A stretch of DNA of 64,000 bases from an uncultured Opitutia bacterium (GTDB lineage: Bacteria > Verrucomicrobiota > Verrucomicrobiia > Opitutales > Opitutaceae), in NCBI GenBank assembly GCA_903902745.1, contig CAIUWA010000036.1:1-64000 (forward strand), given 5' to 3'. A program made the position numbers and the translations under genes. Shown piece after piece: positions 1 to 64,000 of this stretch (position 1 is its first letter; every line of letters starts with the position of its first letter). The notes under the pieces are model-generated. The model had not been told where the DNA came from. It saw nothing but the letters and a program-made list of their open reading frames with translations, and made no database searches.

Positions 1-772
1 CGGCATCGAACTCGCTGATGGTGCGGGTTTCGCGGCCCGCCTCCAGGCGGGCGAGCTCCTTCAGGTCGCTGAGCATGGCGGACACCGACTGCACCCCGGT
101 TTCCAGCAGTTTCGCGAATTCCGCGCGGTCGCCCATGGCAATATCGGGCCTGCCGAGGAGCTTTGCCGCCAGCGCGACCCCGAAGACGTTGCCACCGATA
201 TCGTGGACAGCTTCGTGGATAAGTGCGGCGCGCCGGTGCTCGATCTCATTGATCGCGGCGAGCGCGCCTTCCAGATCATTGAGCCGGCCGGCCGCCTCGG
301 CCTGCTGCATGCGCTCGAATTGGGTCGTGCTTTCGCCGATCGCCCCGCTGACGAGTTTGAGCATTTGCAGATTTGCTTCCACCAGTGACTCGCGTTCGAA
401 CTCCGGATGAGCCGCGGCAAACGCCTCAATGACTTGGAAAAGGCAGAGCTGAAGGTGGCCCCATTCCTGGATGAGTTCATGCAACCGATAGCCCTGTTGC
501 CAGCGGTGCAGACCGTGTTTCACCTCCTCCTGTTTGGTCGCGAAGTCCGCCGCCTTGTCCGCGGCGCCCCCGGGACGGGCCCGCAGCTTAAGCTCATACG
601 CATCGAGCAACTGGGGAATATGATCATTGAACTGGCCATGCGTCAGCGCGCGCACGGTCGTTTGTTGGGGATCCGCGTTGGCCGCTTTTCGCCACGCCTG
701 CAGGATCGCCTCCCGTTGTGATCCCAAAAAATTGCCGAGGGCATTGAACTGTTCGCTTTTGGTTGGGATCAT
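1..772 (-). CDS. Sensor histidine kinase with RsbRD-like N-terminus (partial)
   Basis: The frame is open from an ATG at 772 to the window edge, giving 257 residues with no stop, so the catalytic ATPase domain lies outside the window. Residues 1-160 are all helical in character, without a signal peptide or membrane segment, and resemble the RsbRD/RsbT co-antagonist N-terminal sensor fold. Residues 185-245 look like a dimerisation/phosphoacceptor domain: LIHEAVHDIGGN places His190-Asp191 where kinases have the H-D-x-x-N/P box. It is probably a cytoplasmic kinase. The signal is unknown and no cognate regulator is adjacent. No clear ribosome-binding site precedes the ATG. The kinase call is family-level inference because the ATP-binding part is missing. 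Confidence 0.7.
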   Translation of the reverse strand, partial: MIPTKSEQFNALGNFLGSQREAILQAWRKAANADPQQTTVRALTHGQFNDHIPQLLDAYELKLRARPGGAADKAADFATKQEEVKHGLHRWQQGYRLHELIQEWGHLQLCLFQVIEAFAAAHPEFERESLVEANLQMLKLVSGAIGESTTQFERMQQAEAAGRLNDLEGALAAINEIEHRRAALIHEAVHDIGGNVFGVALAAKLLGRPDIAMGDRAEFAKLLETGVQSVSAMLSDLKELARLEAGRETRTISEFDA

Positions 773-923
773 GTAAGCAAGATCAGAGGCTTTTGCTCGG
801 CCTTACCAATTTCGAGAAGGCCTACAAAGACGTCAGGGCACGACTTGTGACAATGCCAAGCTTAAATCTGCATATTGTCCTATGTCGTGCCCCTTACGTC
901 TTCGGCCCGGCCGCGGTCTGTCG

Positions 924-2252
924 TCAGGGGCCGAAATGCGCGGGCTGGCCGGTGGCTTCCAACACCGACATCCAGAGGTCACCTTGCAGGCTTACTTTTC
1001 GGCGGCGCACGGTGACCACGCTGATCGGCAGGTTCACGTGGTGTCCGTGCCAGCGTCCGACCACCATGTCCGTTTTTCCGGCCATTGCGGCGTGGACGGC
1101 ATGTTGCGCCAGACGCAGGCAAAAAATGGCGTCCTGCGGGGAGGCGGGCACGCTCCGGATGATATAACTCGGATCGATATACTTCACCGTCGCATCGATT
1201 TTGAGGCCCTTGAAGTGGGCTTGAATCCGGTCTCGAAGGAAGGGGCCGATGTCGCCGAACTTGGCGTTGCCCGAGGCATCCCTGGCCGAAGCATCCGTCT
1301 GCATGAGTTCCTGGCCCGCACCTTCCGCTATGACCACCACCGCGTGGCCGCGGGTTGCCAGCCGTTTCTCCAGCTGCGCGAGCAGGCCGTCGGGGCCGTC
1401 CAGATACGTGGGCGACTCGGGAATCAGGACGAAGTTGACGCAGTTGTCGGCCAGAGCGGCAAACGCCGCGATAAAACCGGAATCGCGCCCCATGACCTTC
1501 ACCAGGCCGATGCCCCGGGCGTGTCCCGTCGCTTCGTTGTGGGCGCAACGAATCACCCGGACCGCCTCGGCGAAGGCCGTCTCGAAACCGAAGCTTTTAT
1601 CCATGTATTCGAGGTCGTTATCGATGGTCTTGGGTATGCCCACGACGCCGATTTTGAGGCCCCGGTGGGAAACTTCCTGGGCGATGGCGGACGCGCCACG
1701 CAACGTGCCATCTCCGCCGATGACGAAGAGCATATTCACCCCGAGGGAGATCAGTTTGTCGACCATCGGCCCGATCGGCTGTGGACCGCGGGAGGTGCCG
1801 AGGATTGAGCCGCCCTCGGTATGGATCTCGCTCACCGACTCGGGGGTGAGGTGCACGATCTGATGCCCGTATTTGTCGATCAAGCCCTCATAGCCGTAGG
1901 GAATGCCGTAGACGGTTTTGACCCCGTAGGAGTAGTTCAAGGTCATGACCACCCCGCGGATCACATCGTTCAATCCCGGGCACAGGCCACCACAGGTGAC
2001 GATGGCCGCGCGGGTCTTTTCCGGGTCGAAAAAAATCTTCTGACGGGGGCCGGAGCGCTCGATGGTGATCGGTTCGGTTTCGCCCTCGATGGCGGCGGCG
2101 ACCCGTTCGAGTGAGTGGTCGAAAAGCACCCGGTGCCGGTCGTCGCTGACGAAGTTGGCGCGGGCCTCTTCCCGGCGTGGTTGCAGCGGCGAAGGGTGGC
2201 TGGCGACTCCCAGGTGCTTAATTTCGAAGTCTTCGCGTCTAAATCGTCTCAT
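924..2252 (-). CDS. pfkA: ATP-dependent 6-phosphofructokinase
   Basis: This 442-residue cytoplasmic enzyme phosphorylates fructose 6-phosphate at the committing step of glycolysis. The PFK fold is unmistakable: VTCGGLCPGLNDVIRG near residue 87, GTSRGP, GGDGTLRGA and GIPKTIDNDL. Gly in GGDGT, where PPi-dependent enzymes have Asp (GGDD), favours ATP as phosphoryl donor. The Lys in PKTIDND is typical of the long, plant- and spirochaete-like PFK clade, as is the roughly 85-residue N-terminal extension. It is transcribed toward the kinase gene, 151 bp away, and is apparently monocistronic. The donor assignment is inferred from these two positions only. Confidence 0.93.
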   Translation of the reverse strand: MRRFRREDFEIKHLGVASHPSPLQPRREEARANFVSDDRHRVLFDHSLERVAAAIEGETEPITIERSGPRQKIFFDPEKTRAAIVTCGGLCPGLNDVIRGVVMTLNYSYGVKTVYGIPYGYEGLIDKYGHQIVHLTPESVSEIHTEGGSILGTSRGPQPIGPMVDKLISLGVNMLFVIGGDGTLRGASAIAQEVSHRGLKIGVVGIPKTIDNDLEYMDKSFGFETAFAEAVRVIRCAHNEATGHARGIGLVKVMGRDSGFIAAFAALADNCVNFVLIPESPTYLDGPDGLLAQLEKRLATRGHAVVVIAEGAGQELMQTDASARDASGNAKFGDIGPFLRDRIQAHFKGLKIDATVKYIDPSYIIRSVPASPQDAIFCLRLAQHAVHAAMAGKTDMVVGRWHGHHVNLPISVVTVRRRKVSLQGDLWMSVLEATGQPAHFGP

Positions 2253-2455
2253 GATTCGAGGAGTTCAAGTGCTGTTTCAGCAGCTATCGTTCCCGCCCGC
2301 ATGCAGATCCAAGAAATGCGCCGCGAAGGCTCAACGTGAGGACGTGATCTCCTCAGATGAAAGAATAAGACCCGGCTGTACTGCCTTCAGGATGGAATAT
2401 GATTCTGGCGGCCAGACCCCCTCGACTCGGCCCTAAGCGTGAGGTGCTGATTGGT

Positions 2456-3325
2456 TCATTCGGGCGTAACCCCGGGAATTTTAAACCCGACGCCATAACG
2501 GACCCGGCGCGCGTTAATTTTGCTCTCGCGGGCCAGCCGCTCCAATGCCTGCTCGAAGCGCTCGCGGACCGTCTTGGCAGGATCCTCGCCGCCGATTCGC
2601 TCGTGAAACGTTTTCAGCGAGCTAAGGAATTCCTTCTTTTTCGTCGTCTTTATGAACTGATAGTATTCCTCCGCGGTGTAGCCCTTGAGATACTTCATTT
2701 GGGCCGGATCATAGCCTCCCGGTTTGCTCATCAATTCAATCACCTCAGGGATCGTTTTCTTCACCTCCATCGCTTCCACGCGTTCCCTGATCATCCGTGC
2801 CACGAGCGGCGTAATACTGCCGTGGTGGAGATGTGCCAGGGCATCCTCGCCGGCCTTTTCGACGTAAGCGTCAACTCTCGCGACGAGCACTGCATCGGTC
2901 TCCGGGTTCAACCCATCGAACTCCTTCATGATTTCCACGGCCTGACTAAGTTCGGCCATGTTCATCTTGTCCTCGACGATATCCGCCCAAGCATCCGTAT
3001 TTTCAACACCTCCGGCGCTCAGTTTGAAAGTTCTCAAGGCAGCGGTGCTGTATTTCCGCGTCGCCATCGCCAGCGTACTGTTGACCGAGCCCAGCGCCGT
3101 TTGCCGAGAAAAAATTGTTCGCCGAAGTTCCGACACGCTCTCGATGCCGAACAGCGACACATAGGAATAGGCCCGACAGTTTTTCGCCGGCTTCGCCTCC
3201 TCGGCGAACTTGTGCCAAAAGTAGGTCTTGCCGACGCCCCACGCGCCTTTCACCGCAAAGATGCCCGGTTGGTCGCTGGCAATGAATTTGGTCAGGGCTT
3301 CTTGGATTAGGTCGGTGGCTGCCAT
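2456..3325 (-). CDS. KAP-like P-loop NTPase, internally shortened
   Basis: The 289-residue protein starts with a good Walker A motif, AVKGAWGVGKTYFW (about residues 24-37), followed by YVSLFGIESVSELRRTIFS, which is typical of KAP-family P-loop NTPases found in phage-defence and mobile contexts. KAP proteins normally have an acidic Walker B (hhhhDDLER) about 100 residues later and are 400-600 residues long. Here no such motif exists and the sequence passes straight to a charged helical C-terminus. The frame itself is intact, so it is either a decayed gene with an in-frame internal deletion or a short variant. It lies with the DUF6602 gene between pfkA and icd, in DNA visibly richer in A+T than its surroundings. 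No membrane segment is seen. Confidence 0.6.
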   Translation of the reverse strand: MAATDLIQEALTKFIASDQPGIFAVKGAWGVGKTYFWHKFAEEAKPAKNCRAYSYVSLFGIESVSELRRTIFSRQTALGSVNSTLAMATRKYSTAALRTFKLSAGGVENTDAWADIVEDKMNMAELSQAVEIMKEFDGLNPETDAVLVARVDAYVEKAGEDALAHLHHGSITPLVARMIRERVEAMEVKKTIPEVIELMSKPGGYDPAQMKYLKGYTAEEYYQFIKTTKKKEFLSSLKTFHERIGGEDPAKTVRERFEQALERLARESKINARRVRYGVGFKIPGVTPE

Positions 3326-3552
3326 GGGACTGATGCTGGCGACGGGATCAGGTTTTTTGGAAAATCCCGAAGGTGTCCGGCTTGACCCCGTCCGGCTCGG
3401 CCTTCGGCTAATTACTTCGGCTAGCCCGACGCAAGTAGACGTTTAAGCGAAAGCGTGGCCATTTAGGATGGATAATGTGGCGGAGAAAATTGCCGCGACT
3501 ATGCACTGACGCAACTCCAGAGCAGTGTAAGAATTGCGGGAGTCCGCCCTGG

Positions 3553-4344
3553 TTAGGCACCGTCGATTTTAGCCCATCCCTTGAAACTACGTTCCGAGTA
3601 AACCTGCCAATCGAGTGAGGGGCGTCTCCCCGCTTCTCGGCGTAAGAAATTCACGACATGGAGAAAGAATTCCAGGAAAATTAGGTCGCCATCCCTTTCC
3701 TGTATCTTTCCCACGCTTCGGGCCGGGTTAATCATCCCGCGATTCAGGACAAAGACTCGGTCAAGGACGTCGAGAGGGATGCTCTCCTTTTTTGCGACCG
3801 CACTCACGCGAGCGAATTCCTTTTTAAGCCAATCTTTTTTTCCGAGATTACTCTTGAAGGCGAACAGGAGATAAAGGCACCGATACGATTTCCTGTCCGT
3901 TGGTGCTCCACCTTCTCGAGAAGCAACGAATTTCAGTTTGAATGGCCTTAGAGCCCTTACTTTCGAAGCCGCTTTTAGACTGGTGCGGATTTCGGCTTTC
4001 GTCAGGACACTTTTTACCTCGATTACTGCATACACAGCTTCACAGGGAATCACTAAGTTGCGTGCACCATATTCAATCGGAGCCGCCGTCGCCTTTTCGT
4101 AAATGACAAGATCAAGCTGACCGGTTCGAGCGTCACTGAAATCTATAGCTTCACCGGTAGCCAAGCCGAACGATGAGGGTAGTCTTTCGCTGAAAAACTT
4201 CTCAAGTCCAGCAGCCCGCTCGTCACCTCTAATTCCGTGATGGTTGAATGCCTCCGCCTTCTTGGCTACGCGAACAAGTTCCTTCTTCGCGATGCGAAGG
4301 ACTTTCTTGAAGAGTTCGCTCGGTTTTCGGCTACCACGTGGCAT
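3553..4344 (-). CDS. DUF6602 family protein, nuclease-like
   Basis: This 263-residue protein matches the DUF6602 pattern: a basic helical N-terminus, GIRGDERAAGLEKFFSERLP (residues about 36-55), then GQLDLVIYE and CEAVYAVIEVKS. The spaced Asp, Glu and E-V-K residues in the core resemble a PD-(D/E)XK nuclease site, and DUF6602 genes occur in accessory and defence-rich loci. No function has been established, so the nuclease activity is inference. The gene has distinctly lower GC than pfkA and icd. It lies 47 bp downstream of icd on the same strand and 227 bp upstream of the KAP-like gene, so cotranscription with either is possible. Confidence 0.6.
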   Translation of the reverse strand: MPRGSRKPSELFKKVLRIAKKELVRVAKKAEAFNHHGIRGDERAAGLEKFFSERLPSSFGLATGEAIDFSDARTGQLDLVIYEKATAAPIEYGARNLVIPCEAVYAVIEVKSVLTKAEIRTSLKAASKVRALRPFKLKFVASREGGAPTDRKSYRCLYLLFAFKSNLGKKDWLKKEFARVSAVAKKESIPLDVLDRVFVLNRGMINPARSVGKIQERDGDLIFLEFFLHVVNFLRREAGRRPSLDWQVYSERSFKGWAKIDGA

Positions 4345-4391
4345 ATCGTAAATGTGCAGCTACGAATCGGTGGCAGCTTGTCTCGCTAACC

Positions 4392-9585
<5,194 letters not shown>

Positions 9586-9656
9586 GACTGATATAGCAGC
9601 TGAGGTAACGAGGCTCGATCGAAAATTGGGCACTGCATCGGCTTGCCGATGGTTGG

Positions 9657-9729
9657 CTGTAGGAGCGGCTTTACGCCGCGATGGGCATGTGGCAGGCCTC
9701 ATCATCGCGGCGTAAAGCCGCTCCTACAG
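9657..9729. repeat. Perfect 27-bp inverted repeat, REP-like
   Basis: Arms 9657-9683 and 9703-9729 are exact reverse complements over 27 bp with a 19-bp spacer. The arm begins ctgtaggagcggctttacg, closely resembling classical REP sequences that start GTAG. It sits between the convergent GH2 and response-regulator genes, where it could also act as a bidirectional transcription barrier. Confidence 0.9.
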
Positions 9730-9739
9730 TTTCGAACCT

Positions 9740-9762
9740 CGGCGCTCATAGAGCGCCGCTAC
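9740..9762. repeat. REP-like hairpin ending CTAC
   Basis: Stem cggcgctc (9740-9747), loop ata, stem gagcgccg (9751-9758), then CTAC. The same stem occurs at 58669-58687 in the opposite orientation following GTAG, so this is a single copy of the same element. Confidence 0.8.
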
Positions 9763-9790
9763 ATCGAACCCAGCCTCCTTACGTCAGCTG

Positions 9791-10186
9791 CTACGAGAGC
9801 GGGGCGTCGGCGCCCCGCTCGAACTCGCGCTCCAGTTGCCCGCAGATTTCATCCATGTTGAATGGCTTCCGCAGGACGAGCAGCGCCCCGACCTCGTCGG
9901 CCCGCTTGCCCACTTCCGGGGCCAAAGTTCCCGTCATGAGCCAGACCGGCATCGTCCGGCCGGTTGATCTATTTTGCTCCCGGAGCAACTGGCAGAACTC
10001 GAGCCCGTTGGTGTCAGGCATATCGTAGTCGACCAGAACACCATCTATTGGCAGATCGGCGGCCAGTTTCAGCCCCGTAGCGGCCGAGCTGGCACCGACG
10101 GCCTCATAGCCGCGCATCTTCAGCATGCTTTTGAGCATGCCACGGAAAGGCGCGTTATCGTCGACGATGAGAATGCTGCGTGGCAT
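9791..10186 (-). CDS. Single-domain response regulator (receiver only)
   Basis: This 131-residue CheY-like receiver has the acidic pair in ILIVDDN, the phosphoacceptor Asp in VLVDYDMP, the conserved Thr in LMTGT and the Lys in LRKPF, so all phosphorylation-site residues are present. There is no output domain, so it must act through protein contacts or a phosphorelay. No kinase is adjacent. The start is the ATG of MPRSILIVDD at 10186; the longer open frame upstream runs through an AT-rich palindrome and is not credible. The partner and output are unknown. Confidence 0.9.
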   Translation of the reverse strand: MPRSILIVDDNAPFRGMLKSMLKMRGYEAVGASSAATGLKLAADLPIDGVLVDYDMPDTNGLEFCQLLREQNRSTGRTMPVWLMTGTLAPEVGKRADEVGALLVLRKPFNMDEICGQLEREFERGADAPLS

Positions 10187-10261
10187 GGGAAGTGAAACGT
10201 CTGACCCCGGGACCGCAGCCAGGTGCCATCGGCCAGCGCGATTGATTGGTGAAGCGGCGGG

Positions 10262-10406
10262 AGGTAATTTAGAATTGGTAATTTGTGATTGGGAGTTTGA
10301 GATAGGGGAGTTAGTAGTTGGGAGTTGGCAGTTGGGTCGGAATGCCTCCCGGAAAAGGCCGGCCCCAATTCCAAATTTCCAATTCCGAATTCCTATTTCC
10401 CCATCC
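10262..10406. repeat. AT-rich palindromic repeat of 'gaattgg / aattt' units
   Basis: The left half (from about 10262) is built of ggtaattt and gaattggtaatttgtgattggg-like units, and the right half (about 10366-10400) carries their reverse complements (ccaattccaaatttccaatt). The element fills the divergent region between the receiver gene and the metallo-hydrolase gene, so promoters must lie within or beside it. The boundaries are approximate. Confidence 0.55.
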
Positions 10407-10408
10407 CC

Positions 10409-11353
10409 ATGTCCCACCCCCGAATCATTCCGCCGGCCCTGATCGCACTCTTCCTTCTGGCCGCTCCGGCTTTTGCCCAGATCAACACCACGCAGACCGT
10501 CGTCCCGGGCGTTTATTTCCATGAGGGCGATCCGCGCCGCGGGCACAGCAACAACGGCTGGGTCGTGTTCGACGACTTTGTGTTCGTGATCGACGCCAAC
10601 TATCCGTCCGGCGCGCAGATCGTCATGCCGAAGGTGAAGGAGACGTCGGACAAGCCGGTGCGCTTCGTCCTGAACACCCACCACCACGCCGACCACGCCT
10701 ATGGCAACCAGCTTTGGGCCGACGCCGGCGCGACGCTGATCGCCTCGACCGCGGCGCTGGAGGAGATGAAGAAGGTTGAGACCGGCTTCTTCGGCGGCGA
10801 GCCCGGCCGCTGGGAGGCGTCGGCCATGACGCGCCCGGATGTCGCGGCGACCAAGCTCAAGCCGCCGGTGATGCTTTTCCCCAAGGACCTCATTCTTGAC
10901 GACGGTCACCGCCGCGTGGAGCTGCACTGGTTCGGCACCGGCCACACGCGCGGGGACGCCTACGTGTGGCTGCCGAAGGAGAAGGTCTTGTTCACCGGCG
11001 ATGCCTGTGTGAACGGCCCGTCCAACAACGTGAACGACGGCAACATCGGCGAGTGGATCAAGACCCTCGAGCTCGTCAAGCAGCTCGGCGCGGAAAAAGT
11101 CTGCCCGGGCCACGGCCCGATGGGCGGGCCGGAGATCATCGTGGACCAGCAGGCCTATTTCATCGCGCTGCAGCGGGCGGTGAAGCAGCTGGTGGACGCA
11201 GGCAAATCCGCCACGGAGATCCGTGACGCAGTGCCGGCAATTGCGACCGAGCTGAAGAAGACCCCGAACATTGCGCGCTACGTGATGACCAATCCCACAG
11301 CCCACGTGCAAAGAGTCTACCTCGAGCTCGGGGGCCAGGTCTTCCCGAAGTAA
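10409..11353 (+). CDS. Periplasmic metallo-beta-lactamase-fold hydrolase
   Basis: This 314-residue protein has a signal peptide (residues 1-23, ALIALFLLAAPAFA) and a complete metal-binding set: THHHADH (H91, H93, D95, H96), FGTGHTRGD, FTGDACVNG and CPGHG. These identify the MBL superfamily, closest in style to glyoxalase-II/SoxH-like or class B-type secreted enzymes. Substrate cannot be told from sequence; resistance to beta-lactams should not be assumed. The ATG at 10409 is the one fitting the signal peptide. The next gene starts 25 bp later on the same strand, so the two are probably cotranscribed. Confidence 0.85.
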   Translation: MSHPRIIPPALIALFLLAAPAFAQINTTQTVVPGVYFHEGDPRRGHSNNGWVVFDDFVFVIDANYPSGAQIVMPKVKETSDKPVRFVLNTHHHADHAYGNQLWADAGATLIASTAALEEMKKVETGFFGGEPGRWEASAMTRPDVAATKLKPPVMLFPKDLILDDGHRRVELHWFGTGHTRGDAYVWLPKEKVLFTGDACVNGPSNNVNDGNIGEWIKTLELVKQLGAEKVCPGHGPMGGPEIIVDQQAYFIALQRAVKQLVDAGKSATEIRDAVPAIATELKKTPNIARYVMTNPTAHVQRVYLELGGQVFPK

Positions 11354-11378
11354 CCGTCCGCCGTCTCCACCATTCCTC

Positions 11379-11933
11379 ATGAAAAAAATCATCGCCCTTT
11401 TCCTTCTGAGCGCCGCCGCCCTCTTTGGGCAGGCGCAGGACCTCAACCTCGGTGCGCACGGCAAGATTGCGCTCTACCTCCTGGATGACGGCTGGAAGTT
11501 CAATGTTTCCGACTTCGGGGACCGCCTCCTGGTGACCATCACGCCCAAGGGGGATGTGAACGCCAACTGCACCCTGACGGTGACCTATCCCGAGAAGGAC
11601 AGCCTGGATTCCAAGAGCCGCCTGCGGTTGAAATTGGAAGCGGACTGCGCCCAGATCGCGGAGCACTCGTCGGAAGGAAAGGCCGTGGCCCGGGAGTTTT
11701 CGCTGCGCGACGGCTTTGGCTATCACTGCGACTTCACGGATCCCGACCTCATCGGCAAGCCGCCGGAGAAGGACAACTTCAAGACGGTGAGCCAGGGCCT
11801 TATCCATCTCGCGCCGGATGTGCTGGTCGAAGTGAGCATCTCAGCCGACGGTTTCAAGAGTGAGCCGTACCAGTCCCTGCTGGGGATGATCGAAGGCATG
11901 GAATACACCGCACGGCCTGGCCGCTCGCGGTAA
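11379..11933 (+). CDS. Small secreted protein of unknown function
   Basis: This 184-residue protein has a clear signal peptide (MKKIIALFLLSAAALFGQAQ, about 19 residues). The mature part is mainly beta-strand in character, contains two Cys (near residues 63 and 89) that could pair, and has no motif I recognise. It follows the MBL-fold gene by 25 bp and precedes xylulokinase by 51 bp on the same strand. It may assist the upstream periplasmic enzyme, but only the position suggests this. Confidence 0.7.
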   Translation: MKKIIALFLLSAAALFGQAQDLNLGAHGKIALYLLDDGWKFNVSDFGDRLLVTITPKGDVNANCTLTVTYPEKDSLDSKSRLRLKLEADCAQIAEHSSEGKAVAREFSLRDGFGYHCDFTDPDLIGKPPEKDNFKTVSQGLIHLAPDVLVEVSISADGFKSEPYQSLLGMIEGMEYTARPGRSR

Positions 11934-11984
11934 TCCTCCTGTCCTCCCGTCTCCTGTCTCCCGTCATCCCGCCCCCCGTCGTTC

Positions 11985-13502
11985 ATGTCACTTTTCATCG
12001 GCGTTGATTCCGGCACACAGAGCGTCAAGGCGGTCGTGCTCGACCTCGACACGCGGAAAGTCGTGGCCGAGGCGCGGACGCCGCACCGGCTGATTGCCGG
12101 CCTGCCCGCCGGGCACATGGAGCAGCATCCCGCGGATTGGACCGCGGCGCTGGACGAAGTGCTGCGGGCGGTGACGGCCCAGATTGACCGCAGCCGCGTG
12201 CGCGGCATCGGGGTTTCAGGTCAGCAGCACGGCTTCGTGCCGCTCGACGCCGAGGGGAGGGTGATCCGTCCCGCCAAGCTCTGGTGCGATACCAGCACCG
12301 TGGCGGAATGCGCGCTCATCACCAAAAAGCTCGGCGGCCCGAAGGCGGCGATCCGGAAGACGGGCAATCTTATCCTGCCCGGTTTCACGGCGCCGAAGAT
12401 CCTCTGGTTGAAACGGCACGAGCCGGCGAACTACCGTCGGCTGCGGCATGTGCTGCTGCCGCATGACTACCTGAACTTTTACCTGACGGGAAATTATTTC
12501 ATGGAGGCCGGCGACGCCTCGGGAACGGCGTTGATGGATGTGCGCCGGCGCCAGTGGTCGCCGGACGCGATCAAGGCCATCGATCCTGCGCTCGCTGATT
12601 TTCTCCCGCCGATTTCCGGCTCGCACGAGGCGGCCGGGTTCCTGCAGCCGGCGCTCGCGGCGCGTTACGGGCTGCCGACCGGAGTTGTGGTCAGCGCCGG
12701 TGGCGGCGACAACATGATGGGCGCGATCGGCACGGGCAACGTGACCCCGGGCGTGGTGACCGCAAGCTTCGGCACGAGCGGGACGATTTACGCGTATGCG
12801 CAGCAGCCGGTGATCGATCCGCAGGGAGAGATCGCGGCGTTCTGCTCCTCGACCGGCGGCTGGCTGCCATTGCTGTGCACGATGAACGTGACGACGGTGA
12901 CCGAGCAGATCCGGACGCTCTTCGGCTATGATCACGCGGCGCTCAACACCGCGGTGGAGCTGGCGCCGCCCGGAGCGGGCGGCCTTGTGCTGCTGCCCTA
13001 CCTGGCGGGCGAGCGCACCCCGAACGTGCCGGATGGCTCGGGCGTGCTGCTCGGCTTGAGCAGCACGACCCTGAAGGCCGGTCACCTCGCTCGTGCCGCG
13101 ATGGAAGGCGTGACGCTCGGCATGAATTACGGCCTGCGCCGACTCGCCGCGCTCGGGCTGAAGGCGCGCGAGATCCGCGTGACCGGCGGCGGCGCAAAGT
13201 CGCCGGTGTGGCGGCAGATCATGGCCGATGTCTTCGGCGTGCCGGTGGTCGCGATGGTCGAGGACGAGGGCGCCGCGCTGGGCGGCGCGCTGCAGGCGGC
13301 TTGGTGCGTCGCGCTCCGCGACGGCGGCAAGGCGAAGATTTCCGATTTTACCTCCGGCGCCGTTGCGCTGGAGGAGAAGACGCGATGCAAACCGCGGAAG
13401 GCGGCCGTCGTGCGCTACCGCGAACTCCAGGCGCTGCAGGATCAGATGAGCCTGGGCCTGCGGAAGATTTTTCCCGAGCAGCGGAAACTGGTGGCGGAGT
13501 AG
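11985..13502 (+). CDS. xylB: Xylulokinase (FGGY family)
   Basis: This 505-residue cytoplasmic kinase probably phosphorylates D-xylulose to xylulose 5-phosphate, feeding the pentose phosphate pathway. FGGY-family signatures are present: MSLFIGVDSGTQSVKAVVLD for the phosphate loop, VSGQQHGFVPLD, LWCDTST, ASFGTSGTIYA and RVTGGGAKSPVWRQIMADV near residues 394-412. The size and the GQxHG motif favour xylulokinase over glycerol kinase, but FGGY specificity is hard to fix by eye and a related pentulose is possible. No xylose isomerase is nearby. The stop codon overlaps the GTAG of the following REP hairpin. Confidence 0.85.
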   Translation: MSLFIGVDSGTQSVKAVVLDLDTRKVVAEARTPHRLIAGLPAGHMEQHPADWTAALDEVLRAVTAQIDRSRVRGIGVSGQQHGFVPLDAEGRVIRPAKLWCDTSTVAECALITKKLGGPKAAIRKTGNLILPGFTAPKILWLKRHEPANYRRLRHVLLPHDYLNFYLTGNYFMEAGDASGTALMDVRRRQWSPDAIKAIDPALADFLPPISGSHEAAGFLQPALAARYGLPTGVVVSAGGGDNMMGAIGTGNVTPGVVTASFGTSGTIYAYAQQPVIDPQGEIAAFCSSTGGWLPLLCTMNVTTVTEQIRTLFGYDHAALNTAVELAPPGAGGLVLLPYLAGERTPNVPDGSGVLLGLSSTTLKAGHLARAAMEGVTLGMNYGLRRLAALGLKAREIRVTGGGAKSPVWRQIMADVFGVPVVAMVEDEGAALGGALQAAWCVALRDGGKAKISDFTSGAVALEEKTRCKPRKAAVVRYRELQALQDQMSLGLRKIFPEQRKLVAE

Positions 13503-13594
13503 GGCGGGTCAGAGACCCGCACAACTTTATTCCTGAAAACCGGGCGGTCATCCGCCGTCGCTGGAGCTATGGCGGACAAGTAGACCGCCGCTAC
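13499..13594. repeat. REP-like hairpins between convergent genes
   Basis: GTAG at 13499-13502 (overlapping the xylB stop) is followed by the stem gcgggtc-aga-gacccgc at 13504-13520. A second set of inverted GGCGGTC/GACCGCC segments runs 13542-13590 and ends CTAC at 13591-13594. The GTAG...CTAC framing matches the other REP-like elements here. Its position between xylB and the M48 gene suits a bidirectional terminator role. Confidence 0.75.
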
Positions 13595-13618
13595 AACAAG
13601 CCCGGATTCTCTGCCACC

Positions 13619-14404
13619 TCACTTGATGATCGTGGGCGCGGCCTTGTGGCCGCTCAGCCGGTACACTTCCAAGGCCTTGGGCAATTCCTCCGTCAGTCGC
13701 TGAATGCGCTCGGGCGTCGAGGGGTGATTCGACTGCAGGGTATCCTTGATCGACATCGAGGCGCCGGTGACGTCCTCCAGCCGCTCGAGCACCTTGATGG
13801 CCTCCTCGGGATTGTAGCCGGCCTGTGCCATGTAAATCATGCCGATGTGGTCGGCTTCGCGCTCCTTGTCCCGGTCGAACGCGAGATCGCCCGACGCGCC
13901 CACGGCCTGCTGCATGATCATGATGGGGGACGCGACGATGCCCAGCGTGTCCTTGGCCATGTCGCGCGACAGCCGCTCCTGGACATGCTTGGCCGTCACG
14001 TGGGCGATTTCATGGGCGATGACGGACGCGAGCTGGTCATCGTTCTGGACCACCCGGAAAAGTCCGGTGAAGACGCCGACGCGGCCGCCGGCCATGGCAA
14101 AGGCGTTGATCTCCTGCGGGACATCAAAGACGACGAATTCCCAGTTGGCATCGCCGACCTCCCACCACGGGATCACTTGGGACAGGCGCTCGCCGACGCG
14201 GTTGAGCTGGTCGACGCGCTCCTGGTCGCGCGAGATCGGATAGTGGGCCTTCATGTCATCGAAGGCCGCGATGCTCATCTTCGTGACCTCCTTTTCATCG
14301 ACGAGATTCAGCGCGCTGCGGCCGGTGACGGGCACGGTGTAACACCCGCCGAGCAACAGGAGGACCGGAAGCAAGGGGAGGATGCGGCGAACGGAAGGAT
14401 TCAT
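13619..14404 (-). CDS. M48 family metalloprotease, lipoprotein
   Basis: This 261-residue zinc protease is probably anchored to the inner face of the outer membrane and takes part in envelope protein quality control. A lipobox LLGGC places the lipidated Cys at residue 21. The metal site is VIAHEIAHVTAKH (His131, Glu132, His135), with the third ligand in READHIGMIYMAQAGYNP. The order and size match LoiP/YcaL-like M48 lipoproteins rather than membrane-spanning HtpX. ATG 14404 is preferred because it gives a compact signal peptide; an ATG four codons upstream (14416) is also possible. The gene is convergent with xylB. Confidence 0.9.
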   Translation of the reverse strand: MNPSVRRILPLLPVLLLLGGCYTVPVTGRSALNLVDEKEVTKMSIAAFDDMKAHYPISRDQERVDQLNRVGERLSQVIPWWEVGDANWEFVVFDVPQEINAFAMAGGRVGVFTGLFRVVQNDDQLASVIAHEIAHVTAKHVQERLSRDMAKDTLGIVASPIMIMQQAVGASGDLAFDRDKEREADHIGMIYMAQAGYNPEEAIKVLERLEDVTGASMSIKDTLQSNHPSTPERIQRLTEELPKALEVYRLSGHKAAPTIIK

Positions 14405-14658
14405 ACGTCGGCTCATGGGAGGGGGAGAGGGTCGGTCCGGGCGGAGGGAGCGTACGGGCAGGGCGAGGTTTGGCAAGTGTGAGACCCCCGCGGGTTGGCA
14501 GGGTTCATGCAATCCATTCTGTTACCTTTAGGCCGTTGCATTTTTTTACAGGTTCGCCATGTTAACCATCACACTCATTAACTCGCCGGGAACGTTGATG
14601 AAAATTGCCCGTCACACTCCTGCCGGCACCCCCTAGAACCTTTCAGCCTCCTCCCCTT

Positions 14659-16362
14659 ATGGCCGAAGAAACCGATTCACCGTTCGGAAAAAAGCACCGG
14701 GTCATCCACTGGAACCCCGACGCGGGCAAAGAGCCCGCCAAGCGCCGCTGGACGTGGAAGCGCATCACCCTCTGGACAGTCGGCGGCTTTGTCGGGCTGC
14801 TGTTTGTCGCGGGCGGCGTGATCCGCCTCGTGAAGCTGGTGAAGCCGCAGGCCTTCCAAGCCCAGGCGGTGGCCACCGGCACGCCGGGCAGTGTGGATCC
14901 GAATGCGGCGTTTGTCAGCCAGACCAAGGCCGAGTTCGCGCACGAAAACGTGGGCAAGGCGCTCGCCGAGCTGCGCCGCCTGCCGGTGAGCCATCCGCGC
15001 CAGCTCGAGAAGTTCATCATGATCGAGAAGGATTTTGTCGCCGCGGAGACCACGCTGGATACCCACGACTACGCTGCGGCGTACGCCCAGTTCGGGTCGC
15101 TCAACCGCCGCATCGAGGACTTCGGCCTCTCGATCAAGTCGCGCGAGGACGCCCAGCTCGCCTACAATGAGATCCTCGTCAAAATCAAGGCGATGGAGCC
15201 GGCGCGCAGCCTCGCGCCCGAGGCCCTCGAGGCGGCCACCACCGCGGCGAGTGCCGGCCGGCAGTTTCTCAGCGATGGTGATTTTCTCATCGCGAAGAAG
15301 ACCCTCGACGAGGGATTCGCGCAGTTGAAGAAGGCGGAGCAGGCCCTCGACGATCATGTGTCGGGCAACATCTGGCGCGGCCAGCAGGCGCTCGTCGCCG
15401 GGGCGCGCCAGGAGGCCGGCGAGGCCTTCCGGGCGGCACTGGAGAAATCCCCGGGCAACGAAGTGGCCCTGCAGGGATTGAAGCGCGCGGAAACGATCGA
15501 CCGCGTGCATGCGCTGCTGCTGCAGGGCGAGGATCTGGAGAAGAAGGCGCAATACGCCCAGGCCGCCGAGGCCTACCAGAAGGCCTTCGCGCTCGATGCT
15601 TTTTCCGCCGCTGCGCAGGAGGGCCAGTCCCGCGCCAGCCGACTGGAGACGGAAACCAAGTTCAACACCGCGTACGCGGCGGCCCAGGCCGCATTCAAGG
15701 CGAAGGAATGGGGCAACGTCGTTTCGGAGGGCGAGAAGGCCCTTAAAGTCTATCCCCAGCGGACGGAAGTGCGGCAGATGATCAAGTCCGCGCAGGAAAG
15801 CGCCCACACCGAGGCCGTGCAAAAGGCGCTGGCCAAGGCCTACGCCTACGAGAACCAGCACCAGTGGATCGAGGCGCGCGACGCCTACAGCGAAACCCTG
15901 CGGCTGGAGCCGGGCCTGGCGGATGCGAAGGAGGGCTTTGCCCGCTCCGGCACCATGATCCGCACCCTGATTTCCTACAACGCCTCCATTGCGGAAGCCG
16001 AGAAGCGCGTCGCGCGGAATGATTTCCAGGGCGCCACCCGCAGCTTTAATGACGCGATGTCCGTCAAGCCGTCGTACCTCGTCAACAACGACCGCATCAC
16101 CCAGCTCCACGCCATGCTGGAGGCCCAGAGCAAGCCGATGGACGTGACTTTCCGTTCCGATGGAAAGACCTGGGTTTCGATCAGCACATTCCGCCTGCTG
16201 GGCCAGATTGATTCCTCAACGGTGAAGATGCTCCCCGGCGACTACGAAATCGTGGGCCGCCGCAAGGGCTACAAGGATGTCTTCCTGGTCCTGCAGGTGC
16301 GCAACGGCACACCTCCCCCCGTGGTCAACGTTGTCTGCTCCGTCAGCTCGGACAAGGGCTGA
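14659..16362 (+). CDS. Membrane-anchored TPR protein with PEGA-like C-terminus
   Basis: This 567-residue protein has a basic cytoplasmic N-terminus, one membrane helix at about residues 36-58 (LWTVGGFVGLLFVAGGV) and a long periplasmic array of TPR-like Ala-rich helical pairs (for example AAEAYQKAFALDAFSAAAQEG and ARDAYSETLRLEPGLADAKE). The last 80 residues are beta-rich and include VKMLPGDYEIVGRRKGYKDV, a PEGA-like surface-domain signature. It is the first gene of a three-gene unit with two secreted Gly/Gln-rich proteins (12 and 28 bp gaps) and converges on the ExbB/vWA operon. It is probably a scaffold for an envelope assembly; no enzymatic motif is seen. Confidence 0.75.
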   Translation: MAEETDSPFGKKHRVIHWNPDAGKEPAKRRWTWKRITLWTVGGFVGLLFVAGGVIRLVKLVKPQAFQAQAVATGTPGSVDPNAAFVSQTKAEFAHENVGKALAELRRLPVSHPRQLEKFIMIEKDFVAAETTLDTHDYAAAYAQFGSLNRRIEDFGLSIKSREDAQLAYNEILVKIKAMEPARSLAPEALEAATTAASAGRQFLSDGDFLIAKKTLDEGFAQLKKAEQALDDHVSGNIWRGQQALVAGARQEAGEAFRAALEKSPGNEVALQGLKRAETIDRVHALLLQGEDLEKKAQYAQAAEAYQKAFALDAFSAAAQEGQSRASRLETETKFNTAYAAAQAAFKAKEWGNVVSEGEKALKVYPQRTEVRQMIKSAQESAHTEAVQKALAKAYAYENQHQWIEARDAYSETLRLEPGLADAKEGFARSGTMIRTLISYNASIAEAEKRVARNDFQGATRSFNDAMSVKPSYLVNNDRITQLHAMLEAQSKPMDVTFRSDGKTWVSISTFRLLGQIDSSTVKMLPGDYEIVGRRKGYKDVFLVLQVRNGTPPPVVNVVCSVSSDKG

Positions 16363-16374
16363 CCCCACCCCTAC

Positions 16375-17193
16375 ATGCGCCTGCTCCGCCCCGCCGTCGG
16401 CCTCGCCGTCGTTTTTTCCTGCGTCACTGCCTTTGGCGCGACCGCCTTGGAAAAGGAGCGCGACGCCAGCCGGACGGCGCGCGGCCCGCTGCCGGATCCC
16501 GACCTGCTCGACGGCGCCGGCCAGAAGGCGGAGAAGCGCGCGGATCATGGCATGCTCGGCGAATTTGAAATTCCCGGTGACGACTCGAAGAGCGATAAAG
16601 TCGGCGGCCAGCAGCAGGACAAGGCCGGCGGGTCCGGTCCGCAGATGGAGGCGCAGAAGGATCAATCCAGCGCAGGAGGCGGAGGTCAGCAGGACAAGTC
16701 CGCGCAAAGTGGCGGAGGCGGCCAGCAACAGGACAAGAGCGCCCAGAGCGGCGGCGGCGGCGGGCAGCAGGGCGGCGATCAAAACGCCAAGGGCGGTGGC
16801 GGCGGGCAGCAGTCGGCCGACGCCTCGTCCCAGGGTAGCGGCGGCCAGCAGGGCAGTGCCGGTCAGAACGGCAGTCCCGGCGGCGGTCCGCAGTCCGGCG
16901 ATCCGGGCGCCAAGGCCGGCGGCATGCAGGTCGCCCAGGTGAGCAGTGGCGCGGCCGGCCAGCAGGGTGGACAAGGCGGCAGTGGCAAGCCGACGCAAAT
17001 TTCCATTGGCGACCCCTCGATGCAGATCAAGCAACCCGCCGCGGCGCAGGGTGCCGTGGGCGCCCAGGTAGCCGGCAGCACGCAGCAGATGGAAAAGGCC
17101 ATTGGCTCGGGCACCGGCGCGACCGGTGGTTCTTCCGGCGGCCGCGGAGGCGCCGGCGTGGAAAAGGGGCAGACCATGCCCAAGGGACTTTGA
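16375..17193 (+). CDS. Secreted Gly/Gln/Ser-rich low-complexity protein
   Basis: This 272-residue protein has a signal peptide (MRLLRPAVGLAVVFSCVTAF, cleavage near 22), a short charged section containing an acidic patch (GEFEIPGDDSKSD), then about 170 residues dominated by Gly, Gln, Ser and Ala with repeated QQDKSAQSGGGG units. It has no globular domain I recognise and is probably disordered outside the cytoplasm. It sits 12 bp after the TPR gene and 28 bp before a second protein of the same type. The strand is supported by the signal peptide and codon-position GC. A surface matrix or adhesive role is conceivable but unproven. Confidence 0.65.
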   Translation: MRLLRPAVGLAVVFSCVTAFGATALEKERDASRTARGPLPDPDLLDGAGQKAEKRADHGMLGEFEIPGDDSKSDKVGGQQQDKAGGSGPQMEAQKDQSSAGGGGQQDKSAQSGGGGQQQDKSAQSGGGGGQQGGDQNAKGGGGGQQSADASSQGSGGQQGSAGQNGSPGGGPQSGDPGAKAGGMQVAQVSSGAAGQQGGQGGSGKPTQISIGDPSMQIKQPAAAQGAVGAQVAGSTQQMEKAIGSGTGATGGSSGGRGGAGVEKGQTMPKGL

Positions 17194-17221
17194 GTCCATC
17201 CGTCAACTTTCCTTCCCGGCC

Positions 17222-18235
17222 ATGAAAACCCTTCGCCGCCCCCTCTGTTTGCTCGCCATGCTCGTGCTGGCGGCCGCTGCCCGGGCGACGTCCATGATTT
17301 ATCCGGTCGAGGCGATTGACGACCTGTGGAAGCTGCAGGCGGACGCGTTCAAGGAAAAATATGCCGGGATCAACGTCACCGGCCTCGATGTGAACGACGA
17401 GGGCTGGTACGTGCGCTACCGCCATGAGAACCTGACCTACTTTTTCGGCCCGATTGCTGATCGGGAGGAGGCCCAGAGGAAAATGTGGGAGCTGGAGTCG
17501 GTGCGCGACGCCGCGATCCGCAACCGGCCTTCGCTTTCAAGCAGCCAGATCGATTTTGTCCGCTTCACCTACTCAGGCGTCTACGGCGCCCGCGGCAACA
17601 CGCCGTACACGGGAAAAAAAGGCGGCGCCGGTGGTGGCAAGGATGGCTCCGGCGACCAGGCTGACAACACGGGCAACGGCGGCCAGGGTAATAAGGATGG
17701 TTCCGGCAAGAACGGCAATGGCGGTGGAAAGGATGGTACCGGCAACAGTGACACGCAGGGTGCCAACGGGCAGGGAAACGGGCAGGGCGACATGGTCGGC
17801 GTGCAACTGGCCGGCCTAGGCGGTGGCCAGGGAGGCCAAGGCAGTCAGAATGGGGACAAGTCCGGTGGCCAGAATGGCCAACAGAACGGCATGGGCGGGC
17901 AAAACGGCCAAAATGGCCAGGGCGGCGGACAAGGTGGTCAACAGGGTGGCCAACAGGGTGGACAGCAAGGCGGACAGCAGGGTGGTCAACAAGGTGGTCA
18001 GCAAGGTGGACAGCAAGGCGGGCAACAAGGTGGGCAGCAGGGTGGCCAGCAAGGTGGACAATCCGGCCAGAGTGGCGGGCAATCCAGCAGTCAGGGCGGC
18101 AGTAGTGGTGGCGGAGGTGGCGGAGGCGGTGGCCAACCGGGACAACCGGGCCAGCCTGGCCAGCCGAGCCAAGGCGGCGGCACCAATCCGCTGCAGATGC
18201 TGGTCGGCTTGCTTCGGGGCATCCTCGGCCTCTGA
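17222..18235 (+). CDS. Secreted protein with (GGQQ)n repeat tail
   Basis: This 337-residue protein starts with a signal peptide (MKTLRRPLCLLAMLVLAAAA, cleavage near 22). Residues 23-125 form a compact folded-looking domain (MIYPVEAIDDLWKLQADAFK, YVRYRHENLTYFFGPIADRE) without a known family. The rest is low complexity: Gly/Asn/Lys-rich, then ten consecutive Gly-Gly-Gln-Gln units encoded by a 12-bp minisatellite, then a GQPGQPGQP segment and a short hydrophobic C-terminus (NPLQMLVGLLRGILGL). The amphipathic tail may bind membrane or a partner. It is last in the TPR unit and ends just before a REP-like hairpin. Confidence 0.65.
   Translation: MKTLRRPLCLLAMLVLAAAARATSMIYPVEAIDDLWKLQADAFKEKYAGINVTGLDVNDEGWYVRYRHENLTYFFGPIADREEAQRKMWELESVRDAAIRNRPSLSSSQIDFVRFTYSGVYGARGNTPYTGKKGGAGGGKDGSGDQADNTGNGGQGNKDGSGKNGNGGGKDGTGNSDTQGANGQGNGQGDMVGVQLAGLGGGQGGQGSQNGDKSGGQNGQQNGMGGQNGQNGQGGGQGGQQGGQQGGQQGGQQGGQQGGQQGGQQGGQQGGQQGGQQGGQSGQSGGQSSSQGGSSGGGGGGGGGQPGQPGQPGQPSQGGGTNPLQMLVGLLRGILGL
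17933..18052 (+). repeat. 12-bp minisatellite, ten units, encoding (GGQQ)10
   Basis: Ten head-to-tail 12-mers of the form ggNggNcaRcaR run without interruption, with drift only at third positions, followed by a diverged unit (ggtggacaatcc). The strict frame and the synonymous drift show selection at protein level. Repeat number is likely to vary between strains. Confidence 0.95.
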
Positions 18236-18250
18236 GGCTGGGCCAAAATT

Positions 18251-18303
18251 GTAGTGGCGGTCTATGACCGCCGGATTGAAAGTCGGCGCTCATACAGCGC
18301 TAC
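18251..18303. repeat. Paired REP-like hairpins (GTAG...CTAC)
   Basis: GTAG 18251-18254, stem ggcggtc-tat-gaccgcc 18256-18272, then a second stem-loop (ggcgct-catac-agcgct) ending CTAC at 18300-18303. It lies between the convergent Gly/Gln-rich gene and the vWA operon, where a bidirectional terminator would be expected. Confidence 0.8.
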
Positions 18304-18351
18304 AACCAACCAGCCTCTTCTCCTCGGCTGCTACTTCTTGGAGCCGGACTT

Positions 18352-19356
18352 CTACAAATCCTGCAGCGCGATGAAGGCGCCGCCGTGCTCGAAGCAGAGT
18401 TCGCGCATGAGGTTGGCGAAGCGCAGGCCGGTGTTCCCCATTGAAAACTGGTAGTTGACCGTCGTGGGGAAACCAATCGCGTTGATGACGACCTTGCGGT
18501 GTCCGTCGGCGTCGGCCGGGTTCAGCTTGTCGATCGCGTTCAGCGCACTCTCCGCCGAGTCGCCGGTGCTGAATTCGTCACCGAAAATATAGATGGCCAT
18601 CTTCATCTTTTCGTTCGCGGGATCATATAGCCGGGTCAAGGCCTGCTTGATGCCGGGCACGGGATTGCTGGTATTGTCCGCGGCATAGCGGCGCATGGTG
18701 CGGATGCCCTGCGCGCGAGCCTCCGGGGAGTCCTCGATCCAGCTGCGGCCGCCCAGGATGAAGCGGCCGTCGGCGTCGATGAACTGGAAGCCCTCGATCT
18801 TCGGGTAAACCTCGAGCACCTCCTGCATTTTGCGAATCGCAATGGACCAGAGCCCGTCCGTGACCGGGTCGCGCATGCTGCCAGAGCAATCGACGACGAA
18901 GACGACGTGGGTGATGTTGCCCACGGGCAGGCCGACGGGCAGGGGCTCGACGTTAGGTAGCAGTGGGGCCTCCGACTTCTTCTGCCGGGCGGCGATTTCC
19001 TTCCTCAGTTCGTCGACGTCAACCAGCAGCGCCTTCTGCCCCCGTTTCTCGTTTTGCAGCTGTCCTTCCAGCTCGTCGATCAGCGCATGGACGCTGTCAT
19101 TTTTCAGGCGGGCATCGACGAGCAGGTCGGTCACCCGGGTGTTGCTGCGCTCCAGGTCCTCCTTGGTCACGTGGATCTGCGCGATGGCCGCGATCTTGTC
19201 GGCGAGGATCTTGCGCAGGCCGGCGAGGACCTCCTCGTTGGCCTTGTTCTGGGTGCTGACGCTGAGCACGAAGATGAGAATGATCGCGCCAAAGCCGCAG
19301 CAAATGCAGTCGAGGAAGGCGAGGCTGAACACCTGCGTTGGACGGCGGCGCATCAT
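18352..19356 (-). CDS. vWA-domain protein with MotB/ExbD-like membrane segment (intact MIDAS)
   Basis: This 334-residue protein has an N-terminal membrane helix with an embedded acidic residue, VFSLAFLDCICCGFGAIILI (Asp16), the arrangement that MotB, ExbD and TolR use to bind the transported proton. A coiled-coil-like charged stretch (40-135) follows, then a von Willebrand A domain (about 148-334) with an intact metal-binding motif VVDCSGSM (D156, S158, S160). It should have its vWA domain outside the cytoplasm. It is last in the operon: the upstream vWA gene's stop overlaps its start (ATGA), implying coupled translation. The ligand is unknown. Confidence 0.85.
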   Translation of the reverse strand: MMRRRPTQVFSLAFLDCICCGFGAIILIFVLSVSTQNKANEEVLAGLRKILADKIAAIAQIHVTKEDLERSNTRVTDLLVDARLKNDSVHALIDELEGQLQNEKRGQKALLVDVDELRKEIAARQKKSEAPLLPNVEPLPVGLPVGNITHVVFVVDCSGSMRDPVTDGLWSIAIRKMQEVLEVYPKIEGFQFIDADGRFILGGRSWIEDSPEARAQGIRTMRRYAADNTSNPVPGIKQALTRLYDPANEKMKMAIYIFGDEFSTGDSAESALNAIDKLNPADADGHRKVVINAIGFPTTVNYQFSMGNTGLRFANLMRELCFEHGGAFIALQDL

Positions 19357-20423
19357 GTGTCGGGCCAGGTTTTGGCAGGACTGACCAGGGCGCCATGGCT
19401 GGCATTGGCGAGCAGCCAGAACGCCGCGGCCGACGCCGGGTCGCCATTCAGGGGCATGAGAATCGTGCTGACCGGGATGCGCTGCGGCAGCTGCCGGATC
19501 GCCGCGTCAAAAAACTGCTTGCGCAGCTGCGCGTCGGTCGAGCCCTCGCTGGGAATGGAATCGCTCAGCGTCGGCAAGCCGTCGGTGAACAGCACGATGC
19601 TGTCCGGCAGGTGCTTCATGTAACGGACGGTGGTGAAGGCCCGCTCCAGGTTGGCGGGGCCCTGCGGCACGATGGTGTGCAGCTTGCCGATGATGTCCTT
19701 CAACGCCTGCCGGTCACCGGGGGTGAACCACTCCTCCGTCCGTCCCGGGAGGACCGGCGTGGTCTCCTCGTTGAAGAACAGGATTTGGAAATGAGTCTTG
19801 GGGTCGAGCGTGGCGATCATCCACTCGAGCGCATGCAGCGTGCGCTGCCACTTGGGCGCCTCCCGTTTCTTCACGTCCGAATCCTCCAGCCGCGCCGTGG
19901 CCGCCTCGATTGTGTCGTCCAGCATGCTGCCCGACATGCGCACGATGAAGAGGATGTAGTCGCCCCGCAGCTTGACGCCGGTGAGGTACTGCCGGCGGTC
20001 GGCGTTCGGAATCGGGAGCGGTGCGTGGTCGTCCGTGGGCAGGAGCTTCTTTTCCCCGAGCAGGGTGGAGAGGGCGTCCTTCAGCATGCCGGTCTGCTGG
20101 AGCAGCAGCAGCAGCTCCTTCTTCCGGTCGCTCAGCTTGAGCTGGTCCTGCGTGTTCTTCGCGTTGACGTCCTCCACCTCGACCTGCTGCGCCGCCAGCG
20201 CCTGCGCGATGCGATCGACCTCGGCCTGGCTCATTGCCACGTCATGCTCGAGCCGCTTCACCCGGGCCTGGACATCGGCGACGTTCTCGGTGTCCGCGAC
20301 CGTCTTCTGCGAGATGGTGAGGATGAAGACGAGGATGACCGCGCCGAAGCCGCAGCAAATGCAATCGAGGAAGGCGAGGCTGAACACCTCGGTTTCGCGA
20401 CGCTTGGCGGCAATCTTGGCCAT
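19353..20423 (-). CDS. Second vWA-like protein with MotB/ExbD-like segment (degenerate MIDAS)
   Basis: This 356-residue paralogue of the next gene has the same N-terminal block EVFSLAFLDCICCGFGAVIL (Asp20), a coiled-coil stretch (45-125) and a vWA fold (about 153-350). The metal motif reads FIVRMSGSM, so the leading Asp is Arg162 while both Ser remain; later strand motifs such as SIVLFTDGLPT are kept. It probably forms a heteromer with the intact paralogue but may not bind a divalent metal. The start at 20423 (MAKIAAKRRE) is chosen because upstream sequence belongs to the preceding gene. It lies 22 bp after the Hsp70-like/FHA gene. Confidence 0.85.
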   Translation of the reverse strand: MAKIAAKRRETEVFSLAFLDCICCGFGAVILVFILTISQKTVADTENVADVQARVKRLEHDVAMSQAEVDRIAQALAAQQVEVEDVNAKNTQDQLKLSDRKKELLLLLQQTGMLKDALSTLLGEKKLLPTDDHAPLPIPNADRRQYLTGVKLRGDYILFIVRMSGSMLDDTIEAATARLEDSDVKKREAPKWQRTLHALEWMIATLDPKTHFQILFFNEETTPVLPGRTEEWFTPGDRQALKDIIGKLHTIVPQGPANLERAFTTVRYMKHLPDSIVLFTDGLPTLSDSIPSEGSTDAQLRKQFFDAAIRQLPQRIPVSTILMPLNGDPASAAAFWLLANASHGALVSPAKTWPDT

Positions 20424-20445
20424 GGTGCAGGCGGGGCCGGGCGGT

Positions 20446-21942
20446 TCAGGCGCGAGGGGCGGCGGAGCCCTCGCAGTGCACGAAGAGCACGTCGGCGGCA
20501 TGGGTGCCGCAGCGGATGGCAAGGTGATCGCCGGCCTCGACCACGGTGCGCAGGGTGGACTCCGCGGCGGTGGAGGCGGCCTGGGGCGGCGCGGGATCGA
20601 CAAACCACAGGCGTCCACCCTCGCGGACCAACTGCACGACGCAGTCGCCGGCGGCGTTGAACGGCTCCGGCAGCGCCAGGTCCGCGCAGGCGCTGGCGGA
20701 ACCAATGGTGAAGGTGCCGTTGCCACCCATGAGATGCCCGATCCCGTCAATCACGGCATGCGTCGGCATCGGGCGCGGATCCGTGTGCCGCGATTTCTGC
20801 AGGCGCGCATCCCATGGGGCGCCCGTGGCCCGGCAGGCATCGTCGGCCGGGACGGAAATTTCGACGGGGACATCGGAGAGATCGGACGGCACCGTGAGGC
20901 GCCGCTGCCCGATGCAAGCCGCCCCGGAGGCCGCCGCGCCGCGCGGCAACCGCAGCAGGCGGTTGAATCCGGCCGCGCGCAGCCGGGCTTCCAAGCCCGG
21001 CAGGCAGACGGCGCGATCAGTCAGGGCGAGGGTGCACGGCTCGGGCCCATGACCGGGCGCGGACGCAAAGGCCTGCAAGCCCTGCACGAGCGTGCCGACG
21101 AACGCCGAGGCATCGGCGACGAGCTGCTCATGCTTGACCAGCATTTCATAGGTGCGGCTGGAGGTGTTGACCTGGAAGCGGCCCTCGGCCGCGCCGCCGA
21201 GCATGAAATCCTTGGTCTGCCGGTAAAACATCTGCTCGATGCGGCCGTCGGCGAGGATGTCGAACGCGGTGTGCCGGAGAAACCGGTTGCCCATCGTGCC
21301 GGTGAGATGCTTCAGCAGCTGCGCATAACCGGACTGGGACAGCTGGAGGAATTTTTGCCGCTCCAGCCGCGCGCCGGTGGAGAACAACGTGAACTCGGCG
21401 CCCTGCAGTTGGACGTCCAGGACAATCACGGGCAGATTGGGATTGAAGCCGCCGGCCCGCGGGTCGCACAGCGCGGCGCAGGCCATGTCGATGATCCCGG
21501 CCAGCGGCAATTTCAGTTCCCCGGCCATGCCGAGCACCAGGCCGATTTTTTCGTCCTCGGTGGCGGCGTCCTTCAGGTATGAGCCGGGCACGGCGAGCAC
21601 GAGCTTGTCGATGGATCCCGCCGACGTGGCGAGGCGCTGGCGGAAGTCGCGCAGGAACAGGAAGGCCAGTTCCGAATAGGAGGGCGGCTTGCCCACGATG
21701 GTCAGCGAGGAGGGCTCGTGCGTCAGCTTGGAAAGGAAGGAATGCGCCACGCTCCGGGGATGCACAAACCACGCGTCCTCGGCGGGGCGCCCGAATTGGA
21801 ATTTCTGGCCGTCATGGTAGGCGTAGCCGGGCCAGTCCATGGCCCCGCCATTGGTGCCGGGACTCAGCAGTTGCGGACCATCCTTTTCCGCCGCGGCGAC
21901 CTGCACGCCGGCATCACAAAGTTCAAGGCCAAGGGTGGACAT
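20446..21942 (-). CDS. Degenerate Hsp70/actin-like ATPase domain fused to FHA-like domain
   Basis: This 498-residue cytoplasmic protein has the block order of an actin/Hsp70/PilM-type fold: TLGLELCDAGVQVA at the N-terminus (phosphate-1 position), KLVLAVPGSYL (about 113-123), AGIIDMACAALCDP (connect-1 position) and PVIVLDVQLQGAEFTLFS (phosphate-2 position). The Gly/Thr/Asp residues that hold nucleotide are largely replaced. Residues about 410-490 resemble an FHA domain (GTFTIGSASACADLALPEP, RLWFVDP). It lies 19 bp after the ExbB-like gene and 22 bp before the first vWA gene, suggesting a cytoplasmic adaptor. Both domain calls rest on pattern recognition by eye. Confidence 0.6.
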   Translation of the reverse strand: MSTLGLELCDAGVQVAAAEKDGPQLLSPGTNGGAMDWPGYAYHDGQKFQFGRPAEDAWFVHPRSVAHSFLSKLTHEPSSLTIVGKPPSYSELAFLFLRDFRQRLATSAGSIDKLVLAVPGSYLKDAATEDEKIGLVLGMAGELKLPLAGIIDMACAALCDPRAGGFNPNLPVIVLDVQLQGAEFTLFSTGARLERQKFLQLSQSGYAQLLKHLTGTMGNRFLRHTAFDILADGRIEQMFYRQTKDFMLGGAAEGRFQVNTSSRTYEMLVKHEQLVADASAFVGTLVQGLQAFASAPGHGPEPCTLALTDRAVCLPGLEARLRAAGFNRLLRLPRGAAASGAACIGQRRLTVPSDLSDVPVEISVPADDACRATGAPWDARLQKSRHTDPRPMPTHAVIDGIGHLMGGNGTFTIGSASACADLALPEPFNAAGDCVVQLVREGGRLWFVDPAPPQAASTAAESTLRTVVEAGDHLAIRCGTHAADVLFVHCEGSAAPRA

Positions 21943-21961
21943 CGTGGTTCAACCCGGGGGT

Positions 21962-22813
21962 TCAGGAATAGACGCTGCTGGATTCGTCCTTCGTCGGCAC
22001 CTTCATCACATCGATCAGCTGGTCGCGGCAGTGGACCTGCGTCTCGATGATGAAGGCCTCCTGCCGCGACTGCACGGTGTGCAGGAAGAACATTAGCACG
22101 ATGCACAGGGCGAGGCCGACAAAGGTGGAGTTGAAGGCGAGGCCGAGGTTCTGGGTCACGGGCGAGATGTCGCCGTGGATGGCCAGTTCGGCGAACGAGA
22201 GCGCGCCGCCGATGCCGCGCACCGTGCCGATGAAGCCGATGGCCGGGATGGCCCAGGCGATGTAGCGGACGAGCGAAAGGGTGGAGTCGAGCTGGTCGGC
22301 GGCGAGTTCCGCGCGCTCCCGCACGGCGTCGGCCGCGTCGCGCACCGAGTTGGTGGCATGGAACCGGTGGAGGGCCGCGAGCATGCACTCGGGCAGCAGG
22401 CGTTCCCGCCAGCGCGGCTCGCGCTCAATGGCGACCTTCAGCTCCTTGTAGCGGTCCAGCGCGTCCTCCGGGATGATGCGCTCGCCCGGCTGGACCTTCA
22501 CGAAGTCATGCTTGAACAGGGCGCGCTCGCGGCTCACCTGCATGAACTTGTAGCCGAGCACGATCATGCCCCAAAGGCAGAAAACGACCTCCGCCTCGGG
22601 CTCGTGGTCCTTGATGATGACAAAGAAGGGCCGTTCCTGCAGGATGGCGGTGTTGCCCTGGGCGGCCATGACGCGGCGGCGCATCATGAATTCCTCCGAG
22701 CGGGGCGTCACATAGTAATGGTAGAAGAGACCAACAAACAGCGTGGCGGCGACCAGGCCGAGCACGGGAACGAGAAAATCGAGGGAGAGAAAACCCTTGT
22801 TGCGCGAGATCAT
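21962..22813 (-). CDS. MotA/TolQ/ExbB family proton channel protein
   Basis: This 283-residue inner-membrane protein has helices at about 10-32, 76-92, 183-206 and 225-246 and a large cytoplasmic loop between the second and third. The signature is PAIGFIGTVRGIGGALSFAE (from residue 190), equivalent to the TolQ/ExbB motif, followed by LGLAFNSTFVGLALCIVLMF. Proteins of this family form proton-conducting pentamers around B-subunit helices. Here the only candidate B subunits are the two vWA proteins of the same operon; no ExbD/TolR follows. It is first in a tight four-gene unit and divergent from a lipoprotein gene. Confidence 0.9.
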   Translation of the reverse strand: MISRNKGFLSLDFLVPVLGLVAATLFVGLFYHYYVTPRSEEFMMRRRVMAAQGNTAILQERPFFVIIKDHEPEAEVVFCLWGMIVLGYKFMQVSRERALFKHDFVKVQPGERIIPEDALDRYKELKVAIEREPRWRERLLPECMLAALHRFHATNSVRDAADAVRERAELAADQLDSTLSLVRYIAWAIPAIGFIGTVRGIGGALSFAELAIHGDISPVTQNLGLAFNSTFVGLALCIVLMFFLHTVQSRQEAFIIETQVHCRDQLIDVMKVPTKDESSSVYS

Positions 22814-23060
22814 CGGGGGGGATTGTTCGGGGGGGCGGGGGGAGGGATTGCGCCGGGCAAGAATCGGACAGCACCCCCGGCATTTGGGTCCACTGGATCC
22901 GGCCTCAGCGTCCGGCGAGCATCACGGGATGCATGTGCATTTGATTTGATAAAAAAAACGAACACACTTTATTCAACGCGAGTCTAAATTCCAGCGCAAC
23001 GCCCCTTTTTTCCCCATCTTCATGCGCTCATTATCGTCCGGCGGAACCCCCTGTCTCCCG

Positions 23061-23687
23061 ATGAAAAAAATTATCTGTGTCGGAACCGCACTGGCCGTGG
23101 CTTTCCTTGCCGGTTGTTCCTCCAGCGGCGTCGCGCCGTCGAAGACCGCCAGTGGCGCGGGCACGGGTGCGATGATCGGCGGCGTCGGCGGTGCACTGGT
23201 CGGCGGCAACAGCAGCATGGGCACGGGCACCGGGCTGTTGGGTGGTGCGGCGGCGGGTGCGCTGGTCGGCGGCGTGGTCGGCATGATTCAGGACGCCAAG
23301 GACCGCAAGGAGCAGGACCGGCTCGCCCAGGAGCGTGCCTACCAGCAGACGCTGGCCCGCCAACGGCAGGAGGAATCCAAGCAAAAGGCCGCGAAGGATG
23401 AGGAACTGGCCATTGCCCAGGGTTTCCAGATTTCGGATCTCGAGTTGACCGACGCGCAAAAGCGCGAGGCGATTGCGAATGAACAGGTCAAGGCGCTGCG
23501 CGAGGAACGCGCGGCCGCCATGGCCAAGAAAAAGGCGCTGGACGATGCCAAGGAGCACACGCTCGCCGCCGAGGCGGAGATCGCCCGGCTGCAGGAAGAG
23601 CTGGCCCGCCTGAAGGGCGAGGGCACCGGCGGCAAAGCCTCCCCGCGTCCCGAGGCCGTCCCCACCGCGGGCGGTTCCGGCCCGTAA
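23061..23687 (+). CDS. Glycine-zipper lipoprotein with coiled coil
   Basis: This 208-residue protein has a lipobox (VAFLAGC, Cys19), a Gly-zipper hydrophobic segment (GAGTGAMIGGVGGALVGG through GAAAGALVGGVVGMI, about 40-88) that may insert in a membrane, and a charged, Glu/Lys/Ala-rich coiled coil (about 90-195). The start at 23061 is the ATG beginning MKKIICVGTALA. It is transcribed away from the ExbB/vWA operon across a 247-bp AT-rich gap that probably holds both promoters, and is followed by another lipoprotein gene. It is likely an envelope structural protein. Confidence 0.75.
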   Translation: MKKIICVGTALAVAFLAGCSSSGVAPSKTASGAGTGAMIGGVGGALVGGNSSMGTGTGLLGGAAAGALVGGVVGMIQDAKDRKEQDRLAQERAYQQTLARQRQEESKQKAAKDEELAIAQGFQISDLELTDAQKREAIANEQVKALREERAAAMAKKKALDDAKEHTLAAEAEIARLQEELARLKGEGTGGKASPRPEAVPTAGGSGP

Positions 23688-23769
23688 ACTGCTCTGTAGC
23701 GATCCATGTCGCGCTCCTGCACCCGCGGAAGTTTTTCGCCCTCCGCCATTTCCTAGCGAGCAGCCCGCC

Positions 23770-24498
23770 ATGACACCGCGATCGACTCCCCGCCTGCTGC
23801 CGGTCGTTTCGCTCGTCGCCGCGGCGCTTTCGGTTTGGAGTGGTTGCGCGACCACCTACGACGTGAAGGTGGACGCCATCACCCAGCCCAAGGCGAAGGA
23901 GACGGCGGCCTCCTACCGGATCAAGAACAAGAACCCGACCACGGAGGAGGACAATCTCCGCTACAAGGAGGCGGCCAACTACGTCAAAACCGCCTTGTCC
24001 GGCCGCGGCATGTACGAGGCGCCCGGCAACACGATCCCCGACGTGATCGTGGAACTGGACTACGGCATCGAGCCGCCCAGCGTGCGCATGGAGAAAACCA
24101 GCGTGCCGATTTATGTGCAGACCGGCGGCGGGGTGAGTTACAACCCGCTCGCGGTGACCGGAACCGGCGGGGCCGTGACCCAGCGCACGGTGCCGGTTTA
24201 CGAGGCGCCGCACACGGAGCTGGTCGGTTACCAGGAAGTCATGGTCCCGGTGGCAATTTACGAAAAATACCTGCACATCAGCGCGCGCGAGAACCGGGAA
24301 AGCAAGGAAGGCAAGGTGCCCACGGAAATCTGGAGCGTGAACACCACCCTTGAGGACGAGAGCAAGGACATCCGCAAATACCTGCCGGTGCTGGCCTCAG
24401 CCTCGATGGAATCCATCGGCACCGATACCGGCAGCCGGAAGACCATCAAGCTCAAGGAAACCGATCAGAACATCGGTTTCGTCAAGAAGGGCCTGTGA
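23770..24498 (+). CDS. Lipoprotein of unknown function
   Basis: This 242-residue protein has a signal sequence with a possible lipidation Cys at 26 (LSVWSGC). The mature part (TYDVKVDAITQPKAKETAAS, then alternating beta-type segments) recalls DUF4136-like lipoproteins, which start with a similar strand pattern around 'Y.V..d', but the match is weak. It lies 82 bp after the Gly-zipper lipoprotein gene on the same strand. The product may belong to the same envelope assembly; there are no catalytic motifs. Confidence 0.7.
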   Translation: MTPRSTPRLLPVVSLVAAALSVWSGCATTYDVKVDAITQPKAKETAASYRIKNKNPTTEEDNLRYKEAANYVKTALSGRGMYEAPGNTIPDVIVELDYGIEPPSVRMEKTSVPIYVQTGGGVSYNPLAVTGTGGAVTQRTVPVYEAPHTELVGYQEVMVPVAIYEKYLHISARENRESKEGKVPTEIWSVNTTLEDESKDIRKYLPVLASASMESIGTDTGSRKTIKLKETDQNIGFVKKGL

Positions 24499-24508
24499 GG
24501 GTTCACGG

Positions 24509-24586
24509 GTAGGACGAGGCGTCCCGCCGAGCCGCGGTCTGGGACCGTGAGATTGTCGATCGGCTCACCCGGAGGGTTCGCCCTAC
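24509..24586. repeat. Long REP-like element (GTAG...CTAC)
   Basis: It begins gtaggacgaggcgtcccgcc and ends gggttcgccctac, with internal inverted segments (gagccgcggtc, gatcggctc). Closely related sequence, with the same order of blocks, occurs at 57428-57533. It lies between the convergent lipoprotein and pyruvate carboxylase genes. Confidence 0.75.
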
Positions 24587-24604
24587 CAACGGACTCGGCT
24601 TTGT

Positions 24605-27600
24605 CTACGTCGCCGGCCGCAGCTTGATCAGCAGGTCCTTGCTTTCGACCGTTTCACCGACGGTCACATGCAGCTCGGCGATGACACCGTCACAGGGCGC
24701 ATAGACCGTGGTCTGCATTTTCATGGCCTCCATCATCAGCAGCTTCTCGCCCTTGGCGACCTTGCTGCCGACGGATACCGCGAGGGTGGCCACCAATCCC
24801 GGGATCGGCGCCGCGACCTGCGTCAGGTCGGCGAGATCGGCCTTGGGTCGGGCCTTGGTCTTGGGCGCGACGCTCTTGTCCAGGATGAAGGTCTCACGCG
24901 TGATGCCGTTGAGCTCGTAGCTCACCGTGCGGCGGGCGTCCTTGTCGGGCGCCCCGATCGAGATGAGGCGGACAATGAGGATCTTGCCCTCCTCGATGCT
25001 GATCGAGACCTCCTCGCCGACCTTGAGTCCGTAGAAGAACGCCGGGGTCGGCAGCACGCCGACATCGCCGAAGGCCTGCTGGTGTTTTGTGAAGTCGGCG
25101 AACACCTGCGGATACATCAGGTGCGAATAGAGATCGTCCTCGGTCGCGTCGCGCCGGAGCTTTTCCGCCAGCTCGGTCCGCGCCTTCGCGAGATCGAACG
25201 CGGGCGTCGCCTTCCGGGATTTCGATTTCCGCCGCTTGGTCGCCGCTTGATGGCGCGCGCGGGCCTCCGTGAAGCGTTTTTCCCCGAGGACGACGCGCCA
25301 TACCGGCTCCGGCCAGCCGCCCTCCGGCCAGCCCAGGCCGCCCATCATCATGTCGATGACGCTCTCGGGAAACGGCATCGAGCCCGGCTCGAGGTTCACC
25401 ACGTCGGCCGGCTTGATGCCGCGGCTGAAGAGGAAAAGCGCCATGTCGCCGACCACCTTGGACGAGGGGGTGACCTTCACGATGTCGCCGAAGAGCTGAT
25501 TCACCTCGGCATAGCTGCGGGCGATCTCCGGCCAGCGGTGGGCGACTCCCATCGAGACGGCCTGTTCCTTGAGGTTGGTATACTGTCCGCCGGGCATCTC
25601 GTGAAGGTAAACCTCGGCCGAGCCGGTGCGCGGCGCGGTGTCGAACGGCGCATAGTACGTGCGCACCTGCTCCCAGTAGTCCGAAAGTTCATTGAGCGCC
25701 TCGAGGTCGAGGCCGGTGTCCCGCGGCGTGTGCTGCAACGCCGCGACGATGGAATTGAGGTTGGGCTGCGCGGTGCTGCCCGACATGGAGGCGAGGGCGA
25801 GGTCCACCACGTCGACGCCCGCGTCCGCGGCGCGCAGCACGCTGGCCGCCGCGACCCCGCTCGTGTCGTGGGTGTGGAAATGAATGGGCAGGCCGGTTTC
25901 CTCCTTGAGCGTCTTGACCAGCTTCTGCGCGGCATAGGGCCGGCAGAGCCCGGCCATGTCCTTGATCGCGAGGAAATGAGCGCCCATCCGCTCGAGCTCC
26001 TTGGCGAGGCGCACGTAGTATTTCAGCGAGAACTTGTCGCGGCGCGGATCGAGGATGTTGCCCGTGTAGCAGAGCGCCGCCTCGCAGACCGCGTGCGTCT
26101 CCTGCACGGCCTCCATCGCGACGCGGAGGTTGGGCAGGTAGTTGAGCGAGTCGAACACCCGGAAGATATCCATGCCACTCTCGGCTGAGTGCTTCACGAA
26201 ACCCGCGACGACATTGTCGGGATAGTTGGTGTACCCGACGGCATTGGCGCCGCGGAACAGCATCTGGAAGCAGATGTTCGGCACCCGCGCGCGCAGGGCG
26301 CGCAGCCGCTCCCATGGATCCTCGTTGAGGAAGCGCATCGCGGTGTCGAACGTCGCGCCGCCCCACATCTCGAGCGAGAACAGCCCCGGCGCGCGGCGGG
26401 CGACTGCGTCCGCGCTGGCGAGCATGTCATAGCTGCGCACGCGCGTGGCCATGAGTGACTGATGCGCATCGCGCCAGGTCGTGTCGGTGATCAGCAGGCG
26501 TTTCTGGCTCGCGGTCCAGGCCGCGAATTTTTTCGGCCCGAGCTCGAGCAGCAGCTGGCGGGTGCCTGGTGGCGGGGCCATCCGGTGGTCATAGGCGGTC
26601 GGGGGTGGCGCGAGGAAGGGCCGGTCGGGCCGGTAACCCTTGGCGTGCGGGTTGCCGTTGACGATGACGTTGCCGAGGAAATTGAGCAGCTTGGTCGCGC
26701 GGTCCCGCCGCGGCCGGAAGGTGAAGAGCTCCGGCGTGGTGTCGATCAGCGTCGTGGTCGCCTGGCCGCTGACGAACTGCGGGTGGGTGACGACGTTCTC
26801 GAGAAACGGGATGTTGGTCTTGACGCCGCGGATGCGGAATTCGCTCAGCGCGCGGCGCATGCGGTTCAGCGTGAGCGGGTAGCTCTGGCCGCTGACGATC
26901 ATCTTCACGAGGAGCGAGTCGTAGAACGGGGTGATCACCGCGCCCGAGTAGCCCATGCCGCCGTCGAGCCGGATGCCGAAGCCGCCCGGCGAGCGGTAGG
27001 CGAGGATGCGGCCGTAGTCGGGGATGAACTTGTTTTCCGGGTCCTCGGTCGTGATGCGCGCCTGGATGGCGTAGCCGATGCGCGGGACGTCCGCCTGCGC
27101 CGGCATGCCGACCTCCGGCGAGTGCAGGGCGTGGCCCTGCGCGATGAGCACCTGCGCGCGGACGAGGTCGAGGCCGGTGATGACCTCGGTGACCGTGTGC
27201 TCGACCTGGATGCGCGGGTTCATCTCGATGAAGAACCACTCGTGGCGCTCGAGATCGTAGAGAAACTCGATGGTGCCGGCGTTGTCGTAGTTCACGGCGC
27301 GGGCCATGCGGGCGGCGGCGTCGCACAGTTCCTGCACGATTTTTTGCGGCAGGCCGAAGCTGGGCGCGACCTCGATGACCTTCTGGTGGCGGCGCTGCAC
27401 GGAGCAGTCGCGCTCGTGCAGGTGGATGACGTTGCCGTGCTGGTCGCCGAGGATCTGCACCTCGATGTGCTTCGCGCGCGGGATGTACTTCTCCAGGAAG
27501 ACCGCCGGATTGCCGAAGGCGCGCTCGGCCTCGCCCTGGGCCTCGTCGAGGAGGTCCGAGAGGTCGCCCGGCTTGTGCACGATGCGCATACCGCGGCCGC

Positions 27601-28132
27601 CGCCGCCGAAGGCCGCCTTGATGATGAGCGGAAAGCCGATCGACTTGGCGACCTTCAACGCCTCGGCCCGGTCGGTGACGGGCTCCTCGGTGCCGGGCAG
27701 GGTGGGGACGTTGATTTTTTGCGCGAGGGCGCGGGCGGCGGTCTTGTCGCCCATCATGTCGAGCAGTTCAGGACGCGGGCCGACGAAAATGATGCCGGCC
27801 TTCTGGCAGGCCCGGGCGAAATTGGCGTTTTCCGAGAGGAAGCCGTAGCCCGGGTGGATGGCATCGACCCCGTGCTCCTTCGCGATGCCGACGATGCCCT
27901 CGATATCGAGGTAGGCCGCCACGGGGCCCTTGCCGAGGCCGACCTGGTAGGCCTCGTCCGCCTTGTAGCGGTGGATGCTGAGTCGGTCTTCCTGCGCGTA
28001 GATGGCGACCGTCCGGAGATCCAGCTCGGTCCCCGCCCGGAAAATGCGCACGGCGATCTCGCTGCGGTTGGCGGCCATCAATTTTTTGATGGGCCTGATG
28101 TCGGGTGAAGCGGGGGTTGGGGCGTGGGTCAT
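24605..28132 (-). CDS. pyc: Pyruvate carboxylase
   Basis: This 1175-residue single-chain biotin enzyme carboxylates pyruvate to oxaloacetate, replenishing the TCA cycle. Domains in order: biotin carboxylase (about 15-470, with KAAFGGGGRGMR, HLHERDCSVQRRHQKVIE and FIEMNPRIQVEHTVTE), carboxyltransferase (about 550-850, with TTWRDAHQSLMATR, KDMAGLCRP and IHFHTHDTSG), an allosteric/linker part and the biotinyl domain with EAMKM (biotinylated Lys near 1138). Length and order match the complete family. It is monocistronic and divergent from the rhamnogalacturonan locus by 244 bp. Confidence 0.97.
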   Translation of the reverse strand: MTHAPTPASPDIRPIKKLMAANRSEIAVRIFRAGTELDLRTVAIYAQEDRLSIHRYKADEAYQVGLGKGPVAAYLDIEGIVGIAKEHGVDAIHPGYGFLSENANFARACQKAGIIFVGPRPELLDMMGDKTAARALAQKINVPTLPGTEEPVTDRAEALKVAKSIGFPLIIKAAFGGGGRGMRIVHKPGDLSDLLDEAQGEAERAFGNPAVFLEKYIPRAKHIEVQILGDQHGNVIHLHERDCSVQRRHQKVIEVAPSFGLPQKIVQELCDAAARMARAVNYDNAGTIEFLYDLERHEWFFIEMNPRIQVEHTVTEVITGLDLVRAQVLIAQGHALHSPEVGMPAQADVPRIGYAIQARITTEDPENKFIPDYGRILAYRSPGGFGIRLDGGMGYSGAVITPFYDSLLVKMIVSGQSYPLTLNRMRRALSEFRIRGVKTNIPFLENVVTHPQFVSGQATTTLIDTTPELFTFRPRRDRATKLLNFLGNVIVNGNPHAKGYRPDRPFLAPPPTAYDHRMAPPPGTRQLLLELGPKKFAAWTASQKRLLITDTTWRDAHQSLMATRVRSYDMLASADAVARRAPGLFSLEMWGGATFDTAMRFLNEDPWERLRALRARVPNICFQMLFRGANAVGYTNYPDNVVAGFVKHSAESGMDIFRVFDSLNYLPNLRVAMEAVQETHAVCEAALCYTGNILDPRRDKFSLKYYVRLAKELERMGAHFLAIKDMAGLCRPYAAQKLVKTLKEETGLPIHFHTHDTSGVAAASVLRAADAGVDVVDLALASMSGSTAQPNLNSIVAALQHTPRDTGLDLEALNELSDYWEQVRTYYAPFDTAPRTGSAEVYLHEMPGGQYTNLKEQAVSMGVAHRWPEIARSYAEVNQLFGDIVKVTPSSKVVGDMALFLFSRGIKPADVVNLEPGSMPFPESVIDMMMGGLGWPEGGWPEPVWRVVLGEKRFTEARARHQAATKRRKSKSRKATPAFDLAKARTELAEKLRRDATEDDLYSHLMYPQVFADFTKHQQAFGDVGVLPTPAFFYGLKVGEEVSISIEEGKILIVRLISIGAPDKDARRTVSYELNGITRETFILDKSVAPKTKARPKADLADLTQVAAPIPGLVATLAVSVGSKVAKGEKLLMMEAMKMQTTVYAPCDGVIAELHVTVGETVESKDLLIKLRPAT

Positions 28133-28376
28133 TGACTGCGAAAGGGCGGTCTAGGGAGATTCGGCCGCAAGGCAAAGGAGATTCTCCGGTTCAAATTGAC
28201 GGATTGCATCACGTCGATCCGGGCCAATGCTTTACTTTCCCCCGCCCACCGATGGACGCCAATTGTCCGGCAACGGAACGCCTTTTTGCCCGTCAGGCCA
28301 GCACCCCTCACCCGTACCAGACCGTGCCAGACCTCGGCCCATGGTCTCCGATTTCCAACCTCATCGTCTCTTACTC

Positions 28377-31142
28377 ATGAAAAACCTCCCCTTGTTTGTC
28401 CGGCCCGGCCGCCTGTTGCTGCTCGGTCTTGGCTTCATGCCCGCCTTCCTTTCCGCCCAGCCCATGGCGACCTCCGCCACGGTCAACTGGCTGGAGTCAA
28501 AAGCCCCCGTCACGGGCACCGGAGTCAGCTTTGGTGTGCCGTGGCCGCGCGGCGCGGTGAAAAGCGGCCAGACCCTCGCCCTCACCGGGGCGGATGGAAA
28601 AAAACTGCCCGTGCAGAGCTGGCCGCTGGCCTACTGGCCGGATGGCTCGGTCAAGTGGAGCGGCATTGCGACCGTCGCCGGCGCCGTTGCCCCGATCACC
28701 GTCGCCCCCGGCGCGGCGTTCACGGATGGCGCCATCCAGGTTACGCAGACAGCGGATGCGATTGATATCGATACGGGCAAGCTCAAGGCCCGCATCCTGA
28801 AACAGGGCCCCGTGCTTATCGCCTCCCTTGCCATCGACGGCCGCGAGGTCGCGCGCAACGGACAGTTGGACTGCATTCTCCAGACCGCCCCGGAAACGGA
28901 TTATCTCACGCCCGCGCCCCGCGAAAAATATCTGGGTGAGATCAAGAAGGTGACGGTCGAGCAATCCGGCCCGGTTCGCGCCGTGGTGAAGATCGAGGGC
29001 ATGCACCGCGCCGCGCAGGGCACCCGCGAGTGGCTGCCGTTCATCGTCCGCCTGTATTTCTACGCCGGCCAGGAGCCCGTGCGCATGGTCCACACGATCA
29101 TGTATGATGGCGACAAGGAGAAGGAATTCATCCGCGGGCTCGGGCTCGTGTTCGAAGTGCCGTTCCGCGAGCTGCCGCAGAACCGCCATGTGCGCTTCTC
29201 CAACAGCAACGGCGGGCTCTGGGCCGAGCCGGTCCTGCTGCCTGCAGGCGGCGGTCGCGGCGCGGGCGGCCCGGCCGGCCCGGTGGTCAACCAGCTCGAC
29301 GGCCAGAAGATGGGGCCGACCACCAGCGAACTCGCCCAATGGGACGCCTTCAAGCTGACCCAGCTCAGCTCCGAGGGCTTCACGCTCATCAAGCGGACGA
29401 ATCCAAAGAGCTCCTGGGTGGGCGTCGCCGAGGGCCAGCGCGCCTCGGGCCTGGTTTTCGTGGGCGATGTCAGCGGCGGCCTCGCCGTTGGCGTAAAGAA
29501 TTTCTGGCAGTCCTATCCCGCGGCCCTCGAGGTGCAGGGCGCCACCGGCGCCGCCGCACAGCTGCAGGTCTGGTTCTGGTCGCCCGACGGCCCGGCGATG
29601 GACATGCGGCATTACGACGTCCGCGGCCACGGCCCCGTCAACGGCGGCTCCGGCAGCTATGAGGATTACGAGCCGGGTTATTCCGAGCCCACCGGCGTGG
29701 GTCGGACGAGCGAACTGACGCTCTTCCCCAGCGGCAACGTGCCCACCCGTGACGAGACGGTAAAGCAGGCGCAGGCCAGCACGCTCCCGCCGCTGCTGGT
29801 CGTTTCTCCGCAATACCTGCACTCGGTCGGGGCCTTCGGCCTCTGGAGCCTGCAGGATCGCTCGACGCCCTTCAAAAAGGACATCGAGGACCGGCTCGAC
29901 AGCGCCATCGACTATTACCAGCGGGCGATCGACCAGCACCACTGGTACGGCTACTGGAATTTCGGCGATGTCCGCCACGGCTACGACGCGCAGCGGCACG
30001 AGTGGCGCTACGATGTCGGTGGCTACGCCTGGGACAACAGCGAGCTCGGCTCCGTCCTGTGGCTTTGGTACAGCTACGTCCGCACGGGCCGCGCCGACAT
30101 CTTCCGCATGGCGGAGGCGATGATCCGCCACACCAGCGAGGTCGACACCGCCCACTTCGGCCGCTTCGCCGGGCTCGGCTCCCGCCACAATGTCGTGCAC
30201 TGGGGCGACAGCTCCAAGGAGCCGCGCATCAGCCAGTCGACCCACGCCCGGTTCTTTTATTATTTCACCACCGACGAGCGGATGGGCGACCTCATCCACG
30301 AGGAGACAAATGTCGACGCCGTCACTGCCGAGGTGGACATGATGCGCAAGGCCCAGCCGCGAAACGACGAGGAGAAGAAATATCCCGGCCGCGTTCGCGT
30401 CGGCCCGGACTGGCTCGTCTTCATCGGCAACTGGATGACCGAGTGGGAGCGCACCGGCGACACCAAGTGGCGCGACAAGATCATGGCGGGCGTCAACTCG
30501 ATGGCCGAAATGCCGTACTGGATGCGCACCGGCAAGAACCTCGTCATGGGCTACGACCCTGCGACCGGAAAACTCTACCAGGTCAACGACCAGGCCGGCT
30601 CCTACAACCTCCCGACCATCCAGGGCGGCGCCGAGGTGGCCTTTGAATTGACCGAGCTGCTCGACAGTCCGGTGTGGAACAAGCTCTGGCTGCAATACTG
30701 CCGCTTGGGCTCGGCCTCGCCGGAGATCTTGATCAAGGACAAGGAAACCGGCACCGAGGGTGCCGACGGCTCTCTGGTGGGTGAGCAGGGCGGAAGCGGC
30801 AGCCAGGGCACGCCGCGGCTTTCGGCCTATGCCTATTACAAGACCAGGAACGCTGCGTACGCCCCCCGGGCCATCCGCGCGGTGTCTAACATCCGCAATT
30901 ACACGCTGCACCGGATCGAGGGCGCCGAGTCAATCAACCCGGTGGACGAGGTCGCCGGCGCCAGCACCAACGACGCGGCGCAGTCCTCGCTGACCGCGAT
31001 TGAAATCCTCGAGCTGTGCAAGGACCAGCTGCCCGCCAACCCGCTTCCGCCCGATGAAGGCGCGCGCGGTGGCAATCGTGGCGGTCGCGCGCAGGGCGGC
31101 CCGCCGATACCGGTGCCGAACAATCCTCCCGCGACGAAGTAA
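28377..31142 (+). CDS. Exo-rhamnogalacturonan lyase family protein (PL26-like), copy 1
   Basis: This 921-residue secreted protein has a signal peptide (MKNLPLFVRPGRLLLLGLGF, cleavage near 29), an N-terminal RIFT-barrel-like domain (GVSFGVPWPRGAVKSG, QSWPLAYWPDGSVKW), a central beta-rich domain (PVRAVVKIEGMH, LYFYAGQEPVRMVHT) and a helical toroid-like C-terminal half (WYGYWNFGDVRHGYD, WDNSELGSVLWLWYSYVRTG, GRFAGLGSRHNVVHWGD). This organisation is that of the PcRGLX/PL26 exo-rhamnogalacturonan lyase family, which trims the pectin backbone RG-I. A Gly/Ala-rich linker (GGGRGAGGPAGP) sits near residue 290 and the C-terminus is also Gly-rich. The start is the ATG of the signal peptide. Confidence 0.8.
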   Translation: MKNLPLFVRPGRLLLLGLGFMPAFLSAQPMATSATVNWLESKAPVTGTGVSFGVPWPRGAVKSGQTLALTGADGKKLPVQSWPLAYWPDGSVKWSGIATVAGAVAPITVAPGAAFTDGAIQVTQTADAIDIDTGKLKARILKQGPVLIASLAIDGREVARNGQLDCILQTAPETDYLTPAPREKYLGEIKKVTVEQSGPVRAVVKIEGMHRAAQGTREWLPFIVRLYFYAGQEPVRMVHTIMYDGDKEKEFIRGLGLVFEVPFRELPQNRHVRFSNSNGGLWAEPVLLPAGGGRGAGGPAGPVVNQLDGQKMGPTTSELAQWDAFKLTQLSSEGFTLIKRTNPKSSWVGVAEGQRASGLVFVGDVSGGLAVGVKNFWQSYPAALEVQGATGAAAQLQVWFWSPDGPAMDMRHYDVRGHGPVNGGSGSYEDYEPGYSEPTGVGRTSELTLFPSGNVPTRDETVKQAQASTLPPLLVVSPQYLHSVGAFGLWSLQDRSTPFKKDIEDRLDSAIDYYQRAIDQHHWYGYWNFGDVRHGYDAQRHEWRYDVGGYAWDNSELGSVLWLWYSYVRTGRADIFRMAEAMIRHTSEVDTAHFGRFAGLGSRHNVVHWGDSSKEPRISQSTHARFFYYFTTDERMGDLIHEETNVDAVTAEVDMMRKAQPRNDEEKKYPGRVRVGPDWLVFIGNWMTEWERTGDTKWRDKIMAGVNSMAEMPYWMRTGKNLVMGYDPATGKLYQVNDQAGSYNLPTIQGGAEVAFELTELLDSPVWNKLWLQYCRLGSASPEILIKDKETGTEGADGSLVGEQGGSGSQGTPRLSAYAYYKTRNAAYAPRAIRAVSNIRNYTLHRIEGAESINPVDEVAGASTNDAAQSSLTAIEILELCKDQLPANPLPPDEGARGGNRGGRAQGGPPIPVPNNPPATK

Positions 31143-31202
31143 AGCACACGTCTCCCTCACACAGCCGGCCCTGCCAAACCAAGCAGCGCCAACTTTTCGA
31201 GA

Positions 31203-31230
31203 GTAGGGCGGGTCAAAGACCTCGCCCTAC
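31203..31230. repeat. Short REP-like hairpin (GTAG...CTAC)
   Basis: Arms gtagggcgggtc and gacc-t-cgccctac pair around an aaa loop with one bulged base. It lies between the two tandem PL26-like genes, so it could trim or stabilise mRNA within the locus. Confidence 0.85.
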
Positions 31231-31282
31231 TTTTAACCCACGCCTCCGTTAAATGATGACCATTAATTCGAGGTTCGCCGAA

Positions 31283-33883
31283 ATGCGTCCGCTCCTTGCC
31301 TCGCTCCTCGCATTGGCCGCCTGGCCGGCGATCGCCGCGGTTGCACCCAATCCGGTGGCTCTTCACTGGCTGGACGAAGCTGCTTCGCCGTCCGCCGCCG
31401 GAGTCAGCTGGGGCGTGCCATGGCCGCGTGGCACGGTGCAAAAGGAACAAGCGTTTGCGCTGAAGACCGCGGATGGCCGGACGCTGCCGGTGCAAACCTG
31501 GCCGCTCGCGTACTGGCCGGATGGCTCAATCAAATGGACCGGCCATGCCGCCAGCACGCCAGCTGCCACGACCGGTCAGTTTTCATTGGTGCCGGCCGCT
31601 TCCGTCGCACCGGGCACGGCCGTCCGGGCCGAGCAGGACGCGGCAGGGATCGAAATCGACACCGGGGCAATTCAGTGCCGCATCCCGAATACGGGCCCGG
31701 CCTTCCTCACCGCGCTGAAAATCGGTGGCCGCATCGTGGCGCAAAGCGGCGTGCTCGTCGCTTTGCGGGAGGACCGGAGCGGGGAGGGTGATGCCGTCGT
31801 CTCGCGGGTCGAGCACTTCACCAGCGCGATCAAATCCATCACGCTCGAACAATCCGGGCCGGTCCGTGCCGTCGTCAAGATCGAGGGGATGCACCAAGCG
31901 GACCAGTCCGCGCGCGCCTGGCTGCCGTTTACGCTGCGGCTTTATTTTTATGCGGGGTCCGACTCGGTCCGCCTCGTGCACACGTTTGTCTTCGACGGTG
32001 ACCAGGAGAAGGACTTCATCCGCGGACTCGGCGTGCGCTTTGCCGTCCCGCTGAAGGAGGAGGCCCACAACCGGCATGTGCGGCTGATGGGGGAGGAGAC
32101 CGGAGTCTTTGCCGAACCCGTCCGCCTTATCACAGGACGCGAGCCGCGGGATGCGACCCTGTACACCAGCCAGATTGCGGGGCGGCATGTGCCGGAGTTG
32201 AAGGACCTACCCGAAAAGGCGATGGTGGCCCAGCTCGCCACGTGGGACGCCTTCAAGCTCGTGCAGGATTCGCCCGATGGCTTTAGCATCCAGAAGCGCA
32301 CGAATCCGCGCAGCAGCTGGATCAGCGCCACCGCGGGCCGGCGTTCCCCGGGCCTGGCCTTTGTCGGCGACACGACGGGTGGCCTGGCGCTCGGGTTGAA
32401 AAATTTCTGGCAGATGGCCCCGCGGGAAATGGAAATTGAAAAGGCCACGACCGACACCGCGGAACTCACCGCGTGGCTCTGGTCACCGGATGCACCCGCC
32501 ATGGACCTCCGCCACTACGACATCGCGACGCACGGCCTGCAGGCGGCCTACGAGGACATCGACGACCCGAGCTTCAGCACCGCCACAGGCGTGGCGCGGA
32601 CCAACGAGTTGACGCTGCAGGCCTTCGCCGCCGTGCCGGAAAATGCCACGCTCGTGCGACTCGCCGGAAGCCTGGCCTCGCCGCCCCACATGGTTTGCAC
32701 GCCCGAGTACTATCATACGGCCGGCGTCTTCGGCTTCTGGAGCCTGCCGAACCGCACCAACCCGACGGCGAGAGCGCTCGAAGACCAGCTCGACCGGATG
32801 TTCGCCTTTTATCACGGCCAGGTGGAGCAGCGGCGGTGGTACGGCTTCTGGGATTACGGCGACGTGATGCACACCTACGATCCTGTGCGCCACGTTTGGA
32901 AATATGACGTCGGCGGCTATGCCTGGATGAACTCGGAGGAGGCGCCCGACATGTGGCTGTGGTACAGTTTCCTGCGCACCGGCCGGGCGGACATCTTTCG
33001 CATGGCGGAGGCGATGACGCGGAAGACCCAAGAGGTGAATGTGTATCACCTCGGCCGCTTTGCCGGGCTCGGCTCCCGTCACAATGTGCGGCACTGGGGC
33101 GACGGTTCCAAGGAGGTGCGCATTAGCCAGGCCACGCTCAAGCGGTTCTATTACTATCTCACCACCGACGAGCGCACCGGCGATCTCATGCACGAGGTGA
33201 CCAACGCAGACTACGCACTCGTGGAGGTTGATCCCCTGCGCAAGATCCTCCCCAAGACCCAATACCCCACGCATGCGCGCAGTGGCCCCGACTGGCTGGC
33301 ATGCGCCGGCAACTGGATGACGGAATGGGAGCGCACCGGAGACTCGCAGTGGCGCGACAAGATCGTCACCGGCCTGAAGGATCTCGCCGCCATGCCCGGC
33401 GGTCTGCGGACGTCGCTGAGCTTCGGTTACGATCCCAAAACCGGCCACCTGTACGATGTGCCCGACCGCCAGAAGAGCGGCCAGTTCATCATGATTTTCG
33501 GCGGAGCCGAAACCGCCTTCGAGCTGGGCACACTCCTCGATGTGCCCGAGTGGAACAAGGCGTGGCTCGATCTTTGCGACGAGTGGGCGAAGACCGGCGC
33601 CGGCGACATGGCCGGTCCGCGGGCGGCGGGCTTCGCCGCATTTACGCGGAATGATCCCGCGCTGGGCCGTCGCGCCTGGGAGCTGATGTTCAAGCCCGGC
33701 GACGGCACCGGCCGCGAACGTTTTCCCGCCCGTCCCGCCGTGGCGCCGGCGGCGGACGTGCCGCTGCCCGTGGACGAAGTTTTCGGCGACATGGCCACCG
33801 GCCATCTCTCGCAATGGGCCCTCAACATCATCGGCACCCTCGAGCTCGCCGGCCGCTGGCTGCCGTCCGACGACAAAAAGTAA
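31283..33883 (+). CDS. Exo-rhamnogalacturonan lyase family protein (PL26-like), copy 2
   Basis: This 866-residue secreted paralogue of the preceding gene shares the same blocks: GVSWGVPWPRGTV, TWPLAYWPDGSIKW, SGPVRAVVKIEGMHQ, RRWYGFWDYGDVMHTYD and GRFAGLGSRHNVRHWGDGS. The start at 31283 (MRPLLASLLALAAW) is preferred because a GAGG lies nine bases upstream and it gives a compact signal peptide; an in-frame ATG at 31253 would add ten residues. It lacks the Gly-rich linker of copy 1. Tandem divergence suggests the two act on different chain ends or decorations of rhamnogalacturonan. Specificity is not determinable by eye. Confidence 0.8.
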   Translation: MRPLLASLLALAAWPAIAAVAPNPVALHWLDEAASPSAAGVSWGVPWPRGTVQKEQAFALKTADGRTLPVQTWPLAYWPDGSIKWTGHAASTPAATTGQFSLVPAASVAPGTAVRAEQDAAGIEIDTGAIQCRIPNTGPAFLTALKIGGRIVAQSGVLVALREDRSGEGDAVVSRVEHFTSAIKSITLEQSGPVRAVVKIEGMHQADQSARAWLPFTLRLYFYAGSDSVRLVHTFVFDGDQEKDFIRGLGVRFAVPLKEEAHNRHVRLMGEETGVFAEPVRLITGREPRDATLYTSQIAGRHVPELKDLPEKAMVAQLATWDAFKLVQDSPDGFSIQKRTNPRSSWISATAGRRSPGLAFVGDTTGGLALGLKNFWQMAPREMEIEKATTDTAELTAWLWSPDAPAMDLRHYDIATHGLQAAYEDIDDPSFSTATGVARTNELTLQAFAAVPENATLVRLAGSLASPPHMVCTPEYYHTAGVFGFWSLPNRTNPTARALEDQLDRMFAFYHGQVEQRRWYGFWDYGDVMHTYDPVRHVWKYDVGGYAWMNSEEAPDMWLWYSFLRTGRADIFRMAEAMTRKTQEVNVYHLGRFAGLGSRHNVRHWGDGSKEVRISQATLKRFYYYLTTDERTGDLMHEVTNADYALVEVDPLRKILPKTQYPTHARSGPDWLACAGNWMTEWERTGDSQWRDKIVTGLKDLAAMPGGLRTSLSFGYDPKTGHLYDVPDRQKSGQFIMIFGGAETAFELGTLLDVPEWNKAWLDLCDEWAKTGAGDMAGPRAAGFAAFTRNDPALGRRAWELMFKPGDGTGRERFPARPAVAPAADVPLPVDEVFGDMATGHLSQWALNIIGTLELAGRWLPSDDKK

Positions 33884-33899
33884 GGCGGGTTTCCAAGAG

Positions 33900-33938
33900 T
33901 ATATGTCCCATGAGACCTATGCGTCATATAGGTCCCAT
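33900..33938. repeat. Short repeat of 'cctatRgGtc' units
   Basis: Alternating direct and inverted copies of an approximately 12-bp motif (tatgtcccat, gagacctatg, tataggtcccat) lie between copy 2 of the PL26-like gene and the DUF5107 gene. A similar motif appears at 51730-51764. The boundaries are approximate. Confidence 0.4.
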
Positions 33939-34012
33939 CCGCCCGAAAGCCCCCAAGGCGCACCGTTGATTGACGCCGCCACCCCGTTCTGGCGTGCTGC
34001 CGCCTCCGCCCC

Positions 34013-37000
34013 ATGCAAGCGCCCGCCCCCGTCCGCGTCTGGTCTGAAGACCTGGTGATCCCCACCTATCTACCGTGCGAGCCCGACAAGAACCCGCTGT
34101 TCGTCGAGAAACGCGTGTATCAGGGCAGCAGCGGCAAGATCTACCCGCTGCCGTTCACCGACCGCATTGCCGCACAGAAGATCGACCGGAAGTGGCACGG
34201 CGTCTGGCTCGAGAATGATTTTCTCCGCGTCCTTGTGCTGCCCGAGATCGGCGGACGCATCCATGTGCTGCAGGACAAGACCAACGGCTACGATGCGATC
34301 TACCGGCAGGCCGTGATCAAGCCCGCGCTGGTGGGCCTCGCCGGGCCGTGGATCAGCGGCGGCATCGAGTTCAACTGGCCGCAGCATCACCGACCCGCGA
34401 CCTTCATGCCGGTGGACTACAGTATCGAGGAGCATGCCGACGGTTCGCGCACAGTCTGGTGCAGCGATCACGATCCGATGGCGCGCATGAAGGGCATGCA
34501 CGGCATCTGCCTGCATCCGGACAAGGCCCGGCTCGAACTCAAGGTCCGCGTCTACAACCGGACGCCACGGACCGAGACGTTCCTCTGGTGGGCAAATGTC
34601 GCCATGCGCGTCCACGAGGGCTACCAGTCCTTTTTCCCGCCCGACGTCCATCACGTCGCCGACCATGCGAAGCGGGCGATGAGTGAGTATCCGCTCTGCC
34701 AGGGATCCTATTATGGCGTGGATTACCGGCGCCGCAGCCGCGAGGGCGTGCCGGCCTCGCAGCGTCCGCCGAAATACGTTCCGCCCACGTCGGGCGATTC
34801 ACCGGCGCCCTATGCGACCAACGATCTGTCCTGGTACGCCAACATTTCCACACCGTGTTCCTACATGGCGATGGGCTCACGCGAGGATTTCTTCGGCGGG
34901 TATGACCACCACCACGACGCGGGCCTGGTCCATATTGCGAACCACCATGTGGCTCCGGGCAAAAAGCAGTGGACCTGGGGCAACCACGGGTTCGGCTACG
35001 CGTGGGACCGCAACCTCACCGATGTGGACGAGAAGGGTGAATGCGCGCCCTACATCGAGCTGATGGCCGGCGTCTTCACCGACAACCAGCCGGACTTTTC
35101 CTTTCTCATGCCGGGTGAAACCAAGACCTGGAGCCAATCCTGGTATCCGATCCAGCGCATCGGCCCGGCCCAAAAGGCCAATCTCGACGCGGCGCTCAGC
35201 CTGCGCGTGAACCAACGCAAGGCGCGGGTGGGGGTGTCCGTCTCGGCGCGATTCGAGTCAGCCTTGATCCGGCTGACGAACCGCGGCCGCGTGCTGAAGG
35301 AGTGGACCCGCGATCTCGCGCCGGGAAATTCCTTCGTTGAAGAAATTGATCTCACCCCGCGAATCACAGAGCGCGATTTGCGTCTCTCCGTGCAAGACAC
35401 CACGGGCCGGGAAATCATCGCCTGGCAACCGGCGCCACCCGCGAAGCACCGTGTGCCGCCGCCCGCCACGGAGCCGCCGTCGCCGGCTGATGTCACGAGC
35501 AGCGATGAACTCTATCTCATCGGCCTGCACCTCGAACAATACCGGCACGCCACGCGACTGCCGGAGACTTATTGGCGCGAGGCCTTGCGGCGCGATTCCG
35601 GCGATGCCCGCTGCCACAATGCGCTGGGCCGCTGGCATCTGTACCGCGGGGAATTTTCTGCCGCCGAAGACCATTTCCGCGCCGCCATCGGACGCATCAC
35701 GAGCCGGAATCCGAACCCATACGACGGGGAACCGCATTACAACTTCGGCCTCACCCTGCGCCAACTGCAACGCGACGACGAGGCATACGATGCATTCTAC
35801 AAGGCCACCTGGAACCATGCCTGGCAGGCGGCGGGTTATCACGCGCTCGCCGAGATCGACTGCCGTCGACGCGACTGGCCCGCGGCCCTCGACCATCTGG
35901 CCCGCGCCCTGCGGGCCAACACCGACAACCTCCGGGCGCGCAATCTCCAGGCCCTCGTGCTGCGCCAGCTTGGCCGCGACGCCGAGGCCGAAGCGCAATT
36001 GCGCGAGACCGTCGCGCTCGATCCGCTCGACTGGTGGGCGCGGCATTTGCTCGGACAGCCGCTGGCGTGTGACACCCAGGTGAAACTGGACCTCGCCCTC
36101 GATTACGCCCGCGCGGGATTCTACCCGGCCGCCCTCAATGTCCTCGAAGGCGCCACACCCCAGGCTGCATCCGGTACAGCACCCATGCTGGAATATTACC
36201 GTGCGTGGTTTTGTCACCTATTGGGTGACAAGACCGCCGGGCGCCGGCACCTCGTGGCGGCGGCTAAGGCGAGTCCGGATTATTGCTTTCCCTCGCGGCT
36301 GGAGGAGATCGCCATCCTCGAGCACGCCATCGCGAACAATTCCAGGGATGCACGGGCGCCCTATTATCTGGGCAATCTGCTGTATGACCGCAGGCGTCAT
36401 GTGGAGGCGATCAAGCTCTGGGAGAAGTCAGCCCGCCTCGACGCTTCGTTTTCGATCGTATGGCGCAATCTCGGCATCGGCTATTTCAATGTCGCCGGAA
36501 AACCTGCCAAGGCCCGTGCCGCCTACGAGCGCGGCCTGCGCGCGAATCCACGCGATGCCCGCCTGCTTTATGAGCGCGACCAGCTTTGGAAGCGCCTTGG
36601 CGAGAAGCCGGCTGTGCGGCTTCGTGAACTGGAACGCCACCTTCCCCTGGTGCAACGGCGCGATGATCTCTCCCTGGAGCTCTGCATGCTTTACAACCAG
36701 ACGGGACACCCGGAAAAGGCGCTGCCGATCATTTCCAACCGCAAATTCCAGCCTTGGGAGGGCGGCGAGGGTGTCGCCCTGGCCCAGCACGTCCGCACCC
36801 ATCTCGCTCTTGGGCGGGCGGCGTTGCAGCGCAGCGCAATCGCCGCCGCCCGCCAACAGTTCGAGACGGCGCTCACCTCGCCGGAGAACTTGGGCGAGGC
36901 GCGGCATCCGCTCTCCAACGATAGCGACGTTCACTATTGGCTCGGAGAGGCCTGCGCCGCCTTGGGCGACATGGACGCTGCGCGACTCCACTGGAGCACC

Positions 37001-37393
37001 GCAGCCACCTTCAAGGGCGACTTCGCCGAAATGAGCGTCCGGGCGTTTTCGGAGATGACCTACTATTCAACCCTCTCACTCGCCCGGCTGGGCCGCAAGG
37101 CGGCGTCAAGAAAGCTTCTGCGGGATTTGCTGGGCCATGCGCGCAAACTGGCCCACACGACAGCCCGGATCGACTACTTCGCCACGTCGCTGCCGACGAT
37201 GCTCGTTTTTAATGAGGACCTGCAGCGGCGCCAGAATATCTCAGCCACTTTCCTGACCGCGCAGGCCCGGCTGGGCTTGGGCGAGGTGGCCACCGCGAGA
37301 AAGCTCCTGCGCAGCGTGCTCACCCGCGATCCCAATCATGCCTTGGCGGCTGATCTGCTCGCCGTCATGAACCCTCAGCGAGGGAATCAGTGA
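34013..37393 (+). CDS. DUF5107 domain protein with TPR array
   Basis: This 1126-residue protein has no signal peptide. Residues 1 to about 450 match the DUF5107 pattern of galactose-mutarotase-like beta sandwiches (ENDFLRVLVLPEIGGRIHVL, ISGGIEFNWPQHHRP, WWANVAMRVHEGYQSFFPPD, YDHHHDAGLVHIANHHV). Residues about 490-1120 are TPR helical pairs (ARCHNALGRWHLYRGEFSAA, APYYLGNLLYDRRRHVEAI). Such proteins recur in polysaccharide-use loci of Bacteroidota and Verrucomicrobiota, usually without an assigned activity. The His/Glu-rich segments of the sandwich could bind carbohydrate. It is third of four co-oriented genes and probably processes RG-I-derived sugars in the cytoplasm. Confidence 0.8.
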   Translation: MQAPAPVRVWSEDLVIPTYLPCEPDKNPLFVEKRVYQGSSGKIYPLPFTDRIAAQKIDRKWHGVWLENDFLRVLVLPEIGGRIHVLQDKTNGYDAIYRQAVIKPALVGLAGPWISGGIEFNWPQHHRPATFMPVDYSIEEHADGSRTVWCSDHDPMARMKGMHGICLHPDKARLELKVRVYNRTPRTETFLWWANVAMRVHEGYQSFFPPDVHHVADHAKRAMSEYPLCQGSYYGVDYRRRSREGVPASQRPPKYVPPTSGDSPAPYATNDLSWYANISTPCSYMAMGSREDFFGGYDHHHDAGLVHIANHHVAPGKKQWTWGNHGFGYAWDRNLTDVDEKGECAPYIELMAGVFTDNQPDFSFLMPGETKTWSQSWYPIQRIGPAQKANLDAALSLRVNQRKARVGVSVSARFESALIRLTNRGRVLKEWTRDLAPGNSFVEEIDLTPRITERDLRLSVQDTTGREIIAWQPAPPAKHRVPPPATEPPSPADVTSSDELYLIGLHLEQYRHATRLPETYWREALRRDSGDARCHNALGRWHLYRGEFSAAEDHFRAAIGRITSRNPNPYDGEPHYNFGLTLRQLQRDDEAYDAFYKATWNHAWQAAGYHALAEIDCRRRDWPAALDHLARALRANTDNLRARNLQALVLRQLGRDAEAEAQLRETVALDPLDWWARHLLGQPLACDTQVKLDLALDYARAGFYPAALNVLEGATPQAASGTAPMLEYYRAWFCHLLGDKTAGRRHLVAAAKASPDYCFPSRLEEIAILEHAIANNSRDARAPYYLGNLLYDRRRHVEAIKLWEKSARLDASFSIVWRNLGIGYFNVAGKPAKARAAYERGLRANPRDARLLYERDQLWKRLGEKPAVRLRELERHLPLVQRRDDLSLELCMLYNQTGHPEKALPIISNRKFQPWEGGEGVALAQHVRTHLALGRAALQRSAIAAARQQFETALTSPENLGEARHPLSNDSDVHYWLGEACAALGDMDAARLHWSTAATFKGDFAEMSVRAFSEMTYYSTLSLARLGRKAASRKLLRDLLGHARKLAHTTARIDYFATSLPTMLVFNEDLQRRQNISATFLTAQARLGLGEVATARKLLRSVLTRDPNHALAADLLAVMNPQRGNQ

Positions 37394-37457
37394 TTGTGAT
37401 CGAGTCGTCGGCCCCGGAATTTAATTTAGCGAAACCCTCGCCCTTACCCCTCTTATC

Positions 37458-40376
37458 ATGACCCCCGCCAAACTCCTTCCACGCCACTGCGGCTCACTGC
37501 TCGTCTTCATCCTCACCGCGATTTCCGCCTTCGCGCAGAACGCCCCGCTCTCGCTCGCCGGCGATTGGCGATTCTCCCTCGACCGCACAGACGTCGGGGT
37601 GAAGGAGCAGTGGTTCAGCCGCGATCTGACCGACAAGATCAAGCTCCCCGGCATCCTGCAGGGTCAGGGCTACGGCGATGAAATCAGTCCCACGACGCCA
37701 TGGGTGACAACGCTCGGTGATGCGTGGTGGAAAATCCAGTCTCCTGCGCTGCGCGACCACTTTTCGCAGCCAGGGAAGGTCGAGGTGCCTTTCATCTCTC
37801 AGCCACCGCGACATTACCTCGGCGCCGCATGGTATCAGCGTGACATCAATGTCCCGGCTGGATGGCAGGGCCGCCATGTCGTCCTGTTTCTCGAGCGGGC
37901 GCACTGGGAGACCACTGTCTGGATTGATGACAAGTCCTACTCGCCAAACAACAGCCTGGTCGCTCCGCATGTCTCCGACCTTGGCGTGCTCACGCCGGGC
38001 AGGCACCGCTTGAGCATCCGCATCGACAACCGTCAGATCGTGCGCGATCCCGCCAATGACGGCCATGGCGTCGACTCCCACAGCGTCTCCGACTCCCTGG
38101 GTGCAACTTGGAACGGCATCGCGGGCCGAATCGACTTGAGTGCGACGACTCCGGTGTGGATCGACGACGCCCAGGTGTTTCCCAGCGTCGCCAAGAAATC
38201 CGCCCTCATCCGGGTGAAGATTGGCAACGCCACGGGCCAGCCCGGCTCAGGCACACTGGCAGTGGGCCGCAGTTCTGTCGCAGTAAACTGGGCGACCGAC
38301 GGTGGCACTGCGGAACTCGAGATACCGTTGGGGGCAGACGCCAAGACCTGGGATGAATTTCACCCCGACCTCCAGCACCTCACGGTCACGCTCAAAGGTG
38401 GCGGCAGTGACGATGCGAAGTCGCTCACGTTCGGGTTGCGCGAGGTCACGCATGATGATCGGACGCTCCTGGTCAATGGCCGCGCCGTTAACCTCCGCAC
38501 CACACATTCCGGTGGAGATTTTCCACTCACGGGTTATCCGGCGACCGATGTGGCCTCCTGGAAAAAAATCATCCGGGTCTGCCAGGACTACGGCCTGAAC
38601 GGGATTCGCTTTCATTCCTGGTGCCCGCCGGACGCGGCCTTCACCGCGGCCGACGAGATGGGTTTCTACCTGCAGCCCGAGTGCGGCATGTGGAGCCCGT
38701 TCAATCCCGGCAGCGTTTATACCCGTTTCCTCGAGGACGAAACCGCCCGGCTGCTCAAGGCGTTCGGCAATCACCCGTCGTTCATCCTCCTGTCACCGAG
38801 CAATGAGCCAGCGGGCAACTATGTCCAAGTGACGCCCCAATGGGCGGCGACCTGGTATACAAAGGACGCGCGCCGGCTTTACTCGGCCGGCACGGGCTGG
38901 GACCGGCCGCCGCAGGTCACCGGCGGCGCCCAGTTCGCCACGCTGGTGCGTTTCAATGGCGGGGAGTTGCGGAATACCTCCGGCTGGTTCGGGAAGGATT
39001 TCCGCACGGCGGTCCAGACTTCACACATCCCAATTCTCGCGCACGAAGTGGGGCAGTGGTGCGCCTATCCTGATTTCGATGTGATCAAGGAGTTCACCGG
39101 CTATCTCCGGCCGAGCAACTACGACATTTTCAAGTACATCGCCGAGCAGGAGGGAGTTCTCGACCAGAACCACGCCTTCGCCTGGGCCTCGGGACGTTTC
39201 CAGCTCATGTGTTACAAGGAGGAGATCGAGGCCAACCTGCGCACGCCCGACCTCGCCGGCTACCAGTTGCTCGACCTGCATGACTACCTCGGACAGGGCA
39301 CGGCGCTCATCGGCCTCGTGGACGCGTTTTGGAAGCCGAAGAGCTATGTGACCGCCGCGGAATTCCGCCGTTTCAACAGCGCCACCGTGCCGCTGGCGCG
39401 CTTGGGCAAGCGCATCTTCACCACCGGCGACAGTTTCAGCACGGACATCGAGATCTACCACTTCGCCGAGAAACCGATCACGCAGGCGACGCCCTACTGG
39501 AAAATCACCGATGCCGCGGGCAAGACGGTGGCCCAGGGCCAATGGGCGGCGCGCGACATTCCCATCGGCAAAAATATCCCGCTCGGGCAGGTCGCGACGG
39601 ACCTGTCGAAGCTCGCCGCGCCGGGCGCCTACAAGCTGGTGGTCGGCATCAGGAATACCGCCGTGGAGAACGACTGGAATTTCTGGCTTTATCCCGCGCA
39701 GGCGGACGCACCAGCTCCGGCCAACGTATTGGTGACGAACGACTGGGCCGTGGCCACGACGCGCCTCGCGGCTGGCGGGAAAGTGTTGTTCACGCCCCGC
39801 GCCGCCGATCTCGACGCCGCGAAGAGCCCGCCGATGAAGAACGTGCCGGTCTTCTGGAACATCCAGATGACCGTCCGGCCGCCGGCAAATCGCACGCCGC
39901 GGTTTGATGCGATGCTCGGGCTCCTCTGCGATCCGAAGCATCCGGCCCTCGCGGGCTTCCCCACCGACCGCAACTGCGACTGGCAGTGGACACCGCTAAT
40001 CCATGACGTGAGATCGATCAATCTCAGCACCGCCCCGCGCGAGCTGAAGCCCATCGTGGCGGCGATTGACGATTGGAACCGCAACTGGCGCCTCGGCGTG
40101 ATCTTCGAGTGCAAGGTCGGCCCCGGCAGCCTCCTCGTCTCCGCCATCAACCTGGATGCCCCGAACGCCACCCCAGGCGTGCAGACGTTGCGTCGCTCCT
40201 TACTCGACTACGCCGCCTCCGCCAAATTCCGCCCCACCGTGACGCTCTCACCAGATCAACTGGCAAAACTCTGGCCGGGGTCCGCGGCGGCTCCTGTGCC
40301 CGCTCAAGGCCCGCGTGCGCTGGATCCAGACTTGGACGACGGATCAGGCCGGACGAATGCGCAAAAGAAGATTTGA
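37458..40376 (+). CDS. Secreted glycoside hydrolase family 2 protein
   Basis: This 972-residue protein has a signal peptide (LLVFILTAISAFA, cleavage near 28), a sugar-binding jelly roll (LAGDWRFSLD, AAWYQRDINVPAGWQGRHVV), an Ig-like domain and a TIM barrel (about 330-640). Both catalytic Glu are visible: SPSNEP with the acid/base pair N449-E450, and LAHEVGQW with nucleophile candidate E530. It is therefore likely to be active, in contrast to the GH2 protein at 6913. It is the last gene of the rhamnogalacturonan locus and plausibly removes galactosyl or glucuronosyl side groups. Exact specificity is unknown. Confidence 0.88.
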   Translation: MTPAKLLPRHCGSLLVFILTAISAFAQNAPLSLAGDWRFSLDRTDVGVKEQWFSRDLTDKIKLPGILQGQGYGDEISPTTPWVTTLGDAWWKIQSPALRDHFSQPGKVEVPFISQPPRHYLGAAWYQRDINVPAGWQGRHVVLFLERAHWETTVWIDDKSYSPNNSLVAPHVSDLGVLTPGRHRLSIRIDNRQIVRDPANDGHGVDSHSVSDSLGATWNGIAGRIDLSATTPVWIDDAQVFPSVAKKSALIRVKIGNATGQPGSGTLAVGRSSVAVNWATDGGTAELEIPLGADAKTWDEFHPDLQHLTVTLKGGGSDDAKSLTFGLREVTHDDRTLLVNGRAVNLRTTHSGGDFPLTGYPATDVASWKKIIRVCQDYGLNGIRFHSWCPPDAAFTAADEMGFYLQPECGMWSPFNPGSVYTRFLEDETARLLKAFGNHPSFILLSPSNEPAGNYVQVTPQWAATWYTKDARRLYSAGTGWDRPPQVTGGAQFATLVRFNGGELRNTSGWFGKDFRTAVQTSHIPILAHEVGQWCAYPDFDVIKEFTGYLRPSNYDIFKYIAEQEGVLDQNHAFAWASGRFQLMCYKEEIEANLRTPDLAGYQLLDLHDYLGQGTALIGLVDAFWKPKSYVTAAEFRRFNSATVPLARLGKRIFTTGDSFSTDIEIYHFAEKPITQATPYWKITDAAGKTVAQGQWAARDIPIGKNIPLGQVATDLSKLAAPGAYKLVVGIRNTAVENDWNFWLYPAQADAPAPANVLVTNDWAVATTRLAAGGKVLFTPRAADLDAAKSPPMKNVPVFWNIQMTVRPPANRTPRFDAMLGLLCDPKHPALAGFPTDRNCDWQWTPLIHDVRSINLSTAPRELKPIVAAIDDWNRNWRLGVIFECKVGPGSLLVSAINLDAPNATPGVQTLRRSLLDYAASAKFRPTVTLSPDQLAKLWPGSAAAPVPAQGPRALDPDLDDGSGRTNAQKKI

Positions 40377-40557
40377 AATCAGCGAGCTCACTTCGCACTT
40401 CAAAATCACGGGTGCCGCCTTTGGCCGGGATCGATTGAAGCACCCTAAGATTGCAATTTAGGTTCACTTCCGCCCGATCCTTCAGTCCTTCATGCACCTG
40501 GGAATATTTTCATCCCGGCCGAAGCCTTCACCAGACCTCAATGTCGAAATCAATATG

Positions 40558-40591
40558 GCTGCACCGGGTGCAGCGAATAACACTGTTAGGC
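40558..40591 (+). other. Integron attC/attI-like core site preceding a small cassette-like gene
   Basis: A perfect stem GCTGCAC-CGG-GTGCAGC (40558-40574) is followed 10 bp later by GTTAGGC (40585-40591), which fits the integron core consensus GTTRRRY. The ATG of the next gene follows after six bases, the tight spacing typical of gene cassettes. No complementary left core was found, so the site may be truncated. Confidence 0.45.
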
Positions 40592-40597
40592 AAAAAC

Positions 40598-40963
40598 ATG
40601 CCCACGCTCAGTCAGCACGTTTGCTTTGATTGCCATAAGGTTTTTAAAAAACCGCATTTCTATCCGTCGCCTTACGCGAAGGACCGAGACAAGAAAGCTC
40701 CGGCTTATCCCTGTCCTGACTGCGGTGCCGACATGACCTACATGGGTTACAAGTTCCGCGCCCCGAAGAAGGAAGATGTCCGAGCCTGGAAGAAGATCGA
40801 GGATGGCGTGCGGACCGGCACTACGTGGGAGATTCCCACGATCAGGAAGCAGAAGCCTGTCCTGAAGATTTCACCGGCCTTGAAAGCTGCGCTCGGGATT
40901 CAAAAGAAGAGTCCTAACCAGAGCACTACAGTACAACGCGCTTCGCGCATGGCTGACCGCTGA
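40598..40963 (+). CDS. Small zinc-ribbon protein (cassette-like)
   Basis: This 121-residue cytoplasmic protein starts MPTLSQHVCFDCHKVFKK; two CxxC pairs (CFDC, CPDCGADM) form a zinc ribbon spanning residues 9-44. The rest is basic (YKFRAPKKEDVRAWKKIEDG) and may bind nucleic acid. It belongs to a widespread family of short uncharacterised proteins. The start follows GTTAGGC by six bases, and the stop falls inside the attC-like element at 40912-40971, the layout of an integron cassette. GC is lower than in the flanking GH2 gene. Confidence 0.75.
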   Translation: MPTLSQHVCFDCHKVFKKPHFYPSPYAKDRDKKAPAYPCPDCGADMTYMGYKFRAPKKEDVRAWKKIEDGVRTGTTWEIPTIRKQKPVLKISPALKAALGIQKKSPNQSTTVQRASRMADR

Positions 40964-40971
40964 CGTTGGCC
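40912..40971 (+). other. attC-like recombination site
   Basis: This 60-bp element runs from TCCTAAC (40912-40918) to GTTGGCC (40965-40971), with an inner imperfect hairpin centred on GCGC-ttc-GCGC (40938-40948). CCTAAC is complementary to the TTAGG that opens the first cassette at 40586, and TTGGCC opens the next cassette, as expected for integron arrays where core halves belong to neighbouring cassettes. No integrase gene is present in the window. Confidence 0.55.
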
Positions 40972-40976
40972 TGAAG

Positions 40977-41567
40977 ATGAGCGTAAAAGTTCCATGTCCT
41001 CAATGTGGTGCGATGATCCTGCCGGCGACGGCCGAGCATAACGGCGGATTGTGCATGCCCTGTAAAAGTGGCTACCGAAAGAATCTGGAGGCGTCGAAGA
41101 AGCGTCACGAAGAGCAGAAGAAGTACGATCCGCACCGAGAGCTCTGGAAGTCACTGGTCACCCGCGTCCACAAGACCGACGCAGGATTTCAGGGTCTCAG
41201 CGCTGATGAGAAGCTATATTACGCGGTAGGGGTTCTCGAGGGTGAGGTCTACAATGGCGGCTTCGACCAGCTCTTTTGGAATAGTTCGGGTGGGTATTTT
41301 CATGAGGCCATTTCAGGTCTCGAGATTCTGGGCGCATATCAGGCTTTGGAGCTCCTCTCGAATGCCAAGCAGGTAGCATTTCCCGAAGAGCAGCCACCCG
41401 CAGATTGGGAGGAGCGACGCGCGCTGTTGAGAGCGCGTGAAGACAAGAGGCGCGATGAGGCTCTTGATGGACTAGGCAAAGCGTTTTGGAAGGACCCGGA
41501 CAAGCTGAGCGAGAGGTTGACTCGCTTCGCCACTGAGCGAGGACTCATTTCGCCATTCCTTAAGTGA
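40977..41567 (+). CDS. DUF4375 (DMP19-like) protein with N-terminal zinc ribbon (cassette-like)
   Basis: This 196-residue cytoplasmic protein has CxxC pairs CPQC and CMPC (residues about 7-29) forming a small zinc ribbon, then a DUF4375/DMP19-type domain (about 50-195) marked by KLYYAVGVLEGEVYNGGFDQ and FWNSSGGYFHEA. The domain is of unknown function; DMP19 is a DNA-mimic protein, but that activity cannot be assumed. The ATG lies five bases after the GTTGGCC core, and GGCCAAC, the exact complement of this cassette's opening core, follows the stop by six bases. That is strong positional support for a mobile cassette. Confidence 0.75.
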   Translation: MSVKVPCPQCGAMILPATAEHNGGLCMPCKSGYRKNLEASKKRHEEQKKYDPHRELWKSLVTRVHKTDAGFQGLSADEKLYYAVGVLEGEVYNGGFDQLFWNSSGGYFHEAISGLEILGAYQALELLSNAKQVAFPEEQPPADWEERRALLRAREDKRRDEALDGLGKAFWKDPDKLSERLTRFATERGLISPFLK

Positions 41568-41573
41568 AAAGAG

Positions 41574-41680
41574 GGCCAACCAACTCCAGAGGGCAACCGG
41601 GCGAGGAAGCAGGGATAGGTCCACCTTATGAAACTCAATGAGCCGGCCGGGTATGTGTAGCTACCGTCGGTGCCGCTGAC
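41574..41680 (+). other. Possible attC remnant closing the second cassette
   Basis: GGCCAAC (41574-41580) is the reverse complement of GTTGGCC at 40965. The right end, tgccgctgac (41671-41680), repeats the ccgctgac that precedes the core at 40957-40964 and is followed by TTAC. A clean GTTRRRY is missing, so this site may be decayed or the boundary wrong. Confidence 0.35.
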
Positions 41681-42361
41681 TTACTTCTTGGAGGCGGGCT
41701 CGACTGGCTGCGGGAATTCCATTTTGCCCAGGAGATTGAGGAGGCGCTCCCGGAGCTTTTCGTCCTCTTCGGCGGGGGTCCGTTTGTTGGCGGAACGCTC
41801 GAGTACGTGCTCGGCCAACTCGGTGCTGATGACGAAAATGTGACCGGCCTTGACTAACAGTAGATTACCTCGCTTGGCCACCAGGGTCTTGGGGTCGGCG
41901 CCGGGAATCGCGGCCCGGTCGGCGAACATCGAGCCGCCGGGGAGCAGGGTGTAGGTCAGGAGCGTCCCGTCGTTCAGCGTGGGCAGGAACCGCGCGCTCT
42001 CGACCGTCGAACCTTCATACCGGTGCAGGAAGTCGGGCATGACGAAACTCGTGAAGAAATAAATCAGGTAGTCCTTCGGCCCGCGCGTGGTCAGCTCCCA
42101 GCGCTGCGTCGCATCCTGCGGAAAGGCCGCAATGCTGAGGTGGATGCTGAAGTCATCCTCGAAGGTGACGACATTCGCCGTGTCAGTGATGGATCCGCCC
42201 AGTTCCGGCAGGATGGGGACCGTCACCTTGAACGTTCCGGTGGGTGAAATATAACTGCCGCCCACCACCTTGCCCAACAGCGGCGGATCCGCGGGCGGTT
42301 CCGCCGCGGACAGGGCCGAAGCGGCCAGCAGGCAGAGGAAATAAGAGGACGGCCGGAGCAT
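41681..42361 (-). CDS. Secreted protein of unknown function
   Basis: This 226-residue protein has a signal peptide (MLRPSSYFLCLLAASALSAA, cleavage near 20). The mature part is beta-rich (GGSYISPTGTFKVTVPILPE, FSIHLSIAAFP) and ends in a charged helix (RTPAEEDEKLRERLLNLLGK). No family is recognised. The ATG at 42361 is supported by the signal peptide and by AAGGTAAG upstream. It is last in the trpC-DUF5069-rsmA-oriented set, 32 bp after rsmA, and its stop codon abuts the cassette region. Confidence 0.7.
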   Translation of the reverse strand: MLRPSSYFLCLLAASALSAAEPPADPPLLGKVVGGSYISPTGTFKVTVPILPELGGSITDTANVVTFEDDFSIHLSIAAFPQDATQRWELTTRGPKDYLIYFFTSFVMPDFLHRYEGSTVESARFLPTLNDGTLLTYTLLPGGSMFADRAAIPGADPKTLVAKRGNLLLVKAGHIFVISTELAEHVLERSANKRTPAEEDEKLRERLLNLLGKMEFPQPVEPASKK

Positions 42362-42393
42362 GGGAAAATTTCTTACCTTCGTGTGACCGGCTT

Positions 42394-43236
42394 TCAAGCC
42401 GCGGGTTTCGGCGTTGTGGTCAATTTGGTCCAGCAGGCGGCCGGGATCTCCTCCGGGCGGCTGCGGCTTGAAAGCCCCAGCGCCGACAACTCCGCCAGCC
42501 AGGCCGCGCCCTGGTCGGGCAGCTGCCCGCGCAACAGGGCGCCGATCTGCTTGCGCCTTTGCTGGAAGCAGGCGCGGATGACTTTTTTCGTCGCGGCGGA
42601 GAACACGAATGGCTCCGGCTTGCGTACCAGGTGCAGCAGGTAGGACTCGATGTCGGGTCGCGGAAAAAAGCAGGACGCCCCCACCTTGTGCCCGGGGGCG
42701 AGGTCGTAGGCTCCCTGGATAAAAATGGAGATGGCGCCGAAGAGCTTCGTGCCCGGCTTCGCCACGTAGCGCTGCGCCGCCTCCTGCTGGAGCATCAGCA
42801 CCATGCGGGCGGGCAGGGGACCGCTGAGGACGGCGTCCATCCACGGGGTGGAAATGGCATAGGGCAGGTTCGCCACGATCTTGAAATCCAGGCCGGGCCG
42901 CGCGACCAGACCCGCCAGCGGATAATCCATCGCGTCGGCCTCCAGCAAATGCAGCCGGCCCGGAAATTGAATTCCGAGCGTGGCGGCGATATGCTCATGC
43001 AACACCCGGTCCTTCTCTACGGCCCAGACTTCCGCACCCGCTCCCAGCAGCGCCGTGGTCAGGGTTCCCAGTCCCGGGCCGACCTCGACCACGGTGTCGC
43101 CCGGGGCCACGGCGGCCAGCTCCAGCGACTTGCGGACGATGTTGCCATCGACGAGGAAATTCTGGCCGAGGAACCGCTTCGGCTGGTGCCCGAGCTGCGC
43201 AAGGAGATCGCGCGTGGCCGTGGGGGAGAGCGGCAT
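42394..43236 (-). CDS. rsmA: 16S rRNA (adenine1518/1519-N6)-dimethyltransferase
   Basis: This 280-residue RsmA/KsgA dimethylates two adjacent adenines in the helix 45 loop of 16S rRNA, late in small-subunit assembly. Diagnostic motifs: KRFLGQNFLVD near the N-terminus, the SAM-binding VVEVGPGLGTLT, AVEKD, and the catalytic NLPYAIS. Length and order are normal. It starts 3 bp after the DUF5069 stop, implying cotranscription and perhaps translational coupling. Confidence 0.95.
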   Translation of the reverse strand: MPLSPTATRDLLAQLGHQPKRFLGQNFLVDGNIVRKSLELAAVAPGDTVVEVGPGLGTLTTALLGAGAEVWAVEKDRVLHEHIAATLGIQFPGRLHLLEADAMDYPLAGLVARPGLDFKIVANLPYAISTPWMDAVLSGPLPARMVLMLQQEAAQRYVAKPGTKLFGAISIFIQGAYDLAPGHKVGASCFFPRPDIESYLLHLVRKPEPFVFSAATKKVIRACFQQRRKQIGALLRGQLPDQGAAWLAELSALGLSSRSRPEEIPAACWTKLTTTPKPAA

Positions 43237-43239
43237 GGT

Positions 43240-43659
43240 TCAGGGCGCGCGGCCCTCATCGACCTCGTAGTAGTCGAAAAATGTCACAAGGTCCGTCCGG
43301 TGGGCGAGTCCGCTGCCGGCCTTGTTCTTCTCGAGTGACGCGGTGGCCTCGTCCCGCCAGCCGCGCTTCGACGCGAAGCCGTTCCAGATGAGCAGGTCGG
43401 TCTCGTCGACGCCGCGGCCGTTTTCCTGACACCACGCAAAAATCTCCTCGTCCGTGCCGCCGGCTAGCACGCGGGCCTTGAGCGCCTCATACTCGACCTG
43501 CAGAAAGTGGCAGAGCCGGCCGTCATAGGCCTTGCCGAGGTATTCGTGATGGTCCTCATGCAGCTCGCCGCGCGCATGGAGCCGGATCTTGTCGAGCGTG
43601 CGGGCAAAAAAATACATGCCGCCGACCTTGGTGTAAGCGCTGACCGGTCGTTTCTTCAT
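43240..43659 (-). CDS. DUF5069 family protein
   Basis: This 139-residue cytoplasmic protein matches DUF5069: RPVSAYTKVGGMYFFARTLD at the N-terminus, then the helical YLGKAYDGRLCHFLQVEYEAL and TDEEIFAWCQENGR. Family function is unknown; it is common in Verrucomicrobiota and related phyla. It sits between trpC (9 bp gap) and rsmA (3 bp gap). Confidence 0.85.
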   Translation of the reverse strand: MKKRPVSAYTKVGGMYFFARTLDKIRLHARGELHEDHHEYLGKAYDGRLCHFLQVEYEALKARVLAGGTDEEIFAWCQENGRGVDETDLLIWNGFASKRGWRDEATASLEKNKAGSGLAHRTDLVTFFDYYEVDEGRAP

Positions 43660-43668
43660 GGGTGAAAA

Positions 43669-44514
43669 TCAGGCGCCGCGAAAATCTGCGATCAACACGG
43701 TGGGATCTGCGGCGCGCATGAGCGCCTCGCCAACAAGCACGGCATGCGCGCCCGCGGCCCGGACGCGCGCGGCATCGGCGCCGGTGAAGATACCGCTTTC
43801 GCTGACCGCGGTGGCCTGCTGCGCAAACTGCGGAATCAGGCGCTCGCTTAGGGCGAGGTCGGTCTTGAAAATGGCCAGATCACGATTGTTCACCCCGATG
43901 AGCTTGGCTCCGTGCCCAAGCGCCCGGCCGATTTCGGCCTCGGTATGGATTTCGAACAGCGCCGCCAGACCGGCGGCAGTGGCGGCGGCGTGCAGTGACT
44001 TGATTTCATCGTCGGTCAGCGCCCGCACGATGATGAGAATGGCACTCGCGCCGGCCTCGCGCGCCTGGAGCACCTGGATCGGGTGCACGAAGAAATCCTT
44101 GCGTAAACAAGGCTTGGGGTTCGACAGGCTCACCCCAGGGGGATTCGACAGGCTCACCCCAGGTGGCGGACGGGTGCGAAAGTGGGCGGTCACGGCGCGC
44201 AGGTCATCGAGGGTGCCTTCGAAATATTTGGCGTCCGTAAGGACTGAAATCGCATCGACGCCAGCCGTCTGGTAGCGCCGAGCCTGGTCCACGGCGGACG
44301 CGCCCGACTTGATGGCTCCTGCTGAAGGTGAGCGCCGCTTGATCTCGCCGATGACGGCCAACCGGCCATCGGCCCGGCGGAGCGCGGCGGCAAAGGACGG
44401 CGGCCGCGGCAGCGATGCGTCGACCCGGGCCAGCTCCGCCTCCGAGACGGGACGGACCAGCGGGGCGATCTCCTGCCGCTTCCAGGCCATGATCTCGGTT
44501 AACTTGTCGGACAT
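43669..44514 (-). CDS. trpC: Indole-3-glycerol-phosphate synthase
   Basis: This 281-residue TIM-barrel enzyme closes the indole ring in tryptophan biosynthesis. Family motifs: VIGEIKRRSPSAG, SVLTDAKYFEG, CLRKDFFVHPIQ (catalytic Lys near 139), IGVNNRDLAIFKTDL and VSESGIFTGAD. Between HFRTR and the CLRKDF strand is an unusual stretch of two tandem GVSLSNP units encoded by a 24-bp repeat (44120-44163), where the family normally has a short loop. The frame is preserved, so the enzyme may still work. The other trp genes are not in the window. It is divergent from mazG. Confidence 0.93.
   Translation of the reverse strand: MSDKLTEIMAWKRQEIAPLVRPVSEAELARVDASLPRPPSFAAALRRADGRLAVIGEIKRRSPSAGAIKSGASAVDQARRYQTAGVDAISVLTDAKYFEGTLDDLRAVTAHFRTRPPPGVSLSNPPGVSLSNPKPCLRKDFFVHPIQVLQAREAGASAILIIVRALTDDEIKSLHAAATAAGLAALFEIHTEAEIGRALGHGAKLIGVNNRDLAIFKTDLALSERLIPQFAQQATAVSESGIFTGADAARVRAAGAHAVLVGEALMRAADPTVLIADFRGA
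44120..44163. repeat. 24-bp tandem repeat inserted in trpC
   Basis: The 20-mer ttcgacaggctcaccccagg occurs at 44120-44139 and again at 44144-44163, a 24-bp period, adding eight codons per unit in frame. The 'ttcgacaggctcaccc' motif resembles dispersed intergenic repeat sequence of environmental genomes rather than trpC sequence. Confidence 0.8.
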
Positions 44515-44520
44515 TGGTGC

Positions 44521-44617
44521 CCACGGAAGACACGGAAGACACGGAAGACAAAGCCGAAAACCATGGTCAAAATTTTGCCGGTCCCAAAAATTTCCGTGTG
44601 TTCCGTGTCTTCCGTGG
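44521..44617. repeat. Palindromic intergenic repeat, 'cacggaagacacggaa' family
   Basis: Left arm 44521-44546 and right arm 44592-44617 are inverted copies matching at 25 of 26 positions around a 45-bp spacer. The arm consists of tandem cacggaaga units. It occupies almost the whole divergent gap between trpC and mazG, so both promoters must involve it. It is related to the repeats at 6756 and 50348. Confidence 0.85.
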
Positions 44618-44633
44618 ACAACTTACGTTTTCA

Positions 44634-45323
44634 ATGAGCGCAATCGAAGAACTGCGACAGACCATTGCCCGCCTGCGCGGGCCCGGGGGCTGTCCCTGGG
44701 ACCAGGAACAGACCCACGCCACGCTCGTGCGCTGCCTGATCGACGAGGTCAGCGAGCTCATCGACACCATCGACCGGCTGGACCTGCCGCACATGCGCGA
44801 GGAGCTGGGCGACGTGCTGATCCAGGTCGTTTTTCATGCCCAGCTCGCCGAGGAAGCCGGGCGGTTCAATCTGGAGGACGTCGCCCGCGAGGTGAATGAG
44901 AAGCTCATCCGCCGGCACCCGCACGTCTTCGGCGACGGGAAACTGGACACCTCGGAGCAGGTGCTGGTGCAGTGGGAGCAGATCAAAGCGGTCGAAAAGG
45001 CCAAGGCCGGCCAGGCGAGCGCCACGCCAGGAGTGTTCAAAGAGCTGCCCCCGCGGCTACCGGCGCTGATGTTTGCCGAGGCCATCTGGAAGCAGATCGA
45101 AAAGAAAAAACTTCCGGTCGCAGGCCTGGCCGACACGGCGCAGGTGAGCGCCCTGGGCCAGCATCTCACGGAGGAATCCCTCGGCCGCATGCTGTTTGAG
45201 ATCGTCGCCGCCTCCCGCGCCCGGGGGCTCGATCCCGAGGCGGCGCTGCGGCTCCATGCCACCAAGCTGATGCGCCATGTCGAGCAACGCGTCCAAAGCA
45301 GCCCCACCGGCGCCTCTGCCTGA
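44634..45323 (+). CDS. mazG: Nucleoside triphosphate pyrophosphohydrolase MazG
   Basis: This 229-residue enzyme hydrolyses (d)NTPs to monophosphate and pyrophosphate and is thought to clear aberrant nucleotides. Motifs: LRGPGGCPWDQEQTHATLVR, EVSELIDTID, EELGDVLIQVVFHAQLAEE (metal-binding Glu/Asp) and EKLIRRHPHVFGD, plus a second, weaker MazG half toward the C-terminus. The start is the ATG of MSAIEELRQ; the frame continues upstream only through the palindrome. Its 3' end overlaps the longest xerC frame by 47 bp. Confidence 0.93.
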   Translation: MSAIEELRQTIARLRGPGGCPWDQEQTHATLVRCLIDEVSELIDTIDRLDLPHMREELGDVLIQVVFHAQLAEEAGRFNLEDVAREVNEKLIRRHPHVFGDGKLDTSEQVLVQWEQIKAVEKAKAGQASATPGVFKELPPRLPALMFAEAIWKQIEKKKLPVAGLADTAQVSALGQHLTEESLGRMLFEIVAASRARGLDPEAALRLHATKLMRHVEQRVQSSPTGASA

Positions 45324-46251
45324 CGCCGTGATCGCGGCGTGGTGGACGCCCTTCGCCGATTTCCTGGCGAAGGAGCGACGTTACTCCGCCTACACCGTGC
45401 GCAACTATCGTCAGGCGTTCGGGGACTTTTACCGCTGGCTGAAGGCCCGCGGCGCATGGGAGCGCGGCTTCGACGCCCTCACTCCACGCGACCTGCGCGA
45501 CTGGGTGATCGAGCGGCAGCGCGGCCTCGATGGCCTGCCGCGGCTCGACCGGCGCACGCTGCACAACCACGCCTCGGCCCTCCGGGCTTTTTTCAAGCAC
45601 TGGGCCCGGCAGGGACGGGTGCGGCACAATCCGCTCACCGGCGTGCCGCTGCCGAAACTGGAGAAACGTCTCCCACAGTTTCTCACCGAGGACCAGATGA
45701 AGGCCCTCCTGACCGGGCCGCAGCGGCTGCTCGACAACCAGGGCATCGACGCCTTCACCGCGTGGCGCGATCGGCTCGTAATGGAATTGCTCTATGGCGG
45801 CGGGCTGCGCGTGAGCGAACTGGTGAACCTGAACCATGGCGACATCGATCCCGCCACGGGCGTGGCTCGCGTGCTCGGCAAGGGCCGCAAGGAGCGGCTG
45901 TGCCCGCTGGGCACGGTGGCGGCAGCGGTCCTGAAGAAATTCCGCGATGAATTCGCCCGCGAGGCCGGCCCGCGCAGCCCTGTGGTCATCAATCCCGACA
46001 AGACGCGGATGACGGTTCGCGCCGTCCAGCTCATGCTCAAGCGCTACCTCGCGCTGGCCGACCTGCCGCTCGACCTCACGCCGCACAAGCTCCGTCACAG
46101 CTACGCCACCCATCTGCTCAACGCCGGCGCCGACCTACGCCTCGTCCAGGAACTCCTCGGCCATGCCAGCCTTTCGACCACCCAGATCTACACCCACGTG
46201 AGCGTGGCGCGGTTGAAGGATATTTATAACAAGGCCCACCCGCGGGCGTGA
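45277..46251 (+). CDS. xerC: Tyrosine recombinase XerC/XerD-like
   Basis: This 324-residue site-specific recombinase is probably the chromosome-dimer resolution enzyme acting at dif. It has an N-terminal SAM-like DNA-binding domain (FADFLAKERRYSAYTVRNYR) and a catalytic domain with LYGGGLRVSELVNL (Arg), HKLRHSYATHLLNAGADLR (His-x-x-Arg), LLGHASLSTTQIYTHV (His and nucleophile Tyr). All catalytic residues are present. The ATG at 45277 overlaps mazG by 47 bp; a GTG at 45328 (VIAAWW) would avoid overlap at the cost of 17 residues. Its conserved length and lack of adjacent mobile genes argue against a phage integrase. Confidence 0.9.
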   Translation: MSSNASKAAPPAPLPDAVIAAWWTPFADFLAKERRYSAYTVRNYRQAFGDFYRWLKARGAWERGFDALTPRDLRDWVIERQRGLDGLPRLDRRTLHNHASALRAFFKHWARQGRVRHNPLTGVPLPKLEKRLPQFLTEDQMKALLTGPQRLLDNQGIDAFTAWRDRLVMELLYGGGLRVSELVNLNHGDIDPATGVARVLGKGRKERLCPLGTVAAAVLKKFRDEFAREAGPRSPVVINPDKTRMTVRAVQLMLKRYLALADLPLDLTPHKLRHSYATHLLNAGADLRLVQELLGHASLSTTQIYTHVSVARLKDIYNKAHPRA

Positions 46252-46267
46252 TGGATCGGATTCCAGG

Positions 46268-46297
46268 GTAGGGGCGCACACGAGGTACGCCCCTAAG
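46268..46297. repeat. Short REP-like hairpin after xerC
   Basis: Stem taggggcg (46269-46276) pairs with cgccccta (46288-46295) around an 11-base loop, directly preceded by G to give GTAG. It lies between the convergent xerC and the beta-propeller gene and may terminate both. Confidence 0.6.
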
Positions 46298-46309
46298 TCG
46301 ATCAACGAC

Positions 46310-48622
46310 TCACCAGCTGATCCGGCGGGCCGAGTTATTGCCGGCGGCGTCGTAGAGCAGGATTTCGACCGAGGTCGCGTTTGACACCCGTGCCAACGGG
46401 ACTTCGAGGACGAAGGATTCCTCCCGTGAGTCGAGAATGCCGTCGACCGGCTGCTCGACAGTTTCGCGAACTCCGTTGTTGAAGGAGAACTCCGCGCCGT
46501 CGAGCAGCGAGAGCGCGTCGCGACCGTGCACGGTCAGGCGCAGGGTGTCGCCGTTGCGCTGTGCCGTGGCCTCGAGGATCACGGGCGGGGTGCGATCGAC
46601 CATGAGGTCGTCAGTCTCAAAGGTGGTGGTCAGTCTTTCCGCGACCAGGCGAGGCGCCTGTTCGCTGGCGATGAGCCGCGTGAAGTAGAGGCCCTCGGCG
46701 AGATGGGACGTGTCGAATTGCGCGTAGGAATCGTGCGAAGCCACCACGAGGTCGGTCCATGCCGGGTCACCGTCGTGCCGGATGGAAAAGGTGAAGTCGA
46801 GGTTGTCGCCATCCGCATCGTTGACCGTCCAGAGCACGAGCTGCATCCCGGTCTGAGGCACGACCTGGCTGCTGAGAAATGCGACCTTCTTCTTGTCATC
46901 GCTGCTGTCACTCGTGGCACCCGCCGATGCGCCCCGGCCCAGCAATTGGACCAGCGACACGACCGCGGAGGACGGTGGCTCAGCGGCGGGGATGAGCGCA
47001 TAGTTGGGCGAGACGACCCGGAAGTCCACGAGCAGCGGCCGTCGGTTCTGGGGCAGATGGAACAGCGTGGCCTTGTCGAGTTCGACGGAGCCGGTGGCCG
47101 CCGCCGGCAGCTGCACGCGCAGCTTGGCGTAACGGCCGCGCAACGCGTCACCGTGCCATCCGCCGCTGTCCTCCTTCAAGGGAATCCAGTTCGACCAGCC
47201 CTCGACATCGTCGCTGCCAAAATTGGTCCGCAGCGACAGCGTGAGCTGCGCGGGGTCCAGGGCGCGAAGCCGGTTGAAGTGGATCGCGCCCAGCGTAGCC
47301 GGCACGCCGAGGTCGAGCCGGCGGGTTTCGGCCTCGCGCGGGCCGTTCGCGGCAAAATCGAGCAGCGCAAAACCCGGGGCATTGTTCTTCAGCAGCAGGA
47401 AGCGCCCGGTCGCACCCGGAATCGCCGCGATGCCGTTGAGCTGCGACGCGATGCTGCCGGCGAAAGTGAGACTGGTGCGAGTCTGCAGGTCATAGCCGAG
47501 CACATCGCCCGAATCTCCCCCGGCGAGCAGCAGGGTGTCGCCGCGGCGCGTCACGCGGTAGAACGCGAGGTTGCTGCGCGTGACCAGCGTCTCGGGAAAC
47601 CCGTTCGCCGGAAACCACACCAGTGTGCTGCGCCCGGAAAACCGGTCGGGCGCCAGCGGTGCCACGAGCAGCTCCATCGGCGGCTCGGACGGCGAGGCTG
47701 GCGCCGGAGAGGATGCGGAGGACGAACTGCCCGCCGGCTTCGGCCGGTTGATGCGCGACTCGCCCGGAGATCCCGCGTAGACCAGCGTGGCGTAGAGATC
47801 GCCATTGGGCTGGGGCAGGAGGTCTGTCACCTCGGCATCGCGGTTCTCCTGCAGGATCGTCGGGGCGCCGCCGTCGGCCGGAAAGGCATAGAGGTTGCCC
47901 TTGGGTGCGGAGCCGGCGACCACGCGCCCGTCCGCGAGGCGGACGACCCGCCGGACATTGCGGTCGCGGATCTCGCCAAAGACCGTGAGGCCGTGCTCGG
48001 CGAGCAGCTTGGCATCGGTGAGCTTGCCCGCCGCCATGCCGCCGGCGGAAAATTTCGCCAGGTCAACGCGGTAGAGCCGGCCGGGATTGCCGGTGGCCAC
48101 CAGCAAGGTCCGGTCATCGAGCGGTAGCAGGTCGAAAATGGAATCAACCGGCAGCTCCGCCCGCGCCACGGTCTGGCCGTCGCGCAGCAGGTAGAGCGCG
48201 CCCTTCGGCGATGTGCCGGCGAGGACCGAGCCGTCGGCCAGGCGGCGCACGGTGAACACGTGCGGATCATCGAGCTTCGCGAACTCCCGCGTCGTGTAGG
48301 AGGGCTGGGCGGGATCGAGCGTAACCTCGAAGATCCGGCCGTCCGGGCCCGTGCCCACCAGCCATTTGCCGGCCGCGGTGGAAGGCTCCAGGCACCAGAG
48401 CAAGTCCGCAGGCGGCACTCCGCCCAGTTCAGTCAGGACCGGTCCCGAGACGAGCCGTCCGTCGGCGCGGGTGGCCAGCCCCTTGAGATTGCGGCTCGGC
48501 ACGTCGCGATAGAAATCGATTTCAAATTTTTTCGACAGCGGATCTGCGTGGAGCAGGCCCGCGCAGCCGGCGAAAAGAATGACTGGGCACAGGCGCTTCC
48601 ACCGCACGGGGAGAAATGGCAT
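46310..48622 (-). CDS. Secreted beta-propeller-like protein
   Basis: This 770-residue exported protein has a signal peptide (RWKRLCPVILFAGCAGLLHA, about residues 7-26), then at least six short repeats of 'G..L.G...kG.lY.v' type (RLADGSVLAGTSPKGALYLL, LLVATGNPGRLYRVDLAKFS, RVVAGSAPKGNLYAFPADGG), consistent with a beta-propeller (about 40-420). A beta-sandwich C-terminal region follows with Ig-like strands (LRLTVHGRDALSLLDGAEFS). The start at 48622 is chosen for the signal peptide; an ATG ten codons upstream exists. It follows the S55 peptidase-like gene by 42 bp, suggesting they act together outside the cytoplasm. Confidence 0.75.
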   Translation of the reverse strand: MPFLPVRWKRLCPVILFAGCAGLLHADPLSKKFEIDFYRDVPSRNLKGLATRADGRLVSGPVLTELGGVPPADLLWCLEPSTAAGKWLVGTGPDGRIFEVTLDPAQPSYTTREFAKLDDPHVFTVRRLADGSVLAGTSPKGALYLLRDGQTVARAELPVDSIFDLLPLDDRTLLVATGNPGRLYRVDLAKFSAGGMAAGKLTDAKLLAEHGLTVFGEIRDRNVRRVVRLADGRVVAGSAPKGNLYAFPADGGAPTILQENRDAEVTDLLPQPNGDLYATLVYAGSPGESRINRPKPAGSSSSASSPAPASPSEPPMELLVAPLAPDRFSGRSTLVWFPANGFPETLVTRSNLAFYRVTRRGDTLLLAGGDSGDVLGYDLQTRTSLTFAGSIASQLNGIAAIPGATGRFLLLKNNAPGFALLDFAANGPREAETRRLDLGVPATLGAIHFNRLRALDPAQLTLSLRTNFGSDDVEGWSNWIPLKEDSGGWHGDALRGRYAKLRVQLPAAATGSVELDKATLFHLPQNRRPLLVDFRVVSPNYALIPAAEPPSSAVVSLVQLLGRGASAGATSDSSDDKKKVAFLSSQVVPQTGMQLVLWTVNDADGDNLDFTFSIRHDGDPAWTDLVVASHDSYAQFDTSHLAEGLYFTRLIASEQAPRLVAERLTTTFETDDLMVDRTPPVILEATAQRNGDTLRLTVHGRDALSLLDGAEFSFNNGVRETVEQPVDGILDSREESFVLEVPLARVSNATSVEILLYDAAGNNSARRISW

Positions 48623-48664
48623 AAGATGAAGAGGGCGGGTCGTTGCTCCCATCGCGGGACGCGG

Positions 48665-50413
48665 TCACTCCACGACCTGAATCGTGCGCGTGACCTGGGC
48701 CGGGAGGAGTTTGCCGGGAAGCAAATGACGCTCCCACAGCGGCACAAACGTGTCGCGCTTCTGGTAGCGCGTCTCGTCCGCGCCGCGGGCGATGCGCTCG
48801 AAGGTTCCCGGCAGCTCCAGCGTGGCGGTGGTTTGATCCGTGAAGACCGGCGCCTTCTCGACCACGGCGAGATAGAGGCCGTCGCTGCGGCGGTCGTCGC
48901 TCATTGCGGCCAGGTAGGCGTCAAAGCTGCGCAATTGCGCGGCCGGAATGCTGCGCGGATGTCCGGTCAGTTCATCCATGATGCGCCCGGGCAACAGGAC
49001 GACATCGAGGTTCCGGCCGATCCAGCTGGGATCGATCGCGATGCCCAGCACCTCGCGATGCGTTTCGCCCTGCCAGTCGCGCCAGGCGACGGTCGCCTGG
49101 ACCGTCTCGCCGGCGCGGGCGGTCGAGCGGGAAAGCTGGAAAACATCCAGCACCGCGGAGGGATTCTGCTCCAGCGCCTCGACGGTGAACTTCACGTGGT
49201 CGGGGAAGGTCTTCTCGTAGGGATTCTGGAGGTTGGCGGTGAGGCGCTGCACGAATTCGCCCAAGCCCTGGGCAAACGCCTGCGGGCCGGCATAGAGCGT
49301 CTTGCTGGCGAGGGCCTGGCCGGCGGCAAAGTTGACGTCACTGGTCAGACGGAATCCCTCCGACAGGCCGGCGTCGTTCGAGCTGAGGATGGCTTGGGTG
49401 ACGCCCGCGGCGACGACGGCGGGCGTGAGCTGGGCCTGGCGCACGACGGAAAAATGCAGCGAATGCGGCTCGCCGTGCTGTGGCTGCACGACGACCTCCA
49501 CGGGAATCAGCGCGGGCCCTGGCCCGAGGGTGCCCGCGATCGCGGACAAGCGATCCTGCGCGATGGTGCCGATGACCGCGCCGGTGTTGGCGACCTTGAT
49601 CGACTGCATGTTGGACGGCAGGATGGTGATGATCTCCGCCTCGCACATCGGCAGCTCGACATCACCGAGGGAAAGCAGGGGATGGCCGAAGGCTGTCACG
49701 CGTTGGCCTTCGACGCGCGAAACCGTGCCGGTGCCAGCGAGGGTGATGTCACCGGTGGAGAGAGCCACGGAAACGGCCGAGCCAGGGACCAGGGCAGAGC
49801 CGGACGCCGACAGACTTGCGCCTCCCGTGCTGCTGCCGCCAAGGGCACTCGTACCCAGCCCGAGCGTGGCGAAGCGCGGAGCGAACAATTCCGCGACCGC
49901 GGGGCTGAGACCGCTGAAGGTGAAGACCGGCTGGAGGGCCTGATAGGTTGAGGTGGACGGAAGCGCGGCTGTGGTTGTCGCCCGCAGCGGGACGGATCCG
50001 ATCCGCGATTGCACCTCCGCGAGATCCGCCGCGGGCGTAAACCCCGCGTAGTGTACGGTCTCGAAGCGCTGGACCTGATAGCTCAACGCGCCCGCGAGTT
50101 TGCCGCCGATGTAGAGCGGGCTGCCGCTCATGCCCGCGACGGCGCCCATGTTCTGGACGCGCGGATCGGTGAGCTCGCAGATGATCATGGCCTTGCCCGG
50201 GCCGATCGCATTCTGCACCACCCCGGTGACCTCGACAGAGAACGGCTCGGGCTGCATGCCGCGAAATACCGTCCAGACCTCTCCCTTCATGCCGGGCTTG
50301 AGCTCGGAGAGGGGCAGGAGCGTCGCGTCAACGGGTTGTTCGGCGGATTTTAACGCAGAGGCCGCAGAGAAAACCGAGAGGAGGCAGAAAAACCGAATGG
50401 AGAAAAAAATCAT
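48665..50413 (-). CDS. SpoIVB (S55) peptidase-like exported protein
   Basis: This 582-residue protein resembles SpoIVB peptidase S55 proteins: LKPGMKGEVWTVFRGMQPEP, then AGMSGSPLYIGGKLAGALSY with candidate nucleophile Ser96 in GMSGSP, and later GTVSRVEGQRVTAFGHPLL. In Bacillus the family cleaves a sporulation regulator; here there is no sporulation context, so the role is probably general envelope proteolysis. The ATG at 50413 begins a signal peptide (MIFFSIRFFCLLSVFSAASA) that is itself encoded by an intergenic palindrome (50348-50444). GGAGG abuts the ATG, too close for ideal spacing. It is cotranscribed with hemL upstream (35 bp) and the propeller gene downstream (42 bp). Confidence 0.8.
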   Translation of the reverse strand: MIFFSIRFFCLLSVFSAASALKSAEQPVDATLLPLSELKPGMKGEVWTVFRGMQPEPFSVEVTGVVQNAIGPGKAMIICELTDPRVQNMGAVAGMSGSPLYIGGKLAGALSYQVQRFETVHYAGFTPAADLAEVQSRIGSVPLRATTTAALPSTSTYQALQPVFTFSGLSPAVAELFAPRFATLGLGTSALGGSSTGGASLSASGSALVPGSAVSVALSTGDITLAGTGTVSRVEGQRVTAFGHPLLSLGDVELPMCEAEIITILPSNMQSIKVANTGAVIGTIAQDRLSAIAGTLGPGPALIPVEVVVQPQHGEPHSLHFSVVRQAQLTPAVVAAGVTQAILSSNDAGLSEGFRLTSDVNFAAGQALASKTLYAGPQAFAQGLGEFVQRLTANLQNPYEKTFPDHVKFTVEALEQNPSAVLDVFQLSRSTARAGETVQATVAWRDWQGETHREVLGIAIDPSWIGRNLDVVLLPGRIMDELTGHPRSIPAAQLRSFDAYLAAMSDDRRSDGLYLAVVEKAPVFTDQTTATLELPGTFERIARGADETRYQKRDTFVPLWERHLLPGKLLPAQVTRTIQVVE

Positions 50414-50444
50414 CCTCCGTGCTCTCTGCGATCTCCGTGTTAAA
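50348..50444. repeat. Palindromic repeat overlapping the start of the S55 peptidase gene
   Basis: The left arm starts ttttaacgcagaggccgcag (50348) and the right arm ends cgatctccgtgttaaaa (50444); they are imperfect inverted copies of one sequence. It belongs to the same family as 6756-6830 and 44521-44617. On the minus strand it carries the start codon and signal-peptide codons of the downstream gene. Confidence 0.8.
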
Positions 50445-50448
50445 AGCA

Positions 50449-51726
50449 TCACAATCCTTTTATGCCATTTGCCAGCACCTCGCAAGCACGGTCGATGGCC
50501 GCGCCTTCATGGGCGGTGCTGATAAAACCGGCTTCGTAAGCGCTCGGCGCGAGATAGACGCCCTGCGCCAAGCAGGCGTGGAAGAAGCGGGCGAAGAGCT
50601 TCGCATCGCCGGTGAGGGCGGTGGCATAGTCGCGCACCGGCGTGGCGGTGAAGAAGATGCTGAACATGGAGCCGCACTGCGGTACCTGCGCGGGCAGACC
50701 TTTGGCCTTGGCCGCGGCCAGCACCGCCGCACTGAGTTGGCGGCCCAACTGATCGAGGCGGGCGTAGGGGTTGAGTTCCTCCAGCAGCCGCAGGCTGGCG
50801 ATGCCGGCGGCCATCGCGAGCGGGTTGCCGCTGAGTGTGCCCGCCTGGTAGACCGGGCCGAGCGGCGCGAGGTAATCCATGACGTCCGCGCGACCGCCAA
50901 AGGCCCCGACGGGCAGGCCGCCGCCGATGATCTTTCCGAGGCAGGTGAGGTCGGGGACGATGTTTTCCCGTTCCTGCACGCCGCCCTTGGCGATGCGGAA
51001 GCCGGTCATGACCTCATCGAAGATGAGCAGGGCGCCGTTCGCCGTGCACGCGGCGCGCAACTGGGCAAGATAGCCGGCATCGGGCATGATGAAGCCCACG
51101 TTGCCGCAGTACGGCTCGACGATGACGCAGGCTATCTTCCCGGGATTCGCGGCAAACGCGGCGGTGAGCGCCGGGACATCGTTGTAGGGCAGCACCACGG
51201 TTTCCTGCGCGAACGCGACGGGCACGCCGGCGCTGTCGGGATTCCCGTGGGTGAGTGCACCGGACCCGGCCTTGATGAGCAGCGAGTCCGAGTGTCCGTG
51301 ATAGCAGCCGGAGAACTTGATGATCTTGTCGCGCTTCGTGAAGCCGCGGGCGAGCCGGATGGCGGACATGGTCGCCTCGGTCCCGCTGTTGCACATGCGC
51401 ACTTTTTTGATGGAAGGCACGAAGCGCACGATGAGCTCGGCCATCTCGACCTCGTAGGGATTGGGCGTGCCGAACGACGTCCCGTGCTCGAGCGCGGCGG
51501 CGATGGCGGCCTTGATGCGTGGATGATTGTGCCCGTGGATGGCGGGGCCCCACGTGCCGACGAAGTCGATCAGCTCACGGCCATCGGCCGTGATGAGGGT
51601 CGCGCCGCGCGCCTCCTTGGTGAAAAAGGGCGTGCCACCGACAGAGCGGAAGGCGCGCACAGGCGAGTTCACGCCGCCGGGGATGAGCTGGAGGGCGCGG
51701 GCAAAAAGATCGGAAGAGGAAGACAT
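50449..51726 (-). CDS. hemL: Glutamate-1-semialdehyde 2,1-aminomutase
   Basis: This 425-residue PLP enzyme converts glutamate-1-semialdehyde to 5-aminolevulinate in the C5 route to tetrapyrroles. Motifs: [12 protein letters not shown] at the N-terminus, [44 protein letters not shown] and [17 protein letters not shown] with the PLP-binding Lys. Length is normal. It lies 80 bp downstream of nadE and 35 bp upstream of the S55 peptidase-like gene. Its presence indicates haem synthesis from glutamate. Confidence 0.96.
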
Positions 51727-51729
51727 GAG

Positions 51730-51764
51730 ACTAATAAGTCCTATAGGAAAAATAAGACCTATGG
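51730..51764. repeat. Short 'aagtcctatagg / aagacctatgg' repeat
   Basis: Two related units (aagtcctatagg and aagacctatgg) lie just upstream of hemL, similar in motif to the repeat at 33900-33938. It probably sits in the hemL leader or promoter region. The boundaries are approximate. Confidence 0.35.
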
Positions 51765-51806
51765 AAAGGCATCATCCATATCACAACCAGTGGCAATACG
51801 CGCGGT

Positions 51807-53525
51807 TCAGCTCACGTATTTTTGGACGATCGGGATGCGGCGGCCGACGCCGAAGGCGAGGGGGGTGATCTTCAGGCCGGGGGCGGCCTGCTTTCGCTTG
51901 TATTCGTTGAGGTCGACCTTGCGGACGACGTCCCGGACCACGGCCTCGGTGAATCCCTGCGCGATGAGATCGCGCGTGGGCAGGCCTTCCTCCACGTAGC
52001 CCTTGAGGAGGGCGTCGAGCACGTCGTAGGGCGGGAGGCTGTCCTGGTCCGTCTGGTCAGGCCGCAGCTCGGCGCTCGGCGGTTTTTCGATGCTCGACTG
52101 CGGGATGGGCGGCGTGCGCCCGGCGCGGCGGGCGTCGGCATTGATCCAGTTGGACAACGCGTAGACCTGCGTCTTGAAGAGATCCGAGATGACCGCCAGG
52201 CCGCCCGCCATGTCGCCGTAGAGCGTGCAGTAGCCGACGGCGATCTCGCTCTTGTTTCCAGTCGTAAGGAGGAGGGCGTTGAACTTGTTGGAGAGCGCCA
52301 TCATGACGACCCCGCGCACGCGGGCCTGGATGTTTTCCTCGGTCACGTCGCGCGGGCGGCCGGTGAAGATCGGGCCGAGGGCGGCTTCGCATGCGGTGAC
52401 GGCATCGGCGATGGCAATCGTTTCAAACTGGACGCCAAGGTTTGCGGCGAGGATTCGCGCATCATCCCGTGAGTGCTGCGACGAGATCTGCGAGGGCAGG
52501 GAGACGCCGATGACGTTTTCCGGCCCGAACGCCGCGGCGGCGATCACGCCCACGACGGCGGAATCGATGCCGCCGGAAAGCGCGATCAGCGCGCGCTTGA
52601 AGCCGCTCTTGTGCGCGTAGTCGCGCAAGCCGAGCGTGAGCGCGGCAAAGATGTCGGCCATTTCCGGCTGATCGAAGGTCGGCGCGAGGGCATCCGGCCG
52701 GTTGGCCGGTGGCGTCGCAGGTTTTGCAGCGCCCGGCGGATTAGTCGCCGCCCGGCCGCAGGCCACTTCGACCACGCGCAACTCCTCGGCAAAGGCCGCG
52801 AGCCCGGCGGTGATGCGGCCGGTCGCATCGCTGACCAGCGAGCGACCGTCAAAGACCAGCTCGTCATTGCCGCCCACGGCATTGACGTACACCAGCGGAC
52901 AACCGAGAGCCTTCGCCGCATCGGTCACGAGGGTCTGGCGGACGCCGCCCTTGTCATTGTGCCATGGGCTGGCGGAGAGATTGACCACGAGGTCGCATTT
53001 CTGGGCGGCGAGCTGCTTCACCGGGTCGAGCCCGTGGTACAGCCGGCGGGTGCTGATCATCGGGTGGGTCCAGATATCCTCGCAGATCGTCACGCCGATC
53101 CGCAGGCCGCCGTGCACGATGACCGACGGCTGGGGGGCGGGCTCGAAATAGCGGTCCTCGTCAAAGACATCATAGGTCGGCAACAGGCACTTGCAGGCGA
53201 CCGAGACCACGCGCCCGCGATGGCAGAAGGCGGCAGCATTCGAGTAAGGCCGGCCTTGGCCCGTGACGTTGGCGACAACGGTGCCCACGAGGGCCGGCAC
53301 CTCACCGATCGCGGCGGCGATGGCGGTGAGTGAGTCCTCAACGTCGGGCACGAACCGCCGCTTGAACAGCAGGTCGCGCGGCGGGTAGCCGCAGACGATC
53401 AGCTCCGGGAAAACCACGAGTTCGGCGCCCTGCGTCACGAGGGCGGAGTAGGCGCGGAGGATCTGCCGCTGGTTGCCGGCGAGGTCACCGACGGTCGGGT
53501 TGAGCTGGGCGAGGCCGATGCGCAT
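51807..53525 (-). CDS. nadE: Glutamine-dependent NAD+ synthetase
   Basis: This 572-residue two-domain enzyme makes NAD+ from deamido-NAD+, ATP and glutamine. The N-terminal nitrilase-type glutaminase has its Glu-Lys-Cys triad in [20 protein letters not shown] and VTICEDIW. The C-terminal synthetase (from about 300) has the PP-loop [12 protein letters not shown] and [21 protein letters not shown] short Ala/Pro-rich linker ([15 protein letters not shown]) joins the two. The start is the ATG of [19 protein letters not shown]; the longer upstream frame does not look coding. It is divergent from tolC across 95 bp. Confidence 0.95.
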
Positions 53526-53620
53526 GAAAGTGAACCGGCAAACGTGAACGGCTTTCCGCGGGCTGACAACTCGCAAGGCTTGCACTGGCACCAACCCGCA
53601 CGATTTGCTGTCATCCCGCC

Positions 53621-54940
53621 ATGCATTTGAAACTGTTCCCTTCCGGTTGCCTCGGACTGGCCGCCGCGCTCGCCGCGACCGGGCTGGCCGCCGCCGACAC
53701 CGCCACCCTCACGCTGGATGACGCCTTGCGCTCCGCCGAGCAGATCAACGTAGACGTGCTGCTCGGACGCGAGGGCGTGAACCAGGCGCAGGCCCAGGCC
53801 GGCCAGGTCCGTGCGGGCTTGCTGCCCGACGTCACCCTGAGTGCGCAACAGCGGCGCACCTCCAGCGTCTCCGTCAGCAACGGCGTGGCCACGGAGGGAT
53901 CGCCGAACAATCGTTTCGACGCCAACCTCACCGGCAGCTTCAGTGTGCTCAATCCCCAGCAGTTCTCCGCGCTGCGGGCCGCGCGCACCGGGGTGGAGGC
54001 GGCCGACTTCAGCTATCGCGCCAGCGTGCAGGGCGCACTGGCGGATGTCGCGCAGACCTACTTCACGCATCTCCGGAATGTGCATCGCATCGCGGTGCTC
54101 GACGCCAATGTCGAGCGCGCGCGCCAGCTCCTCGAGCTCGCGACCAACCAGTTTTCCGTCGGGGTGGCCACGCAGATCGACGTCACCCGCGCCCGCTCCC
54201 TGCTGGCCCAGGCCCAGCAGGCTAGGCTCCAGCAGGACACCGTCGTTTACCAGAGCGACCTGCTGCTGAAGCGCCTGTTGAACCTGGAGGGCGGCAAGCC
54301 GGTGCAACTGGCCGATTTCACGGTCCGCCGCCTGGCCGGCAGCGATTTCAGCGCCGCCGAGGAACACGCCGCCTTCGCGCAGCGGCCGGACTGGCTGTCG
54401 GCGCAAAAGTCGCTGGACCGAACCAAACTCGACGTGCGCACCGCGAGCTTTGAGCGGCTGCCGGTCCTCGCGCTGTCCGGGCAGTACGGTTATTCAGCCG
54501 CCGAGTTTGACGACGGCGGCAAGAAGGCCGGCTGGTTTGCCGGAGCCATCGTGTCGGTACCCGTGTTTGACGGACTGAGGAGCAATGCCGACCGGCGCCT
54601 GGCGCTGTCGCGCCAGCGGGCCGGGGAATTCCGCCTGCGTGATCTCGAGCTGCAGATTGCGGCGGAGATCCGGCTGGCGGTCCAGAATGCCGCCTCGCGC
54701 TTCCGCCAGATCGATGTTGCCGAGACCGGACTGAAGCTGGGCGAGGAGGAGTTGCGGCTGGCCCGCGTGCGCTTCGAGCAGGGCGTGGCGGACAACCGCG
54801 AGGTCATCGAGGCGCAGAACACCCTGGCGCTCGCCAGCGACAACTTCAACGAGGCCATCTACCAGTACAACCTGAGCCGGGTCGAACTGGCCCGCGCAAA
54901 GGGCGAGGTGCGCGGGATTCTCGCCGAGAAGCAGGAATGA
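53621..54940 (+). CDS. TolC family outer-membrane efflux protein
   Basis: This 439-residue protein has a signal peptide ([15 protein letters not shown], cleavage near 24) and the duplicated helical/beta layout of TolC-type outer-membrane channels: [20 protein letters not shown] at the start and the paired region [20 protein letters not shown] and [20 protein letters not shown]. Such proteins form trimeric exit ducts for efflux pumps or type I secretion. No inner-membrane pump or adaptor gene is next to it, so the partner is elsewhere. The stop overlaps the maf start (ATGA). Confidence 0.9.
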
Positions 54941-55518
54941 GCGCAGCACCGCGCCTGATCCTTGCGTCCGCCTCGCCCCGCCGGCGCGAACTGCTCGCGG
55001 AGCTCGGGGTGGTTTTTGACGTCATTCCCGCCGAGGTCGTCGAGCACGAGGATCCCTCGTCCGATCCGCGCCTCATGGTCGCGCACAATTCCGCGTTAAA
55101 GGCTGACTGGGTGGCCGCGCGGCATCCAGACGCGCTGGTGCTGGGCGCGGACACGACCGTGTTCATCGACGGGGTGGTGCTCAACAAGCCGCGCGACCTC
55201 GCCGATGCCCGCAGCATGCTCCGCCGGCTGAGCGGGCGCACCCACACCGTCTTCACGGGCCTCGCCCTGCGCCGGGCCCGGGATGGCTGGCAGGCCGATG
55301 AAGGCGTGGCGAGCGACGTGACCTTCAAGCCGCTCGATGAGGCGGTGATCACGGACTATCTCGCCCGGGTCCACGTGCTGGACAAGGCCGGCGCCTACGG
55401 CATCCAGGAGCACGCGGAGCTCCTCGTGGCGGGCCGGACCGGCTCGTATACGAATATTATGGGCCTGCCGCTCGAAACCACGAAACAAATTTTGACGCGT
55501 GCGGGTCTGATGGGTTAA
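54937..55518 (+). CDS. maf: Maf family nucleotide pyrophosphatase
   Basis: This 193-residue enzyme is a Maf-like nucleoside triphosphate pyrophosphatase that hydrolyses non-canonical or dTTP/UTP-type nucleotides and is linked to septum control. Motifs: LILASASPRRRELLAELGV, VLGADTTVFIDG (metal-binding Asp), KPRDLADARSMLRRLSGRTH and KAGAYGIQEHAELLV. Both ends fit the family length. The ATGA overlap with tolC implies translational coupling. Whether it prefers dTTP/UTP or another base cannot be judged by eye. Confidence 0.93.
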   Translation: MSAAPRLILASASPRRRELLAELGVVFDVIPAEVVEHEDPSSDPRLMVAHNSALKADWVAARHPDALVLGADTTVFIDGVVLNKPRDLADARSMLRRLSGRTHTVFTGLALRRARDGWQADEGVASDVTFKPLDEAVITDYLARVHVLDKAGAYGIQEHAELLVAGRTGSYTNIMGLPLETTKQILTRAGLMG

Positions 55519-55539
55519 CTAGGCGCCTCAATCGCCCGC

Positions 55540-56649
55540 ATGAGTTCCACTTTATCCGCTCCTCCTGAACGCCCGGCCCGCCGCCTGGCGGTGCCGCGGT
55601 TTTCCAGCGACCCGGAGGTGCGGTCGGTCCAGGTCGGCGTGGTGGCCACGGTGATCATCCACCTGCTGCTCCTGTTGCTTTTCCCCGCGATGTTCCGGAA
55701 CGACATGAAGGGCATCATCCGGCCGGCGGCGGCCAAGCCGCAGTTCAACATCGAGCTCGCCCCCGAAACCTTCACCCAGACCAAGCCGCCCGCCCCGTTC
55801 AAGTTCGTCGAGACCAACCCGGATGCCCCGGAAAATGTCCCGGACAAGACCGAAAACTTTGGCGCGCAGAACCAGCAGGTCGCCCAGGAGAAGCCCACGC
55901 CCGATGGCAAAAGCGACCGCCCCGCGATCGAGGGCCAGACGGAAATCCAGTCCACGCAAATCGTCGACGGCCGCAAGAGCGACCCGGTCGTCCCGCAGGA
56001 AGTCGTGCCACCCATGCAGACGCCGGTGGCCACCGAGGCCGTGGAGGCGGCCAAGCGGGCGCAGGATCCGTTGGCCGGCTTCGACAAGACCGTGGGTGAA
56101 AACAAGGAAGGTGTCGGCAGCAACATTGCCCCGGCCACGGCGCATGCCGAGGACGTGCCGGAGAAGGTTGAGGGGACGAGGGACGCGCCCCTGGTCGTCG
56201 GAGCCACCAGCAAGACGATCAACATCGATCCCCGCACTCCCCAGCCGAGACCCCAGCTCGTCAAGAATGTGCGCGCGGCGATCTTTCAGGAAAACAAACT
56301 GGGCACCTCGAACATTGGCCTCACCGCCTACAACGCGAAGTGGAGCAGCTACGGCGCCTACCTGCATAAGCTGATCGATGCGATCGATGCGCGCTGGCAG
56401 TATCTGGTCAGCGCCAGCAAACATTACCCGCAGCCGGGCAGCCGGGTGACCGTGACGTTTGTCCTCAATTCCCAGGGGCGCATCGCCAGCATCCGGACGG
56501 TCGATGGTGACGCAGGCGAGCTCGCCACCAACTGGTGCGTGACCGCCATCAGCCCCAGCGCGGAGTTCAGCTATGGCGAATGGACCAGCGACATGCTCGC
56601 GGTCTTCGGCGACAAGCAGGAGCTCACGTTCACCTTTCTTTATCGGTGA
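55540..56649 (+). CDS. TonB-like single-pass periplasmic protein
   Basis: This 369-residue protein has a cytoplasmic N-terminus, one membrane helix (VGVVATVIIHLLLLLLFPAM, about 33-52), a long Pro/Gln/Glu-rich periplasmic spacer (about 60-250) and a compact C-terminal domain (about 265-369; RVTVTFVLNSQGRIASIRTV) like the TonB C-terminal fold. It would transmit energy or span the periplasm. No exbB or exbD adjoins it; the only ExbB-like gene in the window is about 33 kb away. It is next to tolC-maf and overlaps rluA by 4 bp. Confidence 0.75.
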   Translation: MSSTLSAPPERPARRLAVPRFSSDPEVRSVQVGVVATVIIHLLLLLLFPAMFRNDMKGIIRPAAAKPQFNIELAPETFTQTKPPAPFKFVETNPDAPENVPDKTENFGAQNQQVAQEKPTPDGKSDRPAIEGQTEIQSTQIVDGRKSDPVVPQEVVPPMQTPVATEAVEAAKRAQDPLAGFDKTVGENKEGVGSNIAPATAHAEDVPEKVEGTRDAPLVVGATSKTINIDPRTPQPRPQLVKNVRAAIFQENKLGTSNIGLTAYNAKWSSYGAYLHKLIDAIDARWQYLVSASKHYPQPGSRVTVTFVLNSQGRIASIRTVDGDAGELATNWCVTAISPSAEFSYGEWTSDMLAVFGDKQELTFTFLYR

Positions 56650-57404
56650 ACGGGGCGGGGGAGAACTTCTGGGCCACATTGCCGCTGGGCCGGGGCGTGC
56701 AGCTCATCACCCGCGATGCCAACGGTGTCGCCGCCTTCGCCAAGCCCGACGGCGTGCTGTCGCATCCCAACACGCCCAAGGACGAGCCCCGCTCGCTCCT
56801 GACCGTCCGCTACGACCTGGAGCGCGAAGCCTATGAGTGGAGCGATGCCGGTGGGGTGAAGCGCCAGTTGCATCTGCTCAACCGCCTCGACTCGGCCACC
56901 TCCGGCGTGATCCTGGCGGCGGCGGATGAAATCTTGGCGCGGGAGATCCGCGCCCAATTCAAACGCAAGCAGGTGCGGAAGGTTTATCTCGCGCTCGTCT
57001 TCGGCCGGCCCTCGCAAGCCCGGCAAGTGTGGCGCGACCGGCTCGCCGTGGAAAAGAAGGGCGCCAAAATCCGGACCAGCGCGGACGGCCACGTGCCCGC
57101 CGAATGCGAGGTGAGCGTATTGCGGACGGGAAGCAAGGAGTCGGGCGTGGCGCTCCTCCGCCTCGAACCGCGCACGGGCCGGAGTCATCAGCTCCGGGTC
57201 CAGTGCGCCCGGCACCATCACCCGATCGCGGGCGACCAGACGTACGGCGATTTTCCGCGCAACCGCGAGTTCGCGAAGCGCACCGGGACCAAGCGGCTCT
57301 TCCTACATTCGCTGGAGACGGATTTCGTCTACGAGCGGGGCGGTCGGAAATTTACCTTCGCCGCGAAGGCGCCGTTGCCGCCGGAGTTCGAGGCGTACCT
57401 TTAG
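56646..57404 (+). CDS. RluA family pseudouridine synthase
   Basis: This 252-residue protein is a pseudouridine synthase of the RluA superfamily modifying rRNA or tRNA uridines. The catalytic motif is HLLNRLDSATSGVIL (Asp in RLD), with RKVYLALVFGRP, RLEPRTGRSHQLRVQCARH and HPIAGDQTYGD following. There is no S4 domain. The GTG at 56646 is chosen because it overlaps the upstream TGA by 3 bases (GTGA) and the earlier ATG lies inside the tonB-like gene. Precise RNA target is not predictable. Confidence 0.88.
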   Translation: MNGAGENFWATLPLGRGVQLITRDANGVAAFAKPDGVLSHPNTPKDEPRSLLTVRYDLEREAYEWSDAGGVKRQLHLLNRLDSATSGVILAAADEILAREIRAQFKRKQVRKVYLALVFGRPSQARQVWRDRLAVEKKGAKIRTSADGHVPAECEVSVLRTGSKESGVALLRLEPRTGRSHQLRVQCARHHHPIAGDQTYGDFPRNREFAKRTGTKRLFLHSLETDFVYERGGRKFTFAAKAPLPPEFEAYL

Positions 57405-57427
57405 CCGGGCCGGCGATTTGCCCATTG

Positions 57428-57533
57428 GTAGGGCGAGGCGTCCCTGCGGACTTGTCCGCCGTAGCCTTGGCGAAGGTGGAGCCGCGGTCCCTCGTGAGCC
57501 TGTCTAACGGCTCACCGGGACGGTTCGCCCTAC
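57428..57533. repeat. Long composite REP-like element (GTAG...CTAC)
   Basis: It begins gtagggcgaggcgtccctgc and ends cggttcgccctac, sharing both ends and internal order with 24509-24586, and contains an extra segment (gcggacttgtccgccgtagc) that itself folds. It occupies most of the gap between rluA and the DAHP synthase gene. Confidence 0.75.
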
Positions 57534-57607
57534 CTTGGAACGCAAACAAGATACCCTTGCATTAAATTCTGTCTCCGTTCGTCCATTCAGTCTAAATCTC
57601 TGTTCTC

Positions 57608-58645
57608 ATGATTCTCCCCAAGTCCAACCGGCTCACCCCTGAACAGCTCAGCGAAGTCACGGCGATCGTCGCGGAGTTCGGCTGCAAGATTCAGCCCATT
57701 GTCGGTACCGTGCGGACGATCTACGCCATCGTCGGCGACGAGCGTGAAGAGCTGATGATCAACCGGCTGGAAGGGCTGGACTACGTTGACCGCATCGACC
57801 GCATCCAGTCGCCGTTCAAGCTGATGGACCGCCGCTCCGACCTCGCCACCCATCGCGTCACGCTGGGCGGGGTAACACTGGGTGATGAGCTGTTTGTCAT
57901 CGCGGGCCAGTGCACCATCGACCCGAAGAACCCGAATTATTTCTACGAGACCGCGGCCGCCGTGAAGGAGGCCGGGGCCCATCTCATCCGCGGCGGCGTC
58001 TGGAAGCCGCGCACCAATCCCTACACGTTCCAGGGCGACACGAAGTCGCTCGACATCCTTATGGAAGGCCACCGGCGCACGGGGCTGCCGGTCGACGCCG
58101 AGGTGATGGACGAGCAGCAGCTGCAGCTCGCGCTCGATGCCGGTGTGCACATGCTTCAGGTCGGCGCGCGCAACGCCCTGAACTATTCGCTGCTCCGCGC
58201 CATCGGGCGCGCGGTGGCCGAGCGGAAGACCGTGGTGCTCCTCAAGCGCAGCCTGCACATGGGTGCACTCAGCGAATTTATTTCGGCCGCCGAGTACATT
58301 GCCGCGTTTGGCAACCCGAACATCATCCTGTGCCCGCGCGGGACCGCACCCACGCTCGACGGCTATCGCAATCATCCCGATGAGAGCATTACGCCCCTGT
58401 TGAAGGAAAAAACCTGGGCGCCGGTCGTCGTCGATCCCTCTCACTCGGTGGGCAAGGCCGCCTACGTGCCCGCCTGCGCCCTGGCCGCGGTCGCCTACGG
58501 CGCCGACGGATTGTGCATCGAGGCCCACGTCAGCCCCAACCACGGCATCGGCGACGACCCGAAGCAGGCGCTCACGCCCGCCGTGCTGGCGGAGACCATC
58601 GCGCAGGCCCGGCAGATCTGGAAACTTCGGCACAAAGCCAAGTGA
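57608..58645 (+). CDS. aroF: 3-deoxy-7-phosphoheptulonate (DAHP) synthase
   Basis: This 345-residue enzyme condenses PEP and erythrose 4-phosphate in the first shikimate-pathway step. Residues 1-70 form the ferredoxin-like regulatory domain of the AroA-I-beta type (SEVTAIVAEFGCKIQPIVGT), as in Thermotoga and Bacillus enzymes, which senses aromatic amino acids. The TIM barrel carries IAGQCTIDPKNPNYFYETAA, HLIRGGVWKPRTNPYTFQG, LLKRSLHMG and VVDPSHSVGKA. It is preceded and followed by REP-like elements and is apparently monocistronic. Confidence 0.93.
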   Translation: MILPKSNRLTPEQLSEVTAIVAEFGCKIQPIVGTVRTIYAIVGDEREELMINRLEGLDYVDRIDRIQSPFKLMDRRSDLATHRVTLGGVTLGDELFVIAGQCTIDPKNPNYFYETAAAVKEAGAHLIRGGVWKPRTNPYTFQGDTKSLDILMEGHRRTGLPVDAEVMDEQQLQLALDAGVHMLQVGARNALNYSLLRAIGRAVAERKTVVLLKRSLHMGALSEFISAAEYIAAFGNPNIILCPRGTAPTLDGYRNHPDESITPLLKEKTWAPVVVDPSHSVGKAAYVPACALAAVAYGADGLCIEAHVSPNHGIGDDPKQALTPAVLAETIAQARQIWKLRHKAK

Positions 58646-58664
58646 GTTGATTAGGGGGTTTGGT

Positions 58665-58721
58665 GTAGCGGCGCTCTATGAGCGCCGATCCTCTCAGACG
58701 GCGGTCATAGACCGCCGCTAC
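58665..58721. repeat. Paired REP-like hairpins in inverted orientation (GTAG...CTAC)
   Basis: GTAG 58665-58668, stem cggcgctc-tat-gagcgccg (58669-58687), spacer, stem cggcggtc-ata-gaccgccg (58699-58717), CTAC 58718-58721. This is the clearest two-hairpin unit in the window. It lies between the convergent DAHP synthase and mutS genes. Confidence 0.9.
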
Positions 58722-58750
58722 AACTTCCATCGCTCACTTGAGAGTGCGTG

Positions 58751-61306
58751 TTAAAGCAGGTTCAGCTGCGAATCGTCCGCGGCGGTAACCGTGATCTTTT
58801 TCTTCGGCCGGGCCTGGGGCGCGGGCACGGAGACGTTGGTGTCATCGCTCTCGAGTTTCGCGAGGATGACCTTGGCGCGCTCGATCACGGCCGGCGGCAA
58901 GCCGGCGAGACGTGCGACCTGGATGCCGTAGCTGCGGTCGGCGGCGCCGGGGACCACGCGGCGCACGAAGACGATGTCATCGTTCCATTCCTTTACGGCG
59001 ACGGACAGGTTGCGCAGACGCGGCAAGTGTTTCTCCAGCTGGGTGAGTTCCTGGTAATGAGTCGCAAACAGCGTACGTGGCCCGCGCTCGGCGTCGCGGT
59101 GCAGATGCTCGACCACCGCCCAGGCGATGCTGAGGCCGTCGTAGGTCGAGGTGCCGCGGCCGATCTCGTCGAGGATGATCAGCGAGCGGTCGGTCGCGTT
59201 GTTGAGGATGTTGGCCGTCTCGTTCATCTCGACCATGAAGGTCGAGTTTCCCCGGGCGAGGTCGTCGCTCGCGCCCACGCGGGAGAAAATGCGGTCCACC
59301 AAGCCGACCCGGCAGCCCTTGGCGGGCACCCAGCAGCCGATCTGCGCGAGCAGCGTGATGAGCGCGACCTGCCGGATGTAGGTTGATTTGCCGGCCATGT
59401 TCGGCCCCGTGATAAGCGCGATCTGGGCGTCCTCGCAGCCGAGGAGCGTGTCGTTCGGCACGAAGGCATGGCCCGCGCCGCGCGCGGTGGTGGCGTCGGG
59501 TGACTTGAGCATCTGCTCGACCACCGGGTGACGTCCCTCGGTGATTTCCAGCACGCTACCCTCGTCGAGGAGGGGGCGGTGGTAGTCCCACTCGCGCGCC
59601 AGCACCGCCCAGCCGGCGAGCACGTCCAGCTCCGCGAGGGCATCGGCGGTCTGGCTGAGGGACACGGATTCGTCGAGCACGGCGGCAAGGAGCGCGTTGA
59701 ACAGCTCGAGTTCGCGGGCCAGGGCGTTTTCCTCGGCGTGGAAGATCTCCTTCTCCTTCAGCTTGAGCGCCTCGGTCACGTAGCGCTCGCCGCCCACGGT
59801 GGTCTGCCGACGGACGTAGTCGGCGGGCACGAGGTGGAGGTTGGCCTTGGTGATCTCGATGTAATACCCGAAATTGTTCGTGAACCTGACCTTCAGGCTC
59901 CGGATGCCGGTGCGTTCCTGCTCAGTGCGCTCGAGGTCGGACAGCCAGGTTTTGTTGCCGCTGGTGAGTCCGCGCAGCCGGTCGAGGGCGGGATCATAAC
60001 CGGCACGGATGAAATTCCCGTCGTTCAGATCCGCTGGCAGTTCATCGGCGAGGGCGTTCGCCAGGAGATCACGCAGTCCCGGAAGCTGGGCGAGGCGCGG
60101 CTGGAAGTCGGCAGCGAGCGGCCCGCCGAATCCGGCCAACTCAGTGTGCAGGGCCGGCAGCTGGGCGAGCGTGTCCTTCACTCCGCCGAGCTCGCGTGGA
60201 TTGCGGAGGCGGTTTTGCAGGCGGCCCAGGATGCGCGGGATATCGCGGACCTGGGCGAGCAGGTCGCGCAAGGCCCCGAGGCGGGCCGGCTGGGCCAGCA
60301 GGTCGCCGACGAAGGCCTGGCGCCGGTTGATCTCGGCCAGGTCGAGTGTGGGTGAGGCGAGCCAGCGTTCGAGCAGGCGGGCGCCAGCGGACGTGGCGGT
60401 GCGGTTGATCGCGCCGAGCAGCGAGCCGTCGCGCGTGCCCCGGCTGGAAGAGAAGATCTCGAGATTACGCAGCGTCGCCGGGTCGAGCAGCAGCGTGCGG
60501 GCACTGCGGTATTCCTGCAGGCCGCGGAGGTTCTCGGGCTTGGCGCAGAGATTTTCGGTGGCGTAGTAGACGAGTGCCCCCGCCGGCCCGAGGGCCGGAT
60601 GTGAATGCGCGAGACCAAACCCCTGCAGGTTCAACACACCGAGCGTATCGATGACCGTCTTCGCGCCCGTGGCGGTGTCGAACTGGTAGCCCGGCTGCTC
60701 CGTGCAGAGTCGGCCGGTGCAAAAGGCATGCAGCGCGTGCACCGCGGTCTGCTCGTGGGGTGCGGCCTGCCAGCGGGCGAGTTCGCCCTCGGTGATGAGC
60801 AGCTCCGCCGGGTCGAGGGCGGTGAGGACGGGGAGAAGGTTCGCGATGTGCGCGTCGGTTGCGACCTTGAACTCGCCGGTCGAAAGATCGAGCCACGCGG
60901 CGTGGAGCCCGCGGGCATCGAGCGCGAGTGCGCACAGGTAGTGGTTGCGCGCCGCGTCGAGCTGGTTGGCGGCGAGGGTGGTGCCGGGGCTGAGGATGCG
61001 GGTGAGCTGGCGCTTCACCAGCTTGCCTGCCTGCGCCGGCTCGGCCTGGTCGCAGATGGCGACTTTTTTGCCGGCGGCGAGCAGCTTGGTCACGTAATTG
61101 TCACAGGAATGCGCGGGGATGCCAGCCATCGGGTGGTCCTGCCGCTTCGTGAGCGTCAGCCCGAGCAAGCGCGACGCGAGCACGGCGTCGTCGAAAAACA
61201 TCTCGAAGAAATCACCGAGCCGGAACAGCAGCAGGGTGTCGCGCGGCAGGCCGCGCTTCACCTCAAAGTACTGCTGCATCATGGGCGTGAGCTTGGCGTC
61301 GGGCAT
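58751..61306 (-). CDS. mutS: DNA mismatch repair protein MutS
   Basis: This 851-residue ATPase recognises base mismatches and starts mismatch repair. The mismatch-binding motif is GDFFEMFFDDA near residue 32, keeping Phe-x-Glu. The ATPase domain has GPNMAGKSTYIRQVALI, NSTFMVEMNETANIL, LIILDEIGRGTSTYDGLSIA and TLFATHYQELTQL. The start is the ATG of MPDAKLTPMMQQYF; the open frame continues upstream through a palindrome and the neighbouring gene. Its C-terminus is short, and mutL is not in the window. Confidence 0.96.
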   Translation of the reverse strand: MPDAKLTPMMQQYFEVKRGLPRDTLLLFRLGDFFEMFFDDAVLASRLLGLTLTKRQDHPMAGIPAHSCDNYVTKLLAAGKKVAICDQAEPAQAGKLVKRQLTRILSPGTTLAANQLDAARNHYLCALALDARGLHAAWLDLSTGEFKVATDAHIANLLPVLTALDPAELLITEGELARWQAAPHEQTAVHALHAFCTGRLCTEQPGYQFDTATGAKTVIDTLGVLNLQGFGLAHSHPALGPAGALVYYATENLCAKPENLRGLQEYRSARTLLLDPATLRNLEIFSSSRGTRDGSLLGAINRTATSAGARLLERWLASPTLDLAEINRRQAFVGDLLAQPARLGALRDLLAQVRDIPRILGRLQNRLRNPRELGGVKDTLAQLPALHTELAGFGGPLAADFQPRLAQLPGLRDLLANALADELPADLNDGNFIRAGYDPALDRLRGLTSGNKTWLSDLERTEQERTGIRSLKVRFTNNFGYYIEITKANLHLVPADYVRRQTTVGGERYVTEALKLKEKEIFHAEENALARELELFNALLAAVLDESVSLSQTADALAELDVLAGWAVLAREWDYHRPLLDEGSVLEITEGRHPVVEQMLKSPDATTARGAGHAFVPNDTLLGCEDAQIALITGPNMAGKSTYIRQVALITLLAQIGCWVPAKGCRVGLVDRIFSRVGASDDLARGNSTFMVEMNETANILNNATDRSLIILDEIGRGTSTYDGLSIAWAVVEHLHRDAERGPRTLFATHYQELTQLEKHLPRLRNLSVAVKEWNDDIVFVRRVVPGAADRSYGIQVARLAGLPPAVIERAKVILAKLESDDTNVSVPAPQARPKKKITVTAADDSQLNLL

Positions 61307-61317
61307 CGGCGGGAACC

Positions 61318-61398
61318 AGATGCCAGAGGCCGGAAGCCGGCGAGGCAAGCCAGCACGCGGAGAAATGACTGGCCTCCGGCCGCCGGCTTCTGGCATCT
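61318..61398. repeat. Palindromic repeat, 'agatgccagaggccgg' type
   Basis: The left arm begins agatgccagaggccggaagc at 61318 and the right arm ends ccggcttctggcatct at 61398; the arms are imperfect inverted copies. It fills the divergent gap between mutS and the alpha/beta hydrolase gene. Confidence 0.75.
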
Positions 61399-61405
61399 GG
61401 CCACT

Positions 61406-62176
61406 GTGATTCTTTTTCATCGCGACCTCGGCGGGGCGGGAAAACCGCCGCTCGTCATCCTGCACGGCTTCCTCGGGTCGTCGCGCAACTGGCAGACGGC
61501 GGGGCGCGACCTCGCGGAAAAATTCCAGGTGTTCGCCCTCGACCTGCGCAACCACGGAAGCTCGCCCCACGCCGACGAGATGACCTACGCGGCGATGATG
61601 TCGGATGTCCTGGCCTGGCTCGATGGGCAGGGACTCGCCCGCGTGGTACTCATGGGCCACAGCATGGGCGGCAAGGTGGCCATGCTGCTTGCCTGCCGGC
61701 ATCCCGAGCGCGTCGAGCGCCTCATCGTCGTGGACATTGCGCCCAAGGACTATCACTGGCCGGAGCGCCGCACCGAGTTCGACGCCCTGAACGGGCTCGA
61801 TCTCACGCACTTGGCGTCCCGCGCCGAGGCCGAGCGGCTGCTGGAACCCAGCGTGACTGACTGGGCGATGCGGAAATTTCACCTGACCAACCTGGAGCGC
61901 ACCGAGGAGGGCGGCTGGCGGTGGCAGATCAATCTGCCCGTGCTCACGGCCAATCTAGGTGCGCTGGAAAACGACTCCCTTGCACCCGCGGACCGCTTTG
62001 CCGGACCGACGCAGTTCATCATCGGGGGCAAATCCCGCTACGTGAAAGCGGAGGACGCCGGGAGCATCCTGCGGCATTTTCCCGCGGCCAAGATTGAGAC
62101 CATTGCCGACTCGGGCCACAACCCGCACATGGAAACGCGGGAGCAGTTTGTCCGGGCCGTGCTAGGAGCGCCGTGA
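61406..62176 (+). CDS. Alpha/beta hydrolase (YbfF-like esterase)
   Basis: This 256-residue cytoplasmic alpha/beta hydrolase has the oxyanion motif HGFLGSSRNWQTAGRDLA, the nucleophile elbow GHSMGGK (Ser), and a C-terminal catalytic His in DSGHNPHMETREQF. The pattern LDLRNHGSSPH and overall length match YbfF/ABHD11-like esterases. The GTG at 61406 is the best start because the upstream frame reads through a palindrome. The last 15 bp overlap the 3' end of holB on the other strand. Substrate unknown. Confidence 0.88.
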   Translation: MILFHRDLGGAGKPPLVILHGFLGSSRNWQTAGRDLAEKFQVFALDLRNHGSSPHADEMTYAAMMSDVLAWLDGQGLARVVLMGHSMGGKVAMLLACRHPERVERLIVVDIAPKDYHWPERRTEFDALNGLDLTHLASRAEAERLLEPSVTDWAMRKFHLTNLERTEEGGWRWQINLPVLTANLGALENDSLAPADRFAGPTQFIIGGKSRYVKAEDAGSILRHFPAAKIETIADSGHNPHMETREQFVRAVLGAP

Positions 62177-63148
62177 CCAGATCCGCAGTGAAGCGAGCAG
62201 GAAGTCCTCGAGCGCGGCGGCCTCGTTGAGGTTGAGGCGGAGAAGTCCGGCGTTGTGCTCCAGCTTTTCGATGGCCGCGACGAGGGCTTGGGCGGCCGAC
62301 TGGCGCTGGGTGGGATTATCCGACTTGAAAACGGACAGGGCAAAGGCGCGGGTGGCCTGCTCGATCTCGGCGAAGAGCCGGTCGCGGAGGCCGTTGGCGA
62401 TGCCGGTCTCGATGGCGACCTGCTCGTCGTCATCCAGATCCGGCGGCAGTTTTTCCTTCTGCTGCTTCCAGATTTCACCGGTCGCAAAATCGAGCACCGC
62501 GCTGAAGCGCGCGACGAGCCCGTAGAGCGTGAAGACATGGTCGGCCACGCCGCGCTTGTCCGGGGTGCCGCCGGAGAGCCGGGCCAGCCAGGCGCCGTAA
62601 TCCTCGAGCCAGGCCGGCCAGCCGTCGACGGCCAGCGCCGTGGCCGGGGACGGAAAGCGGAAGTGCAGCACGCGGCTGCGGATCGTGGGCAGCAGGGCGT
62701 AGGGCCGGGTGGTGAGGAGCAGCAGGGTGGTGTTGCGGGGCGGCTCCTCGAGGGTCTTGAGGAAAATATTCGCCGCGGCGGTGTTCATCCGGTCGGCCTC
62801 GTGGATGATGGCGACCTTGCGCGGGGCGACGGCGGCCGAGACCTGGACCTTGTTGATCAGCTCGCGGGTGCTCTCGGCGGTGATGAACCGCATCTTGCCG
62901 GAAGGGCGCAGGGCAAAACAGTCGGGATGCTGGTCGGGTGGAAAATGAGCCGAGGCGCCCTTGGCATTCAGCAACCGGTCCGCGATGGCGTAGGCGATAC
63001 CGAGCAGCAGGGCGGGATCATCGCCTTGCAGCAGCAGGCTGTGCGAGAGCCGCTGGCGCGTGATGGCCTGTTCGATGACCGCGACCGCCGGGGTGCCGGC
63101 GAGGACGGGGGGCCAGGGCAGGGCGGCGTTCATGGGCAGGAGCGGCAC
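62162..63148 (-). CDS. holB: DNA polymerase III subunit delta' (clamp loader)
   Basis: This 328-residue protein is the delta' subunit of the clamp loader. It has the family order: HSLLLQGDDPALLLGIAYAI at the P-loop position, KVAIIHEADRMNTAAANIFL, KTLEEPPRNTTLLLLTT and LLPTIRSRVLHFRF. The P-loop lacks the GxxGxGKS/T motif and the four zinc-binding Cys are missing, so this copy cannot bind ATP in the usual way; delta' is often catalytically inactive. The second ATG (MNAALPWPPVLAG, 63133) is an equally plausible start. It lies 13 bp after tmk, an arrangement conserved in many bacteria. Confidence 0.88.
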   Translation of the reverse strand: MPLLPMNAALPWPPVLAGTPAVAVIEQAITRQRLSHSLLLQGDDPALLLGIAYAIADRLLNAKGASAHFPPDQHPDCFALRPSGKMRFITAESTRELINKVQVSAAVAPRKVAIIHEADRMNTAAANIFLKTLEEPPRNTTLLLLTTRPYALLPTIRSRVLHFRFPSPATALAVDGWPAWLEDYGAWLARLSGGTPDKRGVADHVFTLYGLVARFSAVLDFATGEIWKQQKEKLPPDLDDDEQVAIETGIANGLRDRLFAEIEQATRAFALSVFKSDNPTQRQSAAQALVAAIEKLEHNAGLLRLNLNEAAALEDFLLASLRIWSRRS

Positions 63149-63161
63149 GCCCGCAGGCCGC

Positions 63162-63809
63162 TTACTTGAGGCGGGTTTGCACCGCGGCCCAGATTTTCTT
63201 GGCTACCGCGTCCTCACTCTTGGTGCCGTCCACGACGATGAAGCGCTCGGGCATGCCCTTCGCGAGCAGCAGGTAGCCCTCGCGCACCTTGTCATAGAAA
63301 TCGACGTTCTCGCGCTCCATGCGGTCGGGCAGGTCGGAGGCGCGCTGCTTCAGGCGCGCCAGGCTGACCTTCGTCGGCACATCGAGGACGATGGTGACGT
63401 TAGGCATGACATTGCCGACGGCGAAGCGGTTGATCTGCGCGACGGGATCGGCGGCGAGATTGCGGGCTATGCCCTGGTAAACCGTGGAGGAGTCGAGGAA
63501 GCGGTCGCTGAGCACGATCGCCCCGCGGGCGAGCGCCGGCGCGATGATCTCGCGGACCAGCTGGGCACGGGCGGCGGCGAACAGCAGGAGCTCCGTCTCG
63601 GCGCACATCTCGTCGCCCTTGGAATTATGGACGATGATGTTGCGGATCTGCTCCCCGATCTCGGTGCCGCCGGGCTCGCGCACGGAAAGCACCTCGTGGT
63701 GGGTCTGCTGGAAATGGGCGGCGAGGCGGGCGATCTGCGTGGATTTGCCGCTGCCCTCGGAGCCTTCGAAGGAAATGAGTTTGCCGGTGGATTTGGACTT
63801 GAGAGGCAT
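63162..63809 (-). CDS. tmk: Thymidylate kinase
   Basis: This 215-residue enzyme phosphorylates dTMP to dTDP. Motifs: P-loop SFEGSEGSGKSTQ, VREPGGTEIGEQIR, SDRFLDSSTVYQG and the LID region RASDLPDRMERENVDFYDKV. The start is the ATG of MPLKSKSTGK; the open frame upstream has no family similarity. It is the first gene of the tmk-holB pair. Confidence 0.95.
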   Translation of the reverse strand: MPLKSKSTGKLISFEGSEGSGKSTQIARLAAHFQQTHHEVLSVREPGGTEIGEQIRNIIVHNSKGDEMCAETELLLFAAARAQLVREIIAPALARGAIVLSDRFLDSSTVYQGIARNLAADPVAQINRFAVGNVMPNVTIVLDVPTKVSLARLKQRASDLPDRMERENVDFYDKVREGYLLLAKGMPERFIVVDGTKSEDAVAKKIWAAVQTRLK

Positions 63810-63940
63810 GGTGACGGGCCTGATTTCGTGCGGAATCGACGCGCTTGGCGAGAAAAGTTTCACAGCCACCGCGACAATCCGTTCGCCCAGGCGGGAATTT
63901 CCGTTGAACGCCCCCGCCAAACCCGCCAACTCTCATCGCC

Positions 63941-64000
63941 ATGCCCGTGCCGTTTCTGCCTTCGCCGGTTTTTGCCGTCGTCAACATCATCGAGGTCTTC
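63941..64000 (+). CDS. Start of a gene running off the window (partial)
   Basis: An ATG at 63941 opens a frame of 20 residues (MPVPFLPSPVFAVVNIIEVF) to the window end without a stop. It is divergent from tmk with a 131-bp gap. Too little is visible to assign a product, and the call rests on context and the open frame only. Confidence 0.35.
   Translation, partial: MPVPFLPSPVFAVVNIIEVF

Follow-up and report, generated by a model that had tools for sequence, protein, structure and literature searches.

Within the window (the whole stretch of 64,000 nucleotides that was analysed), four tightly packed genes were located on the minus strand at positions 18352–22813 from the sequence and its open reading frames. 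Genes 1 and 2 are separated by 19 bp and genes 2 and 3 by 22 bp, and genes 3 and 4 share a 4-bp ATGA overlap. Gene 1 encodes a TolQ/ExbB-type channel protein and gene 2 a soluble protein; genes 3 and 4 (vwaB and vwaA) encode a related pair of vWA proteins, each with an Asp-bearing helix. The following features were assigned (evidence in brackets):

21962..22813, minus strand, gene 1: TolQ/ExbB/MotA-type channel subunit, 283 aa (MotA_ExbB profile, hydropathy, E. coli TolQ alignment)
20446..21942 (start 21942), minus strand, gene 2: soluble putative adaptor, 498 aa (AlphaFold2 model, fold comparison, hhalign)
19353..20423, minus strand, gene 3 (vwaB): putative trans-pore helix with Asp20, likely coiled coil, vWA domain (VWA_3, conservation)
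18352..19356, minus strand, gene 4 (vwaA): putative trans-pore helix with Asp16, long helix, vWA domain (model, conservation)
20364..20366, minus strand: codon of vwaB Asp20, predicted proton carrier (invariant, 80/80; placed by eye against the PLLD of E. coli TolR)
19309..19311, minus strand: codon of vwaA Asp16, predicted proton carrier (invariant, 76/76)

A scan of genome contigs gave 462 confirmed relatives, the best 80 of which were taken as close relatives. The sets used overlap, some genomes looking identical to other, named records (L037 and L048, for example, have the same length and gene positions). Among the eligible loci of these best 80 of 462, vwaA directly followed vwaB in 73/73 (with a spacing of 294 bp at one locus), gene 2 preceded vwaB in 74/76, and the channel gene was in place in 71/72. 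A wider search across Verrucomicrobiota found the vWA pair adjacent in 22 of 23 sampled genomes, the sole exception (G179) having its second vWA match on a different contig. At two loci (L114 and G316) the vWA pair was present, with no channel gene detected alongside. The complete operon was also found in the cultured Pelagicoccus mobilis KCTC 13126 (L122). Because the same operon recurs in other genomes, it is not a chance arrangement. No plasmid-borne relative was detected among 72,556 plasmid records (vwaA as query, E up to 1e-5). A phage origin was considered and rejected, since none of the four proteins matches PHROGs at E up to 0.01.

Gene 1 matches the Pfam family MotA_ExbB (PF01618) with 54.4 bits against a cut-off of 22.9. 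Hydropathy analysis gave three hydrophobic segments (residues 6–33, 76–94, and 222–250), the first of which is an extra N-terminal segment relative to E. coli TolQ and sets the ring protein apart from it; the conserved GFIGTVRG segment stays below the hydropathy cut-off. Alignment to E. coli TolQ placed Thr197 and Thr230 at the threonine positions of the TolQ family. Both threonines were kept in 72/72 tolQ matches (best 80 of 462 relatives), as was the motif P..GF.GT..G; AF.ST was present in 69 of the 72, and the other three carry AFNTT. Six TolQ-type proteins are encoded in the source genome, and gene 1 alone is without an adjacent ExbD match. Six ExbD profile matches were obtained in the genome, none of them within 41 kb of gene 1 on the contig, where the nearest lies at position 64702, about 42 kb from the operon. 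In a tree built with 20 of the vWA-linked channels at hand, the vWA-linked channel proteins formed a separate clade (support 100/100), apart from the five other ExbB proteins of the genome; only this 22-row clade is relied on here, since the tree includes one very long, gappy row (L018) and a meeting point of several long branches.

The products of vwaB and vwaA are 30% identical over 175 aa, including the common stretch LAFLDCICCGFGA. Asp20 of vwaB and Asp16 of vwaA each lie inside the protein's only segment above the hydropathy cut-off, and they were invariant among the best 80 of 462 relatives (80/80 and 76/76, respectively). The same Asp was found in 28/28 vwaB and 27/27 vwaA sequences of a more divergent set, which partly overlaps the close-relative set. 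The vWA assignment of vwaB follows from Pfam VWA_3 (31.8 bits, cut-off 27). vwaA is below the Pfam vWA cut-off (18.6 vs. 23.8), yet its model (pLDDT 83, pTM 0.57) matches vWA structures with Z 17.6; in this model a single long predicted helix (residues 14–124) is followed by the vWA domain (147–334).

The two heads differ in their metal sites. In vwaA the MIDAS residues D156, S158, S160, S230, and D260 were all invariant (49/49 rows), and D.S.S was kept in 27/27 sequences of the wider set. In vwaB the first MIDAS Asp is replaced by R or E in 80/80 (best 80 of 462 relatives); in the wider set it was lost in 19/28 and kept in 9/28. Since these nine sequences, from distant families, retain the Asp, the inequality of the sites is a trait of some lineages. 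Metal-dependent adhesion, which the preliminary description had offered as a possible function, would in this lineage be limited to at most one vWA domain, because vwaB lacks its first metal-site Asp.

We read the operon as an ion-driven rotary motor of the 5:2 type in which vwaB and vwaA form the axle, their vWA domains the heads, and the gene 2 product a docking part devoid of catalysis; the probability of this reading is put at roughly 0.6. In such a motor five TolQ-like chains would form a ring in the inner membrane, and the axle would consist of one vwaB helix and one vwaA helix, each putting one proton-carrying Asp opposite the ring threonines. A coiled coil would extend the axle by about 13 nm into the periplasm, where it would end in the two vWA heads; these, of which in this lineage only one has a metal site, may grip or deform a putative envelope partner as cargo. 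Proton-driven rotation and any role at the cell surface are inferred. Motors of the 5:2 type drive flagella, nutrient uptake, envelope stability, gliding, and phage defence, and a branch with vWA-headed axles would, if true, be a new kind of mechanical output for them. The operon has the channel family, the Asp in an N-terminal helix, and the ring threonines in common with MotAB, ExbBD, and TolQR. It differs from them in having two different axle proteins, vWA ends in place of peptidoglycan- or TonB-type ends, and an additional soluble Hsp70-FHA partner.

The core of this idea, a vWA-pair axle on a TolQ-like motor, has already been published (PMC12204202, Mol Biol Evol 2025), and the machine is thus not undescribed, as the preliminary description had supposed. 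In the available part of that paper, paired heterologous vWA proteins (TPH-vWA) with a TolR-like helix and Asp are proposed as the axle of TolQ-like motors on the basis of gene neighbourhoods and AlphaFold 3 models, Verrucomicrobia are named among the hosts (legend to Fig. 4c–d), and no TolR/ExbD is reported nearby; in its models of related complexes the two Asp residues lie inside the ring of Thr residues. The systems agree in consisting of a TolQ-like gene and two different Asp-helix vWA genes without TolR/ExbD. They differ in that the main text of PMC12204202, as available, has no mention of Hsp70, DnaK, or forkhead, whereas gene 2 here encodes an Hsp70-FHA protein, and in that its section 8 gives neither a metal-site difference nor lipoprotein or TPR neighbours for the TPH-vWA family, both of which are found here. 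What the present analysis adds is the adaptor and its decay and loss in some lineages, together with the inequality of the metal sites and the conservation of the lipoprotein neighbours. PMC12204202 was the only description of this system among the literature matches, the others being judged mostly by title and the opening of the abstract, from a search with preprints and most subscription papers outside its coverage; the available text of PMC13274419 contains no description of it, and that of a review of 5:2 motors (PMC9389320) refers neither to vWA nor to Hsp70.

The Asp helix could also be stationary and act just as a channel gate. In a related alternative, the channel and the Asp helices would form a proton-driven energiser, and the vWA proteins would act as sideways transducers or sensors (a ligand-opened gate, for example) and not as a turning axle. 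The intact MIDAS of vwaA is in line with such a role, since ligand binding is common among vWA domains whose MIDAS is intact. The available text of PMC12204202 proposes that another vWA family binds motors laterally; however, it describes its own pore-helix vWA family as being without the side-binding SHLS motif. The Asp residues of vwaB and vwaA are moreover at the TolR position, and no nearby ExbD match is left as pore filler, so that sideways transduction is considered unlikely and a turning vwaB/vwaA axle is preferred.

The AlphaFold2 model of gene 2 (pLDDT 89, pTM 0.82) has the fold of the Hsp70 nucleotide-binding domain in residues 1–350 (Z 33.7, 346 residues, rmsd 3.1 Å), and all 50 matches listed in the fold comparison belong to the Hsp70 family; kinship with PilM/FtsA rather than with Hsp70 was considered and is disfavoured among the matches listed, though an unlisted family could still be related. 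At E up to 0.1 Pfam gave nothing for gene 2 itself, and no match to Pfam HSP70 or FHA was obtained in 59 aligned members at E up to 0.5. A PDB profile search found Hsp70s with a best E of only 6.7e-4, and the hhalign comparison with DnaK was weak (probability 23.6, single-comparison E 8.6e-4). The Hsp70 assignment is based on the fold. Residues of gene 2 were mapped onto DnaK at the level of sequence, by means of this low-probability alignment. The C-terminal residues (about 388–490) were assigned by profile comparison to a degenerate FHA-type domain: hhalign against FHA profiles gave a probability of 95.9 and a score of 49.1 (best of 40 column shuffles 20.4), with a comparison set that leaned towards canonical members (21 of 33 FHA loci, those matching the FHA pattern). 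The domain is strand-rich in the model, and the whole-protein fold comparison listed only Hsp70-family matches. The FHA arginine after IG (position 415) was present in 0/59 members, and the S..H motif within residues 424–445 in 2/59.

In Hsp70s the ATP phosphates are held by GTT and GGGT patterns. According to the low-probability DnaK mapping, the GTT position is occupied by C/S, D, and A/V in most of the 59 rows of the gene 2 family, and at the GGGT position a single frequent Gly column is found (Gly181, 31/59). In the adenosine loop (GG.TR) Arg310 is kept in 57/59, and the glycines are not kept. The positions aligned with the catalytic acids are largely retained, with D/E at position 7 in 58/59, D152 in 54/59, and D176 in 56/59. 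Since neither the ATP-loop patterns nor the phosphothreonine-binding arginine are kept, the gene 2 product is probably a non-catalytic adaptor, as far as the aligned residues can tell.

Gene 2 might nevertheless be a working, if unusual, Hsp70 ATPase that folds or loads cargo, and the operon a chaperone-coupled device for secretion or surface assembly. The complete domain fold, the mostly kept acids, and the retained Arg310 and Gly181 would fit this, as would the repeat proteins with export-type N-termini that adjoin the operon in some relatives. The loss of the phosphate-holding GTT and GGGT patterns and an FHA-like C-terminus in place of a substrate-binding domain argue against it, as do the truncation of the protein in some families and its absence from another; we regard an active chaperone as improbable. 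Of the 23 sampled genomes with the vWA pair, 5 yielded no gene 2, and four of these belong to one family; nor was it found at two further loci (L104 and L114).

For the preferred motor, the cytosolic Hsp70-FHA protein, its catalytic loops lost, would act as the docking part. In PilM-PilN and FtsA-FtsN an actin-fold protein docks on a bitopic membrane protein through the short tail that the latter has in the cytosol (PMC7613929, in the part available). By analogy, the probable binding site of the gene 2 product is the axle's short, basic N-terminal tails or else the cytoplasmic part of the ring, and such docking would help to put the motor together, position it, or gate it. Gene 2 differs from PilM and FtsA in being nearest to Hsp70s among the matches listed and in having an FHA-type domain, and its docking on tails is suggested from these analogues. 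To our knowledge, the AglRQS-Glt gliding machine of Myxococcus has no Hsp70 domain, and AglQ/S are without vWA. What that machine shares with the present system, according to the available text of PMC3169522, is a motor of the TolQR type, TPR proteins, and an FHA domain in the cytosol; unlike here, this domain is part of a bitopic TonB-like protein, GltG, an interaction partner of AglR.

More specifically, the operon might encode a motor with an asymmetric two-headed axle, one head binding metal and the other, in this lineage, metal-free, and its assembly or direction might be set from the cytosol by a pseudo-enzyme clutch in which a dead Hsp70 is fused to an equally inactive FHA domain; this is put forward as a tentative and rather doubtful extension. 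No 5:2 motor with such a clutch was described in the literature searched, in so far as its texts were available and with preprints outside its coverage. With its gene lying between those for ring and axle, the pseudo-Hsp70-FHA protein offers a specific candidate for a component that controls such a motor from the cytosol, and the lineages with a shortened or lost gene 2 open its role to comparison. The whole operon occurs in named, cultured strains, Pelagicoccus mobilis KCTC 13126 among them, which makes the system accessible at the bench.

The axle tails were compared with the presence of gene 2, which is a weak test of whether gene 2 binds them, and the results point both ways. In the gene 2-less family the vwaB tail reads SSALSF instead of VFSLSF and the vwaA tail is unchanged; at L104, also without gene 2, both tails are conserved as normal.

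Taken overall, the interpretation in the preliminary description is partly supported. Its account of the locus agrees with the coordinates and with the matches given above: the close spacing of the four genes, the channel type, the Asp-bearing stretch common to both membrane helices, and the vWA domains of genes 3 and 4 were recovered, and its Hsp70-like and FHA-like parts of gene 2 were found at the level of fold and by profile comparison, respectively. A dedicated ExbD partner was sought and none was found, and within Verrucomicrobiota the four genes are neighbours in other genomes and D20 and D16 are invariant.

The genes flanking the operon were assigned as follows:

23061..23687, plus strand, lip1: divergent, glycine-zipper lipoprotein-like (Gly-zipper_YMGG 22.8 bits, under the cut-off of 28.9)
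23770..24498, plus strand, lip2: divergent, DUF4136-like, lipoprotein-like (DUF4136 19.1 bits, under the cut-off of 32.8)
14605..16362, plus strand, TPR protein: convergent, N-terminal membrane helix and TPR repeats (TPR_2 32 bits)
16375..17193, plus strand, glyA: convergent, glycine/glutamine-rich, hydrophobic N-terminus (sequence, hydropathy)
17222..18235, plus strand, glyB: convergent, hydrophobic N-terminus, conserved N-terminal part, long GGQQ-type repeat (sequence)

Identity with Zorya-type phage defence, whose ZorAB likewise combines a channel with an Asp-helix protein, was rejected as highly improbable: the PADLOC matches (ZorA to gene 1, 20.4 bits; ZorB to gene 3, 13 bits) are weak and span only the common channel/helix region, genes 3 and 4 match vWA and no peptidoglycan-binding family, the operon has no further genes able to be the effectors ZorC/D/E, and lip1 adjoins it in 66/67 eligible relatives (best 80 of 462), unlike a mobile defence island. 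In the same best 80 of 462, lip2 adjoins the operon in 60/64 eligible relatives, the TPR neighbour was found in 18/41, and glyB was convergent in 18/41.

The four genes of the operon lie as follows:

22813-21962, minus strand: tolQ-like gene, whose product matches MotA_ExbB
21942-20446, minus strand: gene 2, with an Hsp70 fold and an FHA-type end
20423-19353, minus strand: vwaB, with an N-terminal hydrophobic segment that carries Asp20
19356-18352, minus strand: vwaA, with an N-terminal hydrophobic segment that carries Asp16, and a vWA domain

The spacing along the operon (19 bp, 22 bp, then a 4-bp overlap) is that of the tight four-gene operon reported in the preliminary description, the observations of which were confirmed overall. 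Its interpretation was largely right as to the kind of system, but the core is not new. Passages of PMC12204202 describe TolQ-like genes combined with heterologous vWA protein pairs that carry a TolR-like helix and Asp, without TolR or ExbD and mainly in Proteobacteria and Verrucomicrobia; in the AlphaFold 3 models presented there, helix and Asp lie inside the pentamer. These systems share with the present one the TolQ-like gene and the vWA pair with its helix and Asp, and the core of the finding is thus already known from that source. No further description was found in the literature searched, and the words Hsp70, DnaK and forkhead do not occur in the main text of PMC12204202 (word search). 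The window adds the pseudo-Hsp70-FHA gene together with the pattern in which it has been shortened or lost, vWA heads that differ in their metal sites in some lineages, lipoprotein-like neighbours that are conserved and, likely, a swap of axle heads within a single lineage of channels.

Relatives were collected by a contig search across 84,980 species, which gave 539 pattern stretches, 462 of them encoding a relative. The best 80 of these 462 were used, and their titles name Verrucomicrobiota or groups that belong to that phylum. Neighbour counts were restricted to loci with enough DNA among these 80. vwaB was followed by vwaA in 73/73 loci (once with 294 bp between them), gene 2 stood upstream of vwaB in 74/76 and tolQ was found in 71/72, so that the four genes are neighbours in other genomes as well. 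A glycine-zipper protein and a DUF4136-like protein were encoded divergently at 66/67 and 60/64 loci, respectively.

In profile searches the tolQ-like protein exceeded the MotA_ExbB cut-off (54.4 bits), as expected of the TolQ/ExbB/MotA type proposed for it, and remained far below the equivalog cut-offs of TolQ, ExbB and MotA. Hydropathy and alignment indicated an extra N-terminal hydrophobic segment relative to E. coli TolQ. Two channel Thr positions were kept in 72/72 tolQ matches among the best 80 of 462 relatives. The genome encodes six MotA_ExbB proteins and six ExbD matches (one below cut-off); an ExbD match adjoins each of the five other channel genes and none of the six lies beside the operon's channel, which bears out the claim that ExbD is missing here. 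A channel tree of 45 rows placed 20 vWA-linked channels, the window's included, with the channels of two further loci (L044 and L045) in a 22-row clade (support 100/100); neither E. coli TolQ nor any of the genome's five remaining channels belonged to it. This clade, together with the restriction of adjacent ExbD to the other channels, identifies the channel lineage as specialised. The two further channels adjoin the following proteins:

L044, 9008-12160: pair of membrane-helix proteins without a recognisable vWA domain
L045, 8906-11921: pair of the same description

Since the clade also holds these pairs, axle heads seem to have been swapped within one channel lineage and are possibly exchangeable.

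vwaB and vwaA are paralogous (30% identity across 175 aa), and each has a single hydrophobic segment, near the N-terminus. Asp20 and Asp16 correspond, in an alignment set by eye, to the Asp in PLLD of E. coli TolR. The claim that this shared residue is conserved was sustained in 80/80 vwaB and 76/76 vwaA sequences among the best 80 of 462 relatives, and in 28/28 and 27/27 of a wider, partly overlapping set. Both trans-pore helices (vwaA, 18352-19356; vwaB, 19353-20423) contain a cysteine-rich stretch, DCICCGFGA, in which the final Cys and GFG are invariant (80/80 vwaB, 76/76 vwaA); cysteine is absent from the same helix of E. coli TolR. In the vwaA model (pLDDT 83, pTM 0.57) residues 14-124 form one helix, followed by a vWA domain that resembles inter-alpha-inhibitor heavy chain 1 (Z 17.6, 2.6 Å, 165 residues). 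In this single-chain model the helix would extend about 13 nm past the membrane (about 88 residues at 1.5 Å per residue). The metal site of vwaA was complete in 49/49 sequences, and its D.S.S in 27/27 of the wider, partly overlapping set. vwaB has R or E in place of the first metal-site Asp in 80/80 (best 80 of 462); in the wider set this Asp is absent in 19/28 and present in 9/28, the latter from more distant families and a second operon copy. Unequal heads therefore characterise the lineage of the window and certain others rather than the family as a whole.

Residues 1-350 of the gene 2 model (pLDDT 89, pTM 0.82) matched the Hsp70 nucleotide-binding domain (Z 33.7), in keeping with the proposed Hsp70-like nature, and kinship at the sequence level was weak by profile comparison. 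No member of the gene 2 alignment matched Pfam HSP70 or FHA. The C-terminal 105 residues, also described as FHA-like, matched FHA domains found in related genomes (hhalign score 49.1 at probability 95.9; 40 column shuffles: best 20.4, mean 10.2). Residues were set against DnaK through a low-probability alignment, to which the following loop counts over 59 sequences are subject: neither the GTT nor the GGGT pattern is conserved, one frequent Gly column is left (31/59), acidic residues 7, 152 and 176 are mostly retained, and the adenosine loop has kept an Arg in 57/59. None of the 59 has the FHA arginine that follows IG, and S..H is seen in just 2/59. Gene 2 is accordingly read, from sequence and model, as a putative pseudo-Hsp70 with a pseudo-FHA end; it may still bind nucleotide weakly.

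In a phylum sample of 387 genomes, 54 had matches with E no greater than 0.001, and only 23 a strong one (E below 1e-60, nearly whole profile). The second vWA match was adjacent in 22 of the 23 and on another contig in G179. Seventeen of the 23 gave a gene 2 match (13 scoring at least 78 bits, four 16-23 bits); the gene was uncertain in G041 and not found in five, namely four genomes of family f11 and G316, where no channel gene was found beside the vWA pair either. An alignment of four short versions matched gene 2 (hhalign probability 98.3). Both f11 rows of the channel tree lie inside a 96/98 group whose remaining members carry gene 2; this nesting makes loss in f11 the most likely course. 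A separate absence was seen at locus L104 (tolQ-vwaB distance 33 bp). Since some lineages are without it, gene 2 is dispensable for the core. At locus L114 neither tolQ nor gene 2 occurs in the 9 kb upstream of vwaB; vwaB and vwaA stand alone (8992-11051), possibly as an orphan pair or through rearrangement. Besides a first-type operon (L038), genome G010 has a second, more divergent copy of all four genes (L046, 9394-14036), whose vwaB retains the metal Asp.

The operon is best read as encoding a 5:2 motor whose axle combines vwaA and vwaB. Ions would drive it by way of the Asp/Thr pair, and the vWA heads would transmit force to an envelope partner, for which the lipoprotein-like neighbours would be the first candidates. 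We infer the motor's ion use, stoichiometry and rotation, as well as the adaptor binding site and the cargo. The product of gene 2 would act from the cytosol in docking or gating. This role is proposed by comparison with PilM on PilN and FtsA on FtsN (passages of PMC7613929) and with the FHA-bearing GltG of Myxococcus, for which a passage of PMC3169522 gives interaction with the motor protein AglR in a two-hybrid assay.

DnaK was found in 12/12 related genomes searched and not in the window's assembly, probably owing to an assembly gap; the only HSP70 match there (38.7 bits) is a 339-aa frame that is perhaps MreB. The convergent genes are rarer at the relatives' loci (glyB 18/41, TPR 18/41, M48 17/41). 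The glyB product (17222-18235) has an N-terminus of the export type, is conserved in its N-terminal part and includes a long repeat of the GGQQ type, and the adjoining 16375-17193 is likewise rich in glycine/glutamine. Beside the TPR gene, 13619-14512 encodes a lookalike of M48-type peptidase lipoproteins (HEIAH motif, by eye), a relative of which occupies the equal position at 17/41 eligible loci.
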